Shown: in pieces, positions 1-64,000 of the stretch
How positions within the stretch are numbered: the first letter of the stretch is position 1
How the letters are laid out: the number at the start of each line of letters is the position of its first letter
NCBI GenBank assembly: GCA_950295325.1
Contig: OX485803.1
Coordinates: 15,934,001 to 15,998,000 of the forward strand
Direction of reading: 5' to 3'
DNA length: 64,000 nt
Source: Polytrichum commune
Taxonomy: Eukaryota > Streptophyta > Polytrichopsida > Polytrichales > Polytrichaceae
Made by a program: the position numbers and the translations under genes
The notes under the pieces: model-generated
Database searches by the model: none
Told to the model about the DNA's origin: nothing
What the model saw: the letters and a program-made list of their open reading frames with translations, nothing else

Positions 1-254
1 AAATCATCTATTATAATCATGTGATTGTCCTAATAAAACTTATCTAAAACACCTAGGTGAGACACAAGTCACCTTTTAAGTCGTCCTTGAGTGTTCCCTT
101 GGATTTGTTTGTAACCAAAATCTAAACTACATAACCACTCGCCCAACAAATGTACAAGCCCTATAATTGGACTCACTGGACGCATAACATGGGATAAAAA
201 AACCTCTAAAGTGAAAAATATTCCACATACAAGGAGGAACCATGACTACACAGG

Positions 255-598
255 CTCGGGGGGGGGGGGCAGTGTGTTAAAAAGTTAAGGATATAGGTGC
301 GAACAACCACTATTTTATAGGGGGGTATTACTTTCAATTCTCTTATTTTTTTCACATGCTATCATTATGTAAATTTCTACTTTGGGTCAATAGAAAAATG
401 GCTTGCATTACTTATAATTTCAAATTACCTATTATTCCATACCCTATAGTACTTTAAAGATGTCCAGTGCCATTTTTGATACCCTATATTACTCTTAAGC
501 CCAATTATAATTTTTTGCTCCCATGTTTTTAAAATACCCTATCATTTGTTCGCACGTATGTTGCTACTCCAACCAATGACTACCCCCCCCCCCCTGAG
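255..598. mobile_element. hAT-like MITE, copy 1 (344 bp)
   Basis: The element begins CTCGGGGG and ends CCCCCTGAG, so its G-run and C-run ends form short inverted repeats. A second inner match (GTGCGAACAA near both ends) extends the symmetry. It is flanked by a perfect 8-base direct repeat TACACAGG at 247-254 and 599-606, the target-site length typical of the hAT superfamily. There is no coding capacity. A second copy lies at 18631-18971 with an unrelated 8-base flank, which confirms the boundaries. Confidence 0.85.
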
Positions 599-606
599 TA
601 CACAGG

Positions 607-3600
607 GAAGCACACAAGAGTAGGAAAAAACTCTTAACCAAACACACAAGCACATGGCAAGGATTGACCTAAATTGAAAGGAAAAGGCATTTACCAAAGT
701 TTAGCCAATGTTGTTGCACTCCACACTACTCAACTCCACGACGAAGCTTCCAATATAAATAAGAGCCTTGGCTTGCACCCACACACACATCCATAATCTC
801 CAAACCTAACAAAACAAAGGCCAAAGACAAATACAATCATTATGGACAAGCGCAAGCACTAAGCCAAGTTTAAACTTATGTGAAGGGTATTATTTGTGGA
901 GAGAGGTAAGGCAAATTAATCTTGCATGGCAAACGCCAACATGCAACAAATGAACTTTGAAGAGATAGTTTAAATGGCAAAAACACCGAAAAATCATAAG
1001 ATATGGCAAGACTCGCAGTTGGTGAGAAGATTGTCACATTGGCATTTATCACATTGCATCACGTCATGCGATGCCAATGTGACGCCAAAAAACCAAAAAC
1101 ATCACGTCGGCCAAAGGTAAGTCCAATAATTTACCCCGGGGTAAATTGACTTAGTCAATAATTTGGTCAACTACAATAGATTTTTAAAATTCTGAACCAT
1201 TAGATCTTGTAGCCAACAAGATCTAAATATTCCATAAAATATTAATCGTTTTGGTTCCATTTTTAAATTGATTTTTGAATTTAAATTTGAAAGCCATTGG
1301 CTAGTTTGGTGACTATTACTAGTAGTCAAATTCTAGGGAATTCTATTAAAAAAATATCTAAAAGAAATTATGGATTGTTAGATCTTGAATCCAACAAGAT
1401 TTAATGGTCCATTTTTTGGGATTATTTTGAATTCTTTTGGATTTTTTTTAAAGTAGACCAAAAAATTTAAAATATTCTACAATAATATTTGTGTAGTAAA
1501 AAATATTACCACGTCATGGGGAGTCATGTCCCAACATGATGTACATGGTTCAATGTGATGTGAATTTCATGGGCCACGTCACGCCCATTTGCACATCTCT
1601 GTAGATTGGGCGGTGATGGTGATGAGGATGGGTATCTAGGTGGCACCAAGTGGTGATACCCTTGGTAAGTGGCCATACTTGCCCACATAGGTAGAGACAT
1701 TTGATATTTTCCATTTTGTTTTACAAGTGTGTCTTGATCTTGGTTTTAACAAGTAAAATGATTTTTTTGTTGAATAACAAACAGTAATTGTCACATGTGG
1801 CAAACAAAAGACACACAAGAAATGTAATTTTTTTAACCAACCAATCAACTTGACTAAAATATTAGAAAAACTCAATTATTGTTTTTTTTAATATATTTGA
1901 ATTCGAGTTGATCGTTTCAACAAATGTGGAGTAAATTAATTGAAAAATTAATCAAAAATTGAAGAGGTTGACGTGACTAAATTGACCAAGCTAATTAGAT
2001 CAATTCACCTCGTTAAATTTTTCCAGTTAATCTTGTTATAAAGGTAGAGCAATGTAACTCTAAATAATAATCCACATTGATAAGTGGTACCAGTGTGGCT
2101 ATTGAGGAATCAAGGTCCAATATGTACGAGGTCACCTTCATTACACATTTGACTAAAGGAGTTTAAACTTGATGTAAGCAAAGGATGTTATGCCACCTAC
2201 TTATTTACCTCACTACCATAAGACACACCCACATATTGACCATGGATGCCCCATACATGAACCATACCAATAAGTTTGGGTGCTTTTGAAATGCGAATTT
2301 CTGATGAATTTATGATATCTTCAAATAAACTTGCGGACTTCAAATCCCACTTCTTCACGAATATAGAATCAACCATTTGTCCACTTTTACTTGTGTCTCT
2401 TGTCAGTTTACAACAAATCTTACCATATATTCTACCACCCAATTGTGACTTACTTGTATAAGAATTTTATTTCTTATTCTTTTTTACTGAACCCTTCAAA
2501 TTATGAGTCCTTCTCACATAAGAATACACATTATTCACTTTCTATATGGATGATTACAAGGATAGAAAAACCACTTTGTGAAGCATGATTGGTAATAATA
2601 ATCTAAGGTCGCATATATTCATATAGTTGTTGTCCTAATACATAATACAATGACATTCTAAAATGTGCATTCATCCATAACTCAGGAAGTGGCCCCACAT
2701 GGCGGACTAAGACACAACTAAATTTTAAAAAAATAAAAAAAATCAACCAACTTGGAGCACACCAATCACAAGGTCACACTCCAAAGCAACTTTAGTGGTT
2801 AAGGCCAATGGGGACATAAGGCAAGTTGAGACGCAAGCTAGCATATGTATTGAAGCTTGTGTCCCCATAGTGAGAAATAAGAGAAAGTAGGAATGGGGTT
2901 TTGGAAAGCGAACCAATCAATATAGAAAGTTGGTGTGAGTTGAGTGGGATTGGCCATGGAATGTTTGTACCACCAAAGGTCACAACATTTGTGAGCCCAA
3001 GGCCTTATGTGTGCTAGGCTCGTGGTGTCTAACTTAGACAAATTGGGTCGACTCATAGCACTTTAATCTTTAAGCCCTAAATGCTCAAGTAAGTCTTCTT
3101 GGTTTCAAACAACATTTCATCATTTTATTAAGGTGCAAATGATTTATTTTAGACCACATCCGAGCATACATTATGCTAAAATACTTCATGAGCTTCATGA
3201 ATCCAATTCATAGTTGTATGATTTGAAGAATTCATAAGACAATGACATAATATAGCCGAGGTGTCATTTTTTGTCAAAAATATCACAAACATGTCATAAG
3301 CCCGTCACATATTTAAATTGTGCAACTTCTCCACAACTAGATTATTTGGCATGTGGGAGCCATAACAAAATTTCTTATTTTAGTAAGAACTTTAACAAAG
3401 AGGTAGAACTCACTCAAATATCTATAGATGCCAACCATTTATTTTCCTTGAAGAAACAATTTCTTAGTTAGATCAAAGAAGTCCTTCCCCACACATGTTG
3501 TCCACATGGTCCAAATTATGTACTCAACCTAACTTGTCCATAGCACATGACTAAAGTTAGTTGGTAGCAAAGCACATCTATTCATTTTAGCATGTGGGAC

Positions 3601-5339
3601 AACATAGGACAACATGCATCTCATAACTTTATTCAACACTCATGGTCACTTCTGGTTCACATATATTCACAAAATATCTTCACCAACATAGGGGTAAAAG
3701 CATGTCTATTAAAAACATGACTTTGTTTTTAATCACATTTAAATGGGTCCTATTGGACCAAATCAGGGTACGTGACCCTAAATTATGCTCCTTGGGGCAA
3801 TCACACCCCCTTACGTTTTTTAATCATGTGCGATAATGAGGTATTTAATGAGGGGATATTTATGCACCTATCAATATTTTTTCTCTCCCTATTTGTAGAT
3901 AAAAAGCTACTTTGACGTATTTTTTAGCACCCTATATTTATTTGTAATTATTTAGAGAGGTTAATTTTTGGCATTATTATTATTATTATTATTTTAAATC
4001 TTACATGTACCAAATAATGGACATAGTACTATTGCATTATGAACCCAACAATGTGAGCAACAAACATTTCATACCATTCAAATTATCATTCATTTGGTTT
4101 CAATTAGTTACACGAATCTTAAACTGTTCAAAGTACCATTCAAAACACAACCAATAGCACTTGGATACTAGTTAAAGGGTTACCAATAAACATGTAGATA
4201 ACATAATATACAAGCTGAAATAACTCAATTATAAACATGAATAAAACAAAACAAGGAGTACAATCAGTTATGACAAGACATTAAATTTTGCACAAGTATT
4301 GACTCCAAAAAAAATAAGGTTGCATTCAAATATAAGAAAGCTAAATACAAAAAATTAAAAACATTTATCTTGAATAAGTTCACAAACACATTCAACTATA
4401 GTCCCATTCAAACCTTGTAAGAAACATTTACAATGTGAAGGGTTAGAATACAACTATGCACCTTCCAATACTATCAAGGTACTGGAATTCAAACTAAAAA
4501 ACATTTTTTTCTTCTAGGCGCACTCTTAGGTCAGCTAAGGATTCTCCATTCTCCCCTTTATAAGTCCAATGCACTTTGGAGATGCTTCTTCATCAGTGAG
4601 TGTATACACCTTGATCTTCTTCATTCCCAAGCCAAATTGTAACCCTAAATTCAGACCTTGCAAGACCACACTGAAAACCCCAAAAAATAACTCGTAATCA
4701 CAAAATCAACAAAGAAAAAATGAACCATGAAATCTAAACCCTATCCCAAATACATGCAAAAAACATTGCAAAGGAAGTGGCCACTTTGCACTATCAATCA
4801 GCAGAAAGAAACCCTAGAAAATGCTCAGAAAATGCGTGACCTTGATGATCAAGAATTGAGGTTGTGACAAAATCAAAACCGATCGCCAGAAGCAATTGAG
4901 GTTGACAGTGAAGGTTGTTAGGTCCTAAGCATCCAACGAGGTCCCACAATGTTGCAAAATCCAATGGTTGTTGAGGAGCGCCAACACATTCCTTCTCAAA
5001 AAAATCCCTAAGACATTTCCCTACATACTAACGCATTTGATTCAAATTTGGACAGAAATTACACACTTTTTCATCCAAATAGTCAAACCCATAATTATTC
5101 TACTGATCCTACTACACACTTTTAGGGAGATCTTATGTCTGTGACCCTTTATCTTTGTTTTTATTGATTACAAAAATGAAGGAATTATCCACCACCCTAT
5201 TTTACATGTAATCATATAGGGGTCATAATTCCAATGCTATGGTAGATTTACTGAAATTATAAAATTTACCCTAAATGAATTAAATCAATCCTATTTTTTT
5301 TATCTCACGTGGTTTTTTAAAATTGCGATAGTCACCTCC
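607..5339. other. Gene-free AT-rich stretch
   Basis: No coding region, RNA gene or complete transposon is recognisable. Open frames are short and show no family resemblance. The stretch holds a diverged duplication near 1190-1440, a small ATT microsatellite near 3978-3996 and short A/T runs. It is probably decayed repeat DNA. Confidence 0.5.
1190..1440. repeat. Diverged tandem pair with TTAGATCTTG motif
   Basis: Two segments about 180 bp apart share a near-palindromic core: TTAGATCTTG, a short spacer, then CCAACAAGATCTAA (near 1200 and 1380). Each is followed by similar AT-rich sequence. This looks like an old tandem duplication of non-coding DNA. Confidence 0.45.
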
Positions 5340-7590
5340 TTGAGACAAGCTTATGGCCATAGTCTGGTTGCAATCCTCAATAACTCTCAAACTTTTCCAC
5401 TAACCTTCCTCATCCTCTTCGTAGTTTATTGGTCTATCTCAATGCTCATGGCCATCATCAATAATCACACAAGACATAACTCTTACTTTCAGAATATTGC
5501 AATGTCAATCATACTTCCATTTAAAAAAGCTAAGTCAATTGCCTACAATGCTTTCAACCGGTCACTTAGCAAAGTTGTTGTAACATTTTTTGAATTTGTA
5601 TCACACAATTTTTCCTATTCCACCCACCTCTCAAGTTACTTGCTTGGATGTGAGTCTATGGCTGATTTTAATCATTGAGTTTCGACACCTACTGCCTATT
5701 GCTACTATACACTGAGACTATGCAGAATTTTAAGTTAGGAAAATAGCCTAATTCTCCAATGGCCGACCTCCTCCTTATTGTAGGGAGAGGGTGGAGGAGG
5801 TGGTTATGGCAATCCTCTTAAAGCGGCAATAGCCCCCCAAATCCACTTGGGATGCACTACTAATTGCCTATTGCCTGCTAACTCTCATTAGTTTTTGAAA
5901 GTTAGCCTACATGCCAGGTTATAGCCAAAAATATTGAGCTTACAAGAAGGGTTGGTTCCACAAATCACGATGCATTGGCATTCATGTGGGCCCTAGAAGA
6001 GTTGAAAATTCTATTGGGGATTTTTGAGTTACTAGCAGTAAATCCATCATTCTATGTGTCTAGATATAGTGCAATAATACAAATAGCGGAGCATCACCAC
6101 AAATTTTATGCCAACAAAATAAAAATAAAAAATACTTTGAATGTACCAATACAACAAAAAGATATTGTGAAAATCCTGATAATGATTGAACAAAATGAAA
6201 CAGACTTTATTAGAGCAAGGAAGGAATTTAAAATTGAAGACTTAACAATTTTTGCAAAGGCGGCCAAATGTCACCAATGGCTCAAAACATACCATAATGA
6301 CACAATTCCTCTAAAGTTCTTCAAAATAGGTGTGCAACACTATGTAAACATCACCCTCAAAATTTCAAAGCAACAATTACAAGGAAATATTATTTCATCC
6401 ACAACTTGGAGACAATGCTTCTATTCCCCTCATTGAATCCAAGACACGAAAAGGTTGCAAAAAGATCTTGAGGGTAAGATTTAGAGAGGGGAGGAATAAA
6501 ATGCTGACACTTAAAAACACTTTCAAGCATTGTCAAGTATGAGTAAGAGAAGATTAAAAAAGAGGTAAAACAAAGTGGCCACCACATATGAACAACACCA
6601 AAGAAGCAGAGTGTTTGTAGCAGCTAAACAATCACAACACTGAGGACACCCAAAAAAAGGGGGGGCAATTGCCGAGACCACCAAAGACGGTGTCGTGATG
6701 TGGGCCGGTTATTGGTTAAAATGTAGGCATTTACGTGTGTTATTATTATTCTGAATATGTATGTGGATGAAGATTAGTATGATCATGTTTTAATTAGTTG
6801 TTTAGTTGAGAACCGGTCTTGAGTTTAAGACCAGTAGGGCTTAGTAAGAAAAACTTGGTAGAAATGACTTGGTAGGAAGGACTTGTAGTTAGGATTAGGG
6901 AATCTTCAGGTTTATTAGCGGCATCTATTACCTAGCCGTTTGGGGATCATTGATGTCCTAACTCCAATGGTTTCATGTTAGTCGAAGAGAACAAGAAGAA
7001 AGTGGATTTAAGGGTTGGTGGGCTTTGTGAGTTGAGCATTCGGAGTTTGTGAAGTTGAAGACCTTAAAAATGTTTGGAGGAGCTTGGAGGCATCGATGAC
7101 CTTGGAGTTTGGAGGCATTGAAGACCTTGGAGGATTTTGAAGACGTCGAAGACATTAAACGAGCGGTGGAGACCATTGACGAAGCTATAAAGACCATTGA
7201 AGAACATTGGTAAGAGAGGCCTAAGAACATTATACGAGTAACAGTGAACTATAAGTGATGCATAAGCGATGGAAGAAACTTGAGTGATGGAAATAATAAG
7301 TTGTGATGTATAAGTGAAGAAATGAGGTTTGAGTAGTTTGAATGAAGGATGGAAATTTTAGATTTAAATATGGGAGTAAGTGGATATTACGATCCATCAA
7401 ATTAGTATCCAATTTATAAGAAAATTTCATATTCAATAAAATAAAAATATTTTTGTAAAAAAACGAAACATTAGACTAACTTGTGTTTTTTGAACATATT
7501 TAGATTACAAAACTTACACTACTAAAAGTCATGTGCTTCTAGGCAAACAAAAAATTAACAAGAAGATAATGGAATAGAAAATAATGAGCT
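5340..7590. other. No recognised gene; isolated open frames
   Basis: The longest open frame is 153 codons at 5975-6436 (+), rich in Lys, Ile and His. I recognise no domain in it and see no supporting splice or promoter context. A 112-codon frame at 5340-5678 (+) is likewise unrecognised. Both could be remnants of an old element, or chance frames. The rest is AT-rich non-coding DNA. Confidence 0.35.
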
Positions 7591-7679
7591 TATATGGGAG
7601 GGGCCCCATCATATCTAAGAATCAAACTTTTAGCCACTTGCATCAGGTATTATGAGGGCTTTAAAGCCATAACTAGAAT

Positions 7680-7815
7680 ATCAACCACCCGCAATAGATC
7701 TCCCGAAGGCTTCTTAACCAGGAACGAGGATATCGATCACCATATCGGGTATCCCAAAGGCTTCAAGACAGTAATCCAAGATATCGATCACCTGTAACAG
7801 ATCTTCCGGGGGCCT
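7680..7815. repeat. About 50 bp tandem repeat, roughly 2.5 units
   Basis: Successive units each carry a short CCCGAAGGCTTC-like core and end in GATATCGATCAC (near 7730 and 7785). A partial third unit (AGATCTTCCGGGGGCC) follows. The units differ at several positions, so this is an old minisatellite. Confidence 0.6.
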
Positions 7816-7894
7816 GAGCGCCATATCTTAGGGGAATAACTAGGTATTGGTCTAAGGGAAGATTAATAAACCATATAAAGCTTGTAAATCACTA

Positions 7895-8015
7895 ACATAG
7901 TGAGCCATCGAGCCAGTACTACGATGAGTGACCCATGACTTTGTGAGCCACTTGAGATTGGTGAGCCACTTAGTAAGCCACTTGCAAAGTTAATGGGCCA
8001 CTTAGTATTAGTAAG
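7895..8015. repeat. Degenerate GAGCCACTT minisatellite
   Basis: The words GTGAGCCACTT, TAAGCCACTT and GGGCCACTT recur at irregular 20-30 bp spacing. There is no coding capacity and no obvious structure beyond the repetition. Confidence 0.5.
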
Positions 8016-8082
8016 CTCCAACTAGATTAGTGGACCTAGTGTCAATTAGGCCACCTAGGTGAGGAAAAACAGAGGCAGATGC

Positions 8083-8200
8083 ATGGGGGGGGGGGGGTGA
8101 CTCCTTGGAGACAATTATATATCACGTGCGACCGAGGGGTATTATTGTAGGGCGTATTTTGATGGCCCAAACTAATAAAATGGATCTTCCATTACCTAAT
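8083..8200. repeat. Possible diverged end of the hAT-like MITE
   Basis: A poly-G tract followed by TGACTCCTTGGAGAC, then CACGTGCGACC and a GGGTATTAT-like stretch, resembles the inverted right end of the elements at 255-598 and 18631-18971. No matching second end or target duplication was found, so it may be a truncated relative. Confidence 0.35.
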
Positions 8201-8872
8201 TATCTAATTCATGGTGTTTTGAGAATCCACATGATTACTTACAAATCGTGAAGGGGGTAATTTTAAGCCCCTCAATTCATTGTAACAAATTGAAATTCTA
8301 GAACCATTTCAGGAAACCAGGGTCCTTGTCATTCAAGCTCGCATTCCAGTTTCACAACTTGCCATTCGACGTGGCAATCAGGTTCAAACTCCGACTCAAT
8401 TACAGACATCAAGAAGTAATTAAGTTTCAAGCAGACAACGTGAATGAAGGAATCTGTCTAGCAAACAATGAGTCCAAAAGTGATTCAAGCTTGTGAATCA
8501 ATCTGGAGTGTCGACAAACCTTTGGCTTCTGAGTTACAGCCAATCCTTGCCAGACTTTGAAACAAAACTCTGATTCCAGCTCATATACCGAACTCATGGC
8601 CACATTCAAACCTCCAAAGTCAAGGACACGAGGCCTTCTATTCTGTCTTCAAATTGAGATATATATTTTCCTCGAAACGAAGTTCACGTTTCAGTGTCCG
8701 AGGACATTGTGGCTCGGACTAGATTGTGGGTTTGTTTCATTGAAAGAACAAGCAGACTCCGGTTTTCGATAAGAGCCTTACCCTGGTCTCCTTGTTGGTG
8801 CTCTCACTCAAGGGTTCCTCAAGTCTCCCTGCCAATCAAGCTCCAGCAGCTACACCCTCCTTCTTCCAGGGC

Positions 8873-10124
8873 CCGGGGTGGCAACTAGTGCAAAATAATT
8901 TGTAACAGATAATCCATTCATATTATCCTTGTACATTCATACCAAAGAATAATTTTACAGAGCTTAGAACGGAGTGATGTACTGCACATCAAGGCCATCC
9001 ATAATACGTAATAATTTGAACATAATGTGGACTTTTTCTTAGACGCAGGGGGATTCGTCCATAATCTGATCTCCATCATGCCTAATTATGATTTATATAA
9101 TCTACAAAAGTTTGAAGATAATGTAGATTATTTTGGCTTGTAAGCCCTAACCCTACCTCTCCGCCCAGTTTTTCTCGGTGGCTTCTCTCCTTCTCTTTTG
9201 AAACTCTTCAACCCGTTTGTAGAGCGCCCGTTTGTGCACACAACATTATGAGCCTCACCTTTGAGTTTAGGGTTTTGGGGTTTAAGGTTGCTTGTCGTCC
9301 TCCTCTTCTCCAATCTTGTGTAGAGTTTTTTTGGCCAGGCTGTGTATTCTGATGTGGAAACCTTGAAGAGCAGGCCTGGAACGATCAAGAGAGATTGGTG
9401 ATCATCGAGTGCCGTGATTATTCCGATTGTCAGTGCTTATAAGGGTGCACAATAGCGGTGCATCGCCTTCCATGCTCTCTCGCAAAGTTAGAAATCAATC
9501 AGGTGCAAGAGGGCCAGTCGGTTTCTGGTCCCTGGCTTTGGCAGGAATTAAGCATAGTGCAGGAAGAGAGTACCTACATTGCGTTGCTTGTTGTCCTCCC
9601 GTTCTCCAATCTTGTGCAGATGTTTTCACCAGGCTGAATTTTATGATGCGAGAGACCTGAATCGGTTTGAAACGCTTGCATGCTGATTGCACAAGTTGGG
9701 TGCAGAAAGGCCAGTTGATTTCTCATCACAAGTTCTTGATGAAATTAAGCACAGCGCAGGATCAGATCATATAGCGTTTGCTTTCTGTCTTCCGCTGCTT
9801 CTCCTTGCGTACGTGTTTCGCCAGGCTCAACTGCACACCCCTTTTTCGGATCGATCCACACATGGTTCATGCTTGAATGCAACTCATATTTACATTTCCA
9901 TGTATAAGAAATCGTCTTCTGCAGCACTGAAGCAACAAGATTTCATCCAGAAGTGGTCAGATTATCAAGAGAATTATAATTTTTTTTTAATTATTGAAAA
10001 AATGAATCCAGATTATTTGAAACATAATATAGATTATATCTATGATTATGTGTACATAATCTATACCTTTGTGAAATTTTTGGACAAGCCCCTTGTAATT
10101 ATTTGTTTGAGTTGCCACCCCGGG
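8873..10124. mobile_element. TIR DNA transposon, 1.25 kb, hAT-like by target site
   Basis: The left end CCGGGGTGGCAACT and the right end GTTGCCACCCCGGG are inverted copies, and a looser inverted match continues inward (AATAATTTGTAAC against TTGTAATTATTTG). Flanks are TCCAGGGC (8865-8872) and TCCAGCGC (10125-10132), an 8-base duplication with one mismatch. Inside are three diverged copies of a block of about 95-190 bp (near 9290-9385, 9485-9660 and 9690-9835). Each includes a CTTCTCCAATCTTGTG-like or CTGCTTCTCC stretch and CCAGGCT. Open frames of up to 160 codons cross these repeats but show no transposase motif, so the element is non-autonomous. Confidence 0.7.
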
Positions 10125-11299
10125 TCCAGCGCCAGTCCACCACTTTGTCTAGTATCCTCCTCCATCTAGCGTGGGAGAAAAGAGTCGGGTAGGGTTTGGT
10201 ATTGGAGGGAGTGATTTTACGGTAACGTACATTCCCTGAGAACTAGCCTTGATTCGGCCAACAGGGCGATTACAACTCCCAATGCAATAATATTGGATGT
10301 ATTTCAAATATTGTTTGGGCTACATAAACAGGCAAATATGGATCTAAAACTACCCACAACAAATAAACCTCATTGTGTTGTTGTGAATGCATGCCGTATT
10401 CAAATATTGATGTGTTTTGGGATGTATTGCTCACTATGTCTTCACTATCTGTTCCAAAAATCACTATGTTTTGGTTGTGACATACTCGTTTTGCGTCCAT
10501 CTTCCGAAGTGTTGTATGTTTGGAATAGTTGTGCTCGTGTAGAGTTTGCATGATCACAAAAATTTGCACAATCTTTTTCTCATTTTTGTCCTCTTCAATT
10601 ATTTGGTGCTAGAGAAAAGTAGCGAAGTCTTTCTCCTGCGCCTTCTATGTGGTGTAGCATGATCTAGTTCTTGCATTTGCGAAGGTGGAAGCATCAATAG
10701 CATTTCACTAAATGTGTTTGTCTCTTTTCCTTGATGCTATCAAAACTTCTTGATATATACATCTCTTGACGTTCAAGGGTTGGATTCACATTCACATTCC
10801 TCTCACAGGGTTTACATTTGTCATGTGCCACTTCCTAATTCCACTTCGAATAGTCCTATTATTTTTAATTACATAGGCTATTATAAAAGTCCTCTTGATA
10901 ATGATGGCATGCATCGCATTCTTTGTAATTATTATATTCCTCCAAATTAAGGTCGTGACCCATATTTTTGTTGACATTGCTATTCTCCAATTATATCCAT
11001 ATTCACCTGTTCTTACACATTATTAAATTTCAAGTATTGTCTCTTGCTTACAAATAGTCCATCCACCACACATTTTAGTGTGTATCTATTATTCCCATTC
11101 TTCTTAGTGGCTACCATTAGAGTTCATTGCGATCCTTTTACTTAGTCTCTTCAAGGCAATGGTCATGTTTGTATCTCAAAGGATTTGCTAAGTTTGAGGT
11201 TCAATCTCTAGCTAGGAACCATGTACGTGGAGCAAGAGATATTGTCTAAGGACTATGATATATTTCAAACAATCTTGATGCAAATAAACATAAATCAAG

Positions 11300-13840
11300 A
11301 TGTTCATGTCTAGATTTTGGGTCCATGATCATTTGGGGTTATAGATCTCTTTGATTCCCAGATGCATTGCCAAGCATTCATCATTGTTCTAACAAACAAG
11401 TTTGGTACGTTGACGGTCCAAATCTCTAGTGTCATCACTATTAAATTGGAGCCTAGTAAAAATGGTGTTCTTGTGTTGTTTGATTCCAATGCTAACATTT
11501 GTCCAACAATTAATCTTTCTGACACATCGTCTTTCCTTTTAGAAATGCAACTCCTACTACTTTCAATGTCTTAGTAGATGTTGATAAAACTCCATACAAG
11601 CATGTGTACATGAAGTTGACCTGCCAAGGAACTCCATCTCAACGTCCACTATTTCACCCTCTTTCATCATCGTTGGGTTTGAATATTGTAGAGGCATTAA
11701 AACTAACTAAGTCTACAAAAAAATCTAAATTAGATCCTACAATTGTTTATTTGAACAACATTGATGTTTATGAGGTCAAAGTACTAACCATCATCTTAAG
11801 TTTATCATCAAGTGGCAATGGCGTGTTGTTTGTGTTATCTCATGTGGCTATGGGAGTCCCAAGTGTTTATGGATGTTCCATGAATGGTATGGATGTATGG
11901 ATGAGATGTGTAATGAACACCTCTGATGTACAACAACAAAATTTAATATTCAAAACAATTTTGGCTTTCCATTCGGGCGTTTTTCTTGTGCTAGTCATCT
12001 TCAATGCCCAAATAAGTATAATTGTGATTACAACAAGTATTGCAAATGGGGGGTTTGCAATTGCAGCAAATAAATTGGATTGACTCTCATCTCATTTTTT
12101 GTTGGAGGTGTGGCCCAAAATAAATCCAAATTGGAGTGTAAGATATACCGCTCCAATTCTGTGTGATTGTTTGTACCATGCTCGCATATTATATGTTCAC
12201 TCCACATCCCTCGGGATGTCAAGGGCTTGTATTCATCTGGGTGTGCGTGACCACCATATCTCTATTGGCACTGGCCATAAGCCATTGGATATGTCTTACT
12301 AATGTGTTGTTAATAAGGTCATGAAAACACCCATTGCCAAGAACTCTGCTAATGTAATGGCAATGAGCAAACAATTTTTGGTAGACCACCTTCTTAGATA
12401 TCCATCAAACGGCAAAGACCATCACCAAGCATGTTTATCTTTAGAGGTGATTATGGATAAATTTAGTACTCTAGCCTCCCCAAATTGTTGTAACTTCATG
12501 TCCAATTCAAAGCAATTTGTACGTAGTAGAATGGGCACAATGATAGTATTATGGCTCTCAATATCATTCGGGTTTCAAGTACATACATGGTAGCAAGTTC
12601 CTTGGATAATACAAAGATAAAGTGTTTGTCTTCAAATATCAATGGACCTTCCAAGAAGTGGTATGGATCTTGTAAAATGTATATAGGTCAGAGAGGACAT
12701 GGAGAATTCATGGATAAGGTTTGAGAATATGATAATAAATAAACGTGCGGAGATGCCAACATGTAACCTTGTAAGGATGGTACACAACAAGTGCCTACAA
12801 CAATCCAGCAACAAGATGACTTGCATAGATGAAGCGATAGTCAATGATTTGATTTGTGCATTCATGCAAATTGCAAATTACAGGTCTTGGTTGAAAGGGG
12901 ATCTACTGGTAAAGGCCCCGATTTGGCGACCTTGAAATTGAAGGTTGCAGCGAGGTATAGAGATCCCAAGATTCTCGCAAATATAGTGAAGTCATTTTCT
13001 AGGGTAGAAGATCTTAGCACTAGGGATTGTGCCTTGGAGGGTTCAAAGCTATTTGGGTCCACCAAATGGAAGTTGGGTTTGTCACTCAGTGCTAATTGTG
13101 AGTCACATTGACCCAACAAAGTTAACTACTTAAATCTTTGCCCTAAAGGCCGTTCCAAAAGGGCATGCATAGAGGAGTCTTTAAATTCTTCATAGCGTGG
13201 TGTGGCTCATATCACATATGTTTTAGAGATAGATTGCCCTCCTTTACAATGGCATATTGTTAGATTCCCCCCTAACTCAGCCAAAGAACGATGGGCAATG
13301 CAAGCCAATACAAGTACTTTGTGCAAAGCCAAAATCGGTACTAGCAAGCATGGAACTACTATTCCAACTTACAAAGGATTGAAAAAAGTGATGGAGATGG
13401 AATAGTTGTTGGTTGGCTAGGTCATGCTATTTTTTAAAGGTCAAGTAGGACATGAACTTTTTGTGCGCTCCACCAATAATGTGAAGTATGAGTTTTGGTC
13501 CTACCTTGACAACATCAAGTGTTGTGTGAAAGGCAACAAGAAGTATGTGGTGGATTGGCCTATAGTACCCAACACATGGCTAATGAAGATATTAGGTACC
13601 AATCTCTTGAAGGTGAAGGTGTTGTCGCTTGAGGACATTGGGTTCCAATTGAAGCAAAGGGAGGTCCTCTTGCCACGACATAGGTTTTCAACAATTGACG
13701 CACTCCCCATTCTTTGGTCTCATTTCCATGTACCCCCAAACCCATATAGCCATCCAACTTCCAAGTTCTCAAATGCAGTGCGTGACGTCCACAGTAGATT
13801 ACAAAAACAAATGGGAGATATCAAGCAAGTGCTCTAATCA
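11300..13840 (+). pseudogene. Decayed transposon-type coding region, family unknown
   Basis: Coherent protein-like segments run along the plus strand but are broken by stops and frame changes. The first block lies around 11362-12083, with a cysteine-rich stretch at about 11985-12067 in one frame (Cys residues spaced as in a zinc-binding module). Frames at 12099-12302, 12321-12593 and 12699-12935 share one phase and are separated only by single stops or a short shift. In the gap near 12560-12620 the neighbouring frame carries the continuation. Further unrecognised frames follow at 13202-13405 and 13424-13837. A Cys-rich N-terminal part followed by a longer conserved-looking body suggests a dead transposase or other element protein. 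I could not place it in a named superfamily and found no ends. Confidence 0.5.
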
Positions 13841-14794
13841 AGAGGGAAGCTAAGACATGAGAGGTGAGCAATGAACATGAACACATGAGTATTGAGTGGT
13901 AATATGTGAGCAATGAAGCCAAATTAGGTATATACACACAATCATAGGGTCCACACTCTAAATTTGGCAATCATTTGACTACATTTTTCCCAAATGTAAA
14001 GTTACAACATTTCAAAAGAACAAGAGTGTTGGGAACTCATTACCATGGATACTTAGAAAAACTATTAGCCCATCGTTGATTTTTATTCAAACATTTCACA
14101 CCAATACATGTACCTTACAAATGCTATAAACATGCAGTTCATATCATATTTTGAAGCATCATTCACACCCTACAACACCAACAAGTTCAAGTAGTCACAT
14201 GACCTCGTTGTAAGCAAACGTTGGTGCGTGAATGAATTGTTATTGTCGTAGTCAACTACCAATTGCAACCGACCAAGAAATTTTAAGGAATCATACTATT
14301 GCATCACATTAGAGATCATCATTGTTACATCTATTATGATGTGACATGACAGCCAGAGACCACATCACGTCCATTTGCAAATATGTGGCTCATAATCATC
14401 AAGTACAATAAGTAAAAATGACAATTACATTCCTCAAACTAAAATATGGATGGAAAGGAATATCCAACTAGAATTAATCTACACATGCATTGTTCACAGT
14501 TTTGTAGTATTTTTCATGGAGGCCTAACGGCTCTTGTAAACCTTTGAAGCTTCATGATGGCATGTCTAAAGAAGACAATTTTTTGTAATTTTTAAACTTC
14601 CAACTTGTAAGAAACTTGATCTCCATCAGTAAGGGCCAATGAAGATATTTCAATACTTTTATATTGAAACTAGCAAGGGTAATACGGAAAAATGGACTAC
14701 TTGCATATAACCTATGAGCAATTTGTCAAGATATTTGCCACACAAAAAATTATGGTTCTCCTTACACCCTTGTCAATGACCATGAAAATCTAAG

Positions 14795-15190
14795 GGCCCT
14801 TCAAAATCATCCAAAGATCATACTATAAAAAATAGAATTTCAATTCTGGAACCAATGGGCCCTCAAGCTTAGTGTAAAGTAGTGAATGTGGACCATGTTG
14901 AGGGAGCACAACATATGATCGCGTTTCAGTTTTCATCATGACAATATAATAATTTAAGGAGCCAATAGCGTACTTTAATCAATTGCCACGGCCCCTAGCT
15001 TTGTGTTAGACTCACCTCTTTTTGATGGGTCTAATGCAATATTTGGTAGACCTTCATACATTATCCACTTGTTGTCATGTAGGACATCATGTAAATCTTT
15101 CACCCTTTGAAATTTCTTTGGTCCCTCAAGCCTTCAAGATCTAGTTTAGAATAAACTTAGGTCGTCTCCAACTTCTCCACCAATCACATA
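14795..15190. repeat. Degraded relic of the GGGCCACTTCAC Tourist-like family
   Basis: Words such as GGGCCCTCAAGC, AATGTGGACC and CCTCAAGCCTTCAAGATCTAG match the interiors of the elements at 20529-21028 and 26417-27144, but both termini are lost. This is an old, unbounded copy. Confidence 0.4.
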
Positions 15191-15824
15191 ATTTGTATAT
15201 CACGGGTCAAGAGCCCTCTAGCTCTAGTGCATCCATCTTTAATTTTCAATTTAAAGCCTAGTATGATTGTGATAGAGTCCCAATACCAGTCCAAAAGGCT
15301 ATTGAAATGGTGACTTAGCAGAAGGTGGGTAGATATGCCATTGGTTATCTTTGCTTTGCAATCATGACTCCTTCCACGAAGGCCCACGTCAATCAAATAC
15401 TCCAAAGGCAACTTTGTGCCACACGTAAAATGGTATTTTGCCGACAAAATGCAACAAATGGCCGACATTCACATGACATACGCAAAGGTGTCGTCTAATG
15501 GACACATCACCTCCCCTTGAAGGCCCCACTCCAAACATACCCATTTATTGTCTTTCCTCAACAAAAATCGATATTCTAACTACTTTAAGGTAGACCATAA
15601 CATTACACGACTCTTTGGATGTGTTCCATGGGACCATGCATCACATGCGTATAATTCTCTTTTAATTCCACGAAACCCCATTTATGGGGAGCACTCAAAT
15701 TGTGTGTTGTAAACTCTTCAACAAACAATTGCAAATTATCAACAAAACAAAAAAACTCAATTATAGCATCTTTCTTTGAATAAAGAGCATCATGTAGTTG
15801 CTTGATAATGTTATGACAACCCTT

Positions 15825-16141
15825 GTTTGGTTACTTATCTTATTGAAACATCCTATATTTGAGTGGTATGTGATTAGGTGTGGCCCCAAATACAGATACC
15901 AAAAAGACATGTGTCTTGAAGACATCGGACATCATGTTCAAAATTTGGTCACCAGTCCAAACTAAACAATCAACATAATCGAGGGAACCTATGTATGACT
16001 ATGTATGATAAGCATGATAATCTTCACTTTGGTAATAGATAAGACTTTCGTATGAGCTCCAAAAATTAAGAGGAAAGTGACTACAACTTCAATTTGGATT
16101 TGCTAACCCATCTTGTACTCATTGCGTGTTCAATGTCCTAG
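15825..16141 (+). repeat. Dispersed repeat family P, left part
   Basis: Begins near TTTGGTTACTTATCTTATTG and includes TATTTGAGTGGTATGTG, a MINIMAL direct repeat ACATGTGTC-type stretch and a CTTCAATTTGGATTTGC block. The same order of blocks occurs at 36540-37150 and, in part, at 21520-21700, 22750-23045, 40955-41255 and 46395-46710, with inverted copies at 28380-28690 and 52290-52790. No coding capacity or defined termini were seen. This copy is interrupted by the CACTA-like element at 16142-16477 and appears to resume after it (to about 16560). Confidence 0.6.
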
Positions 16142-16477
16142 CACTAGTAGAAAACTATGCGAAAAAGAAATGCAATCATTTTTCTATTGCGGTTCTTTTG
16201 ACCAACCCATTCTGCAGTCACCAAACGACTACATAACATTTTTATTTTTATTTTTTTAATCGAAACTTTAGGAATTTGGGGGCTTATAATACACCATTGG
16301 AAAGGTCTTGAAAATACCTTTCCAACCGTATATTCCAAGCCCCAGAATTTTCAAAATTGCAATCGCAAATCAAAATAGACAAATATGTAGTTGTTTAACT
16401 ACTGCAGATCATGATAGTCAAAAGAACCGCAATGAGAAAACGACTGTAGTTCTTTTTCGCATAGTTTTCTACTAGTG
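16142..16477. mobile_element. CACTA-like MITE, 336 bp, perfect 28 bp TIRs
   Basis: The first 28 bases (16142-16169, starting CACTAGTAGAAAAC) are the exact reverse complement of the last 28 (16450-16477, ending TTTCTACTAGTG). The flanks are a perfect 3-base duplication TAG (16139-16141 and 16478-16480). CACTAG termini with a 3 bp target duplication are diagnostic of the CACTA (En/Spm, CMC) superfamily. The interior is non-coding and contains further inverted matches (ATTGCGGTTCTTTTGAC near the left, CAAAAGAACCGCAAT near the right), so it can fold. Perfect ends suggest recent insertion. Confidence 0.93.
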
Positions 16478-17062
16478 TAGCAGTTGCACACTAGTTAGAA
16501 AAAAACAATCACTTAAGACTCATCTACATTATGTTTCCAATGCATTCATCTACATCTTACCAGTAAGTTAGAGGAACACTCGTTCTAAACTCCGAACTCC
16601 TAAACTAGCCCAACTCTTAGGCCTTGAAGTCTGAATTCAATCACATCAAAAGTTAAACAAGCAATCCGCATCCAAATTGGCAGATGAGCTCAACTCTTAA
16701 TCTAGCCCAACTCTCACATCGATCTTCAAGTCCAAGTCCAATCAACTTTGGAGGGTTAAACCTACAATTCACATCCAAACTACCAACGAGTCCAATTCTG
16801 AATCTGAACTATGACATAAGCCCAAATCCAAATTGACTCTTAAACTAGCTCTCGATCTTATGCCTCTGCCTGTAAATCTAAATACAATCCGCTAATGCAG
16901 AAATCCTCCTTCCAAATTCAACATTCAGCCTAGCTCGTGATGTCACACTCTCAACTCCAAAGTGGTCAGGTGACAAGAGGACTAAATGGAATCAAAGATG
17001 AAAGCCTTCAACATTGTAACTGGGAGGCATATGAATTATTCCTGAACACCCCGAACCACTGC

Positions 17063-17290
17063 CTGGGAAGTTTTTGGGCATAGTGGATCAAGATCCTAGT
17101 GATTCTAAATCCAACCGGTTACATGTTGACATAATCTTCCGGTTTTGGCTTCATTCATGCGAGGTATATTCCATAGATTCCTCTAAAATGATGGGTAATT
17201 CTCCTGAAGTCTCCAACTTCAACCGGTTATTTCTCCAACGCAACCGCTTCATCTGCAACTAAGCGCCGGTTATCCCCGAGCAGTGCCCCG
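17063..17290 (+). mobile_element. AACCGGTT element, copy a
   Basis: About 200-230 bp unit: start resembling CTGGGAAGTTTTTGGGCATA, middle CCAACCGGTTACATGTTGAC, then CTTCAACCGGTTATTTCTC and CTAAGCGCCGGTTATCCCC. Five other copies lie at 17413-17608, 17766-17985 (inverted), 36820-37027, 46894-47126 and 55690-55870 (inverted). It is non-coding, with short imperfect inverted ends. Confidence 0.7.
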
Positions 17291-17412
17291 AAGTCTCCGA
17301 TTAAACCGAAGTAACAAAGCGAATGAACCAATTGATTCAAAGGAAAGATGACTTACCACTTGCAGGCATGAGCACTCCGGTCCCCCGCACTCGCAATTGT
17401 GGTAGTAGGCTC

Positions 17413-17608
17413 TGACCAGTGATCGGGGAGAGTTTTGGGCATAATCGGACGACATCCTCCGGTTCTCCTTTGTTAAATTGGGGTATATTCTATAGATTCC
17501 TCTACAATGATCGGTAATTCTCCTGCAATCTTGAACTTCAACCGGTTGGTTATTTCTCAAACTCAACCGGTTCATCTGTAACTAACTGCTGGTTGTCCCG
17601 ATTATTGG
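17413..17608 (+). mobile_element. AACCGGTT element, copy b
   Basis: Starts CCAGTGATCGGGGAGAG and ends TGTCCCGATTATTGG, so its ends match as imperfect inverted repeats of about 14 bp. The interior carries CTTCAACCGGTTGG and CTCAACCGGTTCATC. It lies 120 bp from copy a and about 160 bp from inverted copy c, forming a local cluster. Confidence 0.7.
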
Positions 17609-17765
17609 CTCTGACACACACCCCCAAATTGGCAGTAGCCAGCCATCCAATGCATTGGTCGCTCGCGAGAGCAAACTCCCAAACTGCAAGCAGCCAACAC
17701 ACACAAACAATTGCAGCAGGCTAGCTATTGCAGCGGGCTAGAACAAACTCCCAACCCATGTCCGG

Positions 17766-17985
17766 GAAGAACCGGCTCTTAGTTGCAGATGAAGCGGTTG
17801 AGTTTGAGAAATAACCGGTTGAAGTTGGAGACTTCAGGAGAATTACCGATCGTTTCAGAGGAATCTATGGAATCTGCCTCAAATGAATGAAAGCAAAAGC
17901 GGAAGATGTGAACATGTAACCGGCTGGATTTAGAATCACTAGGATCTCTTGACCGACTATGCCCAAAAACTTCCTGGGCACTGCT
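17766..17985 (-). mobile_element. AACCGGTT element, copy c (inverted)
   Basis: This is an inverted relative of copy a: AACCGGCTCTTAGTTGC at the left and ATGCCCAAAAACTTCCTGGG at the right. Copies a and c face each other and could form a long stem in a transcript spanning 17063-17985. Confidence 0.7.
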
Positions 17986-18038
17986 CCCAACTCTTGAATG
18001 CAATGCAACAAACCAACACAACTTGATAGCACAGAGGC

Positions 18039-18552
18039 CTACAGTCTAACCTCATTAATACGACACTCGTTTATCCGACACCCTCGATATTACGACCCTA
18101 TTTTTGCACGACCAGACTTTTTAGTTCAAAACTCCCTATTTTTATGCGATTATGTCACTCAATAATGCGACATTTAGAATCTCCGTTCTGTTATATTGAA
18201 GAGGTAGTTCATGCCAAAATTTCTTTGATCTATGTTGTGTACATCTAAAATACATCCATTTTCACTTGGGAACTACTTGGAAACTTCATTTATCATTGGG
18301 AACTTAATGAGAATTAGGGTTACTAGCTAGTGCATAATGGACATGGTTAGGGTTAGAGTGACCTCTTGCCTAGTATGTTGCTAAACGTCATGCATCATTG
18401 TTGTCTAGTTTCTTATTAGAGAACTCTTTATATTTGATGTTAATGAAATTATTAGTTTTCAAAAGTTAGTAGGGAATTTAAATAAGATGGCAGTTGCTAA
18501 GTTGGGTAGGCAACACCAGAAATCTTTGGACTCTTATTTCAAGAATTCTTGA
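18039..18552 (+). mobile_element. Pogo-like element remnant with transposase C-terminus
   Basis: The left end CAGTCTAACCTCATTAATAC, with GACACTCGTTTATCCGACAC after it, has the form of pogo/Tigger (Tc1/mariner group) termini. From 18433 to the TGA at 18550-18552 one frame stays open for 39 codons and ends in QKSLDSYFKNS. This resembles a PCNA-interacting (PIP) box, QxxL..YF, which is known at the C-terminus of pogo-type transposases. The middle of the protein and the right terminus are missing, and a hAT-like MITE sits just downstream. A related C-terminal fragment occurs inverted at about 56148-56258. Confidence 0.6.
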
Positions 18553-18630
18553 GAATATTTGTATTTGTTTGGAGTTATAAGTCACCTGCAAATGGGGACC
18601 AAAACCCCTTAATCGTTCCCTCATAGATCC

Positions 18631-18971
18631 CTCGGGGGGGGCAGTGTGTTAAAAAGTTAAGGATATAGGTGCGAACAACCACTATTTTATAGGGGGGTAT
18701 TACTTTCAATTCTCTTCTTTTTTTCACATGCTATCATTACGTAAATTTCTACTTTGGGTTAATAGAAGAATAGCTTGCATTACTTATAATTCCAAATCAC
18801 CTATTATTCCATACCCTATAGTACTTTAAAGATGTCCAATGCCCTTTTTGATACCCTATATTACTCTTAAGTCCATTTATAATTTTTAGCCCCCATGTTT
18901 TTAAAATACCCTATCATTTGTTCGCACGTATATTGCTACTCCAACCAATGACTACCCCCTCCCCCCCCGAG
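18631..18971. mobile_element. hAT-like MITE, copy 2 (341 bp)
   Basis: Near-identical to 255-598 over its whole length. It starts CTCGGGGGGG and ends CCCCCCGAG, with flanks ATAGATCC (18623-18630) and ATAGATCT (18972-18979), an 8-base duplication with one mismatch. The two copies differ mostly in the length of the G/C runs and scattered substitutions. Non-coding. Confidence 0.85.
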
Positions 18972-19468
18972 ATAGATCTATTATGACCAACTTTATTGTT
19001 GTTAACATTTCATATCACACTTGCAAATCCAATCATGGCAAAAAAAACAACCAAACAAAACAAAAAGCGACAACTAGAGAAGGACTTGAGACATGTTTAC
19101 CTTACATGTACCCCAGATGATATAAAAGAACCACGTTGCTCACCATAATATAAAAATGCACACCACAAATGTCTTTCTCGTAGTGCACCACTACTTGAAT
19201 TTTTGCTTCCATTAAATCATTAAGAAAAAAATGCATTATTAATGTGAAGATTTGAAATGAAGGCATTTCGTGACCATTTAAGAGAAGTTGTCTTCATGTT
19301 CGATTGTTCATTATTCTCATGCATCAGAGTTTTCCTTCAAATGTCATGTAGAAGGTGAAAATCAAGGGAAATATCCAAAGTTTCATAGGGGGTTCTATTC
19401 TTGTGTAGTTTGTCCCTCGTGTGTTAGGACCTATAAATAAACACATGATCAAAGAGTTTTTTCTCCTA

Positions 19469-20236
19469 TAGTCCACCCTCATTATGTGTTACCGGATAAG
19501 TGTTATAAGAATCCAAAACAATACACTAGTAATTGTCAGTTGTTAAATGTTAAGAGAATTTATTAAAATGATGCTCCTCTTTTCAATGAATTCACCTCGA
19601 TAAGTGTTAATATGGATGAAAGTGAGATTATGAACTTTATGTAACTTGGATGAAATTGAATTAGGTCCATCATGTCTTTGACTTCGACAAAGAATGAAAT
19701 TGGACCACTATAAAATGCACATGAGTTCATCAATTATGAGGAATTTGATCTAAACAATCCCTTACATACCTATTGAGCAGGAAATTATAGGTATGCTTGA
19801 TGAAAGAAATGATGCAACTGATAATGAACCCATTGAAGAAGTTGATAATGAGCGAATTGGTGATGTGATGGTAGACAGAGTAGGATTCAAGGATGTTGAA
19901 AGTGCATAAGTGACCTTGAAACAATTTTGGAAACAAAAACCTACTAATGTAACACCTCTCATTTAGAGCAATCGAACACTTCGAAAGGAAAAAGATCTTG
20001 GCGTGCACAAGAATCTCATCAGATACTTTAGCCCCATCCTTCCATTACACTTAGATGTATGATGACATTCACATCTTGTGTATATTCATCCTTTATTTAT
20101 ATAAGTGTTAATTTATGAAAATTCCAAAGTCACATAAGTGTTGTTCATGTAAGTGTTAGAAATTGTCCTTGCTACCCCCAATAAGTGTTACAAGTTTCCT
20201 TGCTCCGAAGTGTTACCAAATATCGAGGGTGGATTG
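19469..20236 (+). mobile_element. Pogo-like transposon remnant, 768 bp, TA target site
   Basis: The left end TAGTCCACCCTC and right end GAGGGTGGATTG are inverted, with TA on each side (19467-19468 and 20237-20238), as expected for Tc1/mariner-type elements. A plus-strand frame from about 19766 to 20030 reads as a coherent acidic protein tail broken by two stops. It ends with HKNLIRYFSPI, again PIP-box-like. The N-terminal DNA-binding and DDE parts are absent, so this is an internally deleted derivative. Confidence 0.65.
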
Positions 20237-20528
20237 TAGGTCTCGTTAAAGTTTGATCCCAACTCCCGACTTTGATTGCTTCTCTACGGAACATACAAAT
20301 TGAGCTTGGAAACTTCTTGGAAATCGCGAGGTTGGTGGGCCTCGCATGTCTATATCTAGAGTATGTGTTGAAACCGGAAAAGTTTTGGCTAACACACAAA
20401 GACAAGATGCACCTCCAAACATAAGATATTTGCTCCACTTTCTATTTAAACAACTCTATTCGTACACACAAGTCATTAGCCTTGAAACTTTGTTGAGGAG
20501 TACAACTATACACCAATTTGTCATGTTA

Positions 20529-21028
20529 GGGCCACTTCACACACGAGCCAAGGGCCGTGACCATGAAATTGTGAGAGCCCAAAAGAAAGTTGTCAAAGGG
20601 TGTCCCAAGGCACCTCCAAAATCATGTAGTGTGGTCACGGATTCTCAAGTGTAGTGTGAAGTCATATGTGACCGGGTCCTCAACCAAATGCTATTTCAAT
20701 AAATTTCTATTCATGCGGGGTACTCACACATGATAAAATAGAATAAATCAACAGTTGTGAGCGTTCGGAGTGTCATGGTCTCCTGGTTGTGTGTTAGGCC
20801 TACCTCCAATATGTGATTTTTGCAAATAATCCAAGTGACCATGAAACATGATCCATTTGATGGTATGTAGAAATCCATGTAGACTTTACATCGATCTTGC
20901 ATTCACATACTCCGATGGTCCCTCAAGCATGGTGTGAAGTGAACTTGGACCGGCCCCACCTTTTCCACCAATGAGAGTGCTTGAAGTGTAAGGGTCATGG
21001 GCTCTCAGTCTCATGTGTGAAGTGCCCC
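20529..21028 (+). mobile_element. Tourist-like MITE family 1, 500 bp
   Basis: Starts GGGCCACTTCACACACGAG and ends CTCATGTGTGAAGTGCCCC, imperfect inverted repeats. The flanking 3-base duplication is TTA (20526-20528 and 21029-21031), the target preference of PIF/Harbinger (Tourist) elements. Non-coding. An inverted close relative is at 26640-27144. Confidence 0.85.
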
Positions 21029-22059
21029 TTAGTGTGGGTAGAAATCTCTATTCTTAAATTTATCATTTGAAGAGAATACATCTGAATAAAAATCATTATT
21101 TCATATAACTATTAATTTGCAAAATCAAATCTTGGATATTGAAAGCAGTTTGTGGCGAAACTTGTATGAGTGACACTGATTATTAATCCATGTTGATTCA
21201 CAACAGACACAAAACAAAATGGAACTCATTCAAGGCATGATCCTAAAACACTTCCATACACATTGTTCGAGCCTTTATTTTAACAACTAAATGGTTTGTA
21301 ACAATTCACAAACTTACAAACTTCACTATGAGAGTGTTTGCAAAGATCATCCATACAATGGCAAGTCCTAATTCCCTTTTGGAGTTGATTAGGAGATTTT
21401 TAATTTCAATGTTTTCCAATTATAATATAATATAATAATACATCTGAAATTGATATTTCAAAACACTACATACTAGATATTATGATTTCAATTTAAGATA
21501 GGCGTGCCTAATTTGGTTACTCATCTTAATCCAACACCTTCATTGAGTGGTATGTGGTTATGTGTGACTTCAAGAACATATACTAAAAGGACATGTGTTT
21601 AAAGAGATCAAACTATATGCTCCAAATAAGTCTAGGTTCACTACATTGATAATCCCATTTAGTGCGTGTGGTACTAATTCCAAAAGCGCACACTATTTTA
21701 GTGAGGGTTGAAAGTCTTACCGAGTGATTCTAAATACATGAATACATGCTCATTTCCCATGCACTTCAAGAACGTCAGCGCGTGCTCTAAGGTGCTTGTA
21801 GAGTGCATAATTTATTTTGATGAGCTCGAAGAGGCTTCTTCTTTTTAGTCGAGGCCACTCACTTTTGAGGCTTCTCCTAACACTGAGAAGCTGAAGAGAG
21901 CTTGCATCGAGAGTTTTTGGCACCTTTAACACCTTGGGCTCTCAAAACCCTAGATCTTCAAGTGGCACTAATTTTGTAGCGTAAAGAAATTTAGTATCAC
22001 CTTTACTAAGTTCCCACATGTACGTTTAGCTCACACTCACTAAATGGGATAATTGCCGG

Positions 22060-22760
22060 GGGTGGACTCTCCAATGGAAACCTAAATGACATGCGGGGGT
22101 TGCTACGAAATTGACCCCCTATATACAAGACATTTATAAAGAAACACGAATGTCTACATACTAACGGCATGCTAGAAAATGGACTCATGTATTTATACCA
22201 ATCTATTCAATGTAATGTGATAATGCCTCCAAAAAACACAAATCTCAAATTAATTAAGCATTTATTACATATAAAATCCATTTGTACGTTCCAATGAGAT
22301 TGTCATTGGAGATTTTTATTTTATTTTTCATTCCTAGCATGTCACCCAATGATTGCATCAAGCAAACATAGCACAATACTTAGCCATAATCGAGAGAGCA
22401 AAACTCAAGAGAGCCCATGAGCGCCAAGACCCTCCATTTTGTAAACACCTAGAACACCAGTGCAAACCCCAACAAGAATGGACAAGGTGGTCATTGAGGG
22501 TTGTTTCCAAATGACAACAATGGATGAAATTGTGAATTGGATGAGACTCACACGTCTAATGTCAAAAAAATTATCTAAACCCTAGGGCCCCCTTTTTTAC
22601 ATCTACCTTTACTTCAACATTCTTAATAGCCTTGCACATGTACAAACTACAGAAATTGATACCTCTCCCTTATGTATATCATGAATGCTAATGCCTCAAA
22701 TAATACCCCTTCTTACACTCACATTAGTTCATGCACGGTATAAAGAATACACTCTTGAAG
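22060..22760 (+). mobile_element. CCGGGGGTGGACTCT element, copy 1
   Basis: Starts near CCGGGGGTGGACTCTCC with GGAAACCTAAATGACATG and runs through ATGGACTCATGTATTTATAC to AATAATACCCCTTCTTACAC. Copy 2 (24658-25209) and inverted copy 3 (from about 63540 to the window end) share the block order. In copy 3 the outer end reads CCGGGGGTGGACTCTT, so both termini carry the same motif and form inverted ends. No coding frame was recognised. Confidence 0.6.
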
Positions 22761-23045
22761 ATAGTTAGTGTAATCAACATAATTGAACGGGAGGGACTTG
22801 TATAACCATTTAATGAGCACAAATCTTCACTTTACTAAGTAAAGTACATATTCATTGAGCTCCGAAAATGACGAGGAAAGAGCGGCTACGACCTCGATTT
22901 GGATTGGCTAAAGCATCTTGTAATAATAATCGTGTGTTTCATATCCAAAGAGAGGTGCGGGTACTTGGAAGAAGTAATCGTTTAAGACCCATCTACCTTA
23001 TAGAACAAAAGGTCGTGGCCGGAACTATCCGACTCCTTACACACA
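22750..23045 (+). repeat. Dispersed repeat family P, right part
   Basis: Shares the GACTTGTATAACCATTTA, CGGCTACGACCTCGATTTGG and TTTAAGACCCATCTACCTTA blocks with 36690-37140. Here the GATTTGGATTGGC junction is uninterrupted, so this copy shows the unoccupied form of the site where the AACCGGTT element sits at 36820. Confidence 0.55.
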
Positions 23046-23734
23046 TTGGATGAAAACCATCCATAGCACCCTTTAATATCTATCCGACTAATTTGGGCAG
23101 GTGAGAGGATTGAGATGGTGGGTGGGGCGAGTCGCCACTCATCATACAAACATATTTAAGATTAATAGAATATTACACATAGATCGAGGATCGGAATTTG
23201 ATTGGAGGGATCCTAGGGAGCCAATCATGGGTTGCCACGTCACCATTGCTCAAACATGTAGGGACACGGGTGTAAGCGGCCGTGTATTAAAATGTGTAGG
23301 AGGAGGTACGGTGGTCCTCCTACAAGCAAGCAAGCAAGCAACCGCTTGAGGACAAATGAAGTTCAAGGGGTCTCCTACTATTCAAGTATCCACGATTCCC
23401 ATAGAATCTTCACTTCACAAGGAAAGTGGCATCAAAAGTGTGGAGGCCACGAGCCTTGCTCATGTCGCATCCGCACTCAAGTGCAATTGGCGTGTGGCCA
23501 AGCATTACCTAAGCTACATCTACCTACCTTGGGGGGGGGGGGGGGGTGGGCTCCCTCTACCTTACACCATTGTTTATTAACTTCGGCAAGGTTTATATGT
23601 GGGTGTTAATCGGTTTGATGTTCATGCTCTCCAACTTAGACTCACACGAATGAAACTTGTTTGGCATTAGCAAATCTACAATGAAGCATCGTCGAGTCGA
23701 AAAGCAGATTGAAAGCTTCCATTCCTATTATTAA

Positions 23735-24330
23735 GGGGTTGTTGACATCATGGACCATGAAGTTGTCCCAAGGTCGTGTAAAATATGTGATTGGCTGTTG
23801 AATTCATCATGGGACCACTCCGGTTTACATCAAGGAAAGAATGCCAAAGTGATCATGAAGTTTGAGGTCTCCAAATGACATATTTGAAGGCCTACGTTAT
23901 CCATTGACGTGGTCCAATGGATTTTGTGCTGGGAGAGGCAAAAGAGGTGCTCTAGTAGAAAAAGGGAGGGGCCCATGGTAGAGAAATGTTGTTATAATGA
24001 TTTTTTAATGATTTTTTTTTTGGAAAGAGAAGATGAAGACAAGAGAAGAGAAGAGAATGGGCAAACTTGACCTTTTTTCTTGCCAAAAATGACTTTTTGG
24101 GCATGCATATATATATCTATATATATATATATAGAAAAAAACACATCCAGTTTTTGGTGCATGGTCATTCCTCTTGGTCCACACTCAATTTTCACCTACT
24201 GAGGGACCCAAGGGATTTGTAAATTGATTTTTTAAGAAATCATACCATGGAAGGTGGATTATGAAGTTGGACCATGGAAAAAGGCCATCTTCCATGGTCC
24301 AACTTCATGGTCCATGGTGTAAACCGGCCC
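23735..24330 (-). mobile_element. Tourist-like MITE family 2, copy 1 (596 bp, inverted)
   Basis: Right end TTCATGGTCCATGGTGTAAACCGGCCC mirrors the left end of the copies at 32355 and 37158. Flanks are TAA on both sides (23732-23734 and 24331-24333). Next to the right end is an internal hairpin made of CCATGGTCCAACTTCATGG and its complement. The element also carries a TATA microsatellite. No coding capacity. Confidence 0.82.
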
Positions 24331-24657
24331 TAATTTATGGTTAGTAGAAGTGCATGTGGTTATGATTATACTAATATGACATGTATGCATAGGTTCAAAT
24401 ATTAAATTTTCTTCCAATATCATAAATAAATCAGTGTCCCTTTTAAGGATAGTACTTAGTGAGTGCTACGAACCAGACATCCATGACCTCTTAGGTGTTA
24501 GAACGACAACCATCTCAAACTACAACATCATATATAGCACATACATGGTACCAATTGGCTATAAATATTATAATAAACCAACATTCATGTATATAGTTTC
24601 TTAAAGAATAATATGTGTTTTTTTTAGTTTAAAATTATCCATACAGTTCTTTGGAGT

Positions 24658-25209
24658 TTTTGAGGGGTGCCCACTTCATTGGAAACCTAAATGACATGCT
24701 TGGGTCACTATGGAATTTATGGAGAAAAACAAATATATATGTGCTAACCATACCCTAGAAAATTGACTCATGTATTTATGCTAAGCTTTTCGATTTGATG
24801 TGGCAAATGCTTTCCACTACTTATTTGAAATATAAATCATGAATTAAATGTGTCTTTATTACATATAAGATCCACTTTCACTTTCCAATAAGAAAGTCAT
24901 TGATCATATTTATATCCGTAGAATTTAACACTTGATCAACTAACCCTATTTGAACATCGGCATTAAAACAAAGGCAATGAAACTAACACATCTATTGTCA
25001 AATTTTCTCTCCAATCCTCAGGGCACCCTTTTGTATATCTACCTTTACTATAATTCTCTTAATAGTATATTTTAAATGTACATACAAGAGGAAATAATAA
25101 ACCTCTCCTTCATTAATACTATAGAGGCTAATGCCTCAAATAATACCTCAAATAATAACTTACACACACATTAGTTCATACACGGTATGAAGAATCCACC
25201 GTCAGGGAG
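24658..25209 (+). mobile_element. CCGGGGGTGGACTCT element, copy 2 (shorter)
   Basis: Matches copy 1 from GGAAACCTAAATGACATGC through ATGTATTTATGC to the ACACGGTATGAAGAATCCACC end. It is internally shorter and lacks a clean left terminus. Confidence 0.55.
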
Positions 25210-26416
25210 AAATTTGACGTTGTCAAAATACTATTACCAATGTAAACCATGTCCCAAGTGCAATGGTAAATAAAGCATTGGTTGTTCATTTGCAATCGTA
25301 TGTCTACCAATTGAACTCCCAACTTGATAAAAGTCATTCAATTTGTGTTCAGCAAGTGCCAAGTGGCTAGACTTTGCTCCACTGAAAATAGTGAGTTTTC
25401 TTTGTGGTCCTAAACAATCCATGATAAAAAAAAAATAGAGGGAATTGTTGAATCGACCATGTGCAGTTTGTTAAAACGGTCACAAAGACGTGTCGCATGG
25501 TCATAAAATCTATCAAAATTTGAATTTTTTTCATCGTATAGATGAAGAGGAGCAAGGTATCAGCTATGTGTTAGTATTAATAAACTTGGCCAACTTGGAA
25601 GGCAAGTCAGAGCCTAGTTAAGACCTTGTATATTGACTATGATCGTATTAACCAATGTGTGGTCGATTTTGCAATCCCTAAAAATAATTATACATACATT
25701 CATCTCGGCACTTATAGAGCTTAAAGTTGGTGACAACCACTAAAAGGTGACCCAATCAAGGTCACTCACCTTACATGTACAAATTACAACACCCTACATG
25801 TGAGTTGGATAAGGTATAATTTAATACATTTTGGTAAATTTGCCACATGTCATCGTGTGATTGGTTGGAACCTCTTAAAAGGTGGCGTGAAAGTTGGGTC
25901 TAGGTAGAGACGTGCCCACTCAACCTTGAATGTACGGTGCACTCCAAATATGATGCGAACGTGAGCCATATCACCAACCGGTTGTCACATTCCCTCCTAA
26001 AAGGGTGACCAATAAATGGATGACCATGTCAATGCACGGCTTCGTGGAAACGAGTGCTTCTTCAATTTAAAGGCAACTACAATTTCTTTGAGAGGTGAGA
26101 AGGCGACCGGATGGGCCTCCAACATTTAACATATTATCATGGGAACTTGTAATTCTTACGTGGGAACACAAATGGTCATTTGATCAACTTTGGGAATGTC
26201 TCATTCCAATACTATTTGCAAATAATCATGAAGATTGTCATTTCAAGTTTCAGAATCGAAGTATTTGATCCAAACTACTTGTGATATGTTCTACCGTAGG
26301 GCATTGGAGTCGGCTATGTGGTAAGTAACTTCATAGAATCCCATGTTAAGAAATTGTTTCAAAATTGTTGAAACATATATAAGAGGTCTACTAGTTTGAG
26401 CTTTTGTTGAGGCTTA

Positions 26417-26636
26417 GGGCCACTTCACACACAAGTCAAGGGCCGTGACCGTGTAATCGTGAGGGTCCTCGAATCTCATCCAAAGGTTGTACTCGTTGTT
26501 TAAATGACATGGTATGTCATATAGGAATCCATACACAAACTTCTTCATCCATGACAATTTCTTTGGGCCCGTAGGCCTTCACCTCTAGTATGAAATGAAC
26601 TTGGACGGTCTTGGCCTTTTCAACCAATAAGGGATC
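26417..26636. mobile_element. Tourist-like MITE family 1, truncated by a nested copy
   Basis: Starts GGGCCACTTCACACACAAG after TTA (26414-26416). Its interior (GGACGGTCTTGGCC, CAACCAATAAGGG) corresponds to an inverted form of the 49819-50156 element. The right end is missing where the next element begins at 26640. Confidence 0.6.
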
Positions 26637-26639
26637 TTA

Positions 26640-27144
26640 GGGCCACTTCACACACGAGATTGAGAGCATGTGATCCTTACACTTCAAGCACTCTCATTGG
26701 TGGAAAAGGCGGAGCCGGTCCAAGTTCGATTCACACTACGCTTGAGGGACCAACATAGTAACTATGTGAATGCAAGGTGGATGTAAAGTCTACATGAATT
26801 CCTACATGGCATTGAATGGATCATATTTCATGGTCACTTGGACTATTTGCAAAAACCACCTCTTGGAGGTAGGCCTAACACAAAACCGGGAGACCGTGGC
26901 GCTCCGAACACTCACAACCGTTGGTTTTATTCTATTTTATCATCTGTGAGAACCCGCATGAATAGAAATTCATTGAAATAGCATTTGGTTGAGGGCCCAG
27001 TCACATATGGCTTCACACTACACTTGAGGGTCCGTGACCGCACTACATGATTTTGGAGGTGTCTTGGGACGGCCTTTGGATACTTTCTTTTGGGCTCTCA
27101 CAATTTTATGGTCACGGCTCTTGGCTCGTGTGTGAATTGGCCCC
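26640..27144 (-). mobile_element. Tourist-like MITE family 1, 505 bp (inverted)
   Basis: This is an inverted homologue of 20529-21028, with ends GGGCCACTTCACACACGAG and TCGTGTGTGAATTGGCCCC. The TTA flanks lie at 26637-26639 and 27145-27147. It appears to be inserted into or beside the older copy at 26417-26636, giving a nested structure. Confidence 0.82.
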
Positions 27145-27860
27145 TTAACAACTGCCCTTTCAACAATGAAGCATTAAGAAAGAAAGAATCTAAGCATCTC
27201 CTGAATGTGACAAATAAAACAAAAACACACCACCTTCCTCTCCCCTCCCTACAGGATTACAAGAGCTACACTTTTTGGCTCACCAATGCGCCCATTTATA
27301 GATGACTAACCAAGAGCCTCCACGGGAAATGGAGCCAAATCATAAAGATTCCCTAAACCCTTGAGCCCCTCTCTTCAAGTCAACAAAGGAATACTTGGGT
27401 ACATATCCTCGATACATATCCCTATGCAATAGATTCAACTATTCCCCACATAGAGACCTCCTCCTCCTCCTAGCATCTACAAACGTTCGACATAAATGTC
27501 GGGAGTGAAGGCTCCCCTAGAGCCTAGGTGGCGTTTGGGAATAACTTGGGCGAATTGCATGGTTCCCTTGACAAATTCACTTCAATGAAGTGTAGGCATA
27601 AAAACAATCCAACTCCGCGTCACTAACAAAATATCTCCCCATAAACGAGTGCACCGTACACCGTCAATGGCTCGATTCCATCGATTCCCGATTCCCGATT
27701 CTTATTCTCTCTCTCTCTCTCTAGCGGAAAACCATTACTTAAACTCTAGGGAGGCCCTAGTGAGAATAAGCTAGGGTTTGATTGATGGTGCGGCCAACGA
27801 TGGCACTACTTTTGCGTGGAGCTTTGATCGTACTTCCGCATGGCTATAAGCCCCCCGAGG

Positions 27861-27886
27861 GATGGATGGATGGATGGATGGATGTC
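27861..27886. repeat. GGAT microsatellite
   Basis: Six consecutive GGAT units. A CT run lies upstream near 27704-27721. Confidence 0.9.
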
Positions 27887-28379
27887 GAGAATATCGAGAG
27901 GGCCGTTTGATTGGTAAGAATGTAAAGAAAAAGAAGGAAAAAAAAAAGGAAAAAAAAACTTCGGGGCCCTATCGGCGCTTGGATTATAACGGCTCCCCAT
28001 ACACGAATGTCGGTTTCGGGGTTTGGCAAGTTGGTGCACGGCATTCAATAAGTGGCAAGCAAGGACCCTACACAACACCTGAGGAAAAAGCAACTTCCGT
28101 GAGTATTTTGATGGTGTCGTGGACCATCCAATGCTCCTCCTTTCCCAAACTCCAATGTACATGGCGTGGGGATTCTAATGCATTGGCTTTGGGGAAGGAA
28201 AGAGAAAAAGAAAAAAGTGGTGGTAAGTTAAGTTAAGTTGGCTTAAACATAGTTTGACTCTCGACAATGTCATCTCACCCATCACGACTCGGAGCCCTCC
28301 CTAAACAAGCTTCTTTGGACACTTTGAGCGTTTCAACACAAGGTGTGTGGGTGCTATTTGGTTAGTTTTTTTGTATCCT

Positions 28380-28690
28380 CAAACTCCTACCGATTACATT
28401 TACATGACAAAAACTTGTGTTGCATTGACAAACCTGCAATGGAGCATCAACAAAAATCGGACTGACAATTGAACTTTTCTTGCTTTGATTATGGTTGTTG
28501 GGAAGTGCGAGTTGGTTGATTCAAAATTGAATACATGGGTCTGTCCAATTGTGTTCACGACAAAGTGTCGAGTAGATGATAAAATTTGATAATGTAGTCC
28601 AATCTATTTTCAAACATGTGTCTATATGGTGTTTGTTCTTTGGACCTCACCAAACCACTAACCAATCAAATACAAGGGCCCAATTGAGAA
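28380..28690 (-). repeat. Dispersed repeat family P, inverted copy
   Basis: Contains CTTGTGTTGCATTGACAAACC, CAATGGAGCATCA and, at the far end, GGTGTTTGTTCTTTGG and CAAATACAAGGGCCCAATTG. These are the inverted counterparts of blocks in 46395-46710. Non-coding. Confidence 0.5.
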
Positions 28691-31600
28691 AAATAAGCGG
28701 ATAACATCCACATACCTTGATAATACACTAAAAATTTACATGATTAAATTACATAAATCTAAATGAGAAATATGAGAGTTGAGTTTGTGCTTCTATCGTT
28801 GGGAGTGCAGATGAACGTCTTTTAGTTTTGTGAAGTAAAACTCATAGATGACCCATAATGCCCACTCCATGATGGTATTCTTTTGGATTTGTATATTTCA
28901 TACTTGAAAATCTAGTGTTGTAGGTTGTTGTTGACATTAAGTGCACCCACCTTGCCACTTTGCCATTTTCAACTTCTACTTTAGACCCATTTTGAAGTGA
29001 GATTATGAGAGATTATAATAGATACCAAACTATATAAATTCTAGATGGACAACAAAAATCCAAAATGATCAAATGCCGATTTTAACACCATTCCAAAGTA
29101 CTTTATGAGGAAGCACTATGTACCATCATATGAGTCCTATGCAATCATCCTCCGTCAATAAAGAGATGTGCAAGTGTACCTTTGTGATAGATTTGTAGAT
29201 TTCTCAACGATTTAGGACAACTTCTCGGTAACGCAAGTCAATTGCCCAAGACTTGTATGGTTGTAGTGAAGTGCTCCCACACTTAATGTTTTTCATTTTG
29301 TCTAAATTTGGTGACGTAGGTCATCAACCTCAAATCACATAATCATTCCTCATAAACGAGAAAACTTCAACACATGCGGAAATGCCTTGATGAATTCTAT
29401 GAACTCACAATCTTTGTTTACTTCTCAAAAACAAAACTTACTCATGAAATGCTCATTCCCTACTTGGATCAAGCCATGTGGTCCGTTTACAAGGGTATTG
29501 TAATTTGGACCCATTTAATGTGATAATTTACAAGAGTGGTTCTTCTTGAAGTCACATGCATGGTAATGGCCAAGAGAATCTCACAACACGTCTTTTTGTG
29601 CAACAACACGCAAGATCCAACCTCCTTGAGAACACATTGAATTTTGGGATAATGATCGGGTTCTATATACAAAATTTAGGGATATACACGAGATCGAGAT
29701 AGGCATATAATTATTTCAGGTATGAATCTAAAAATATAGATAGTCAATTTAGCCCTTAAATGCTCAATCATTTTTGTTCAATTTATAGGGGATTCAAAGG
29801 CCTTTCTCTTGGTTTCAGAAGTTGTTTCTCCAAAGTTGTGAAACTTGAAGTGCTACCCCAAAAAATAAAAATACATGTGGATGTTATAACAAAACTTCAA
29901 ACTTTTATAGTACCATTATAAAATAGATTGTAGATGAAAGCCAATATATATATATATATTTTTAAAAAACCCAATTTCCAATAAATTAAAGAAGCCTCCC
30001 CAACATCCCCCACACCCCCTCCCCTGGCGGGAAAAAAGAAAAAACAGACACACACACATTACCCAAATTGTGTCCCAATCAACATTTAGTCATTTTGAGA
30101 CATATAAACATAGAGGGATCAAACAATACGAGGCACGAGGCATAAGAACATCTACATATATACATGCACCTTTAGGGATATTTTACTTGTATCTAGAGAT
30201 TGAGCAAAGTGTAACTTGAGTCCACGGTCATCCAACTAAGTGGGAAACCTTGAATCGATATAAGGGAATCGTTGTGCTCGGAATCATTGTGGCTAACATT
30301 TTTGAGTGGTGTGCATTGGAGTGCTCTATTTTGGGTAGCCGAGAGCCTTAGCCCGAATTTTGATGGCCATTGGCCATGCAGAAGAGATCTTAGAGTAGGG
30401 CAAATAGTAGCTCCACTCCTACCTCTTCTCAAAGGCCACCCAAACAGCGCCAACCTAAAAAACATTTGTATTCACTCCTAGTCTCTACACACTTAGCACA
30501 TTGGCCATGACCCCACTTAACCCTCCGGCCATAGCCAATGCCGTCCACTAATCACAACCTCATCCCCACTAAATAGTATAAAATATATCGACACAAGGGG
30601 CACAAGATATCTTTGGCACAAACACTTGCCATTGACCTATAAGCTACGAAAGGAGGGGATTATCACATACAAGCGTACCTATCATTCATCTCACATAAGA
30701 GCTTCCAAACAATGTGCAGTCTAAAGGTTACTGGTATACGTTTATTTGATATTGTAGTTAGTTTTGAAGGTCCCAAATTAGTCTAGTGGAAGTCATTTGA
30801 GATGAATCAGTCTCAAACCTATAGAGAGTTAAGTGCTTATGTTGGATGGATGAGAGGTACGCTCGTACACAATAATTCCCTAGCTCCACGAGTTACTGCC
30901 TCCTTATATTGTCCGGCTACTAGTAGGCACTTTCCTATGGTGAAGTGGATTGGTTTACACACACATGTTACGAACCTTAGATTTTTTTCTTTGTAAGATG
31001 TCACCTCCGCTTTTGTGGGTAAGAGGTGGTGCCAACTAGCTTCGCATAGGTGGAGTGGAGTCGCCTAAAAATCAAGACTCATGTCTAAGCTCCATTGTTG
31101 GGAGTAGCCAATAAGCTCCACTGTGAGCCATGGATGGAGCCCATCTTCCCATCCAAGTACCCATGTCACCTAGGGTTTAGTTGTGTCTTTATGATGTTTG
31201 TTCTTTGATCCTCACCATACCACACACCAACCAAATATACCGATTAAGAAAAGTAACCCAATAAAACATGCATAACAAGTTTCTACAAGTTATTTTGAAA
31301 CATGAGTGGTTGATATTTTACTACAAGTTCTTAAAAGTTGAAGTGACCTACCATTCATTAGACACCACACATTCATGTTATTCTTAGTAACCCACGCTAA
31401 GATGACAAACTTAGTGTAGATTAACCAGGGTGAGTTGGAATTGCATAACTTTATTCAACTGCATGATTGTGCTTCATTCTATATTTAGCATCTAACATGG
31501 GCCTCTACCATCTTACCTTCATGGGAAGGAACTTAGAAAATAAGAAGAAATTGGCGCTAGTACAAATAATGAATAGTGTTGGAATGAATGGTATGGATGT

Positions 31601-32354
31601 TATGAACAATGTCGGCATTCTCAGTGATAGTGTTGCTATGAATAATACTTTTATTGAATAATGCCGGGGTGAACAATGTTTATTGTGAATGGTGTCGGGA
31701 TGAACAAAGATTCCTGTGAATAGTGTCAAAAATATTACTCCACCCAAATATCCAAGTGTCAACTTGAATGTATGAATGTTAAATGAATATCCTTACTTTG
31801 TTCGAGGAAACCATAACATATTATTGACATATTCCAAGATCATGGAACCAACGCGCATGGATGAATAATATTATGCGATTCCTTTTGTTGAATTGAAGGA
31901 TACAATTTGGTTGTGACTTCCGTGAGTGAGATTTGTTTTGAAGTATTAAAAAGACACACTATCGTGACAAAATCTTGCCATGTATGGTTGTGCCATTTAC
32001 GTTATGTCGGCAACAATCAAGTACACCAACTTATGATATCTAATGGACAAGAATAGATTCTACAAGCCCACAAGAAGTTAGAACAACCAACTTCACAATG
32101 TGTGGTTTCTTGAAGGTTGACCAACCAATCATTGGACCTTGCACTAAATTTCACATGTAAGGTAAGGTACGTATAACAATAATCGGCATTGAATCTCACA
32201 CCAACATTATCTCCCATAATCATTCATTTGAAGTTTTCCATGTACGACTCTGGTACATAGTGTTGGTTATGGGTACATCTATCTTAGATGGTGTTACATT
32301 TGTTACTTCACTCTAGATGTAAGAAATCAAAACTCAACTCTTCTTGCACAATAA
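28691..32354. other. Gene-free stretch, decayed repeats
   Basis: Only short open frames without recognisable similarity occur. A fragment of repeat family P is visible near 31190-31260. A low-complexity NATGAATAGTGTC-like run near 31565-31730 repeats GAATGGTGTCGGGATGAAC-type words. I see no host gene. Confidence 0.5.
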
Positions 32355-32933
32355 GGGCCAGTTTACACCATGGACCATGAAGTTGGACCATGGATGATAG
32401 TATTTTTCTATGGTTCAACTTCATCGTCCAACTTCCATGCTCAAATATTTCAAAACATCAATTTACAAAGCCTTTGGGTCTCTCACTAGGTGTAAGCCAA
32501 ATGTGGACCAAGAGGAATGACCATGCACCAAAAATTGAATGTGTTGATTTTTTTAATATATGCCAAAAATTGGCAGTTTTGAAAAAAAATAAAATCCAAG
32601 ATTGACCATGACTTGTCTTCTCTTGTCTTTATCTTCTCTTCCTCAAAAAAAATTCATTAAGTATTATTATAATTACATTTATCTACCATGGGTACCTGCG
32701 TTTTTCTACGAGAGCACCTCTTTTGCCTCTCTCACCGCAAAACCCATTAGACCATGTTAGTGAATAATGTAGGCCCTAAATTTTTTTCAGGGGGGGGGGA
32801 CCTCGAACTTCATGGTCACTATGACATTTTGTCCTTGGTGTAAACCAAAGTGGTCCTGGGACAAGTTCAATAACCGATCACATATTTTACAGGGCCTTGG
32901 GATGACTTCATGGTCCCTGGTGTAAACATCCCC
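32355..32933 (+). mobile_element. Tourist-like MITE family 2, copy 2 (579 bp)
   Basis: Starts GGGCCAGTTTACACCATGG and ends GGTCCCTGGTGTAAACATCCC. TAA flanks lie at 32352-32354 and 32934-32936. The left arm repeats the ACCATGAAGTTGGACCATGG hairpin motif. It contains a G-run at about 32790-32799. Non-coding. Confidence 0.85.
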
Positions 32934-33764
32934 TAAGTACTTGCTAATTTTGAGAATGTCCACCACTTGAACATAATGTTCACTTGGTGAGTCGGTGTCA
33001 TCTAACAATAGTTATTTGAACTCCTAACTTTCGCATATTGAACTCATATGGAGTTGCAGGTTGGTTCGGCATTGGGATCCCTTTTCAAAACACAACATCC
33101 AACATTGTGGACGTATTTACTTTTGTGTAGTTTAGCCAACTTAGACGCCGGGTGAGAATCAATTCATTTTTCGTGAAGACAAGGGACTAGGTTAGTTTTT
33201 CGGAGAATATTACTAGGGGAATCTAAACATTGGATACCACATGTATGTGGTCCTCCATTACCCACACTAAATATCACACATAAGGTAGGTGGTGCTAAAT
33301 TTGTTATCAACTCCAAACCCAACATCTAAAAATCTTGTACAAAAGGAATATGTTGGTTTTGAGGATGTCCACCACCCAAACAACGTGCTCACTTGATGAG
33401 CCCATGTCATCTACCAATGAATTTTTGAGCTTAACTAACTTTCGCATATGGAACTCAAGTAAGACAAACCTTGGTGCATTGGAATTCCTCTCAAATTCCT
33501 AACACAACATCATCATCGACGTTATTATTATTACTATTATTATTGATTTTTGATCAACCTAACAATATCTTAAGGTCACGAGTTTACCTTCGTGGGTGCT
33601 TGGGTGTGTGGGAATCGATTCCTTTTGTTGAAACAAGGGGGCTCTTGAAACCCTTTCTAACTTTTGCATGGGGATTTCAATTAACACAACCATTGGTGCG
33701 TTGGGATCCCCTTTCAAATTACTAAAATTATTGAAAAATAAATTGTGTCAATGTAACAGTAACT

Positions 33765-34026
33765 GGCCCTAGTCTAGAACACATCTTCATTCAGCTAGGC
33801 CTCACCCCTCCCACGCCTCCTTCACTGCTTGGTCTTCCTGCCCGCACATGCGTGGGAACTCTTCCTCGTTGGGAACCAATGTGACAATACCCGGTTAGAG
33901 GAATTATCACATTGGTTCCCAACGAGGAAGAGTTCCCACGCAGGTGCGGGTAGGAAGACCGGGCAATGAAGGAGGCGTGGGAGGGGCGGAGCCCAACCGA
34001 ATGAAGATGTGATCTAGCCCAAGGGC
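33765..34026. mobile_element. Foldback element, 262 bp near-perfect hairpin
   Basis: Left arm from GGCCCTAGTC to AACCAATGTGACAAT (33765-33888) and right arm from ATTATCACATTGGTT to AAGGGC (33903-34026) are close inverted copies of about 120 bp. They leave a loop of only 14 bases (33889-33902). Flanks CAGTAACT (33757-33764) and CAATAGCT (34027-34034) agree at 6 of 8 positions. An uninserted relative of the site (AACAATAGCTTAAGG near 34330) supports insertion with an 8 bp duplication. Confidence 0.75.
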
Positions 34027-34379
34027 CAATAGCTGAATGTCGTGGGTTTACCTTCAGTGTGCAGGTGGGTGGAGACTGCTAATTTCCTTTCGTCGACACA
34101 AGGAACTCTTGAAACCCCTGCTAACTTGATTTGGACGAACCAACCCATACACTTGTTCCTTGTTGGATGCCTAAACCTTTGCCTCCAAGGACCTAGTGTA
34201 CGGGTTGGTTCGCCCCAACCGGCTAACTTTTGCATATGGAAACTCAAAGTAGACATGCTTTTGGTGTGTTGGCATATCCTTACAAAGTTCTTACCCTACT
34301 ACAAAATCATTGAGTTTGTGTCAACATAACAATAGCTTAAGGTTGTGGGTTTAGTGCGTTTGTGTGCAAGTGGGTGGAC

Positions 34380-34633
34380 GGCCTTATCAACTAAAATGAG
34401 CCAATTGGGCCATTATGAGACAATCCTTTTGTCACAATTGATGAGATCTTCCATATTACAATTGATTATTTTCATGGTTTTGTACACATGTGTGGGTGTA
34501 TTGGAATGGTTAAGTTCTATTTTAAGAACCCTCAACGGGTATTCTCTCATACCAACTAGCAATCATTACGTTCCCATCACGTTCCCTACATTAAATTGAA
34601 TGGACCAATTGGCTCATTTTAGTTGATAAGGCC
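34380..34633. mobile_element. Inverted-repeat element, 254 bp
   Basis: The left arm GGCCTTATCAACTAAAATGA and right arm TCATTTTAGTTGATAAGGCC are exact inverted copies, extending to about 35 bp with one mismatch (CCAATTGG inside). It sits inside a unit of the surrounding array. No target duplication is clear. Non-coding. Confidence 0.7.
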
Positions 34634-35820
34634 ATCGGACATTGATTCGCCATTGTCAAAACAAGGGATTCGAATAAAAACCCCTGCTAACTCAAATAAA
34701 ATGGGTTTTGGTGCATGGGAAACCCCGTGCTAATTACTACACTGATTAACCCAATTAGCGCGTGTTATCATTTGGAGTTACGCAGTTGGGGGCAATGTTA
34801 ACACTATTTACTGAGAGTGTAGTATTTTACCAACCAAAGTCAAGTATGTTCTATAATGTTTGAATAATCTATTGAACTTTTGTTGGTAAACAATTGAACT
34901 CTTGAGTAAGATGTTATTGCATTGCATAACTCCCAAGGAAGGCACCTCTATAGAAAATTGATATACATGTGCGAGAAACATTGTTTAGGGACTATTTATC
35001 TTAGTCTTTGATTCTATTTCTGGACCCTACAGTTATTAACAAATCCTACTTATCATCATTTTCCTCCATCCTATGGGTAATTATAAATTCCATATGTGTG
35101 CAAAAAATTGCAGCCTTTTTATTTTCTTAATAAGAAGTAGGAATTCACCCCCCCCCAATGGTATTGGAGTGGAGTTCCTTCTTTGTTGATGTTTATTACA
35201 TAACATAACATAGTAAAATGACAAAGCATCTAAAGAATGTGAAGATGACGCAATTATACGGCTGAAGGAGTTGTGGAAAATGATAATGGAAACTAGCTCA
35301 ACGTAATTCTAGCCTTAAATAAAACACCTTTTTTTTACCTTATTTCGTCCACATTGCACCAAAGCTTCTCCACATTGCACCAAAACTCATCCACAATGAA
35401 CCAAATCTCATCCATATTGATTGAAATTCCATTCATGTTTCCAACAAACCTCTGCTATTTTCTTAACATACTTCAACCCACCCTCTAGATGTACTCATCC
35501 TCCAAAAAACTCATTCATTTCAAAATAATTAGGCTAGTTCACAAAAAAAATTGAAACAAGAAAACGGTAGAACCGTGAGGCTCTGTCCTTTACTATGAAA
35601 AACTACAATTATAGTTGTTCACTTTGCTCATGCCAATCCATGGCTATTTACTATACCAAACTTTTCTTGGATTTTGTGCACCTTCTTCTCAAATGCAGGT
35701 CAAGAATTGAAGCTACCCATTTATTACCCAAAATTTTTAGAATACATAATCAAGAACTGCCGAAATAACTATAGTTAACTAGATTTCTTTCAATGCATTT
35801 TAGGAAGCAATTATAGTGTT

Positions 35821-35857
35821 ATATATATACATATATATATACACACATATATATAAT
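35821..35857. repeat. AT/AC microsatellite
   Basis: Alternating TATATA with CATATA and ACACACA interruptions; simple repeat in AT-rich DNA. A GA run lies near 36021-36032. Confidence 0.85.
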
Positions 35858-36539
35858 TTTAGTTAACATCCACATTAAATAAAGTGGACCAAAAATAACA
35901 AGAACAAGTAACGTCCAAGTGTGAACGCAAAGTGGTTAGGAAATTTGCTCTTGAAACGAAGAAGTTGATGCATAGTCTCTGTCCTACAGACAAAGCCAAT
36001 AAATTAGCACATTCTATAGGAGAGAGAGAGAGCCTAATGTAGATCTAAAACACAGTAAAATCTATGTCTTAGGAATATATTCCACCCTACCTATTCTCAC
36101 ACGTCATTTTCTACATTTTCTACACCAGTGAACTCCCCTACGCGTGACTCCACAGTTATTGGAATAACCAGTGTACCTACTACACAGTCATTAAAACTGA
36201 TCCACCATAACAATAAGGCTTAAGAACCCGGGCGGGTGGGAGGGAATCAATTCCTTTTGTCGAAACAACGATGAGGGAGTTGCATCATCACCAATGGGTC
36301 GCGACAAGCTTTGGGTGTGTAGGGATCCCCTCTCAAATTACTATCTACTACCCAAAATTATCATTGAAATTGTGTCAACTGTAACAATAACTTTACATCG
36401 CGGCCTTTACCTTCATGGGTGGCACGTGGGTGGGAATCGAAACCTTGTGTTGTGACAACAAGCAACTCCCATCGGTTCTTGAGCGAACAATCATAATAAT
36501 GATAATGATAATGTCAAAGTAAGCTAAAGTAGACAACTT

Positions 36540-37150
36540 TTGTTTTGGTTACGTTTCTTAATCGGACATCCGTATTTGAGTGGTATATGCGGTCAGGTGT
36601 GGTTCTAAGAACGGATGTCAAAAAGACATCTGTTCTCAAGAGATTGGATCATGTGCTCAAAATATAATCACTATTCTAAGTTCAATAGTCGATAGAATTG
36701 GGAGGGCTTGTATGACCATCTCACGAGCATGAGAATCTTCACTTTGATGATGAATATAACAGATATCCATATGAGCTTTGAACACATTTGAGGAAAGCGG
36801 CTACGACCTCAATTTGGATAGTGTCCGGGGAGATTTTTGGGCATAATTGGTTGGGATCCTCGTGTTTCCAAGTCCAACCGGCTACATGTTGACATCTTTC
36901 GGGTTTTCTTGACTCATTTGAGACATGTGCTACAAATTCTTTTGAAACAACGGATAATTTTCTTGAAGCCTTGAACTTCAGCTGGTTCATTTGTAACTAG
37001 CAGCCGGTTCTCTCCGTTCATTGATTGAATTTGGATTTGCTAACCATCTCTCACTAGTCGCGAGTTTCATATCCTACGAGAAGTGGGCTAGTTGGAATCA
37101 CCGACAATTCAAGACCCATCTTACCTTTGTCACACGAGCAAAACTCCCAT
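36540..37150 (+). repeat. Dispersed repeat family P, longest copy
   Basis: Carries the whole block order: TTGGTTACGTTTCTTAATCG, GTATTTGAGTGGTATATG, AAAAGACATCTGTTCTCAAG, GCTACGACCTCAATTTGG, then (after an inserted element) TTGGATTTGCTAACC and CAAGACCCATCTTACC. It helps define the family because two other elements are inserted in or next to it (36820-37027 and 37158-37745). Confidence 0.6.
36820..37027 (+). mobile_element. AACCGGTT element, copy d, with 9 bp target duplication
   Basis: Starts AGTGTCCGGGGAGATTTTTG and ends CTCTCCGTTCATTGATTG. It is flanked by a perfect 9-base duplication AATTTGGAT (36811-36819 and 37028-37036). Uninterrupted relatives of the host sequence at about 16093 and 22893 carry this motif once. 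A 9 bp duplication fits Mutator-like elements, but the ends are short and imperfect, so the superfamily is open. Confidence 0.8.
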
Positions 37151-37157
37151 GCACTAA

Positions 37158-37745
37158 GGGCCGGTTTATACCATGGACCATGAAGTCGGACCATGGAAGA
37201 TGGCCTTTTTCCATGGTCCAACTTCATGGTCCAACTACCATGGTCCGAATTCTTTAAAAAGGAAATTTACAAAGCGTTTGGGCCCCTCCCTAAGTTTAAA
37301 TTGAATGTGGACCAAGAGGAACGACCATGCACCAAAAAATGAATGTGTTGATTTTTTAACATATGCCCAAAAAGGGTAGTTTTGGGAAAAAAGAAAAAAA
37401 GAAAAAAAAGAAAAAAAAAGAAGTTTGACCAGTCTTTTGTCTTGTCTTGTCTTCATCTTCTCCTCTCCAAAAAAAAATTCATTAAAATTTTATATTACAA
37501 CATTGTTCTGCGATGGGCCCCTATCTTTTTCTTTCTACCAGAGCACCTCTTTTGCCTCTCCAAACACAAAATCCGTTGGACCATGTCAATGGATGATGTA
37601 GGCCTTTAAATATGTCTTTCGGAGATCTCGAACTTCATGGTCACTCTGACATTCTTTCCTGGTCTTGGGACGAGTTGAATAGCCAATCACGGATTTTACA
37701 GGGCCTTGGGAGCACGACTTCATGGTCCATGGTGTAAACGGGCCC
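37158..37745 (+). mobile_element. Tourist-like MITE family 2, copy 3, upstream of the metallothionein
   Basis: Starts GGGCCGGTTTATACCATGG and ends CATGGTGTAAACGGGCCC, with TAA flanks (37155-37157 and 37746-37748). The left arm contains an internal hairpin of GGACCATG-type words. The right end lies about 165 bp from the TATA-like box of the metallothionein gene. Non-coding. Confidence 0.88.
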
Positions 37746-37909
37746 TAAAGAGTGGAGTTTGAGCCCGTGCAATAGCTTTCGTGTCCGTAGCAAGGGAGGG
37801 TGGTGGCCCACGCGCCATAACCTTCGGAGCTAGAGGATGTAGGCAGCTAGGAGTCTATGGAGGTAGGCAGAGAGGGCCGGGGACCGGCTATGGCGAGGCC
37901 CGCAAGGAA

Positions 37910-37917
37910 ATAAAAGG
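37910..37917 (+). promoter_or_regulatory. TATA-like box of the metallothionein gene
   Basis: ATAAAAGG sits 335 bp upstream of the proposed start codon in otherwise GC-richer DNA. Transcription would start near 37945 and give a 5' leader of about 300 bases. This is inferred from position only. Confidence 0.45.
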
Positions 37918-38141
37918 CAGATTCGTTGTTCCAACCATCCACCATCTCCACTCTTCGCCAACTCCATCTCCTGCCAGCGTCGCAGCTCGATCGATCTCTG
38001 CTCCGTCTCATTCGCTCGCACTCGTGCTAGTAAGATCCCACATTCTGCTGCAGCGCCGTTTCTCCTTTCTAGTCTCACGCACTCACTCTCACACAGGCAC
38101 ACAGAGCAACAGACACAGGAAGAGAGAGCTGAGAGCTAGAG

Positions 38142-38213
38142 AGCGGGAGGGAGGGAGGGAGGGAGGGAGAGAGAGAGGGAGAGAGAGAGAGAAGAGGGAG
38201 AGAGAGTTGGGGA
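38142..38213 (+). repeat. Purine-rich GGGA/GA tract in the 5' leader
   Basis: Repeated GGGA units followed by GA dinucleotides, 40-110 bases before the metallothionein ATG. Such GA tracts are common in plant leaders; it may bind GAGA-type factors or act in translation, which is speculative. Confidence 0.7.
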
Positions 38214-38251
38214 ATTCTTTCATTGCCTTCCTGACTGCAAGTTTACCACTC

Positions 38252-40239
38252 ATGTCTTGCGGCTGTGGGTGCTGCCCCAAGTGCGGCTGCCGCGCCACCT
38301 GCACGTAAGACGACGGCTATCACCGGCGCTCAGGCCCCTCGAGTGGTATCTCGCGTAGATCTTTCGTCAGAATCAGAAGTGGTGGGAGCTTAGTTTCAGA
38401 AGAATTGAAAGGTGGCAGTTTAGTTTAGTTTAGTGGCGGTCACTGGAGGTTGAGAGTAGGCTTATGGTACACGGTGTTATGGAGTAATTTGTGATGAAGC
38501 CGGGGAATTGGCTCAGGAATCAGCGGCGGACGCAGCGACGTGTGTGTGTGTGTGTGTGAGGGCGAGATTTGTTGGTGTTGTTTTATGTTGGTTATGAGAG
38601 GCTGGAGAGGATTTTAGTATGGTTTGAGTCTTTGGATTCTCATGGGAGGTTGCTGGTGTGCTTGTGTGTGACAGCTGCAACCGGAATTCGTGGTTGAACG
38701 AGAACATGGCAGGATACAGGTATACTTCTCTCCATCAGATCATGCTCATGGTTTGATATTAGAGGAAACTGAGGAGAAGACTCTGAATTTTTTATACATG
38801 TCTGCTCTTAGCCTGCCATACAGGTAGATAGGTAGGTGATTAGACATGCATATCTCGCCCTGTGATACATGGCCAGATCATCCGTCATGCTCATAGTTTG
38901 CTCTGGTTTGCGAGGAAATTGAGCAAAGTCCAAGAGGTCGTGCTCGGTCTCCATGTCTTCCATGCAGGAAGATTTGAAACTTGATGGCCAGATCATAACG
39001 ATGCTCATAGTTTGGTTTGATTTGACTCTCACATCTCAAGTCTTTATGTCCGGTTTTAGCCTAATACCATCCATGCAGGAGATTAGCCCGAAATTAGAAA
39101 CGTATAGCTCGCCCTGTCATGGCCAAATTATGATGCTGACGATCACGTGTTGAGAGGAAATTTAGGAACGCTGCATTTGAATTCATTGTCTATGCATCTT
39201 TGTATGGCTAACATGATGCGCTTTGTGGTTGTGGTGTATGTCATAAACTACAGCAACATGATGACCGTGGCCGGAGAGACCGGCAAGTGCGGAAACTGCA
39301 ACTGCCCCGCAGGGACCTGCGCCAAGGAAGGCTCGAGCGAGTCTTTCTTCTCCGTAGCCGGTGAGAACGGCGGCAAGTGCGGCAACTGTGACTGCCCCGC
39401 AGGCACCTGTGCCAAGGAGGGATCCGGCCAGTCTTCCTACTTCTCTGTCGCCGGTGAGACCGGCAAGTGCGGAAGCAACTGCAACTGCCCTGCTGGTAAG
39501 TCCATACAACAACAACACCTCTCTCTCTCTCTCTCTCTCTCCAAATTCCCCCGGGCTAATTCTGGAAATTCAATATTTGCGTACTTCTCACGCATCCATC
39601 ACGGCACCTTCCATGGGTTAGGTTGTTAACGAGTCCTTCGCTATTAGAAGCTGAAACAATGCATTCTTTTCGCTAACCCATGATTTCACTGACACTAATA
39701 CCGTATAGTGATGTCTAGTTCAACACTTTGAGTGCTGATTTCTACGCAAGAACCAACATGTGAATAGAACACGTGGCTCTTATTTTTTACTTCCAAGAGA
39801 GACAAGTTGTAGCATGAATAAGGAATTCTAGAACTAGAAATTCAGTTCTTGCGTGCTTCCAAGTTCATATACATCCATCACAGCACCTTTCATGGGTTTA
39901 GGTTGGTAGCGATCGAGTTTCTGGCTTGCCAAAAGCTTTCATACAGCTCTTTTTTTTTCATTAGCCTCCTGATTTCGATACTCAAATTCTGTCTCCTCCA
40001 TGAAGTTGTAGCAAGAATCAGAAATTCGGAACAGAGTAGATATGCTCGACCTCATGATGACTTGGCAGAGGCTTTACTTGATTGAGCGAGTTTTGGTGTT
40101 TTGTGATGTTGGCTGAAATTAATGAAAAAGTGAACTGATGAATTGGGGAATTATGGCAGGAACCTGCGTAAAGGAGGGATCCAACACCGGCAAGTGCGGC
40201 AACTGTGACTGCCCAGCCGGCACCTGCGCCAAGGAATAG
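38252..40239 (+). CDS. MT: Metallothionein-like protein, 124 aa, three exons
   Basis: Exons are 38252-38304, 39254-39495 and 40160-40239, joined by GT-AG introns of 949 and 664 bp (donors CAC|GTAAGA and CTG|GTAAGT, acceptors ACTACAG and ATGGCAG). The frame is continuous for 125 codons including the TAG stop. The product has 23 cysteines: an N-terminal cluster MSCGCGCCPKCGCRATC, then four copies of a KCGNCxCPAGTC unit (residues about 29-40, 59-70, 89-101 and 110-121) separated by FFSVAGE-type linkers. Metallothioneins bind Zn, Cu or Cd through Cys thiolates in the cytosol. KCGNCDC resembles the N-terminal cluster of plant type 3 proteins, but five clusters exceed the two or three of flowering-plant types. 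The first exon is short and rests on splice-site and cysteine logic. The third unit has one extra residue (KCGSNC). Confidence 0.85.
38730..39150 (+). repeat. Diverged tandem duplication in metallothionein intron 1
   Basis: The words CAGATCAT, ATGCTCATAGTTTG, ATATCTCGCCCTG or ATAGCTCGCCCTGTCATGG, and GAGGAAA recur two to three times at about 150-250 bp spacing. This indicates stepwise duplication within the intron. Confidence 0.6.
39515..39930 (+). repeat. CT microsatellite and about 290 bp duplication in metallothionein intron 2
   Basis: A CT run at 39519-39541 follows the splice donor closely. The block CATCCATCACGGCACCTTCC with ATGGGTTAGGTTG (39593-39625) recurs as CATCCATCACAGCACCTTTC with ATGGGTTTAGGTTGG (39872-39906). 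Confidence 0.65.
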
Positions 40240-40954
40240 AGTGATGGACACCATGATCGTCCCGTGTAGTTAGAGGGGAGGCCCTACTGTTTCTTGCTGT
40301 ACCATTAACAGTGTGAAAAGAATCACATAGAAGAAACTGAAAAAACCTTTGAATTGCAGAATAATACTAGCAGCGGCCCCGCGAGTGACGAGAATCACTG
40401 AGGCAGGCTGTTCATGAAATTGCACAATACCGCCGTGGTCCGTCCGAAAAAATACAGCCAGTTGCTGCTCTGATGCTAATTGCCCTCGATGAAGTGGCCT
40501 CTTTGTGTGACCTGTCGAGATATCATGTGTACATAGTGGCAACTGGAATACATATTGTTTCGTAAAACCAAGTCCTCTTCCTCATCGCACTCATTGTCCT
40601 GAAAATCTATTTTTTTGTCCTGAATGGGATTGTGTGGGATCTTTCGTCCTATAATTATCTTTTTGTCCTGAATGAGGTCGTGTCGGATTGCAGTTTGGTA
40701 CTGGTACGTGATGAGTTGTTGGCTGGCTGCATGGAAATCTGCCTTCTGGGCGCATGCGTGTCAGTGTCAGACTAGGGATGTTAACTTCTTACCAAAGATG
40801 GGTAAAGTTCTAGGAATGAATTGCAAGTCCTAAAACCTTGGCAGAAGATGAGTAGAACACTAAACAACGTGACTACCACCATAATTTCTTGCAGGGAAGG
40901 ATGTTGGATATCCATGAACTCCAAGCTTAAGGAGTGGGTGTTGGTGTGTATTTG

Positions 40955-41255
40955 TTCGGCTTCTTGACTTAATCGGACACCTACATTTGATTGATGGGTG
41001 TTGGTGTGTATTTGTTCGGAGTATAAAAGAACTTTTTTAAAAGAGATTGGACTACATCTTCAAATTTAATTAACTACTACACACTCAATAGTGACACAAT
41101 TGCGAGGACCTATGTATTTGGTTAAGAAATCAACAAACATGCACTTTCAAGAACCATAACTGACTAAGGGGAGGTCCAATTTTATATCTGAATTTTGCTG
41201 ATGCGTCATTGTAGATTTGCTAATGCAACACAAATTTTGTTACGTAAATCCGATC
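40955..41255 (+). repeat. Dispersed repeat family P, copy after the metallothionein
   Basis: Shares GACCTATGTATTTGGTTAAG, AATCAACAAACATGCACTTT, GGGGAGGTCCAATTTT and TGTAGATTTGCTAATGCAAC with the copy at 46395-46710. Non-coding, separating the two genes. Confidence 0.6.
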
Positions 41256-42042
41256 AATAGAAGTTGGAGAACATGAAAAATGAACAGAATAACACTATGC
41301 AACTTGCATTGTGGAACTATCTGCTTCCTTATAATAGACAACTGCTTGCAATGCACAAGCCCATGCTGCAATCAGATCCCATCATATACATGAATCAAGT
41401 ATCTCAAGCTTACTGCCACTTGCGCAGTTTTCATTTTGAATATGTTGACCTCACCTAAACAATGCATCAGGAGACTTGAATCAAGTAATGTATACTACAA
41501 TACCGTCAAGTATGTTAACTACAGTACTATCATGTGGATAAGGACAAAGAAAACCTGTTGATGATAAGCATGGAGGGAACACGTTGACAGTTGCATCACA
41601 CTGTCCATTGGTTGCAACCTCCGCAAGGTTCGGCATACTCCTTGAAGTACAGAAGATACATCCACTTGTTTACATTGTTGTATAACAAAACATAACAAAA
41701 TGACAAAATAAAACACAAAAAACGCTTCTCCTGCTAATGTGCATTTAAAAATCCTTCCACAACAGTAGAAATCTGCTGTGAACCATAACACTTTTTATCT
41801 GCCAGAGCAGGGATTGTGATTCCCAAACCAACCAACCGACCTACACTGCAAGGTGGCTGAATAATAGGACAACACTGATATGAGGATTACAATTTCATGT
41901 TCTTAAATTGAATGTACAAGTGATGAGACCGCATGAACCGTTGAAGTGGAAGCCATTTTAACACTTAAGCAGGATGAAGTGCAGCTAAACTCTACAGGCT
42001 TTTGTAGCCAACCACAACTGGTTCTACAAATAATAGAGGCTG

Positions 42043-45000
42043 TTACAACACCCGATTGCTTCTATGAAGGAAAATATTATCAACGTTCTGTTTCCTGCCA
42101 ATGTCATAAACCTCATCTGAAGGTCCAGCTCGACTTGAGCTACTCTCCGCAATAGCCATTGAACTGGATGGTGCAAGTTGCCGTGGCCACCCTGCAACTG
42201 ATATACTACTGCCTGCTGTGCTGCCAATGTGAGGCTCTCCCTTTGCGCCTTCTGCACCTTCAACTACACGGCTTGAACTTCCTGGAGAAGAGATTCGGTC
42301 AGAGGATGGAACAGGAAGGTTTGGCCTCAAGGGTATTGCTTGGTTCCTTCTCCTTTCCCAATGCTTTTTCACCCTTGACACCAATATAGGGACCACAATG
42401 AAAATAATCCGCAGGCCAAGGAACATGATAGCAAGACTCAAGTATGTATCATCCTGCAGCCACTTCTCTGGGGATATTGCCCAAGGGTAGGGACAAACTT
42501 CTTTGTTTTCATTGTCAGCATTATATACAAGCCTTGCAAAAGCACATTCCTCTCCTCTTCCCAAATGTCCTTCAGCAGCCCTCAGACCTGCAAAATAAGT
42601 CAACTCTATTTGATAAGTGGAAGTACTATGTCCAAAGGTAGGTGGAGCAATCAGGCACATATCAGATGACAAAGTAATACGTAGGTGTCAAACCACATTT
42701 CCAGCCAGAAAGACAAGATCTACAGCAGGATCACCTCACCTGTGTAGTTCTGATAAAAGTATATCAGTTTTTCCAGTGTCCGGGGCCCATAGTAGCGCAC
42801 TCTTGAAGTCCTACTGTGCATGAATAATATTGGAAAGCTGTGGACTCCATACTGGGATAATACACTGCCAAACCAGGCACCAGATAGCATTTAACAACAT
42901 TATGAGTTTTCCACCTTCCAGAATGAGTTTTCAGTATCCACAAAAGAAACCCCAACTGTATCTGATAAAGAGAGCTGACTCTTTGGGTATATATCTTTGA
43001 AAAAACAAACACAAGAGGCTTTATGGGTTAGTTATAATCCCTAGCCATCACAATAAGATAAAGAGGGAGAATGAGAGAAGACGCATAAACTGTAGAATAG
43101 AATCAGATGAACCTGTGGTATTAATTGCGGGTTAAGTAAATGATCAAATATGCAGATGGTTGTGCTCTGTAACAGTTCAAAACAAAGGAGGCAGCTCTAA
43201 ATGCAACTGTGTTCTATATGTTGGAAGCCAATTAATCATGAAATTGTATACCATAAACTATCATTCAAGAAATGCATGATAGTTGCTCCTTGTTGGAATG
43301 TGAATAAGGTGGATGAGGCTCACCTTGGTCGCACTGAGGATTCCTCGACAGCCACGTGATGGATTGCAGGAAATTTTGCAGAAAGGACATCATAAATAGG
43401 CCGCACATTTCTTGAAAAGGGGCACCAAGTAGCATAGTAGAGAACCGCCATGTATGTTCCATTGCTAGTATGAACTAAGTCCAATGCTTTTTCCAATGTG
43501 GTCTCATTCAGCTGCAAGACAGCCAATACACAATTATCAGCTTGTACTTCCATGCTTGTTTGTCACAATTTAGTCCTCTCCGCCAACTTCATCAATATCA
43601 GCTAAACAGAAACTGTTCAAGTGAGCAATGAACTCAGTACGAGTCTTGACAACCAACTAGGCTATAAGTCACAATAGCCTTATGATCTCCATACAATTCC
43701 CGTGCAAGTTGCAGTAATTTTAGACACCAAAGACCGATGATGCACAATGGGTTTTCAAGATCATGACAAACACTCTAGTCGAAACAAAATTATACCTCCA
43801 GACTCCCTATGCCTCTCCTTCACATTCTAGACACTTACTGCAACAATCGACTGAAGACCAAGGACCATCAAATACTAAACAGACCATTTGAAGACACCAT
43901 AAATTGTGAGCATCAGCTGGATGAAGCATGTATTAAAAAACCACCCCCAAATCTAGAACGTACAATATTGCCTGCACTCTTCTCCTTGACAATGGCCTCC
44001 AAGCTTCCACTCATAGCTTTGCAAGTTTAATTTTGTAACCTCTCTTGATTGCACAGAAGTACGAGACTGCCTTGAAGTCCGCTTATTAACTTATATTTTT
44101 AGTCCGCCAAAAGCATTGTCCAGTCTCTTCCTTTACATATTTCAGATACAAAAGACGCGGGATATACTCAGGCAAGTGAAAACCTCCCGCACTCAGCATT
44201 CAGACAGGAGTTGACTCTAATCCAAGCGACCATTCCCTTGCAAACTCCGGAATTCATTGAGACACATTATGGGTTCACACACTGCCAGGTCATCATTGTG
44301 TACAAGCTGGTCAACTCATATAATGGGAAAACACAGAGGGACTCAATGAGACTCTGTTCAGATAGGAGTTGACTCGAATCCAAGAAACCATAACTCTCGA
44401 GAAGTCTAGATTTCAATGAGAAACACATTATGGGTATACACTGCCATGTCACGACTGTGTACAAGCTGGTCGACTCATATAATGGATAAACAAAGAGGGG
44501 CCAAAAACAGGACACCCATATCACCCGCTCACTACACACATTCTATGTGTTGATGACCATTATGTGGAGGACTCATCTCATCTCTGCCCAATTCACAGCT
44601 GGGGCACCACAGTGAGCGTAACACCATCATGAACCATCGAACATTATCAAATCACTACGTAAAGCAAGTGATTGAATTCGTTAAGGGACATATTTATGAG
44701 CATAGTGCCAGGTCATCATTGTGTACAAGCTGGTAGACTCATATAATGGAAAACACAGAGGTCAGAAACAGAACAGCCATATCGCCCCACTCACACACAT
44801 TCTATATGTTGGTGACCATCATGTGGAAAACTCATATCATCTCTGCCCAATTCACAACTGGGGCACCACAGTGTGCGCATGAAGACCATCATGAACCATT
44901 AAAAACAATCAAGTACTACGTAGACCAGGTGATTGGATTATTATTCCCTCCTCACAATCTGAGTAACCCTAACGCAGGAGGTGAGGTATGGAATGCTACC

Positions 45001-45272
45001 TCCGCAACTCGAGGCGTGAGAGGATGAACGGCCTCAGGAGCATGCTGCTGAAGGTGCGGGCATTCTCTGGGAAGTGGACAGACAGATAACGGGAGCCGGA
45101 GTGCTAAGGTCTCTACCAACGTTGGTGCAGAACAGTGGGCAGGATGATGCTTGGACGATTCCTCCGCGGCAGCTATGGATAGATTCACATATACAAACAC
45201 ACACAAGAATCCATACAGATGAAGAAACTTGAAAGGTGATGAGTGTGAGCTCCGAGGATGGAAGTACATCAT
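42043..45272 (-). CDS. APRL: 5'-adenylylsulfate-reductase-like thioredoxin-fold protein (APRL), 376 aa
   Basis: Minus-strand exons are 45272-45000, 43511-43324, 42864-42740 and 42587-42043, all with GT-AG junctions and a continuous 377-codon frame. An N-terminal hydrophobic stretch (about residues 17-37, FLHLYGFLCVFVYVNL) fits a secretory signal. The thioredoxin-like domain follows, with YYATWCPFSRNVRPIYDVLS at about residues 116-135; the active site is WCPFS, one Cys with Ser in the second position, as known for APRL proteins. Next come VEESSVRP, YGVHSFP and RYYGPRTLEKLIYFY, typical of the fold and family. A transmembrane segment (LAIMFLGLRIIFIVVPILV) lies near residues 245-263, then a basic, Ser/Pro-rich cytosolic tail. 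The tail is longer than in flowering-plant relatives as I know them. Exon 1 beyond the signal is poorly conserved and is the least certain part. Intron 1 is about 1.5 kb. Confidence 0.85.
44190..44935 (-). repeat. Threefold duplicated block in APRL intron 1
   Basis: ATTGTGTACAAGCTGGT with CTCATATAATGG occurs near 44294, 44455 and 44719. TCAGACAGGAGTTGACTC occurs near 44200 and, as TCAGATAGGAGTTGACTC, near 44358. The block CATTCTATGTGTTGATGACC with TCTGCCCAATTCACAGCTGG recurs near 44540 and 44800. These are nested tandem duplications of about 150 and 260 bp. Confidence 0.75.
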
Positions 45273-45439
45273 GAAGTTGCACTTGCAACCTATCCCGGTC
45301 CTCTTCCCACTCTGTCCTTTAGTTGGTCACTCGTGATGATGTTTTCTTCTCCCAACTGTGACCACAAACAAACCCCTCACATCGCCCACCATCTTATCTT
45401 TTTCCCACCACCACCAGGATTACAGCCCCAAGCCAACAG

Positions 45440-45480
45440 CCAAATTCTTCGACATCTCTCTTCTCTCTCTCTCTCACCAA
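45440..45480 (-). promoter_or_regulatory. GA-rich tract upstream of APRL
   Basis: On the minus strand a GAGAGAGAGAGAGAAGAGAG run lies about 180 bases before the APRL ATG, in pyrimidine/purine-skewed DNA that probably forms the leader. The neighbouring long frames on both strands (45258-45983) show no protein family and are treated as non-coding. Confidence 0.35.
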
Positions 45481-46096
45481 ACCCTAACCCTCACACAATC
45501 ACCAAAAACCCCTGCCACTCCCCAAACAACCACTTCCAAACGCCTCAACCACAACTTCTTCTCTGCCACGCCCTTGTTACCCAAACACACGAAGAGATTT
45601 CGGTCCCCTCGCTCCTGCCGCGAAATGAAGAGCCTGAAACCCCAAACCCTGATGGCGTGCACATACGCTTGTTTCAAACCCAATTTTCTTGCACGATACG
45701 GTACTGTATTGCGAGAGACTGGATTCGGTGTGGAGCGGCGCAAGAGATTAATGCAGGAGGGAAACTGTGATGGAATTCGATGAGAATGGCGATGGCAACG
45801 TGATGGAGATCCGGATGCACGTGGGGAAGGCAAAGGAGGCACGCAACAAAAGCCAAGTGCGAGAAGATGGGCAGTATACCCACGCCGGAGCCTCGTACGC
45901 GTACGCGTAGTTTTTACGATCTGGTCTTTTGTACGCTATGAAATGTACGTATATTATTTCGTATAATGTATGCAAGCAGGCCTAATTCGCTTACATATCT
46001 TAAACGAGGTATTTGAGTGGTGTGTGGTTAGGTGTGGATTTAAGATGTTGAGATACATGTTCAAAATGTGTGCACCATTTTAGGTTTAATAAGGGA

Positions 46097-46388
46097 CACT
46101 AAGTGTTGTATTTAGTGTCACCAACTCTGTTTCTCCTGCTCAAAACTAATTGTACACCACATGTGTAGTATCACCAACACTAAATGCAAACTTAACATTA
46201 TTTCTCATTCTTTGTTAACATTTTTTGGGATTATAGATTTACAATGGTGGGATCCAAAATATACCAAACTTTGTTTCGATAAAAGTAAGTTGGGATGACA
46301 ATACTTGTAAACTTGTTCATAAGAAGTGTCATTACAAAAGTTACCATAGTGACAAGACATACCATAAGACATTAAATACAATACTTCG
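46097..46388 (+). mobile_element. CACTA-like MITE family 2, truncated copy
   Basis: Starts CACTAAGTGTTGTATTTAG and ends AAATACAATACTTC, matching 47956-48309 throughout (GTGTCACCAAC, CTAATTGTA, AAGTTGGGATGAC, AGTGTCATTA). The outermost CACTA repeat is missing at both ends. Confidence 0.6.
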
Positions 46389-46394
46389 AGGAGT

Positions 46395-46710
46395 ATTTGG
46401 GTGTTATCCCGTTATTTTTCTTAATTGGACACCCATATAATATCTCTTTGACATGTGATCAGGTGAGGATCAATGAACACAGATCATAAACACACATGTT
46501 CAAAAGACTCATTGCACTACGTCTTCAATTTTTATTCACTACTCTCACTCAATACTGAACGCAATCAGGAGGACCTATGTATTTAATTAATGAATCAACA
46601 AACATGCACTTCCAATACCCATAACTTAATCAAGGGAGGTCCAATTTTCACTATAATTTTTTGTTAATGTTTCATCATAGATTTGCTATTGCAACACAAC
46701 TAAAGACATA
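46395..46710 (+). repeat. Dispersed repeat family P, copy
   Basis: Begins GGGTGTTATCCCGTTATTTT and CTTAATTGGACACCC and runs to CATAGATTTGCTATTGCAAC. It is co-linear with 40955-41255 and inverse to 28380-28690. Confidence 0.6.
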
Positions 46711-46893
46711 AATTTGATAACAAAAGATCTATAGAAAACCAAAAAAACAAACCACCATAGAACACATGCATACCTTACTCATCATACCTGGGGGACCTCT
46801 ATGATCATTTGATAAAACAAAAAAAACCAACACTTTGACGATCCCTAAGATATTCATATGACCTTTTAAGACTTTTGCGTCTGACCCACATAC

Positions 46894-47126
46894 ATGTATC
46901 CGGGGAGATTTTTGGGCATAATTGATTGAGGTCCTAGTGTTTCCAAGTCCAACCGGTTACATGTTGACATTTTTTGGGTTTTCTTTTTCTTTATAAAATT
47001 GAGGTGTGCTCTCTAAATTCCTCTAAAACGATGGTTACTTTTTGTGAAGTCTTGAACTTCAACCGGTTATTCTCAAACTCAAACCGGTTCATCTTGTAAC
47101 TAGCGGTCGGGTCTCCTTGTTCATTG
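46894..47126 (+). mobile_element. AACCGGTT element, copy e
   Basis: Starts ATGTATCCGGGGAGATTTTT and ends TCTCCTTGTTCATTG. The flanks CCACATAC (46886-46893 and 47127-47134) are an exact 8-base duplication. The body has CCAACCGGTTACATGTTGAC, TTCAACCGGTTATTC and CAAACCGGTTCATC. Same family as 36820-37027. Confidence 0.8.
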
Positions 47127-47403
47127 CCACATACCCTAAGTTTGGACACTTTGTGACAATATTATATCCAAAAGACCAAGAGCAAATCATACTTTGATTG
47201 GTGTGAATTGCATACCTAGCTTGGCCACAAATAATAATACAAGTATATCTCAAGTACAAATTGAGGAAAACTTGAAATTGTTGATGTGGCATGTCGAATG
47301 AACAACAATTGTTAACTTACAACATATATTGCACGCTTGACATATTAACATAAGATGTTCACTAAATAGACTCGTTAGTGTGGTCTTTGAACGATGGGAT
47401 TTA

Positions 47404-47688
47404 CTCCCTCCATCTCAAAATGATTGTCTTGTCTCCCGGATTTTTTTTGTCTCAAAATGATAGTCTAGTTTATTTGCCCGGCTAGAAATTTGAAGTTCAA
47501 AGTCAAATATTGTCGCGTCAAACTTTCATCATTAAGAAGTCTTTCAACACCACAACTTTGGGGGGTGTTTCGGAGTCGTTGTTGTTTCTGGTTTTAAGAG
47601 TCATACTTACAACTACTCGGTCAATGGTTAGCAGGCCTTAATCTTGCCAAAGTTAGGAACACGGACAATCATTTTAGAACGGAGGGAG
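47404..47688. mobile_element. Stowaway-like MITE, 285 bp
   Basis: Ends CTCCCTCCATCTCAAAATGA and TTTTAGAACGGAGGGAG are inverted repeats with the hallmark CTCCCTCC terminus, and TA lies on each side (47402-47403 and 47689-47690). This matches Stowaway (Tc1/mariner) elements of plants. Non-coding. Confidence 0.9.
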
Positions 47689-47719
47689 TACTATATTGAC
47701 TTGTGGTTCCAACTTACAT

Positions 47720-47915
47720 AAAATTACTCAGCAGGTTCATGATGGTCTTTTTTCAAAGAAAGAGACTGTGATTAAAAAACTATGATAATGTATAGTTGTT
47801 TGTCTCCCATAAATAGAGGAGCCCAATATTAAAGGAGAACTATGCTCATGTGATATTTGATCCCATGAAATGCAACCAAGGAGCTTTGCAATGTTGTGTA
47901 TTGAGATGAAGTCAG
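47720..47915 (+). repeat. Segment repeated at 52430-52650
   Basis: GCAGGTTCATGATGGTC, AGAAAGAGACTGTGATT, TTAAAGGAGAACTATGCTC and AACCAAGGAG recur in order and in the same orientation near 52437-52635. This is dispersed repeat DNA without coding capacity. Confidence 0.55.
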
Positions 47916-47955
47916 TCCCCTCTATTGATGTGTGGAGTTGTATAAGTATGTTTGT

Positions 47956-48309
47956 TACTACACCAAATATTGCATTTAGTGTCACCAATTTTATTTGTCG
48001 TGCTAAAAACTAATTGTAAACCGCCCGTGTAGTGTTGCCAACATTTATTTGTCATTCCTAATAAAGTTTTTTTGGGCATTATAGATTTAAAATGTTGCAA
48101 TCATTATCACTTACTAAGAGATTTTTTCATCCAAACTACAATCATTTGTGACAATATTTCATCACAAAATGTTAGGATGTAGAATATACCAAAACAAAGT
48201 AAGTTGGGATGATAGTATTTGTAAACTCATTCATAATTAGTGTCATTAGAAAAGTTATCACAATGACAAGGATAACCGTGTCACACTAGATACAATACTT
48301 AGTGTAGTG
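47956..48309. mobile_element. CACTA-like MITE family 2, 354 bp, TGT target duplication
   Basis: Left end TACTACACCAAATATTGCAT and right end GATACAATACTTAGTGTAGTG are inverted copies; the right reads CACTACACTAAGTATTG on the other strand. Flanks are TGT (47953-47955 and 48310-48312). The first base of the left end has mutated from C to T. CACTA termini and a 3 bp duplication place it in the CACTA superfamily, distinct from the element at 16142. Confidence 0.8.
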
Positions 48310-48534
48310 TGTGAGTGTGTTTTCTTACTTATTTTACTACAATAATATTTTTACATTAATGTTGGTTCAATATTATAGTTACTATTACAAGAAATGTAAG
48401 TATTCTCAAAATGCCAAGATTTGTGTTAGTCTCACTAATGAGCCTATTTAGTGTAGAAGCACTTTGGCATGCAACATCAACCACATCAAATCATGGCAAC
48501 CTCATAATGATTTAAATCTAGAGTAGAGGTGCCC

Positions 48535-48805
48535 ATAACCGATCACTTAAGAGATGATAAACTAGATGTGGAGAAGTATAAGGCGGTGCAATACTATGGA
48601 TTTTGAAGCTAAAAGCTGGCCTCAATGTCTAAAATTTGCCATAACCGCTCATCTTCATCGCTTATCCCTCCTCACCTTAGCATTCAAAACGAGGACATGT
48701 GTCATGGCACTATTGGTTCTAGCTTGATATAAATTTAGTCCCAACCTGTTCAAAATTCCAATACCCTATAGATTGCCAATGGGGCCCTTATCGGGAATAG
48801 GTGTC
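48535..48805 (+). repeat. Dispersed repeat, inverted partner at about 62030-62380
   Basis: CCGATCACTTAAGAG, GGAGAAGTATAAGGCGG, ATGTGTCATGGCACTATTGG and CCCAACCTG occur here, and their inverted counterparts occur in reverse order at 62030-62380. Non-coding. Confidence 0.6.
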
Positions 48806-49818
48806 TCTACTATATACACAACAGAGCTTGTGACGGTGGTGGCAGGAGTCTATGCAAGATGGACACATGTCCAACTAGCTTTCCAAAGAAAACAAGGCCA
48901 TTTGCCAAAAATTCTCCAAAACAAACATGTGACAGAAGAAGGAAGAAACAAATAGAAAAAGGAAGGGACTACAAGTGCGAAAAGTGGATATTGTGGGTGG
49001 AACCTAGAGGGAGGCGGCGGGCATGAAGCTAAGGTGGCAACATGACAAAGTAGGACAATTTAATTAAGATGAAAAACTTCAAAAATTCTTTGTGTTTTTA
49101 TTAAGAGCTCCATGGGAGCATGGTGGCGGGTCATGGGGGGATTTATGAGCATGGACATGGGGATGGACATACATGCATGTGGTAGGTATACACATGCATG
49201 AGCATATGGTTGCATGGGTGCATGGCTATATGGAACTCATATTTAAGTAGATGTGGACATAATTTCAAAACTTGGATTTGTTGGTTGCTTCAATTCTATG
49301 AGATGGATTTGCCAATACACATTTGATATACCTGAATTTTTATGGGAGGTATGTGAATCCTTATTGTTTACTTGAATGCTATGCCATTAAAATATGATGT
49401 AAAATAATTAAGATTTTTATTTTTATTTAAAATATATGTAATCAAATGCTAAAAATGGAAATGTGATAAAAATGCTATAATATTATCATAATCAACTTTG
49501 CATATTCTATCAAAGGATCCTACCATATAATATTATTGTAGGATCCTACAATAGAAATCAACATGTTAAAATTATGGGACTTGGAGTTAGTTCACTTTTA
49601 CTTAAATATCAATTATGGGGTTGGGTTCATCCTGGATATCAATTCATATATCACTGAATTTCCATGAGATACATTTTCATTTCCCATCTCTACGCATGAG
49701 CCACAAAACATTACACAATTGCAAGTGAAAATAAGTATATCAACTAAAATAGGCTCATACTATTATAAATACCTTTTTGTGAACCAAATGATGCAATGGT
49801 TGAGGTAAGAAGAATTTA

Positions 49819-50156
49819 GGGCCACTTTACACATAAGACTGAAGGCCCGTGACCATTGCATTCTAAGATCTCTCAAATTGGTTGATAAGGCAAAGACCGT
49901 CCAAGTCCATGTCACACCAGAAGGTAAAAACCTAAGGGCCCAGAGAAATATAATGGATGAAAAACCTACATGAATTCCTGCATGGTAAACTAGAAATAAT
50001 GTTTCGTGGTCTACCGGAATTTGCGTCAAGCCCACCTCCAAGAGGTAGGTATGATGCAAATTTTGGTAGACCATGTCAATGTACAAACTTTGGATGAGAA
50101 TCATAGGCCCTTGTAATAACATGGTCATGACCCTTGACTCTTGTGTGAAGTGGCCC
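49819..50156. mobile_element. Tourist-like MITE family 1, 338 bp
   Basis: Starts GGGCCACTTTACACATAAG and ends CTTGTGTGAAGTGGCCC. TTA flanks lie at 49816-49818 and 50157-50159. It is a shorter subfamily related to 26417-26636. The inverted ends extend inward about 40 bp with mismatches. Confidence 0.85.
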
Positions 50157-50776
50157 TTAGATGGTCAAACAACCAACGAAAATACTGCACATATGAAGTG
50201 TTTTAAAGAGACATTCAGAAGAGATTTCTTTATCAATTACTCACCCCAATTTATTAGTATGCGATCAACACATGAAAGTTGTGATCACAAGCAACTACAA
50301 TAATATGTAAGTAATTGCAACAAGGCTATATAAATTTGAGTCACTCTGACAAACCATGCAAATGTTGATGATTCTCTATCTCCTGTGCTGATTCTTCCTG
50401 ATCATATACTCGACCTGATCATATTCTTGAACAAAATGTAAGTGAGTACGCTAACTTTTACTTGGATTGCTTTATGAAAGCCAACGAATTTGACTTGTAT
50501 GACTTTCATCAGTATTTTACACACAAGAAATCAGGTAAGTGTTTGCTAGGGCTTTCCACCCACGTGAAAAATCGACTAAACTATGCAACAATTCAATAGA
50601 CTCATATGAACTTATCTCTTGAATCTCCTTGGTGGTAATCGTACTTTGATCACCTCTTGCAATTGTTCCATTTATACCAAATGAAACATAAAAACCCTCA
50701 TATGCAACTTTTCACATATGTTTAGTGTTGCGGTGCTGCAGAAGCTTGTCTTGCTTCAAATTTGTGCGAGTTTGCA

Positions 50777-51226
50777 TCAAAAGTTGAATGGACACGCATG
50801 TAGACGACATCCACCACTTCGACTAAGTTTTGGTTGTGGTTCGATACGTTCAGTATCTCTTGGTTGGATTTGATTCGAAGGCAGATTTTGCGCTGACTTG
50901 CTTGTCAACAAACGCTTCTCTCGAACGCGTTGAGTCTGTGCACATCGATTTTTGCACAGTATCTTACTGATGACGTCCTTGCACTCCTTTGAGAACCTAT
51001 CTAATTGGCATGAACCTCGTTTCGCAACTTCTCGAAGCGGCCGTTTCTTCATGTGCACCGTATGATCTGCAACCAAGTAGGTCGGGTCGTTGAAATCGAT
51101 CTCGTTCAGAAGGCCCGTGTGGTGTCCGCACGAAAATTCAACATCTTCCCATATAGTTTCGAGGGGGATCCCCACCATAAAACTTAATGTCATCTCCATG
51201 TGGGGCGTTCCCAATTTAGACGTCAT
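50777..51226 (-). CDS. Unrecognised 149-codon open frame
   Basis: One of the longest uninterrupted frames outside the genes. Its composition looks protein-like (mixed charged and hydrophobic, with acidic and His/Cys residues in FSCGHHTGLLNEIDFNDP) and it lies in locally more GC-balanced DNA. I recognise no domain. There are no clear splice sites, TATA box or neighbouring exons. It could be an exon of an unidentified gene, a fragment of an element protein, or chance. Confidence 0.25.
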   Translation of the reverse strand: MTSKLGTPHMEMTLSFMVGIPLETIWEDVEFSCGHHTGLLNEIDFNDPTYLVADHTVHMKKRPLREVAKRGSCQLDRFSKECKDVISKILCKNRCAQTQRVREKRLLTSKSAQNLPSNQIQPRDTERIEPQPKLSRSGGCRLHACPFNF

Positions 51227-51577
51227 TGAATTTGGTGTGGTTGATATGTAGATTTAAGAATGGACAACAAAGAAGACACGTGCTCTAAAATATTATGAGG
51301 GCAATGGCTACAATGTCAATTCAGATTTGCTAATTGTCTTGTACTATTGCATGTTTAATACCCAAACAGAAGTGGGTTGGTGAGAAAAAGTGTCATGTTT
51401 TAGGCACATATACACTTAGTTATGTAGGTATACCTTAGTTCAACAACCTTTCATTTCGTAACATTGTTCAGCTGAAATCTCGCGTCTCGAAGTTGCAGCT
51501 TACAAAATGGGGGAGAAATAAGATGACATTGTATTTGTTCAGGCGGCACATTGGGCATATATATATCTCACGATAGT

Positions 51578-51627
51578 AGAAGTAGAAGTAGAAGTAGAAG
51601 TAGAAGTAAAGTAAAAGTAAAAGTAAA
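51578..51627. repeat. GTAGAA/GTAAAA microsatellite
   Basis: Five or more AAGTAG units followed by AAGTAA/AAAGTA variants. Confidence 0.85.
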
Positions 51628-51710
51628 TAATACATGTAATTTTGTACCATGCCTCAGCACTCGGGGATTTTTGAGGAATAGATGACGATAGTCAAAGTAA
51701 AAGTTGTTGA

Positions 51711-51806
51711 GCTTAGGGCTTAGGGCTTAGGGCTTAGGGTTTAAGATAATCATCTCAACTAAGTAACAGTTGATCATCAAAGGGTTTAGGGTTTAGGGTT
51801 CAGGTG
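51711..51806. repeat. Short telomere-like repeats
   Basis: Four GCTTAGG/GTTTAGG-type 7-mers in tandem at 51713-51742 (GGGCTTAGGGCTTAGGGCTT) and a second run GGGTTTAGGGTTTAGGGTT at 51781-51799. TTTAGGG is the usual plant telomere repeat; here it is short, degenerate and interstitial. Confidence 0.75.
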
Positions 51807-52289
51807 CTTGCAAGGCTGGATTCTTAGTTAGGGCGGGGAATTGGGGTCGCATGAGTTGCTCTTGTCGATCTCATGTTCATCGTATGTTGCGTGAATGGTG
51901 TTTCTTTGACTTATGAAATTGATGTGTGAATGGAAATTTTCTAATATTTCTTTGCTCTATACTCATCTCTGGGTTCCTTGCTCTGGATACTGGTGTGTCA
52001 ATCCCTAAGCAGAGTTGTTCTGTTGAGACAATCTGCATCTTCAGTAAGGATCGTCATTATAGAGCTTACAGCATATCTGTGATCTGGGTGAGAGGCTGTG
52101 ATTCTACAGTAGGGATTAAATCTAAAATCTCTGGTGGGAGTTGTGAGGTTTTTGACAAATAGATGAAGGTTCCATTCTCCCAATACTTCTGCGGCCAATG
52201 TGTCTGCAGGTCTAAGGTACGTGGGTGTGGATGTTCGGTTCGGTTTTTCATCTTCTCCAACTTCTACCGACTAGATTTTACACAACGCA

Positions 52290-52790
52290 ACTTGTTTTGC
52301 GTTAGCGAACCTACAATGAAGCATCAGCAAAATTGGATTGGTAATTGGACCTTCTCTGACTTAGTTATGGTTATTGGAAGTGCATGTTCCCTGATACCTT
52401 CACTGTACTCTCATTTGTGGTTCATAACATTACTAAGCAGGTAGATGACGATCTCTTTCTAGAGAAAGAGGTTGTGATTTAAAACAACTTTGATATATTA
52501 TAGGTGCTTGTCGTAATCTCTACAATACACACATTACACATCCTAAGTGCTCCCCATAAATTGGGAATCCCAAAATTAAAGGAGAATTATGCTCATCCGA
52601 TACCTAATTCCATAGAATGAAACCAAGGAGTTGAGGTAATGTTATGTCACTCTTAAGTGCGGAGTAGCTAATAAGATTGAGGACGTAATCCAATTTCTTT
52701 TCAACATGTGTCTTTATGGCGTGTGTTATTTGATCGTTACCACCCACCAATCAAATATAAATGTCCAATTAAGAAAAATAATCAAATAAC
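52290..52790 (-). repeat. Dispersed repeat family P, inverted composite copy
   Basis: Has GTTAGCGAACCTACAATGAAGC at the left and AATGTCCAATTAAGAAAAATAATC at the right, inverted relative to 46395-46710. The block shared with 47720-47915 lies between them. Confidence 0.5.
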
Positions 52791-53858
52791 ACCCGCACAG
52801 CTTAGAAGCTGCTGCACTGGTATTTCAAAGCTCTTTACTGTCATGGACTCTTTAATTTCAAAGCTAAAGCGGTTTGCCACAACGGACCAAATTATAACGT
52901 GTTGCAAAGGGAAGTCGACTGAATTTTCTTTCCTTCTGCAGTGGTGTTCAGTGCATATAGAAGAGTGGACACGCCTGAGCTACTAGGGAAGACGCATCCG
53001 AACCAACCAATTCAATAGGTAGGTGAATTCTGTTAAACCTGACGTTGAAATTGTACACTTACTTCTGATGACAATCGTACTACAAATTACAAAAGCAATT
53101 TGATACTAAACTCTTAAACTCCCTTTGTCGAAGTCGAATGCAGGGTGAATATTGATTTCCTAAGCAATTCTTGCATGTAGTATTTAAGCACGCCAATTGT
53201 TCATATTATTCGACATGTGACGTCCTGAATTAGACATTTTTCACCTCCTCAAGTGCAGCATGCGGTGTCATTAATGCTAGACCCAGAGAATATTATGAAA
53301 TCTTCACCACTCATCTCAGGGTTGCAAGTAATTCATCGTCCAAGCTTCAAGTGATCCGTATTGTACTCTCAGATAGTGAAGATCCAAACTCGAGTTTTGA
53401 AAAGGTTTTTTGAGATAGAAGCAGGAAGCAAATCAAAAGGTGGACAGAACCATTAAAGACTTTCTTGAGAGTGAGACATCTTACCTACAATTTCACCTTA
53501 ACCCTAACAAACCCCAATGTAGATCTTTTACACAGGCTTTGACAAGGCGCTGGTAAATTTCCCGATTACAATGTTACTAAAGAAATGCAATCTAAAACCA
53601 CACATTTTCATGGTGTAGCAAAACTCTTATGTTCAGAAGCGCAGGCACGAGTTTATTTACCACTTTCAAACGGAATCCGTCAAACAAACAAACAAACTGA
53701 AGGATGACCGCAACAATTTTTATATACGAAACGCGCAAATTAAATTGAACACCCTCGGAGAGGAAAAACATATGTACATAGGCAATTGATGAAACCATCT
53801 TCTACATGAGTTCACTGATGCACACTACTTGGAGAACACTTCGTAATGAAATCGGTGC

Positions 53859-54945
53859 TCATGAAGGTTTATTTGGGTTGACGGTGTCAGCTACAGATTG
53901 CGCAGCATTGCTGACAGCATCCCCAACCTGTGAAGAAGAATTCGCACAAGTGTTACATTATCACATGACTGCAATGTGCATAATCCCAACAGAGATACAG
54001 AAGGCAAAGATGGCAAACAGGTGTACAAACAGACAGAGGTGGCCACAGCAGATTTACTTAAATTTCTTTTACTGAATGTGCCAGTAATGCTTAATAATAC
54101 CTGCTGAAGCACATTGCCAGTGCCCTCTTTGGCTTGGCCAGCTTTGTCTTTGGCAGCCTGGGCGGTGTCTGAGGTGGCCTGTTTCGTTTGCTCCCATTTC
54201 TCTCCTGCATAATTCCCAGCTTCACTGCTCTTCTGTTGCGTCGCCCCGGCTACATCGGAGGCTTTGTCTTGGACTGCTCCAGCAGCATTCTGATCACGAA
54301 CAAATACCACCATCAAGCACCAAAATCAAATGAACCGAAGAAATCAGGAGCATACCATGGAATCTACAGCATACCATGGCATTTCCGACCAACCACCATA
54401 ACCCACCCAAGTAGCAGAAAATGTAAAAAATAACAACAAGTGTACCGGGGGTTGCAAAAATCTATAATAGAGCATACCATGGCATTCAAAGACCGCGCAT
54501 TCCTCCTGACAAGCTGTTGATTAATTGTAAACAGAACGATGTAACAAATGAACCAGAAATTAATAGAACAGAAAAAGCATCACAACAGATGAAGAGGAGA
54601 ATTGCACAGATTTAGAGCATACCATGGCATTTCTGTCCAACTACCATAACCCACCAAGTACTTACAAGCAGAAATGTAATTTCATAACAAGTGTACAGGA
54701 GAAATGCAGAAATCTACAGTAGAGTATACCATGACATTCAGACACCGCCCATTCATCCCGACAGGCTGTTGATTAATCATAAACAGAACGGGTTGACGAG
54801 GTGAAAGCTACTGATGCCCAGGCATAACTGTTAAAATTGGTACCTTCGTTGCGTCTTGAGCTTCCCCAGCCTTTTGCTGACCGTAATTCTTGGTCTCCTC
54901 GCTCTTTTGAGCTGCAGCGTTCTTGGTATCGTCGTAGCTCGACAT
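53859..54945 (-). CDS. Group 3 LEA protein (LEA_4 type), 119 aa, three exons
   Basis: Minus-strand exons 54945-54844, 54289-54101 and 53927-53859 give 120 codons ending TGA, with phase-0 GT-AG introns (donors AAG|GTACC and CAG|GTATT, acceptors GATCAG and TTCACAG). The product is hydrophilic, Ala/Lys/Glu/Gln-rich, without Cys. It begins MSSYDDTKNAAAQKSEETK and holds 11-residue-type repeats such as AAGAVQDKASDVAGATQQK and DTAQAAKDKAGQAKEG (about residues 36-90), plus the KWEQTKQ motif. Group 3 LEA proteins are disordered in solution and become amphipathic helices on drying, protecting membranes and enzymes. The start is set by homology to the gene at 58302, whose first exon is also 102 bp. An in-frame upstream ATG at 55006-55008 is less likely. 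Divergent from LEA2. Confidence 0.88.
54345..54800 (-). repeat. About 265 bp tandem duplication in LEA1 intron 1
   Basis: AGCATACCATGGCATTTC, CCACCATAACCCACC, ACAAGTGTACCGGGG and AGCTGTTGATTAATTG (54350-54538) recur as AGCATACCATGGCATTTC, CTACCATAACCCACC, ACAAGTGTACAGGAG and GGCTGTTGATTAATC (54617-54790). Confidence 0.75.
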
Positions 54946-55416
54946 GACGGTGATGGGTGTGGATGAGTACTCACTCACTGATGAGAAACGACCGATCCGA
55001 GGCTTCAATACAAACTCCTACTCGAAGTTCTGCAACTTTGTCAAATTAAAGGGGCTGTAATTAATACGATGATAATACGAGAATGGCTAACAAGTAATTG
55101 AGTCATGTTATTCAGGGATGTATAGTTCTGCTCTTTTTATGTGAAAGCGAGATCGAACCGCTGTCGTTGGAAATTGTATCTCCGCGGCGGTGCGGGTGGA
55201 CGCATGCCTCTCGCTATCGATAAGAGGCCAATAGCATCTAGACACGAAGTGGGTGCAGTTTTGGCGACATCCTGCAGTGATGAGTTCGACTGGCGGGGCA
55301 CACCAACCCAACCCAACCGCCGCTGAATTTTTCTTTTTCCACCCAATTACTGTCCGCCAACTCGAGTAATAAGAAATCGGATCGACCCTAATGTCAGATC
55401 AGGGGGTTAAAATGCT

Positions 55417-55423
55417 ACGTGGC
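55417..55423. promoter_or_regulatory. ABRE core ACGTGGC upstream of LEA1
   Basis: ACGTGGC lies 470 bp upstream of the LEA1 ATG, just outside the left arm of the 55476-57933 segment. ABRE elements bind ABA-responsive bZIP factors and are usual in LEA promoters. A 7-base match is weak on its own. Confidence 0.4.
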
Positions 55424-55689
55424 CTTCATCGGGACTTTCCAAGTGGCCGGACTCTTGGCCTTATTGGTGGGGGTGCCCTGTCACTAGGGCGCTCCATAGA
55501 ACCAAGGGCAGAGTGCACCCTGGCCATGGATGCGCCCCGGGACGGTGGACGGTGCAGATTTTAAGCGGGCAGCGGGCCCTGCCAGGGCTGCGGGCCCCGG
55601 GCACGGGGGAGGGAGACAGGGGAAGGGAGGGCTGACACCCCCACTTGGGCACCAATGATAGGGAGCACCGGCAGTTAATTACAGATTTC

Positions 55690-55870
55690 CCAGAAATAAC
55701 CAGTTGAAGTTCAAGACTGCAGGAAAAAGACCGATCAGTTTAAGAGGAAATTATCGAGTCTACCCCAATTTAATAAAGGAAAACCAGAGGATGTCAACAT
55801 GTAACCGGTTGACTTGGCAAACACTAGGATCTCAACCAGTTATGCCCAAAAATCTCCCCCATCACTGCTT
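55690..55870 (-). mobile_element. AACCGGTT element, copy f (inverted, nested)
   Basis: AAATAACCAGTTGAAGTTC, ACATGTAACCGGTTGAC and TATGCCCAAAAATCTCCCCC match the family in inverse order. It lies within the 55476-57933 segment, so it was inserted after or carried with it. Confidence 0.65.
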
Positions 55871-55984
55871 CACACGTGAGATTGCGAGTAGGGAGTACTT
55901 GGACACTTGGACTACCGTTCTCCCTCTTCAAAATGACGCGTTTGGGAAACACAAAAGAAGGCACACGATCAAGATGTCGTTCTT

Positions 55985-56270
55985 TCATTAATATGACATA
56001 TGGCGTAAATTTGTTGTATTATTGAGGAAATACAAAAACATAAGTAATATAAGCTTCAAAATAGATACAACGTTTTAAGCAATATAGATGGTATGAAACA
56101 ATATCTCATAACTCCACACAAATATATATATATATTCCCAATAATTCTTGAAATAAGAGTTCAATTTTTTTTGGTGTTGCCTACCCAAGTTGGCAACGAT
56201 TATCTGGATTTCTACTAACTTTTGAAAACTAACAATTTCATCAAAACCAAAATATCAAGAGTTTTTTTTC
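55985..56270 (-). mobile_element. Pogo-like fragment, nested
   Basis: On the minus strand about 56258-56148 reads DEIVSFQKLV through GRQHQKKLNSYFKNYW, closely matching the transposase C-terminus at 18433-18552 including the PIP-like QKKLNSYF. Further along, GTCATATTAATGAAAG (56005-55985 region) resembles the inverted pogo terminus. It abuts the 3' end of the pseudogene and may have truncated it. Confidence 0.5.
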
Positions 56271-57480
56271 CAACTATCTAATTGGCTGTGTATGTTGGCC
56301 CAATCATCGTCCTTCACTTGTCCACCTTTTTGCATAGAGTATGCCAAATTGGAAACCTCTTTTGGGGTAGGAAAAAACCTATAAGAAATTCTTTCATGAG
56401 GCTCAACTTGTTCCTGTAAAATAGGCGCCTTACTTCGAGCTGCAACAACTGTTGAATTCACCTTATTCATGTTATGCAAGTTTTCTTGGAGATGATGAAT
56501 GGCCAGAGGGTGGAGAGGCAAGAAGAACACGTCATCAATTGAACCAGGAACATGTCCAGACTGTCCTTTGTGAAGATGGATCTGTAATATATCTCAACAT
56601 CAAAGTATGCAATAACAATTATTCAAATTAAAAAGAAATATATAAATCTAGTTATACAAATATGCTTAAAAAATAAAGAATTCAAATGAGGTTAGCAATA
56701 TTACCTCTACATCTCTGTCGTTATTTGTTGGATGCACAATCTTGATGAGGAACTCACGTCCAGCATATCTTGTTATACTATATTGTCGAATTTTTGTGGT
56801 GGGTAAAACAAGTGAAGTTTCATTTGTCCTTCTTTTTTTCCCATCCCGAAAATAGCCGCCCCGACTACACCGATATACAGTAACTCTTGCGGGAAAAGGG
56901 GTGGCAGTAACGATATACTCATGATTAAGTTTCAAGTGGACCTGATATTCATAACAATGCCAACATATAAGATTATCAATATATTTAAATAAAATACTAA
57001 TATACTATAATAAAATATATAAAATATCTAATAATGTATTGAATTATGATGAAAGGATTAAATATAATATTACCTTATGCTAAAAAATAAGCTCTTTCAA
57101 TCTTTCTTCTAGATAATTGGTTGGCACACGAATGACCTCATCGTAGACTTTATGACGATTATCTAGATTTTCGCTTTATTGGGCTTGGACGTTTCTTTGC
57201 AGAGCACATAGAACATTGAAGGCAAATTTCTCTAATGTATTTGTGCGGGATTCCATAGTGAGAAGATCCTACGAGCCACCCTTTTGAATTGATAATATTT
57301 TGGGTAGCATTCATTCCATGATGTGGAATTTTACTTGTATGGGCTTCAAACACAATATTCTCACACTCTTCAAGAAATAACCAACCAGGTGAGAGATATT
57401 AACATTCTTATGAAACAGTCTCAAGTGGTTATTGTGTTGTGCTACACGTAGGCTATTCTCTAGTTTCCTCCATTTTTTAA
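56255..57480 (-). pseudogene. Broken multi-exon gene with H2C2 zinc-binding motif
   Basis: Minus-strand blocks: about 57478-57074, then 56941-56705, then 56581-56255, joined by phase-0 GT-AG junctions (donors AAG|GTAATA and GAG|GTAATA; acceptors ATATCAG and ATTACAG). Block 1 has a His pair and a CLQCSMC motif in H-x6-H-x31-C-x2-C spacing (EAHTSKIPHHG ... REICLQCSMC), as in integrase zinc-binding domains of retroelements and Ginger-type transposases. Blocks 2 and 3 read as one well-formed protein (TVYRCSRGGYFRDGKKRR, IRQYSITRYAGREF, HLHKGQSGHVPGSIDDVFFL). Defects: a one-base frame change near 57165, an in-frame TAG at 57080-57082 just before a donor, another frame change near 57400, and a probable 3' truncation by a pogo fragment. 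No start is defined. Family not identified; a DDE domain is absent. Confidence 0.55.
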
Positions 57481-57989
57481 TATGAGGAGGAGGAGGAAGG
57501 TGACGACGGTTGCCAAACCCCAGCCTTCCTAAACCCTAAACCCATGACACAGCAGAAGCAAGCAGTGGAGAGAATACCTTGGTGAGAGCGAGGAGAAGCG
57601 AGCAGGAGCGGGCGGAGCAAGAGCGGGCGGAGCAGGTGTCAGAAGGGCCCACCCTGACCACAGTTAACCACTTCAAGTGGTTAACCTATTTTGGATGAGG
57701 GGGGCTTGGATGACGAGTCATGGATGGAAGTGTAAGGTACGAGTGTACATGTTAGTTCGCCCCAGCCGGGTGTCAGCCCTCCCTTCCCCTGTCTCCCTCC
57801 CCCGTGCCCGGGGCCCGCAGCCCTGGCAGGGCCCGCTGCCCGCTTAAAATCTGCACCGTCCACCGTCCCGGGGCGCATCCATGGCCAGGGTGCACTCTGC
57901 CCTTGGTTCTATGGAGCGCCCTAGTGACAGGGGGGGGCGTGGTACGTATGTATGAATGGAGCATGCCAGAAGTTTGCCCGCATGTTCAT

Positions 57990-57996
57990 ACGTGGC
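57990..57996 (+). promoter_or_regulatory. ABRE core ACGTGGC upstream of LEA2
   Basis: ACGTGGC lies about 310 bp before the LEA2 ATG and 57 bp outside the right arm of the 55476-57933 segment. A second ACGT core (ACGTGAC, 58133-58139) lies next to the TATA-like box. Paired ABRE-type motifs fit ABA or drought induction. Confidence 0.45.
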
Positions 57997-58125
57997 GTCC
58001 ATGCTATCCAAGCTTGCCAAGTGGCGAATTGTTGACCGCCTTCTCAGATTCCGAAGAAAATCAATCGGAGTCTAAGTTAGGAGGTCGCATTGGTACCCGA
58101 TTGGTAACACATAAGTATATATACG

Positions 58126-58131
58126 TGACAC
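58126..58131 (+). promoter_or_regulatory. TATA-like box of LEA2
   Basis: TATATA 170 bp before the ATG would give a leader of roughly 145 bases. Position-based inference. Confidence 0.45.
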
Positions 58132-58301
58132 CCAATGACCCTGAACACATCAGATTTGAGTTCCGCCCATATCTCCTAACATTTCGCAGTTTAAGCATTT
58201 AGTTCTAGACCTTGCCTGCTGCTTCTAGATTCGAGGAAGTTGCAAAGTTGCTTGATTTTCGCCGAGTTTCAAGGTTTACTTCGTTCTCTAACTTCGTAAG
58301 T

Positions 58302-60666
58302 ATGTCGACCTTTGACAATGCCAAGGACACCACCGCACAGAAGGCCGAGGAGGCCAAGAGCATGGGCCAGGAGAAGGCCGGACAGGCTCAGGGCAGCGCC
58401 GAGGTATGAATTCGCACTAGTAGAGCCCCATCCATGTCTTGTTTGGGGCTACAACAAATTTCGGAGTAACTTGTGAGACTCTCGTGGAAATTCACGGAAA
58501 TGGTGCATAGAAATCTTTCTTCCTTTCTCTTTGCCGGTTAGAGTTGAGGAGCTGAAGACACTGTGTAGGGAGTCCAATGTAGCACTTTGGAATCCTACAC
58601 GCTCCTCTCCTTTCACGCAAGAGTTCTCCAAATTGATCCACGAATGCCAAGTCATGAACTTGGGGATGCGTGCTGAATCCTGGATTTTGGATTTTCTGTC
58701 GTACCGACTTTTGCAAATTTTGTATGTTGTCCTGGCACTTAACCCGAAGAGAATGTAACCGACCAAAATGGAATCTTACTCGTTCCTCACTCACAGAGCT
58801 CACCAAATTAGATTGCGACTGGAAACCAAGAGTGGCAATTGGTAAACTTGGGATGCGTGCAGAATCAACTCTGGAATCCAGGATCTCATCGTGTTTTGTA
58901 AAGTTGTTCAAAATTTGCATCATCTGTGCTGAAGAGAGTTGTGTCCTTCCTCACACACCTTCTACACCTTCCTCGCTCACAGATTTCCAAATCGATCCAC
59001 AATTTTCGAAACGTAGAGTGGGCAGTGGTAAATTTGGGATGTGTTCAGAATGCTTATAATCAAAAAATCTGTTGTCCCGCTTCTTGCTTACGTCTGCAAG
59101 TATCCAAAACTTCTTAAATGTTTGGTCCGGAGTTTCTCAAACCTCGACCCTGATGGAATGGAGTAATGTTGTTTGTATGTATGTATAGAGTGCTGCCGGG
59201 ACTGCCCAAGACAAGGCAGGAGAAGCGGGCAACTTCGCAGGATCCAAGTACCAGGACGTCAAGGGCGCAGCCGGTGACGCCGCAGGATCTGCCCAAGACA
59301 AAGCAGGCCAGGCCACAGATTATGCAGGGAGCAAGGCCGACGACGCCAAGTCGGCCGCTTCTGACACCGCGGGAGCCGCCAAGGACAAAGCGGGAGACGC
59401 CACCGGTGCCGCACAAGACAAGGCAGGCCAGACCGGGAATTTCTTGGGCGACAAATGGGAGCAGACGAAGCAAACTACCGCGGATTCCACCGGAGCCGCT
59501 CAGGACAAGGCTTCCGATGCCGCTGGCGCTGCCCAGAATAAGGCCGGCGACGCTGTGGATTATACCAAGGACTCTGCTAACTCTGCTTCCCAAATGGCTA
59601 CCGAGAAAGCCACCCAGGCCAAGGATGCCGCCGGGAGTGTCCTCCAGCAGGTAGGTTTCGCCAATTGTTTCGGTTGCACCATAGCTGCTTCAATCTTCTT
59701 CCCAACCCTTCCTCCGAGGTTTTGATCCTCATCTGTGAAATCTGGATTGGGGTAGAAAGTGAGGTGAATGTTTGGGTCTCGGTGCGACATTCTTAGTATG
59801 TTGGCCTGAAATTGAGTATAACCCAAATGGTTGCCCAGAAGGCTAACCGAAGTTGAATCTTCTTCAGTCGGTGAGTGAAAATGGTCGGGATTTGGAGTTT
59901 AAGCCTTCAACCGAGTGAACGCTACAACCAAATCCATCTTCTTCGGTTAATATCATCTTTCACTTCAAAATTTGAACGGTATGAAAAAGAAAAGTCTGGT
60001 GAAATGTTTGGGTGTCGTCCCGACATTCTTTGCATACTTACTTGAATTTGCTTGGACATGCTGTATTGCATCCCATATGGTTGCCGATAAGGCTAACCAA
60101 GCCGGGAGCGTCCTTTAGCAGATAAGATTCAGCAATTGTTTCGATTGAACCATAGTTCAGAGTTATGCTTGAATCTTCTTCTGTCAGTGTGAAAATTCTC
60201 GGGTGTCGGAATTGAATTTACCTTCAACTTGGAAAATTCCAAAGTCTGCCGGGAAATCGGTCTTCGTCTGTGAACTCTAAAATCTGAACATTCCTAATTA
60301 CTTTAACTTGTGGGGGATTCAATTCTTTCTTAGGCATCCTGAGATTTGCGCTGTCTGAACATAGAGCTTTACTTCTTTGAATCTTATCTAGGGCGTACTA
60401 CTGATATATTCTGTGTGCTCACTTGAATTTGTGAGGGTTACATTCTTTCTCGGCCATTGCTGAGATTTGGGTGGGGTGAATGTTTGGGTATTTTAAGATT
60501 ATGATACTCTTGACGTCATTGCCTGAATTTGTGAGGGGCTCGTTCTTTCATGGTGACGATACTTGCTAATATATTCGTGCTGTCTGTAACCATGGTTGTG
60601 CAGACTGGTGATGCTGTGGCCAATGCCTACCAATCCGTGAAGGACAAAGTGACCCCACAGCAGTAA
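58302..60666 (+). CDS. Group 3 LEA protein (LEA_4 type), 208 aa, three exons
   Basis: Exons 58302-58403, 59189-59650 and 60604-60666, all phase 0 with GT-AG introns (donors GAG|GTATG and CAG|GTAGG; acceptors TGTATAG and TTGTGCAG), give 209 codons ending TAA. The protein starts MSTFDNAKDTTAQKAEEAK and is dominated by 11-mer-type repeats AAGxAQDKAGxA(G/T)xxAGSK from residue 35 to about 187. It carries the WEQTKQTT motif and the tail TGDAVANAYQSVKDKVTPQQ. It has no Cys and is highly hydrophilic, as expected of desiccation-protective LEA_4 proteins. Its exon 2 (462 bp) is 2.4 times that of LEA1 (189 bp) while the flanking exons match, so the paralogues differ by repeat number. The ATG at 58302 is preferred over an in-frame ATG at 58212 by alignment with LEA1. 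Confidence 0.92.
58590..59065 (+). repeat. Three diverged tandem units of about 200 bp in LEA2 intron 1
   Basis: TTCTCCAAATTGATCCACGA with AACTTGGGGATGCGTGCTGAATC (58622-58680), CTCACCAAATTAGATTGCGA with AACTTGGGATGCGTGCAGAATC (58800-58867), and TTCCAAATCGATCCACAATT with AATTTGGGATGTGTTCAGAAT (58984-59050) share order and spacing. Confidence 0.75.
59831..60200 (+). repeat. Dead copies of the exon 2 end within LEA2 intron 2
   Basis: At 60077-60121, ATGGTTGCCGATAAGGCTAA and GCCGGGAGCGTCCTTTAGCAG mirror the real exon end (ATGGCTACCGAGAAAGCCAC ... GCCGGGAGTGTCCTCCAGCAG, 59594-59650). The similarity continues into the intron (CAATTGTTTCGATTGAACCATAG against CAATTGTTTCGGTTGCACCATAG). In the copy a Gln codon has become TAG and the donor GT has become AT. 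A shorter relic, AAATGGTTGCCCAGAAGGCTAACC, lies at 59827-59850. Confidence 0.75.
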
Positions 60667-60932
60667 AAGTAACTGCTTCACCACCGATCTCTGTACATTT
60701 GGAGCAGAATAATTTTGCCCATGTATTTTAATATGTCACTCTAGTTACAATTTTTTTTTTCTAGTTACAATTATTTTTTCTACAACAGTTACTGCAGATT
60801 TGGACTTTGCTCGGCAGTCTAAGATCAAGTCCAAAACTGTTGGCGTCACGGTCTTCAATCTTCGATTTTGCGACTATAATTCTTACGACGGAACTGCAAG
60901 ATGCAGCTGTGTCGCAACGTAATACCATCGTG

Positions 60933-60938
60933 AATAAA
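60933..60938 (+). terminator. AATAAA polyadenylation-type signal of LEA2
   Basis: AATAAA lies 267 bp after the LEA2 stop; the 3' end would follow within about 30 bases. Plant signals are loose, so this is tentative. Confidence 0.4.
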
Positions 60939-60966
60939 AGGATTTGCCTACAATGGGGAAGGATGT

Positions 60967-63539
60967 GACATAGTAGATATGTGGGCTCCCTGGAAATTTA
61001 TCCAGGGGCAATATGTAATTTTTGCAATATTATTGTTGCAAAGCTCGATGATGTGTATCGTGTCACCTGACATTTAATGCAAACCCGTGCTTTGAGTCTA
61101 CACAGTTCATACGTATGTGACAAGGAGATCTCGAGTTTACATTTGATGGTGATATTGATAATTATGTTGATAATGCATCTCTGCTAAGGATAATGTAAGC
61201 TTCTGGTCAGGTGTACTCTTTGATGAGTGGTTTCAAAATGTTGGCATATGAAAGAGTTTCTAGAACTAATTGAGCTCTACATGAGGACCTTTGCAAACAT
61301 GCAGACGTGGATCATGAGCATTCAGCTTATCATTACTGAATGTCACGATGAATATCTTCTGAATCCTGCAGGGTTTCCTATAAATCGTCAGCTATGGTTT
61401 CCTATTAAATTTGTACAGTTTAAAATATACTTATGTATCAATTTGAATTGTTGAATTGGCCATGTCTACTTGAGTGATTTGTATAAAGCTGGTGGGTAAA
61501 AGACTCAACGCAAAGCAAGACGTGTGTTCCAATGAGACTGTATTACGTGCACAAAAGGTGGGTAGATTCCATCCAAAAGTGAACACAAGTGGGAGGGCCT
61601 ATCACAGTACTAAGATAATTCTCAACCCGGACCCTTGTAACTCAGAATATGAAGCATGGAATGACAATTGTTTTGAATTGCAATTGCTCAACTGGATGAG
61701 ACAATTATCGAGCCGATCAAAGTGGTTAAGAAAGTCTCTGGAGTCAATAGTGCGCATACCTTTTAAAGCATATCATCACCGTCTTCAAATAACTGTCGAG
61801 TGCCTTTTCACATGTATTTTGGAATTAGTAGAAATATTAATGATTAACGCATGTCTGTCCGGTTGTGATGCTGTGAGTTCTTGGACTTTGTATTGTACCT
61901 CAGTGTGGCAGAGCTGCTGTGTAAAACATTAAAGTTGCAATTATATGAATTATCCAATTCTTTTCTATCGTGCCACACTACGCACATGATGGCATTTATC
62001 CTGTGGCATATTATAAGTAGTGGTGCTTATTCCCAACCAGGAACCCATTGGCAAAATATAGGGTACCGGAATTTCAATCAGGTTGGGATTGAATTTCGAT
62101 CAGGCCATACCAATAGTGCCATGACACATGTTCTAGTTTTGAGTACTAAAGTGAGGAGGAATGAGTGATTAAAGTGAACGGTCATGACAAACTCTAGACA
62201 TTAGTAAAATGTTTTGACTTGAAAAATTCACAGTTTTTTCAATCTAAGGAATAAAATTACCCAAAAAAAATTGTAATCTTCTTAATTTCTATCTTCCTAC
62301 ACAGGCAAAATTTATGCCGCCTTATACTTCTCCAGATCTGGCGCAGAACCTCTCAAGTGATCGGGTATGGGCGCATCTATTCTTACCTGGAGCACATGTT
62401 TGGCAGGCAGATCTGAAGAACATGATTTCCACAAGTTTTAGATTTACGAGTGAAGCAAGGCACCCAACTTAAACTCCGCTAGGTTTTGACCAAATCTTCA
62501 TACCATCAGTAACAAAAATGTTTATCAATGTCTGGAGAATTGATGTTGGCATTCCGGTGTTGAACCAAACTGCTAAAAAATTCCAGTTGAAACTAAATAA
62601 CATTTGCTACGTATATGATGTTCCAGCACATGCAAATTTCAATCATAACCTGTCAAAGTGCATGCACCGAACTCATGATTTGTGTCAACTTTTTCCAACC
62701 CAGTCATTTGCTTTATAGGCTTTATCCATGAGATGGGCACCCTCCGAACTTTGTGCACAACTTTGCAATAAACATGCAGGATGCTATATAACACACTCAA
62801 GTGCAACCTGCCTACATGGTCCCACAATCTGAATGTATATCAACAAACTTGACAATTACAATTACCCAAAAACATCTGGGGTTTCAACTATGGCTTTAAG
62901 ACTTTCTCATGTTTATCTAAACTCATCCATCATGGGTGAAGGGGCTCTAGTAAAAACAACTTTCTTATAAGCTTCAGTTGAGGCCCGTACAAGTCTCCGT
63001 TGAACAGAGTTGAAGTCTTTCAAGCCATTTTTAGAGTTAATCTATTTGAGTATATAAAATTTATGGGCTATAGATCGATTCCTTACTTTTCGTCTACCAT
63101 GACTATGAGTTCACGTAGACATCGCGTAGCTCGAGAATTTCAACAACAATCACATAACAACTATCCCGACACCTCTTTGAAAATTGTGCAAACTCAAAAA
63201 GCTTGCACTTCGCCCAAAAGGGCATTGATGATGGTATCATTCCTTATCTTAAGTTTGTGCCCAAGATACAATTCTACGTCAACATTTTGCACCGGCTTGT
63301 CTTGGTTTGCAAGGTATGCACAAAAATCCGGGTAGCACACTTTTTGTCTTATGGGGTTCAAACGTTAGACCGCCTTTTTAAACACAAATACGAACTCTCT
63401 CTACTACCTTCAACATATGTGAGTGACTAACTTACCCTCCCTTTCATATTATAACTTCCTACATCTTACCACTCCCATCCCTAAATTCTCACTACCCCAA
63501 TGGGTATCATGGCCTTGTGTAATACAGTCACCATTGAAA
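60967..63539. other. No recognised gene downstream of LEA2
   Basis: The longest frame is 152 codons at 61474-61932 (+) with no recognisable domain. Frames at 63000-63335 and 63203-63430 (+) overlap in different phases and resemble no family I know. The interval holds the dispersed repeat at 62030-62380. Confidence 0.4.
62030..62380 (-). repeat. Dispersed repeat, inverted partner of 48535-48805
   Basis: CAGGTTGGGATTGAATTTCG, CCAATAGTGCCATGACACAT, CGCCTTATACTTCTCC and CTCAAGTGATCGG are the inverse of blocks at 48535-48805 in reverse order. Non-coding. Confidence 0.6.
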
Positions 63540-64000
63540 GCCCGGGGGTGGACTCTTCATACCACGTACAAACTAACGTGAGTGTTAGAAGGGGTATTAT
63601 TATTTTAATTTGAGGTCTTAGTGTACATAATATACATAAAAGAAGAGGGAATTTTTTTTCATTAGTGTGTACATATAATAAGGCTATTGATTTTTTTGAA
63701 GTAAATGTAGATATACAAAAGGGGGCTCTAAGGCTTAGTTAAAAATTTCACCATAAATTTGGTAGTTTCATCCAATTCATGTTTTCATTCATTATTGTAA
63801 TATGGTAATAGTTCTCAATGACTAGCATGTCCATTTCCTCATTGGAAAGTAAAAGTGAGTGTGATATGTGATGAAGGCCTATTTAATTCATGATCTATAT
63901 TTTGTATATATAATGGAGGCGTTTATCACATTAAATTGAAAATCTTAGTATAAACACATGAGTCCATTTTCTAGCATGCACTTAGTACGTATACATTTGT
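63540..64000 (-). mobile_element. CCGGGGGTGGACTCT element, copy 3, runs off the window
   Basis: Starts CCCGGGGGTGGACTCTTCAT and continues inverted relative to copy 1: GAAGGGGTATTATT, GATTTTTTTGAAGTAAATG, GTGATATGTGATGAAGG, ACACATGAGTCCATTTTCTAG. The far end lies beyond 64000. Confidence 0.55.

Follow-up and report, generated by a model that had tools for sequence, protein, structure and literature searches.

The 64-kb window of Polytrichum commune analysed here contains two divergent LEA-type genes, L on the left and R on the right, with 3357 bp between their ATGs at 54945 and 58302 (Table 1). GT-AG borders were present in 4 of 4 introns of the two genes. Compared with the Pfam LEA_4 model, L scored 28.7 bits (E 1.2e-6) and R 35.2 bits (E 1.1e-8) against a curated cutoff of 51.1; both products are predicted to be LEA-like, weak by the LEA_4 model and short of the LEA group 3 cutoff. 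A Pfam scan of ten other ORFs of the window disclosed nothing convincing.

Table 1. Features of the L/R locus, in positions of the 64-kb window.
Feature	Position	Strand	Basis or remark
L, left LEA-type gene, 3 exons, 119 aa	53859..54945 (exons 54945-54844, 54289-54101, 53927-53859)	-	Splice sites and translation
Weak TATA-like site of L, CATAAAAA	55134..55141	-	Putative role
Motif unit A, ACGTGGC-N15-CCAAGTGGC	55417..55447	+	
Left candidate target duplication, GTGGGGGTG	55467..55475	+	7/9 against right copy; alternatively perhaps GGGGGCGTG with a 2-base deletion
Non-autonomous Mutator-like element (MULE), 2457 bp	55476..57932	.	Arms; family in own genome; MULE transposase domain in siblings
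Left terminal inverted repeat (TIR), 165 bp, 70% G+C	55476..55640	+	Terminus CCCTGTCACTAGGGCG exact
Remnant, N-terminal part of transposase region (ORFs 57004-56669, 56593-56258)	56258..57004	-	Sibling ORF comparison
Internal deletion junction, in a T run	56261..56266	.	Joins L031 positions 989 and 4001, ~3 kb apart
284-bp fragment of another repeat family	57484..57767	+	Recurrent end adjoins right arm; no match in sibling stretches compared
Right TIR, 165 bp, identical to left	57768..57932	-	Left 413 bp of the element match the C2 sibling's right end in reverse
Right candidate target duplication, GGGGGCGTG	57933..57941	+	
Motif unit B, ACGTGGC-N20-CCAAGTGGC	57990..58025	+	
TATA-type run of R, 186 bp upstream of ATG	58116..58123	+	Putative role
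R, right LEA-type gene, 3 exons, 208 aa	58302..60666 (exons 58302-58403, 59189-59650, 60604-60666)	+	Splice sites and translation

The sequence-only reading had taken L and R for an inverted tandem duplication, a view that the family relations do not support. In a protein tree built from hand-trimmed cores of seven proteins, R grouped with a third gene, T, located 8.4 kb downstream (support 99), and L formed a separate branch. Exon-1 DNA of L matched T and the C7 genes at 74–78% versus 66% for R. Comparison of the L and R upstream regions revealed no clear homology outside the coding exons, and the motif units described below are co-oriented rather than mirrored. The second intron is common to L, R, and T and absent in the four C7 genes read. 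Among located neighbours, R and T run in the same direction and L is the sole divergent member; the C7 genes lie in two clusters, with one direction within each.

The spacer between L and R is split by an inverted-repeat segment, as first proposed: its 165-nt arms are 100% complementary (0 differences, 2127 nt between them), and excision leaves 899 bp. The start originally assigned to the segment, 55476, was correct, while the end, 57933, lay one base too far. The target duplication had been described as weak, and the description is apt, since the element's own 9-mers match at 7 of 9 positions, a score that also came up in 22% of trials when the same pair of 9-mers was shuffled. With a chance of 0.22 for the present element's duplication alone, the proof of target duplication rests on the family. 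A CACTA-type end was also considered and rejected; CACTA occurs in the arm, but the family terminus is CCCTGTCACTAGGG, accompanied by 9-bp duplications.

We searched the arm against the window's own 408-Mb genome and found at least 25 matches; 18 of the 25 listed form nine inverted pairs, the present element included, spanning 2.5–12.8 kb. The eight other pairs have different flanks, and two of them are missing one outer end. Of the 25 listed arm matches, 17 carry the 16-base terminus without a mismatch, those of the present element among them. In the seven scorable pairs, partner 9-mers matched at 9, 9, 9, 8, 7 (present element), 7, and 6 of 9 positions, so that the 9-bp target duplication is exact in three and the six pairs other than the present one range from 6 to 9, whereas non-partner 9-mers reached at most 5 of 9 in 42 combinations. 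Arm identity is highest in the present element among the seven pairs compared, the others showing 95.2–99.2% over the first 130 bases; the arms of the C6 pair are 95% identical, yet its target duplication is exact. Among eight proteins scanned, the Pfam MULE domain (PF10551) appeared above cutoff in two sibling ORFs, L031 (3e-11) and L036 (3.3e-9). The insertion, originally deduced from the inverted arms, is thus supported by inverted pairs of the same family elsewhere, by fitting 9-bp duplications, and by the transposase domain in siblings.

MULEs are recognised by TIRs of at least 100 bp and a target duplication of 9–11 bp with no more than two mismatches, a tolerance given in published criteria (PMC3310237). 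On the evidence of TIRs of at least 100 bp, intact matching ends, the 9-bp duplication, which at 7/9 stays barely inside that tolerance, and MULE transposase in the family, the segment is a MULE, an element of ordinary kind.

The interior retains traces of the family's coding region. In siblings L031 and L036, ORFs of 384 aa begin with the peptide of ORF 56593-56258; their MULE domain (residues 154–237 and 154–235, respectively) is absent from the present element. ORF 57004-56669 matches a neighbouring ORF in sibling L030. The element is therefore non-autonomous, having lost the transposase core and kept the first part of the 384-aa ORF. A host gene was considered for these interior ORFs and discarded, as their frames match the sibling transposase region. 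Alignment to the C2 copy on chromosome 2 (99.0% identity over 1851 columns) is unbroken across the internal deletion junction. The 284-bp foreign piece is part of a dispersed repeat.

Close outside the element lies one ACGTGGC on each side, at 55417 and at 57990, as had been pointed out before; the two copies share the + strand. These two copies in the 899-bp spacer compare with 0.09 expected (P 0.003, 2000 dinucleotide shuffles); the whole window holds 7 versus 2.4 expected, and the bare ACGTG core showed no enrichment in the spacer (3 versus 1.5 expected, P 0.20). A second motif, CCAAGTGGC, which the sequence-only reading overlooked, follows each ACGTGGC (0.004 expected, 0 of 2000 shuffles). 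The resulting units, A and B, are co-oriented and would be 85 bp apart without the element. The arrangement ACGTGGC-N10-36-CCAAGTGGC occurs at 7 places genome-wide, two of them flanking the element, and the reversed control at 0; the five other places had no evident stress gene within ~1.3 kb in open frames read by eye. By analogy with ABREs, the motif units would be bound by bZIP-type ABA factors.

Half-motifs recur among the seven upstream regions of the family that were examined, L and R counted (ACGTGGC in 6, CAAGTGG in 5). The region upstream of T carries ACGTGG at -358 and CCAAGTGGC at -324, and three of four C7 genes have ACGTGGC at -207 to -236. Unit A, ~478–502 bp from the L ATG, lies farther away than the ACGTGGC sites seen in the six remaining upstream regions, and its orientation is opposite to that of L. 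No ACGTG core lies within 470 bp of the L ATG, the sole one before the element being that in unit A.

The explanation that we favour, and regard as probable, is that the divergent LEA-type pair had a 0.9-kb spacer into which a young non-autonomous MULE inserted, landing between two ABRE-type motif units. Insertion would have been of the cut-and-paste kind, with transposase supplied by longer siblings. The imperfect duplication despite identical arms argues against this reading, given that the C6 pair with 95% arms has an exact one. A search for an empty site in the own genome returned none, the spacer matching only itself besides LEA exons and one intron repeat.

Regarding regulation, the part of the earlier proposal that stands is that an ABRE-type site was kept on each side, now seen to lie within a rare two-motif unit; the proposed single bidirectional promoter and the proposed change in co-regulation stay conditional. 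Each gene may now be driven mainly from its own side, which would have weakened an earlier sharing of the two units and destroyed neither promoter, and the co-regulation of L and R could in this way have been split. A stronger version, in which the tandem co-oriented units of the ancestral spacer served as one ABA switch for both genes and a single recent MULE insertion left each gene with one unit, making two separate switches of the shared one, appears doubtful to us. The unenriched ACGTG core in the spacer, the window-wide excess of ACGTGGC, the distance and reversed orientation of unit A with respect to L, and the five other unit sites with no evident stress gene nearby in frames read by eye speak against the regulatory side of the favoured explanation.

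Close to an even chance should be given to a neutral insertion, in which the L and R promoters were always independent and the spacer was merely lengthened. Same-direction paralogs, namely T and three of four C7 genes, carry half-motifs with no known divergent partner, which agrees with such independence, as do the intact state of both units and the lack of clear homology between the upstream regions of L and R. In the opposite direction points the position of L's only pre-element ACGTG in unit A, suggesting that L may have relied on the compact region.

A rearrangement, in which recombination between two MULE copies joined the L flank to R, perhaps by inversion, seems quite improbable. It could account for the 7/9 duplication beside identical arms, for L as the sole divergent member among located neighbours, and for the trimmed tree, where the closest relative of R is not L. 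However, the swapped duplication was absent, as judged by eye, from other element flanks among the at least 25 matches listed; the second intron that L, R, and T share and the four C7 genes lack suits a local origin; and published criteria (PMC3310237) allow two mismatches. That the arms go back to an ancient palindromic spacer, or to an error of assembly, is scarcely credible, for although gene conversion or mis-assembly could produce perfect arms, the family has eight further arm pairs, each in other flanking sequence, and in the six of these that could be scored 6–9 of 9 positions agree with a 9-bp duplication.

A MULE insertion has counterparts in plants. Long-TIR MULEs (PMC3310237) likewise have TIRs >100 bp, a 9-bp duplication class, a transposase domain in siblings, and internally deleted copies; the present copy differs in lacking the transposase core and in the two mismatches of its duplication. 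Pack-MULEs, which carry a host gene fragment, also enclose foreign sequence within MULE TIRs (PMC3310237); the 284-bp piece here derives from a dispersed repeat. In japonica rice, an OsMULE in a ~2.7-kb region lies 0.4 kb upstream of OsPsbS1 (PMC4178011). It resembles the present case as a MULE upstream of a gene with a TIR and a 9-bp target duplication; unlike ours, it concerns one gene, with element-free alleles and reporter tests, while here two divergent genes are separated.

Arabidopsis ABA/seed bidirectional promoters with repeated G-boxes have 100–600 bp between transcription starts and were partly tested (PMC4222868). They share with our locus a compact spacer of divergent genes and ABRE-type sites, whereas the spacer described here is interrupted. 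Among the papers listed in searches of an open-licence library, none described a bidirectional or LEA promoter split by a transposon. If the insertion proved polymorphic in populations or close relatives, it would offer a natural experiment on a divergent stress-gene pair losing its shared upstream region, with both motif units intact and distance alone changed. Also open to experiment is the motif CCAAGTGGC as a candidate cis-element: it recurs in this LEA-type family, and its pairing with ACGTGGC in one unit is rare elsewhere.

The sequence-only reading described two divergent LEA-type genes, here L (left) and R (right), separated by a segment with inverted arms, and both the genes and the arms are present in the sequence. 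The arms, the terminal inverted repeats (TIRs) of a non-autonomous Mutator-like element (MULE), are identical across 165 nt, and removal of the segment leaves a spacer of 899 bp. A search of the 408-Mb genome (64 contigs; the window is C1:15934001-15998000) returned arm matches in at least 25 places; 18 of the 25 matches listed form nine inverted pairs and seven are unpaired. The terminus CCCTGTCACTAGGGCG is exact in 17/25 of the matches listed, which fixes the element ends at 55476 and 57932.

Features of the divergent locus and the element family; bare coordinates are window positions, C1-C6 are genome contigs
Feature	Position	Strand	Description
Left arm	55476-55640		
Right arm	57768-57932		
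Arm pairs in genome	this element; C2 16.42 Mb; C4 39.24 and 21.88 Mb; C6 8.02 Mb; C1 7.70 and 37.92 Mb; C3 59.08 and 9.07 Mb		nine pairs
Open frame in segment	56593-56258		opening peptide of the 384-aa frames of siblings
Open frame in segment	57004-56669		matches frame adjoining the 384-aa-type frame in sibling L030
Motif unit A	55417-55447	+	1 of 7 genomic places
Motif unit B	57990-58025	+	1 of 7 genomic places
Gene L	ATG 54945	-	3 exons, GT-AG introns, exon 1 of 102 nt, 119 aa
Gene R	ATG 58302	+	3 exons, GT-AG introns, exon 1 of 102 nt, 208 aa
Gene T	start C1:16000683	same direction as R	8.4 kb past the ATG of R

A 9-bp target duplication was scored in seven of the nine pairs, the C1 7.70-Mb and C3 9.07-Mb pairs being dropped because one outer end was missing. 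Partner flanks matched at 9, 9, 9, 8, 7 (our element), 7, and 6 of 9 positions, compared with at most 5/9 in the 42 non-partner combinations. Our two 9-mers are G-rich and 22% of shuffles reach 7/9, so this duplication proves little taken alone, in line with its earlier description as weak; loss of two bases from the left copy (GGGGG--TG vs GGGGGCGTG) could also explain it. In TIR length and duplication, the segment agrees with the working criteria for plant MULEs in the available part of PMC3310237 (TIR of at least 100 bp; duplication of 9-11 bp with at most two mismatches).

In two siblings, L031 (C4 21.88 Mb) and L036 (C4 39.25 Mb), a 384-aa open frame matched the Pfam MULE domain PF10551 above cutoff (3e-11 and 3.3e-9, respectively), and the other six proteins of the same scan had no match to this domain. 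The segment frame beginning at 56593 stops at junction 56261-56266, where ~3 kb of L031 is missing. Alignment with the C2 sibling crosses this junction unbroken (99.0% over 1851 columns; 14 mismatches, 4 gap bases), indicating that at least two copies have the same deletion. The left 413 bp of the element match the right end of the C2 copy in reverse, so the terminal homology of that copy exceeds our 165. On the inner right side, a 284-bp piece of another repeat (57484-57767) takes the place of element sequence; in 4/5 other loci compared, this repeat stops at that point to within one base, and the flanks differ. In the closest sibling, L029 (C2:16423000-16431900), the left TIR is apparently interrupted at arm position ~156-161 by ~5 kb of other DNA. 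Elsewhere in the window, 17065-17969, 18422-18581, 36827-36992, and 46902-47071 are 75-81% similar to the subterminal region (segment 177-392 and 630-788), which suggests older, decayed relatives.

The absence of differences between our arms and the 99% identity to the sibling mark the insertion as young for its family; arm identity in the other six scorable pairs is 95.2-99.2% over the first 130 bases, gaps aside. At odds with a tidy age picture, the C6 pair combines 95% identical arms with an exact duplication, whereas ours combines identical arms with an imperfect one. Queried against their own genome, the left spacer (with L exon 1 and part of its intron) and the right spacer (with R exon 1) each matched only themselves, paralog LEA exons, and one intron repeat, and neither a second haplotype of the spacer nor an empty site was seen in the assembly. 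We therefore infer the insertion by comparing members of the family and not by way of an allele that lacks the element.

L and R encode A/K/D/Q-rich repeat proteins whose LEA_4 matches fall under the curated Pfam cutoff. Exon-1 DNA identity is 66% for L-R, 78% for R-T, and 75% for L-T, T being a third LEA-type gene downstream of R. The nearest exon 1 to that of L belongs to a paralog on contig C7 (78%), and the identity of T to one C7 gene (81%) slightly exceeds that to R; exon-1 DNA alone would thus pair R with T less firmly than the protein tree does. In that tree, built from hand-trimmed cores of seven genes (trimming that could bias the grouping), R is joined to T with support 99 and the four C7 genes to one another with 91, leaving L as a third branch. 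The second intron is common to L, R, and T and absent in the four C7 genes read. Together, these comparisons do not support the proposed inverted tandem duplication, and an old divergent arrangement inside a local cluster describes the L/R pair better than a recent inverted duplication does. LEA-type paralogs also form clusters at C7:37132565-37139421 and C7:30418324-30421851, with one direction within each.

The 899-bp spacer contains ACGTGGC twice (P 0.003 in shuffles) and CCAAGTGGC twice (reached in 0/2000 shuffles); the bare ACGTG core is not enriched there (P 0.20), and ACGTGGC is above chance across the whole window (7 vs 2.4 expected). The combined unit ACGTGGC-N10-36-CCAAGTGGC, its gap range picked after both local copies were seen, has 8 matches at 7 places genome-wide, compared with 0 for the reversed control. 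An ABRE-type site had been noted on each side of the segment, and its ACGTGGC indeed lies within unit A (55417) and unit B (57990). Without the element, the units are 85 bp apart on the same strand; a mirrored gene duplication predicts opposite strands. Upstream regions were read over 530 bp for L and 369 bp for R, both limited by the element, and 900 bp for other genes. The unit of L is reversed, 478-502 bp out from the gene, with no ACGTG core closer; that of R is 283-312 bp out, ~100 bp from a TATATATA run. Upstream of T, a one-base variant of ACGTGGC precedes CCAAGTGGC in the orientation found in R; at this position the opposite strand carries a complete ACGTGGC. ACGTGGC occurs upstream of three of the four C7 genes, and the second motif, reversed, upstream of two.

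Judging from the TIRs and the duplication class, the transposase of a longer sibling probably moved the deleted copy into the spacer, leaving L and R each with a presumed core promoter and one ABRE-type unit. Two independent promoters would be the simplest outcome. In a stronger outcome, a shared switch may have been lost, given that the ACGTG core closest to L is the one in unit A. As promoters can reside in MULE TIRs (PMC3310237, part available), the adjoining element might also alter L/R expression.

The closest published case found, from the available part of PMC4178011, is OsPsbS1, where a 2.7-kb region containing a MULE, located 0.4 kb upstream, occurs in japonica rice with few exceptions and is missing in most indica rice; the japonica promoter gave higher reporter activity. 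In Arabidopsis, spacers of 100-600 bp that contain repeated G-boxes are described between divergent genes (PMC4222868, part available). Among the papers listed in searches of open-licence literature, we found no report of a transposon splitting a divergent G-box/ABRE-type spacer. The element is ordinary in kind; the part worth testing is its position between two rare motif units.

Other features of the window include an open frame at 39108-39626 whose three Cys-rich GETGKCGNCNCPAGTCAKEG-type repeats look metallothionein-like on visual inspection; it had no Pfam match at E 0.5. A second inverted-arm pair (20524-21032 and 26636-27150; ~510 bp, 88%, GGGCCA-type ends, ~6 kb apart) is possibly another long-TIR element. 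At 33767-34024 lies a near-palindrome with 125-bp arms at 86% and an 8-nt loop, foldback or MITE-like.
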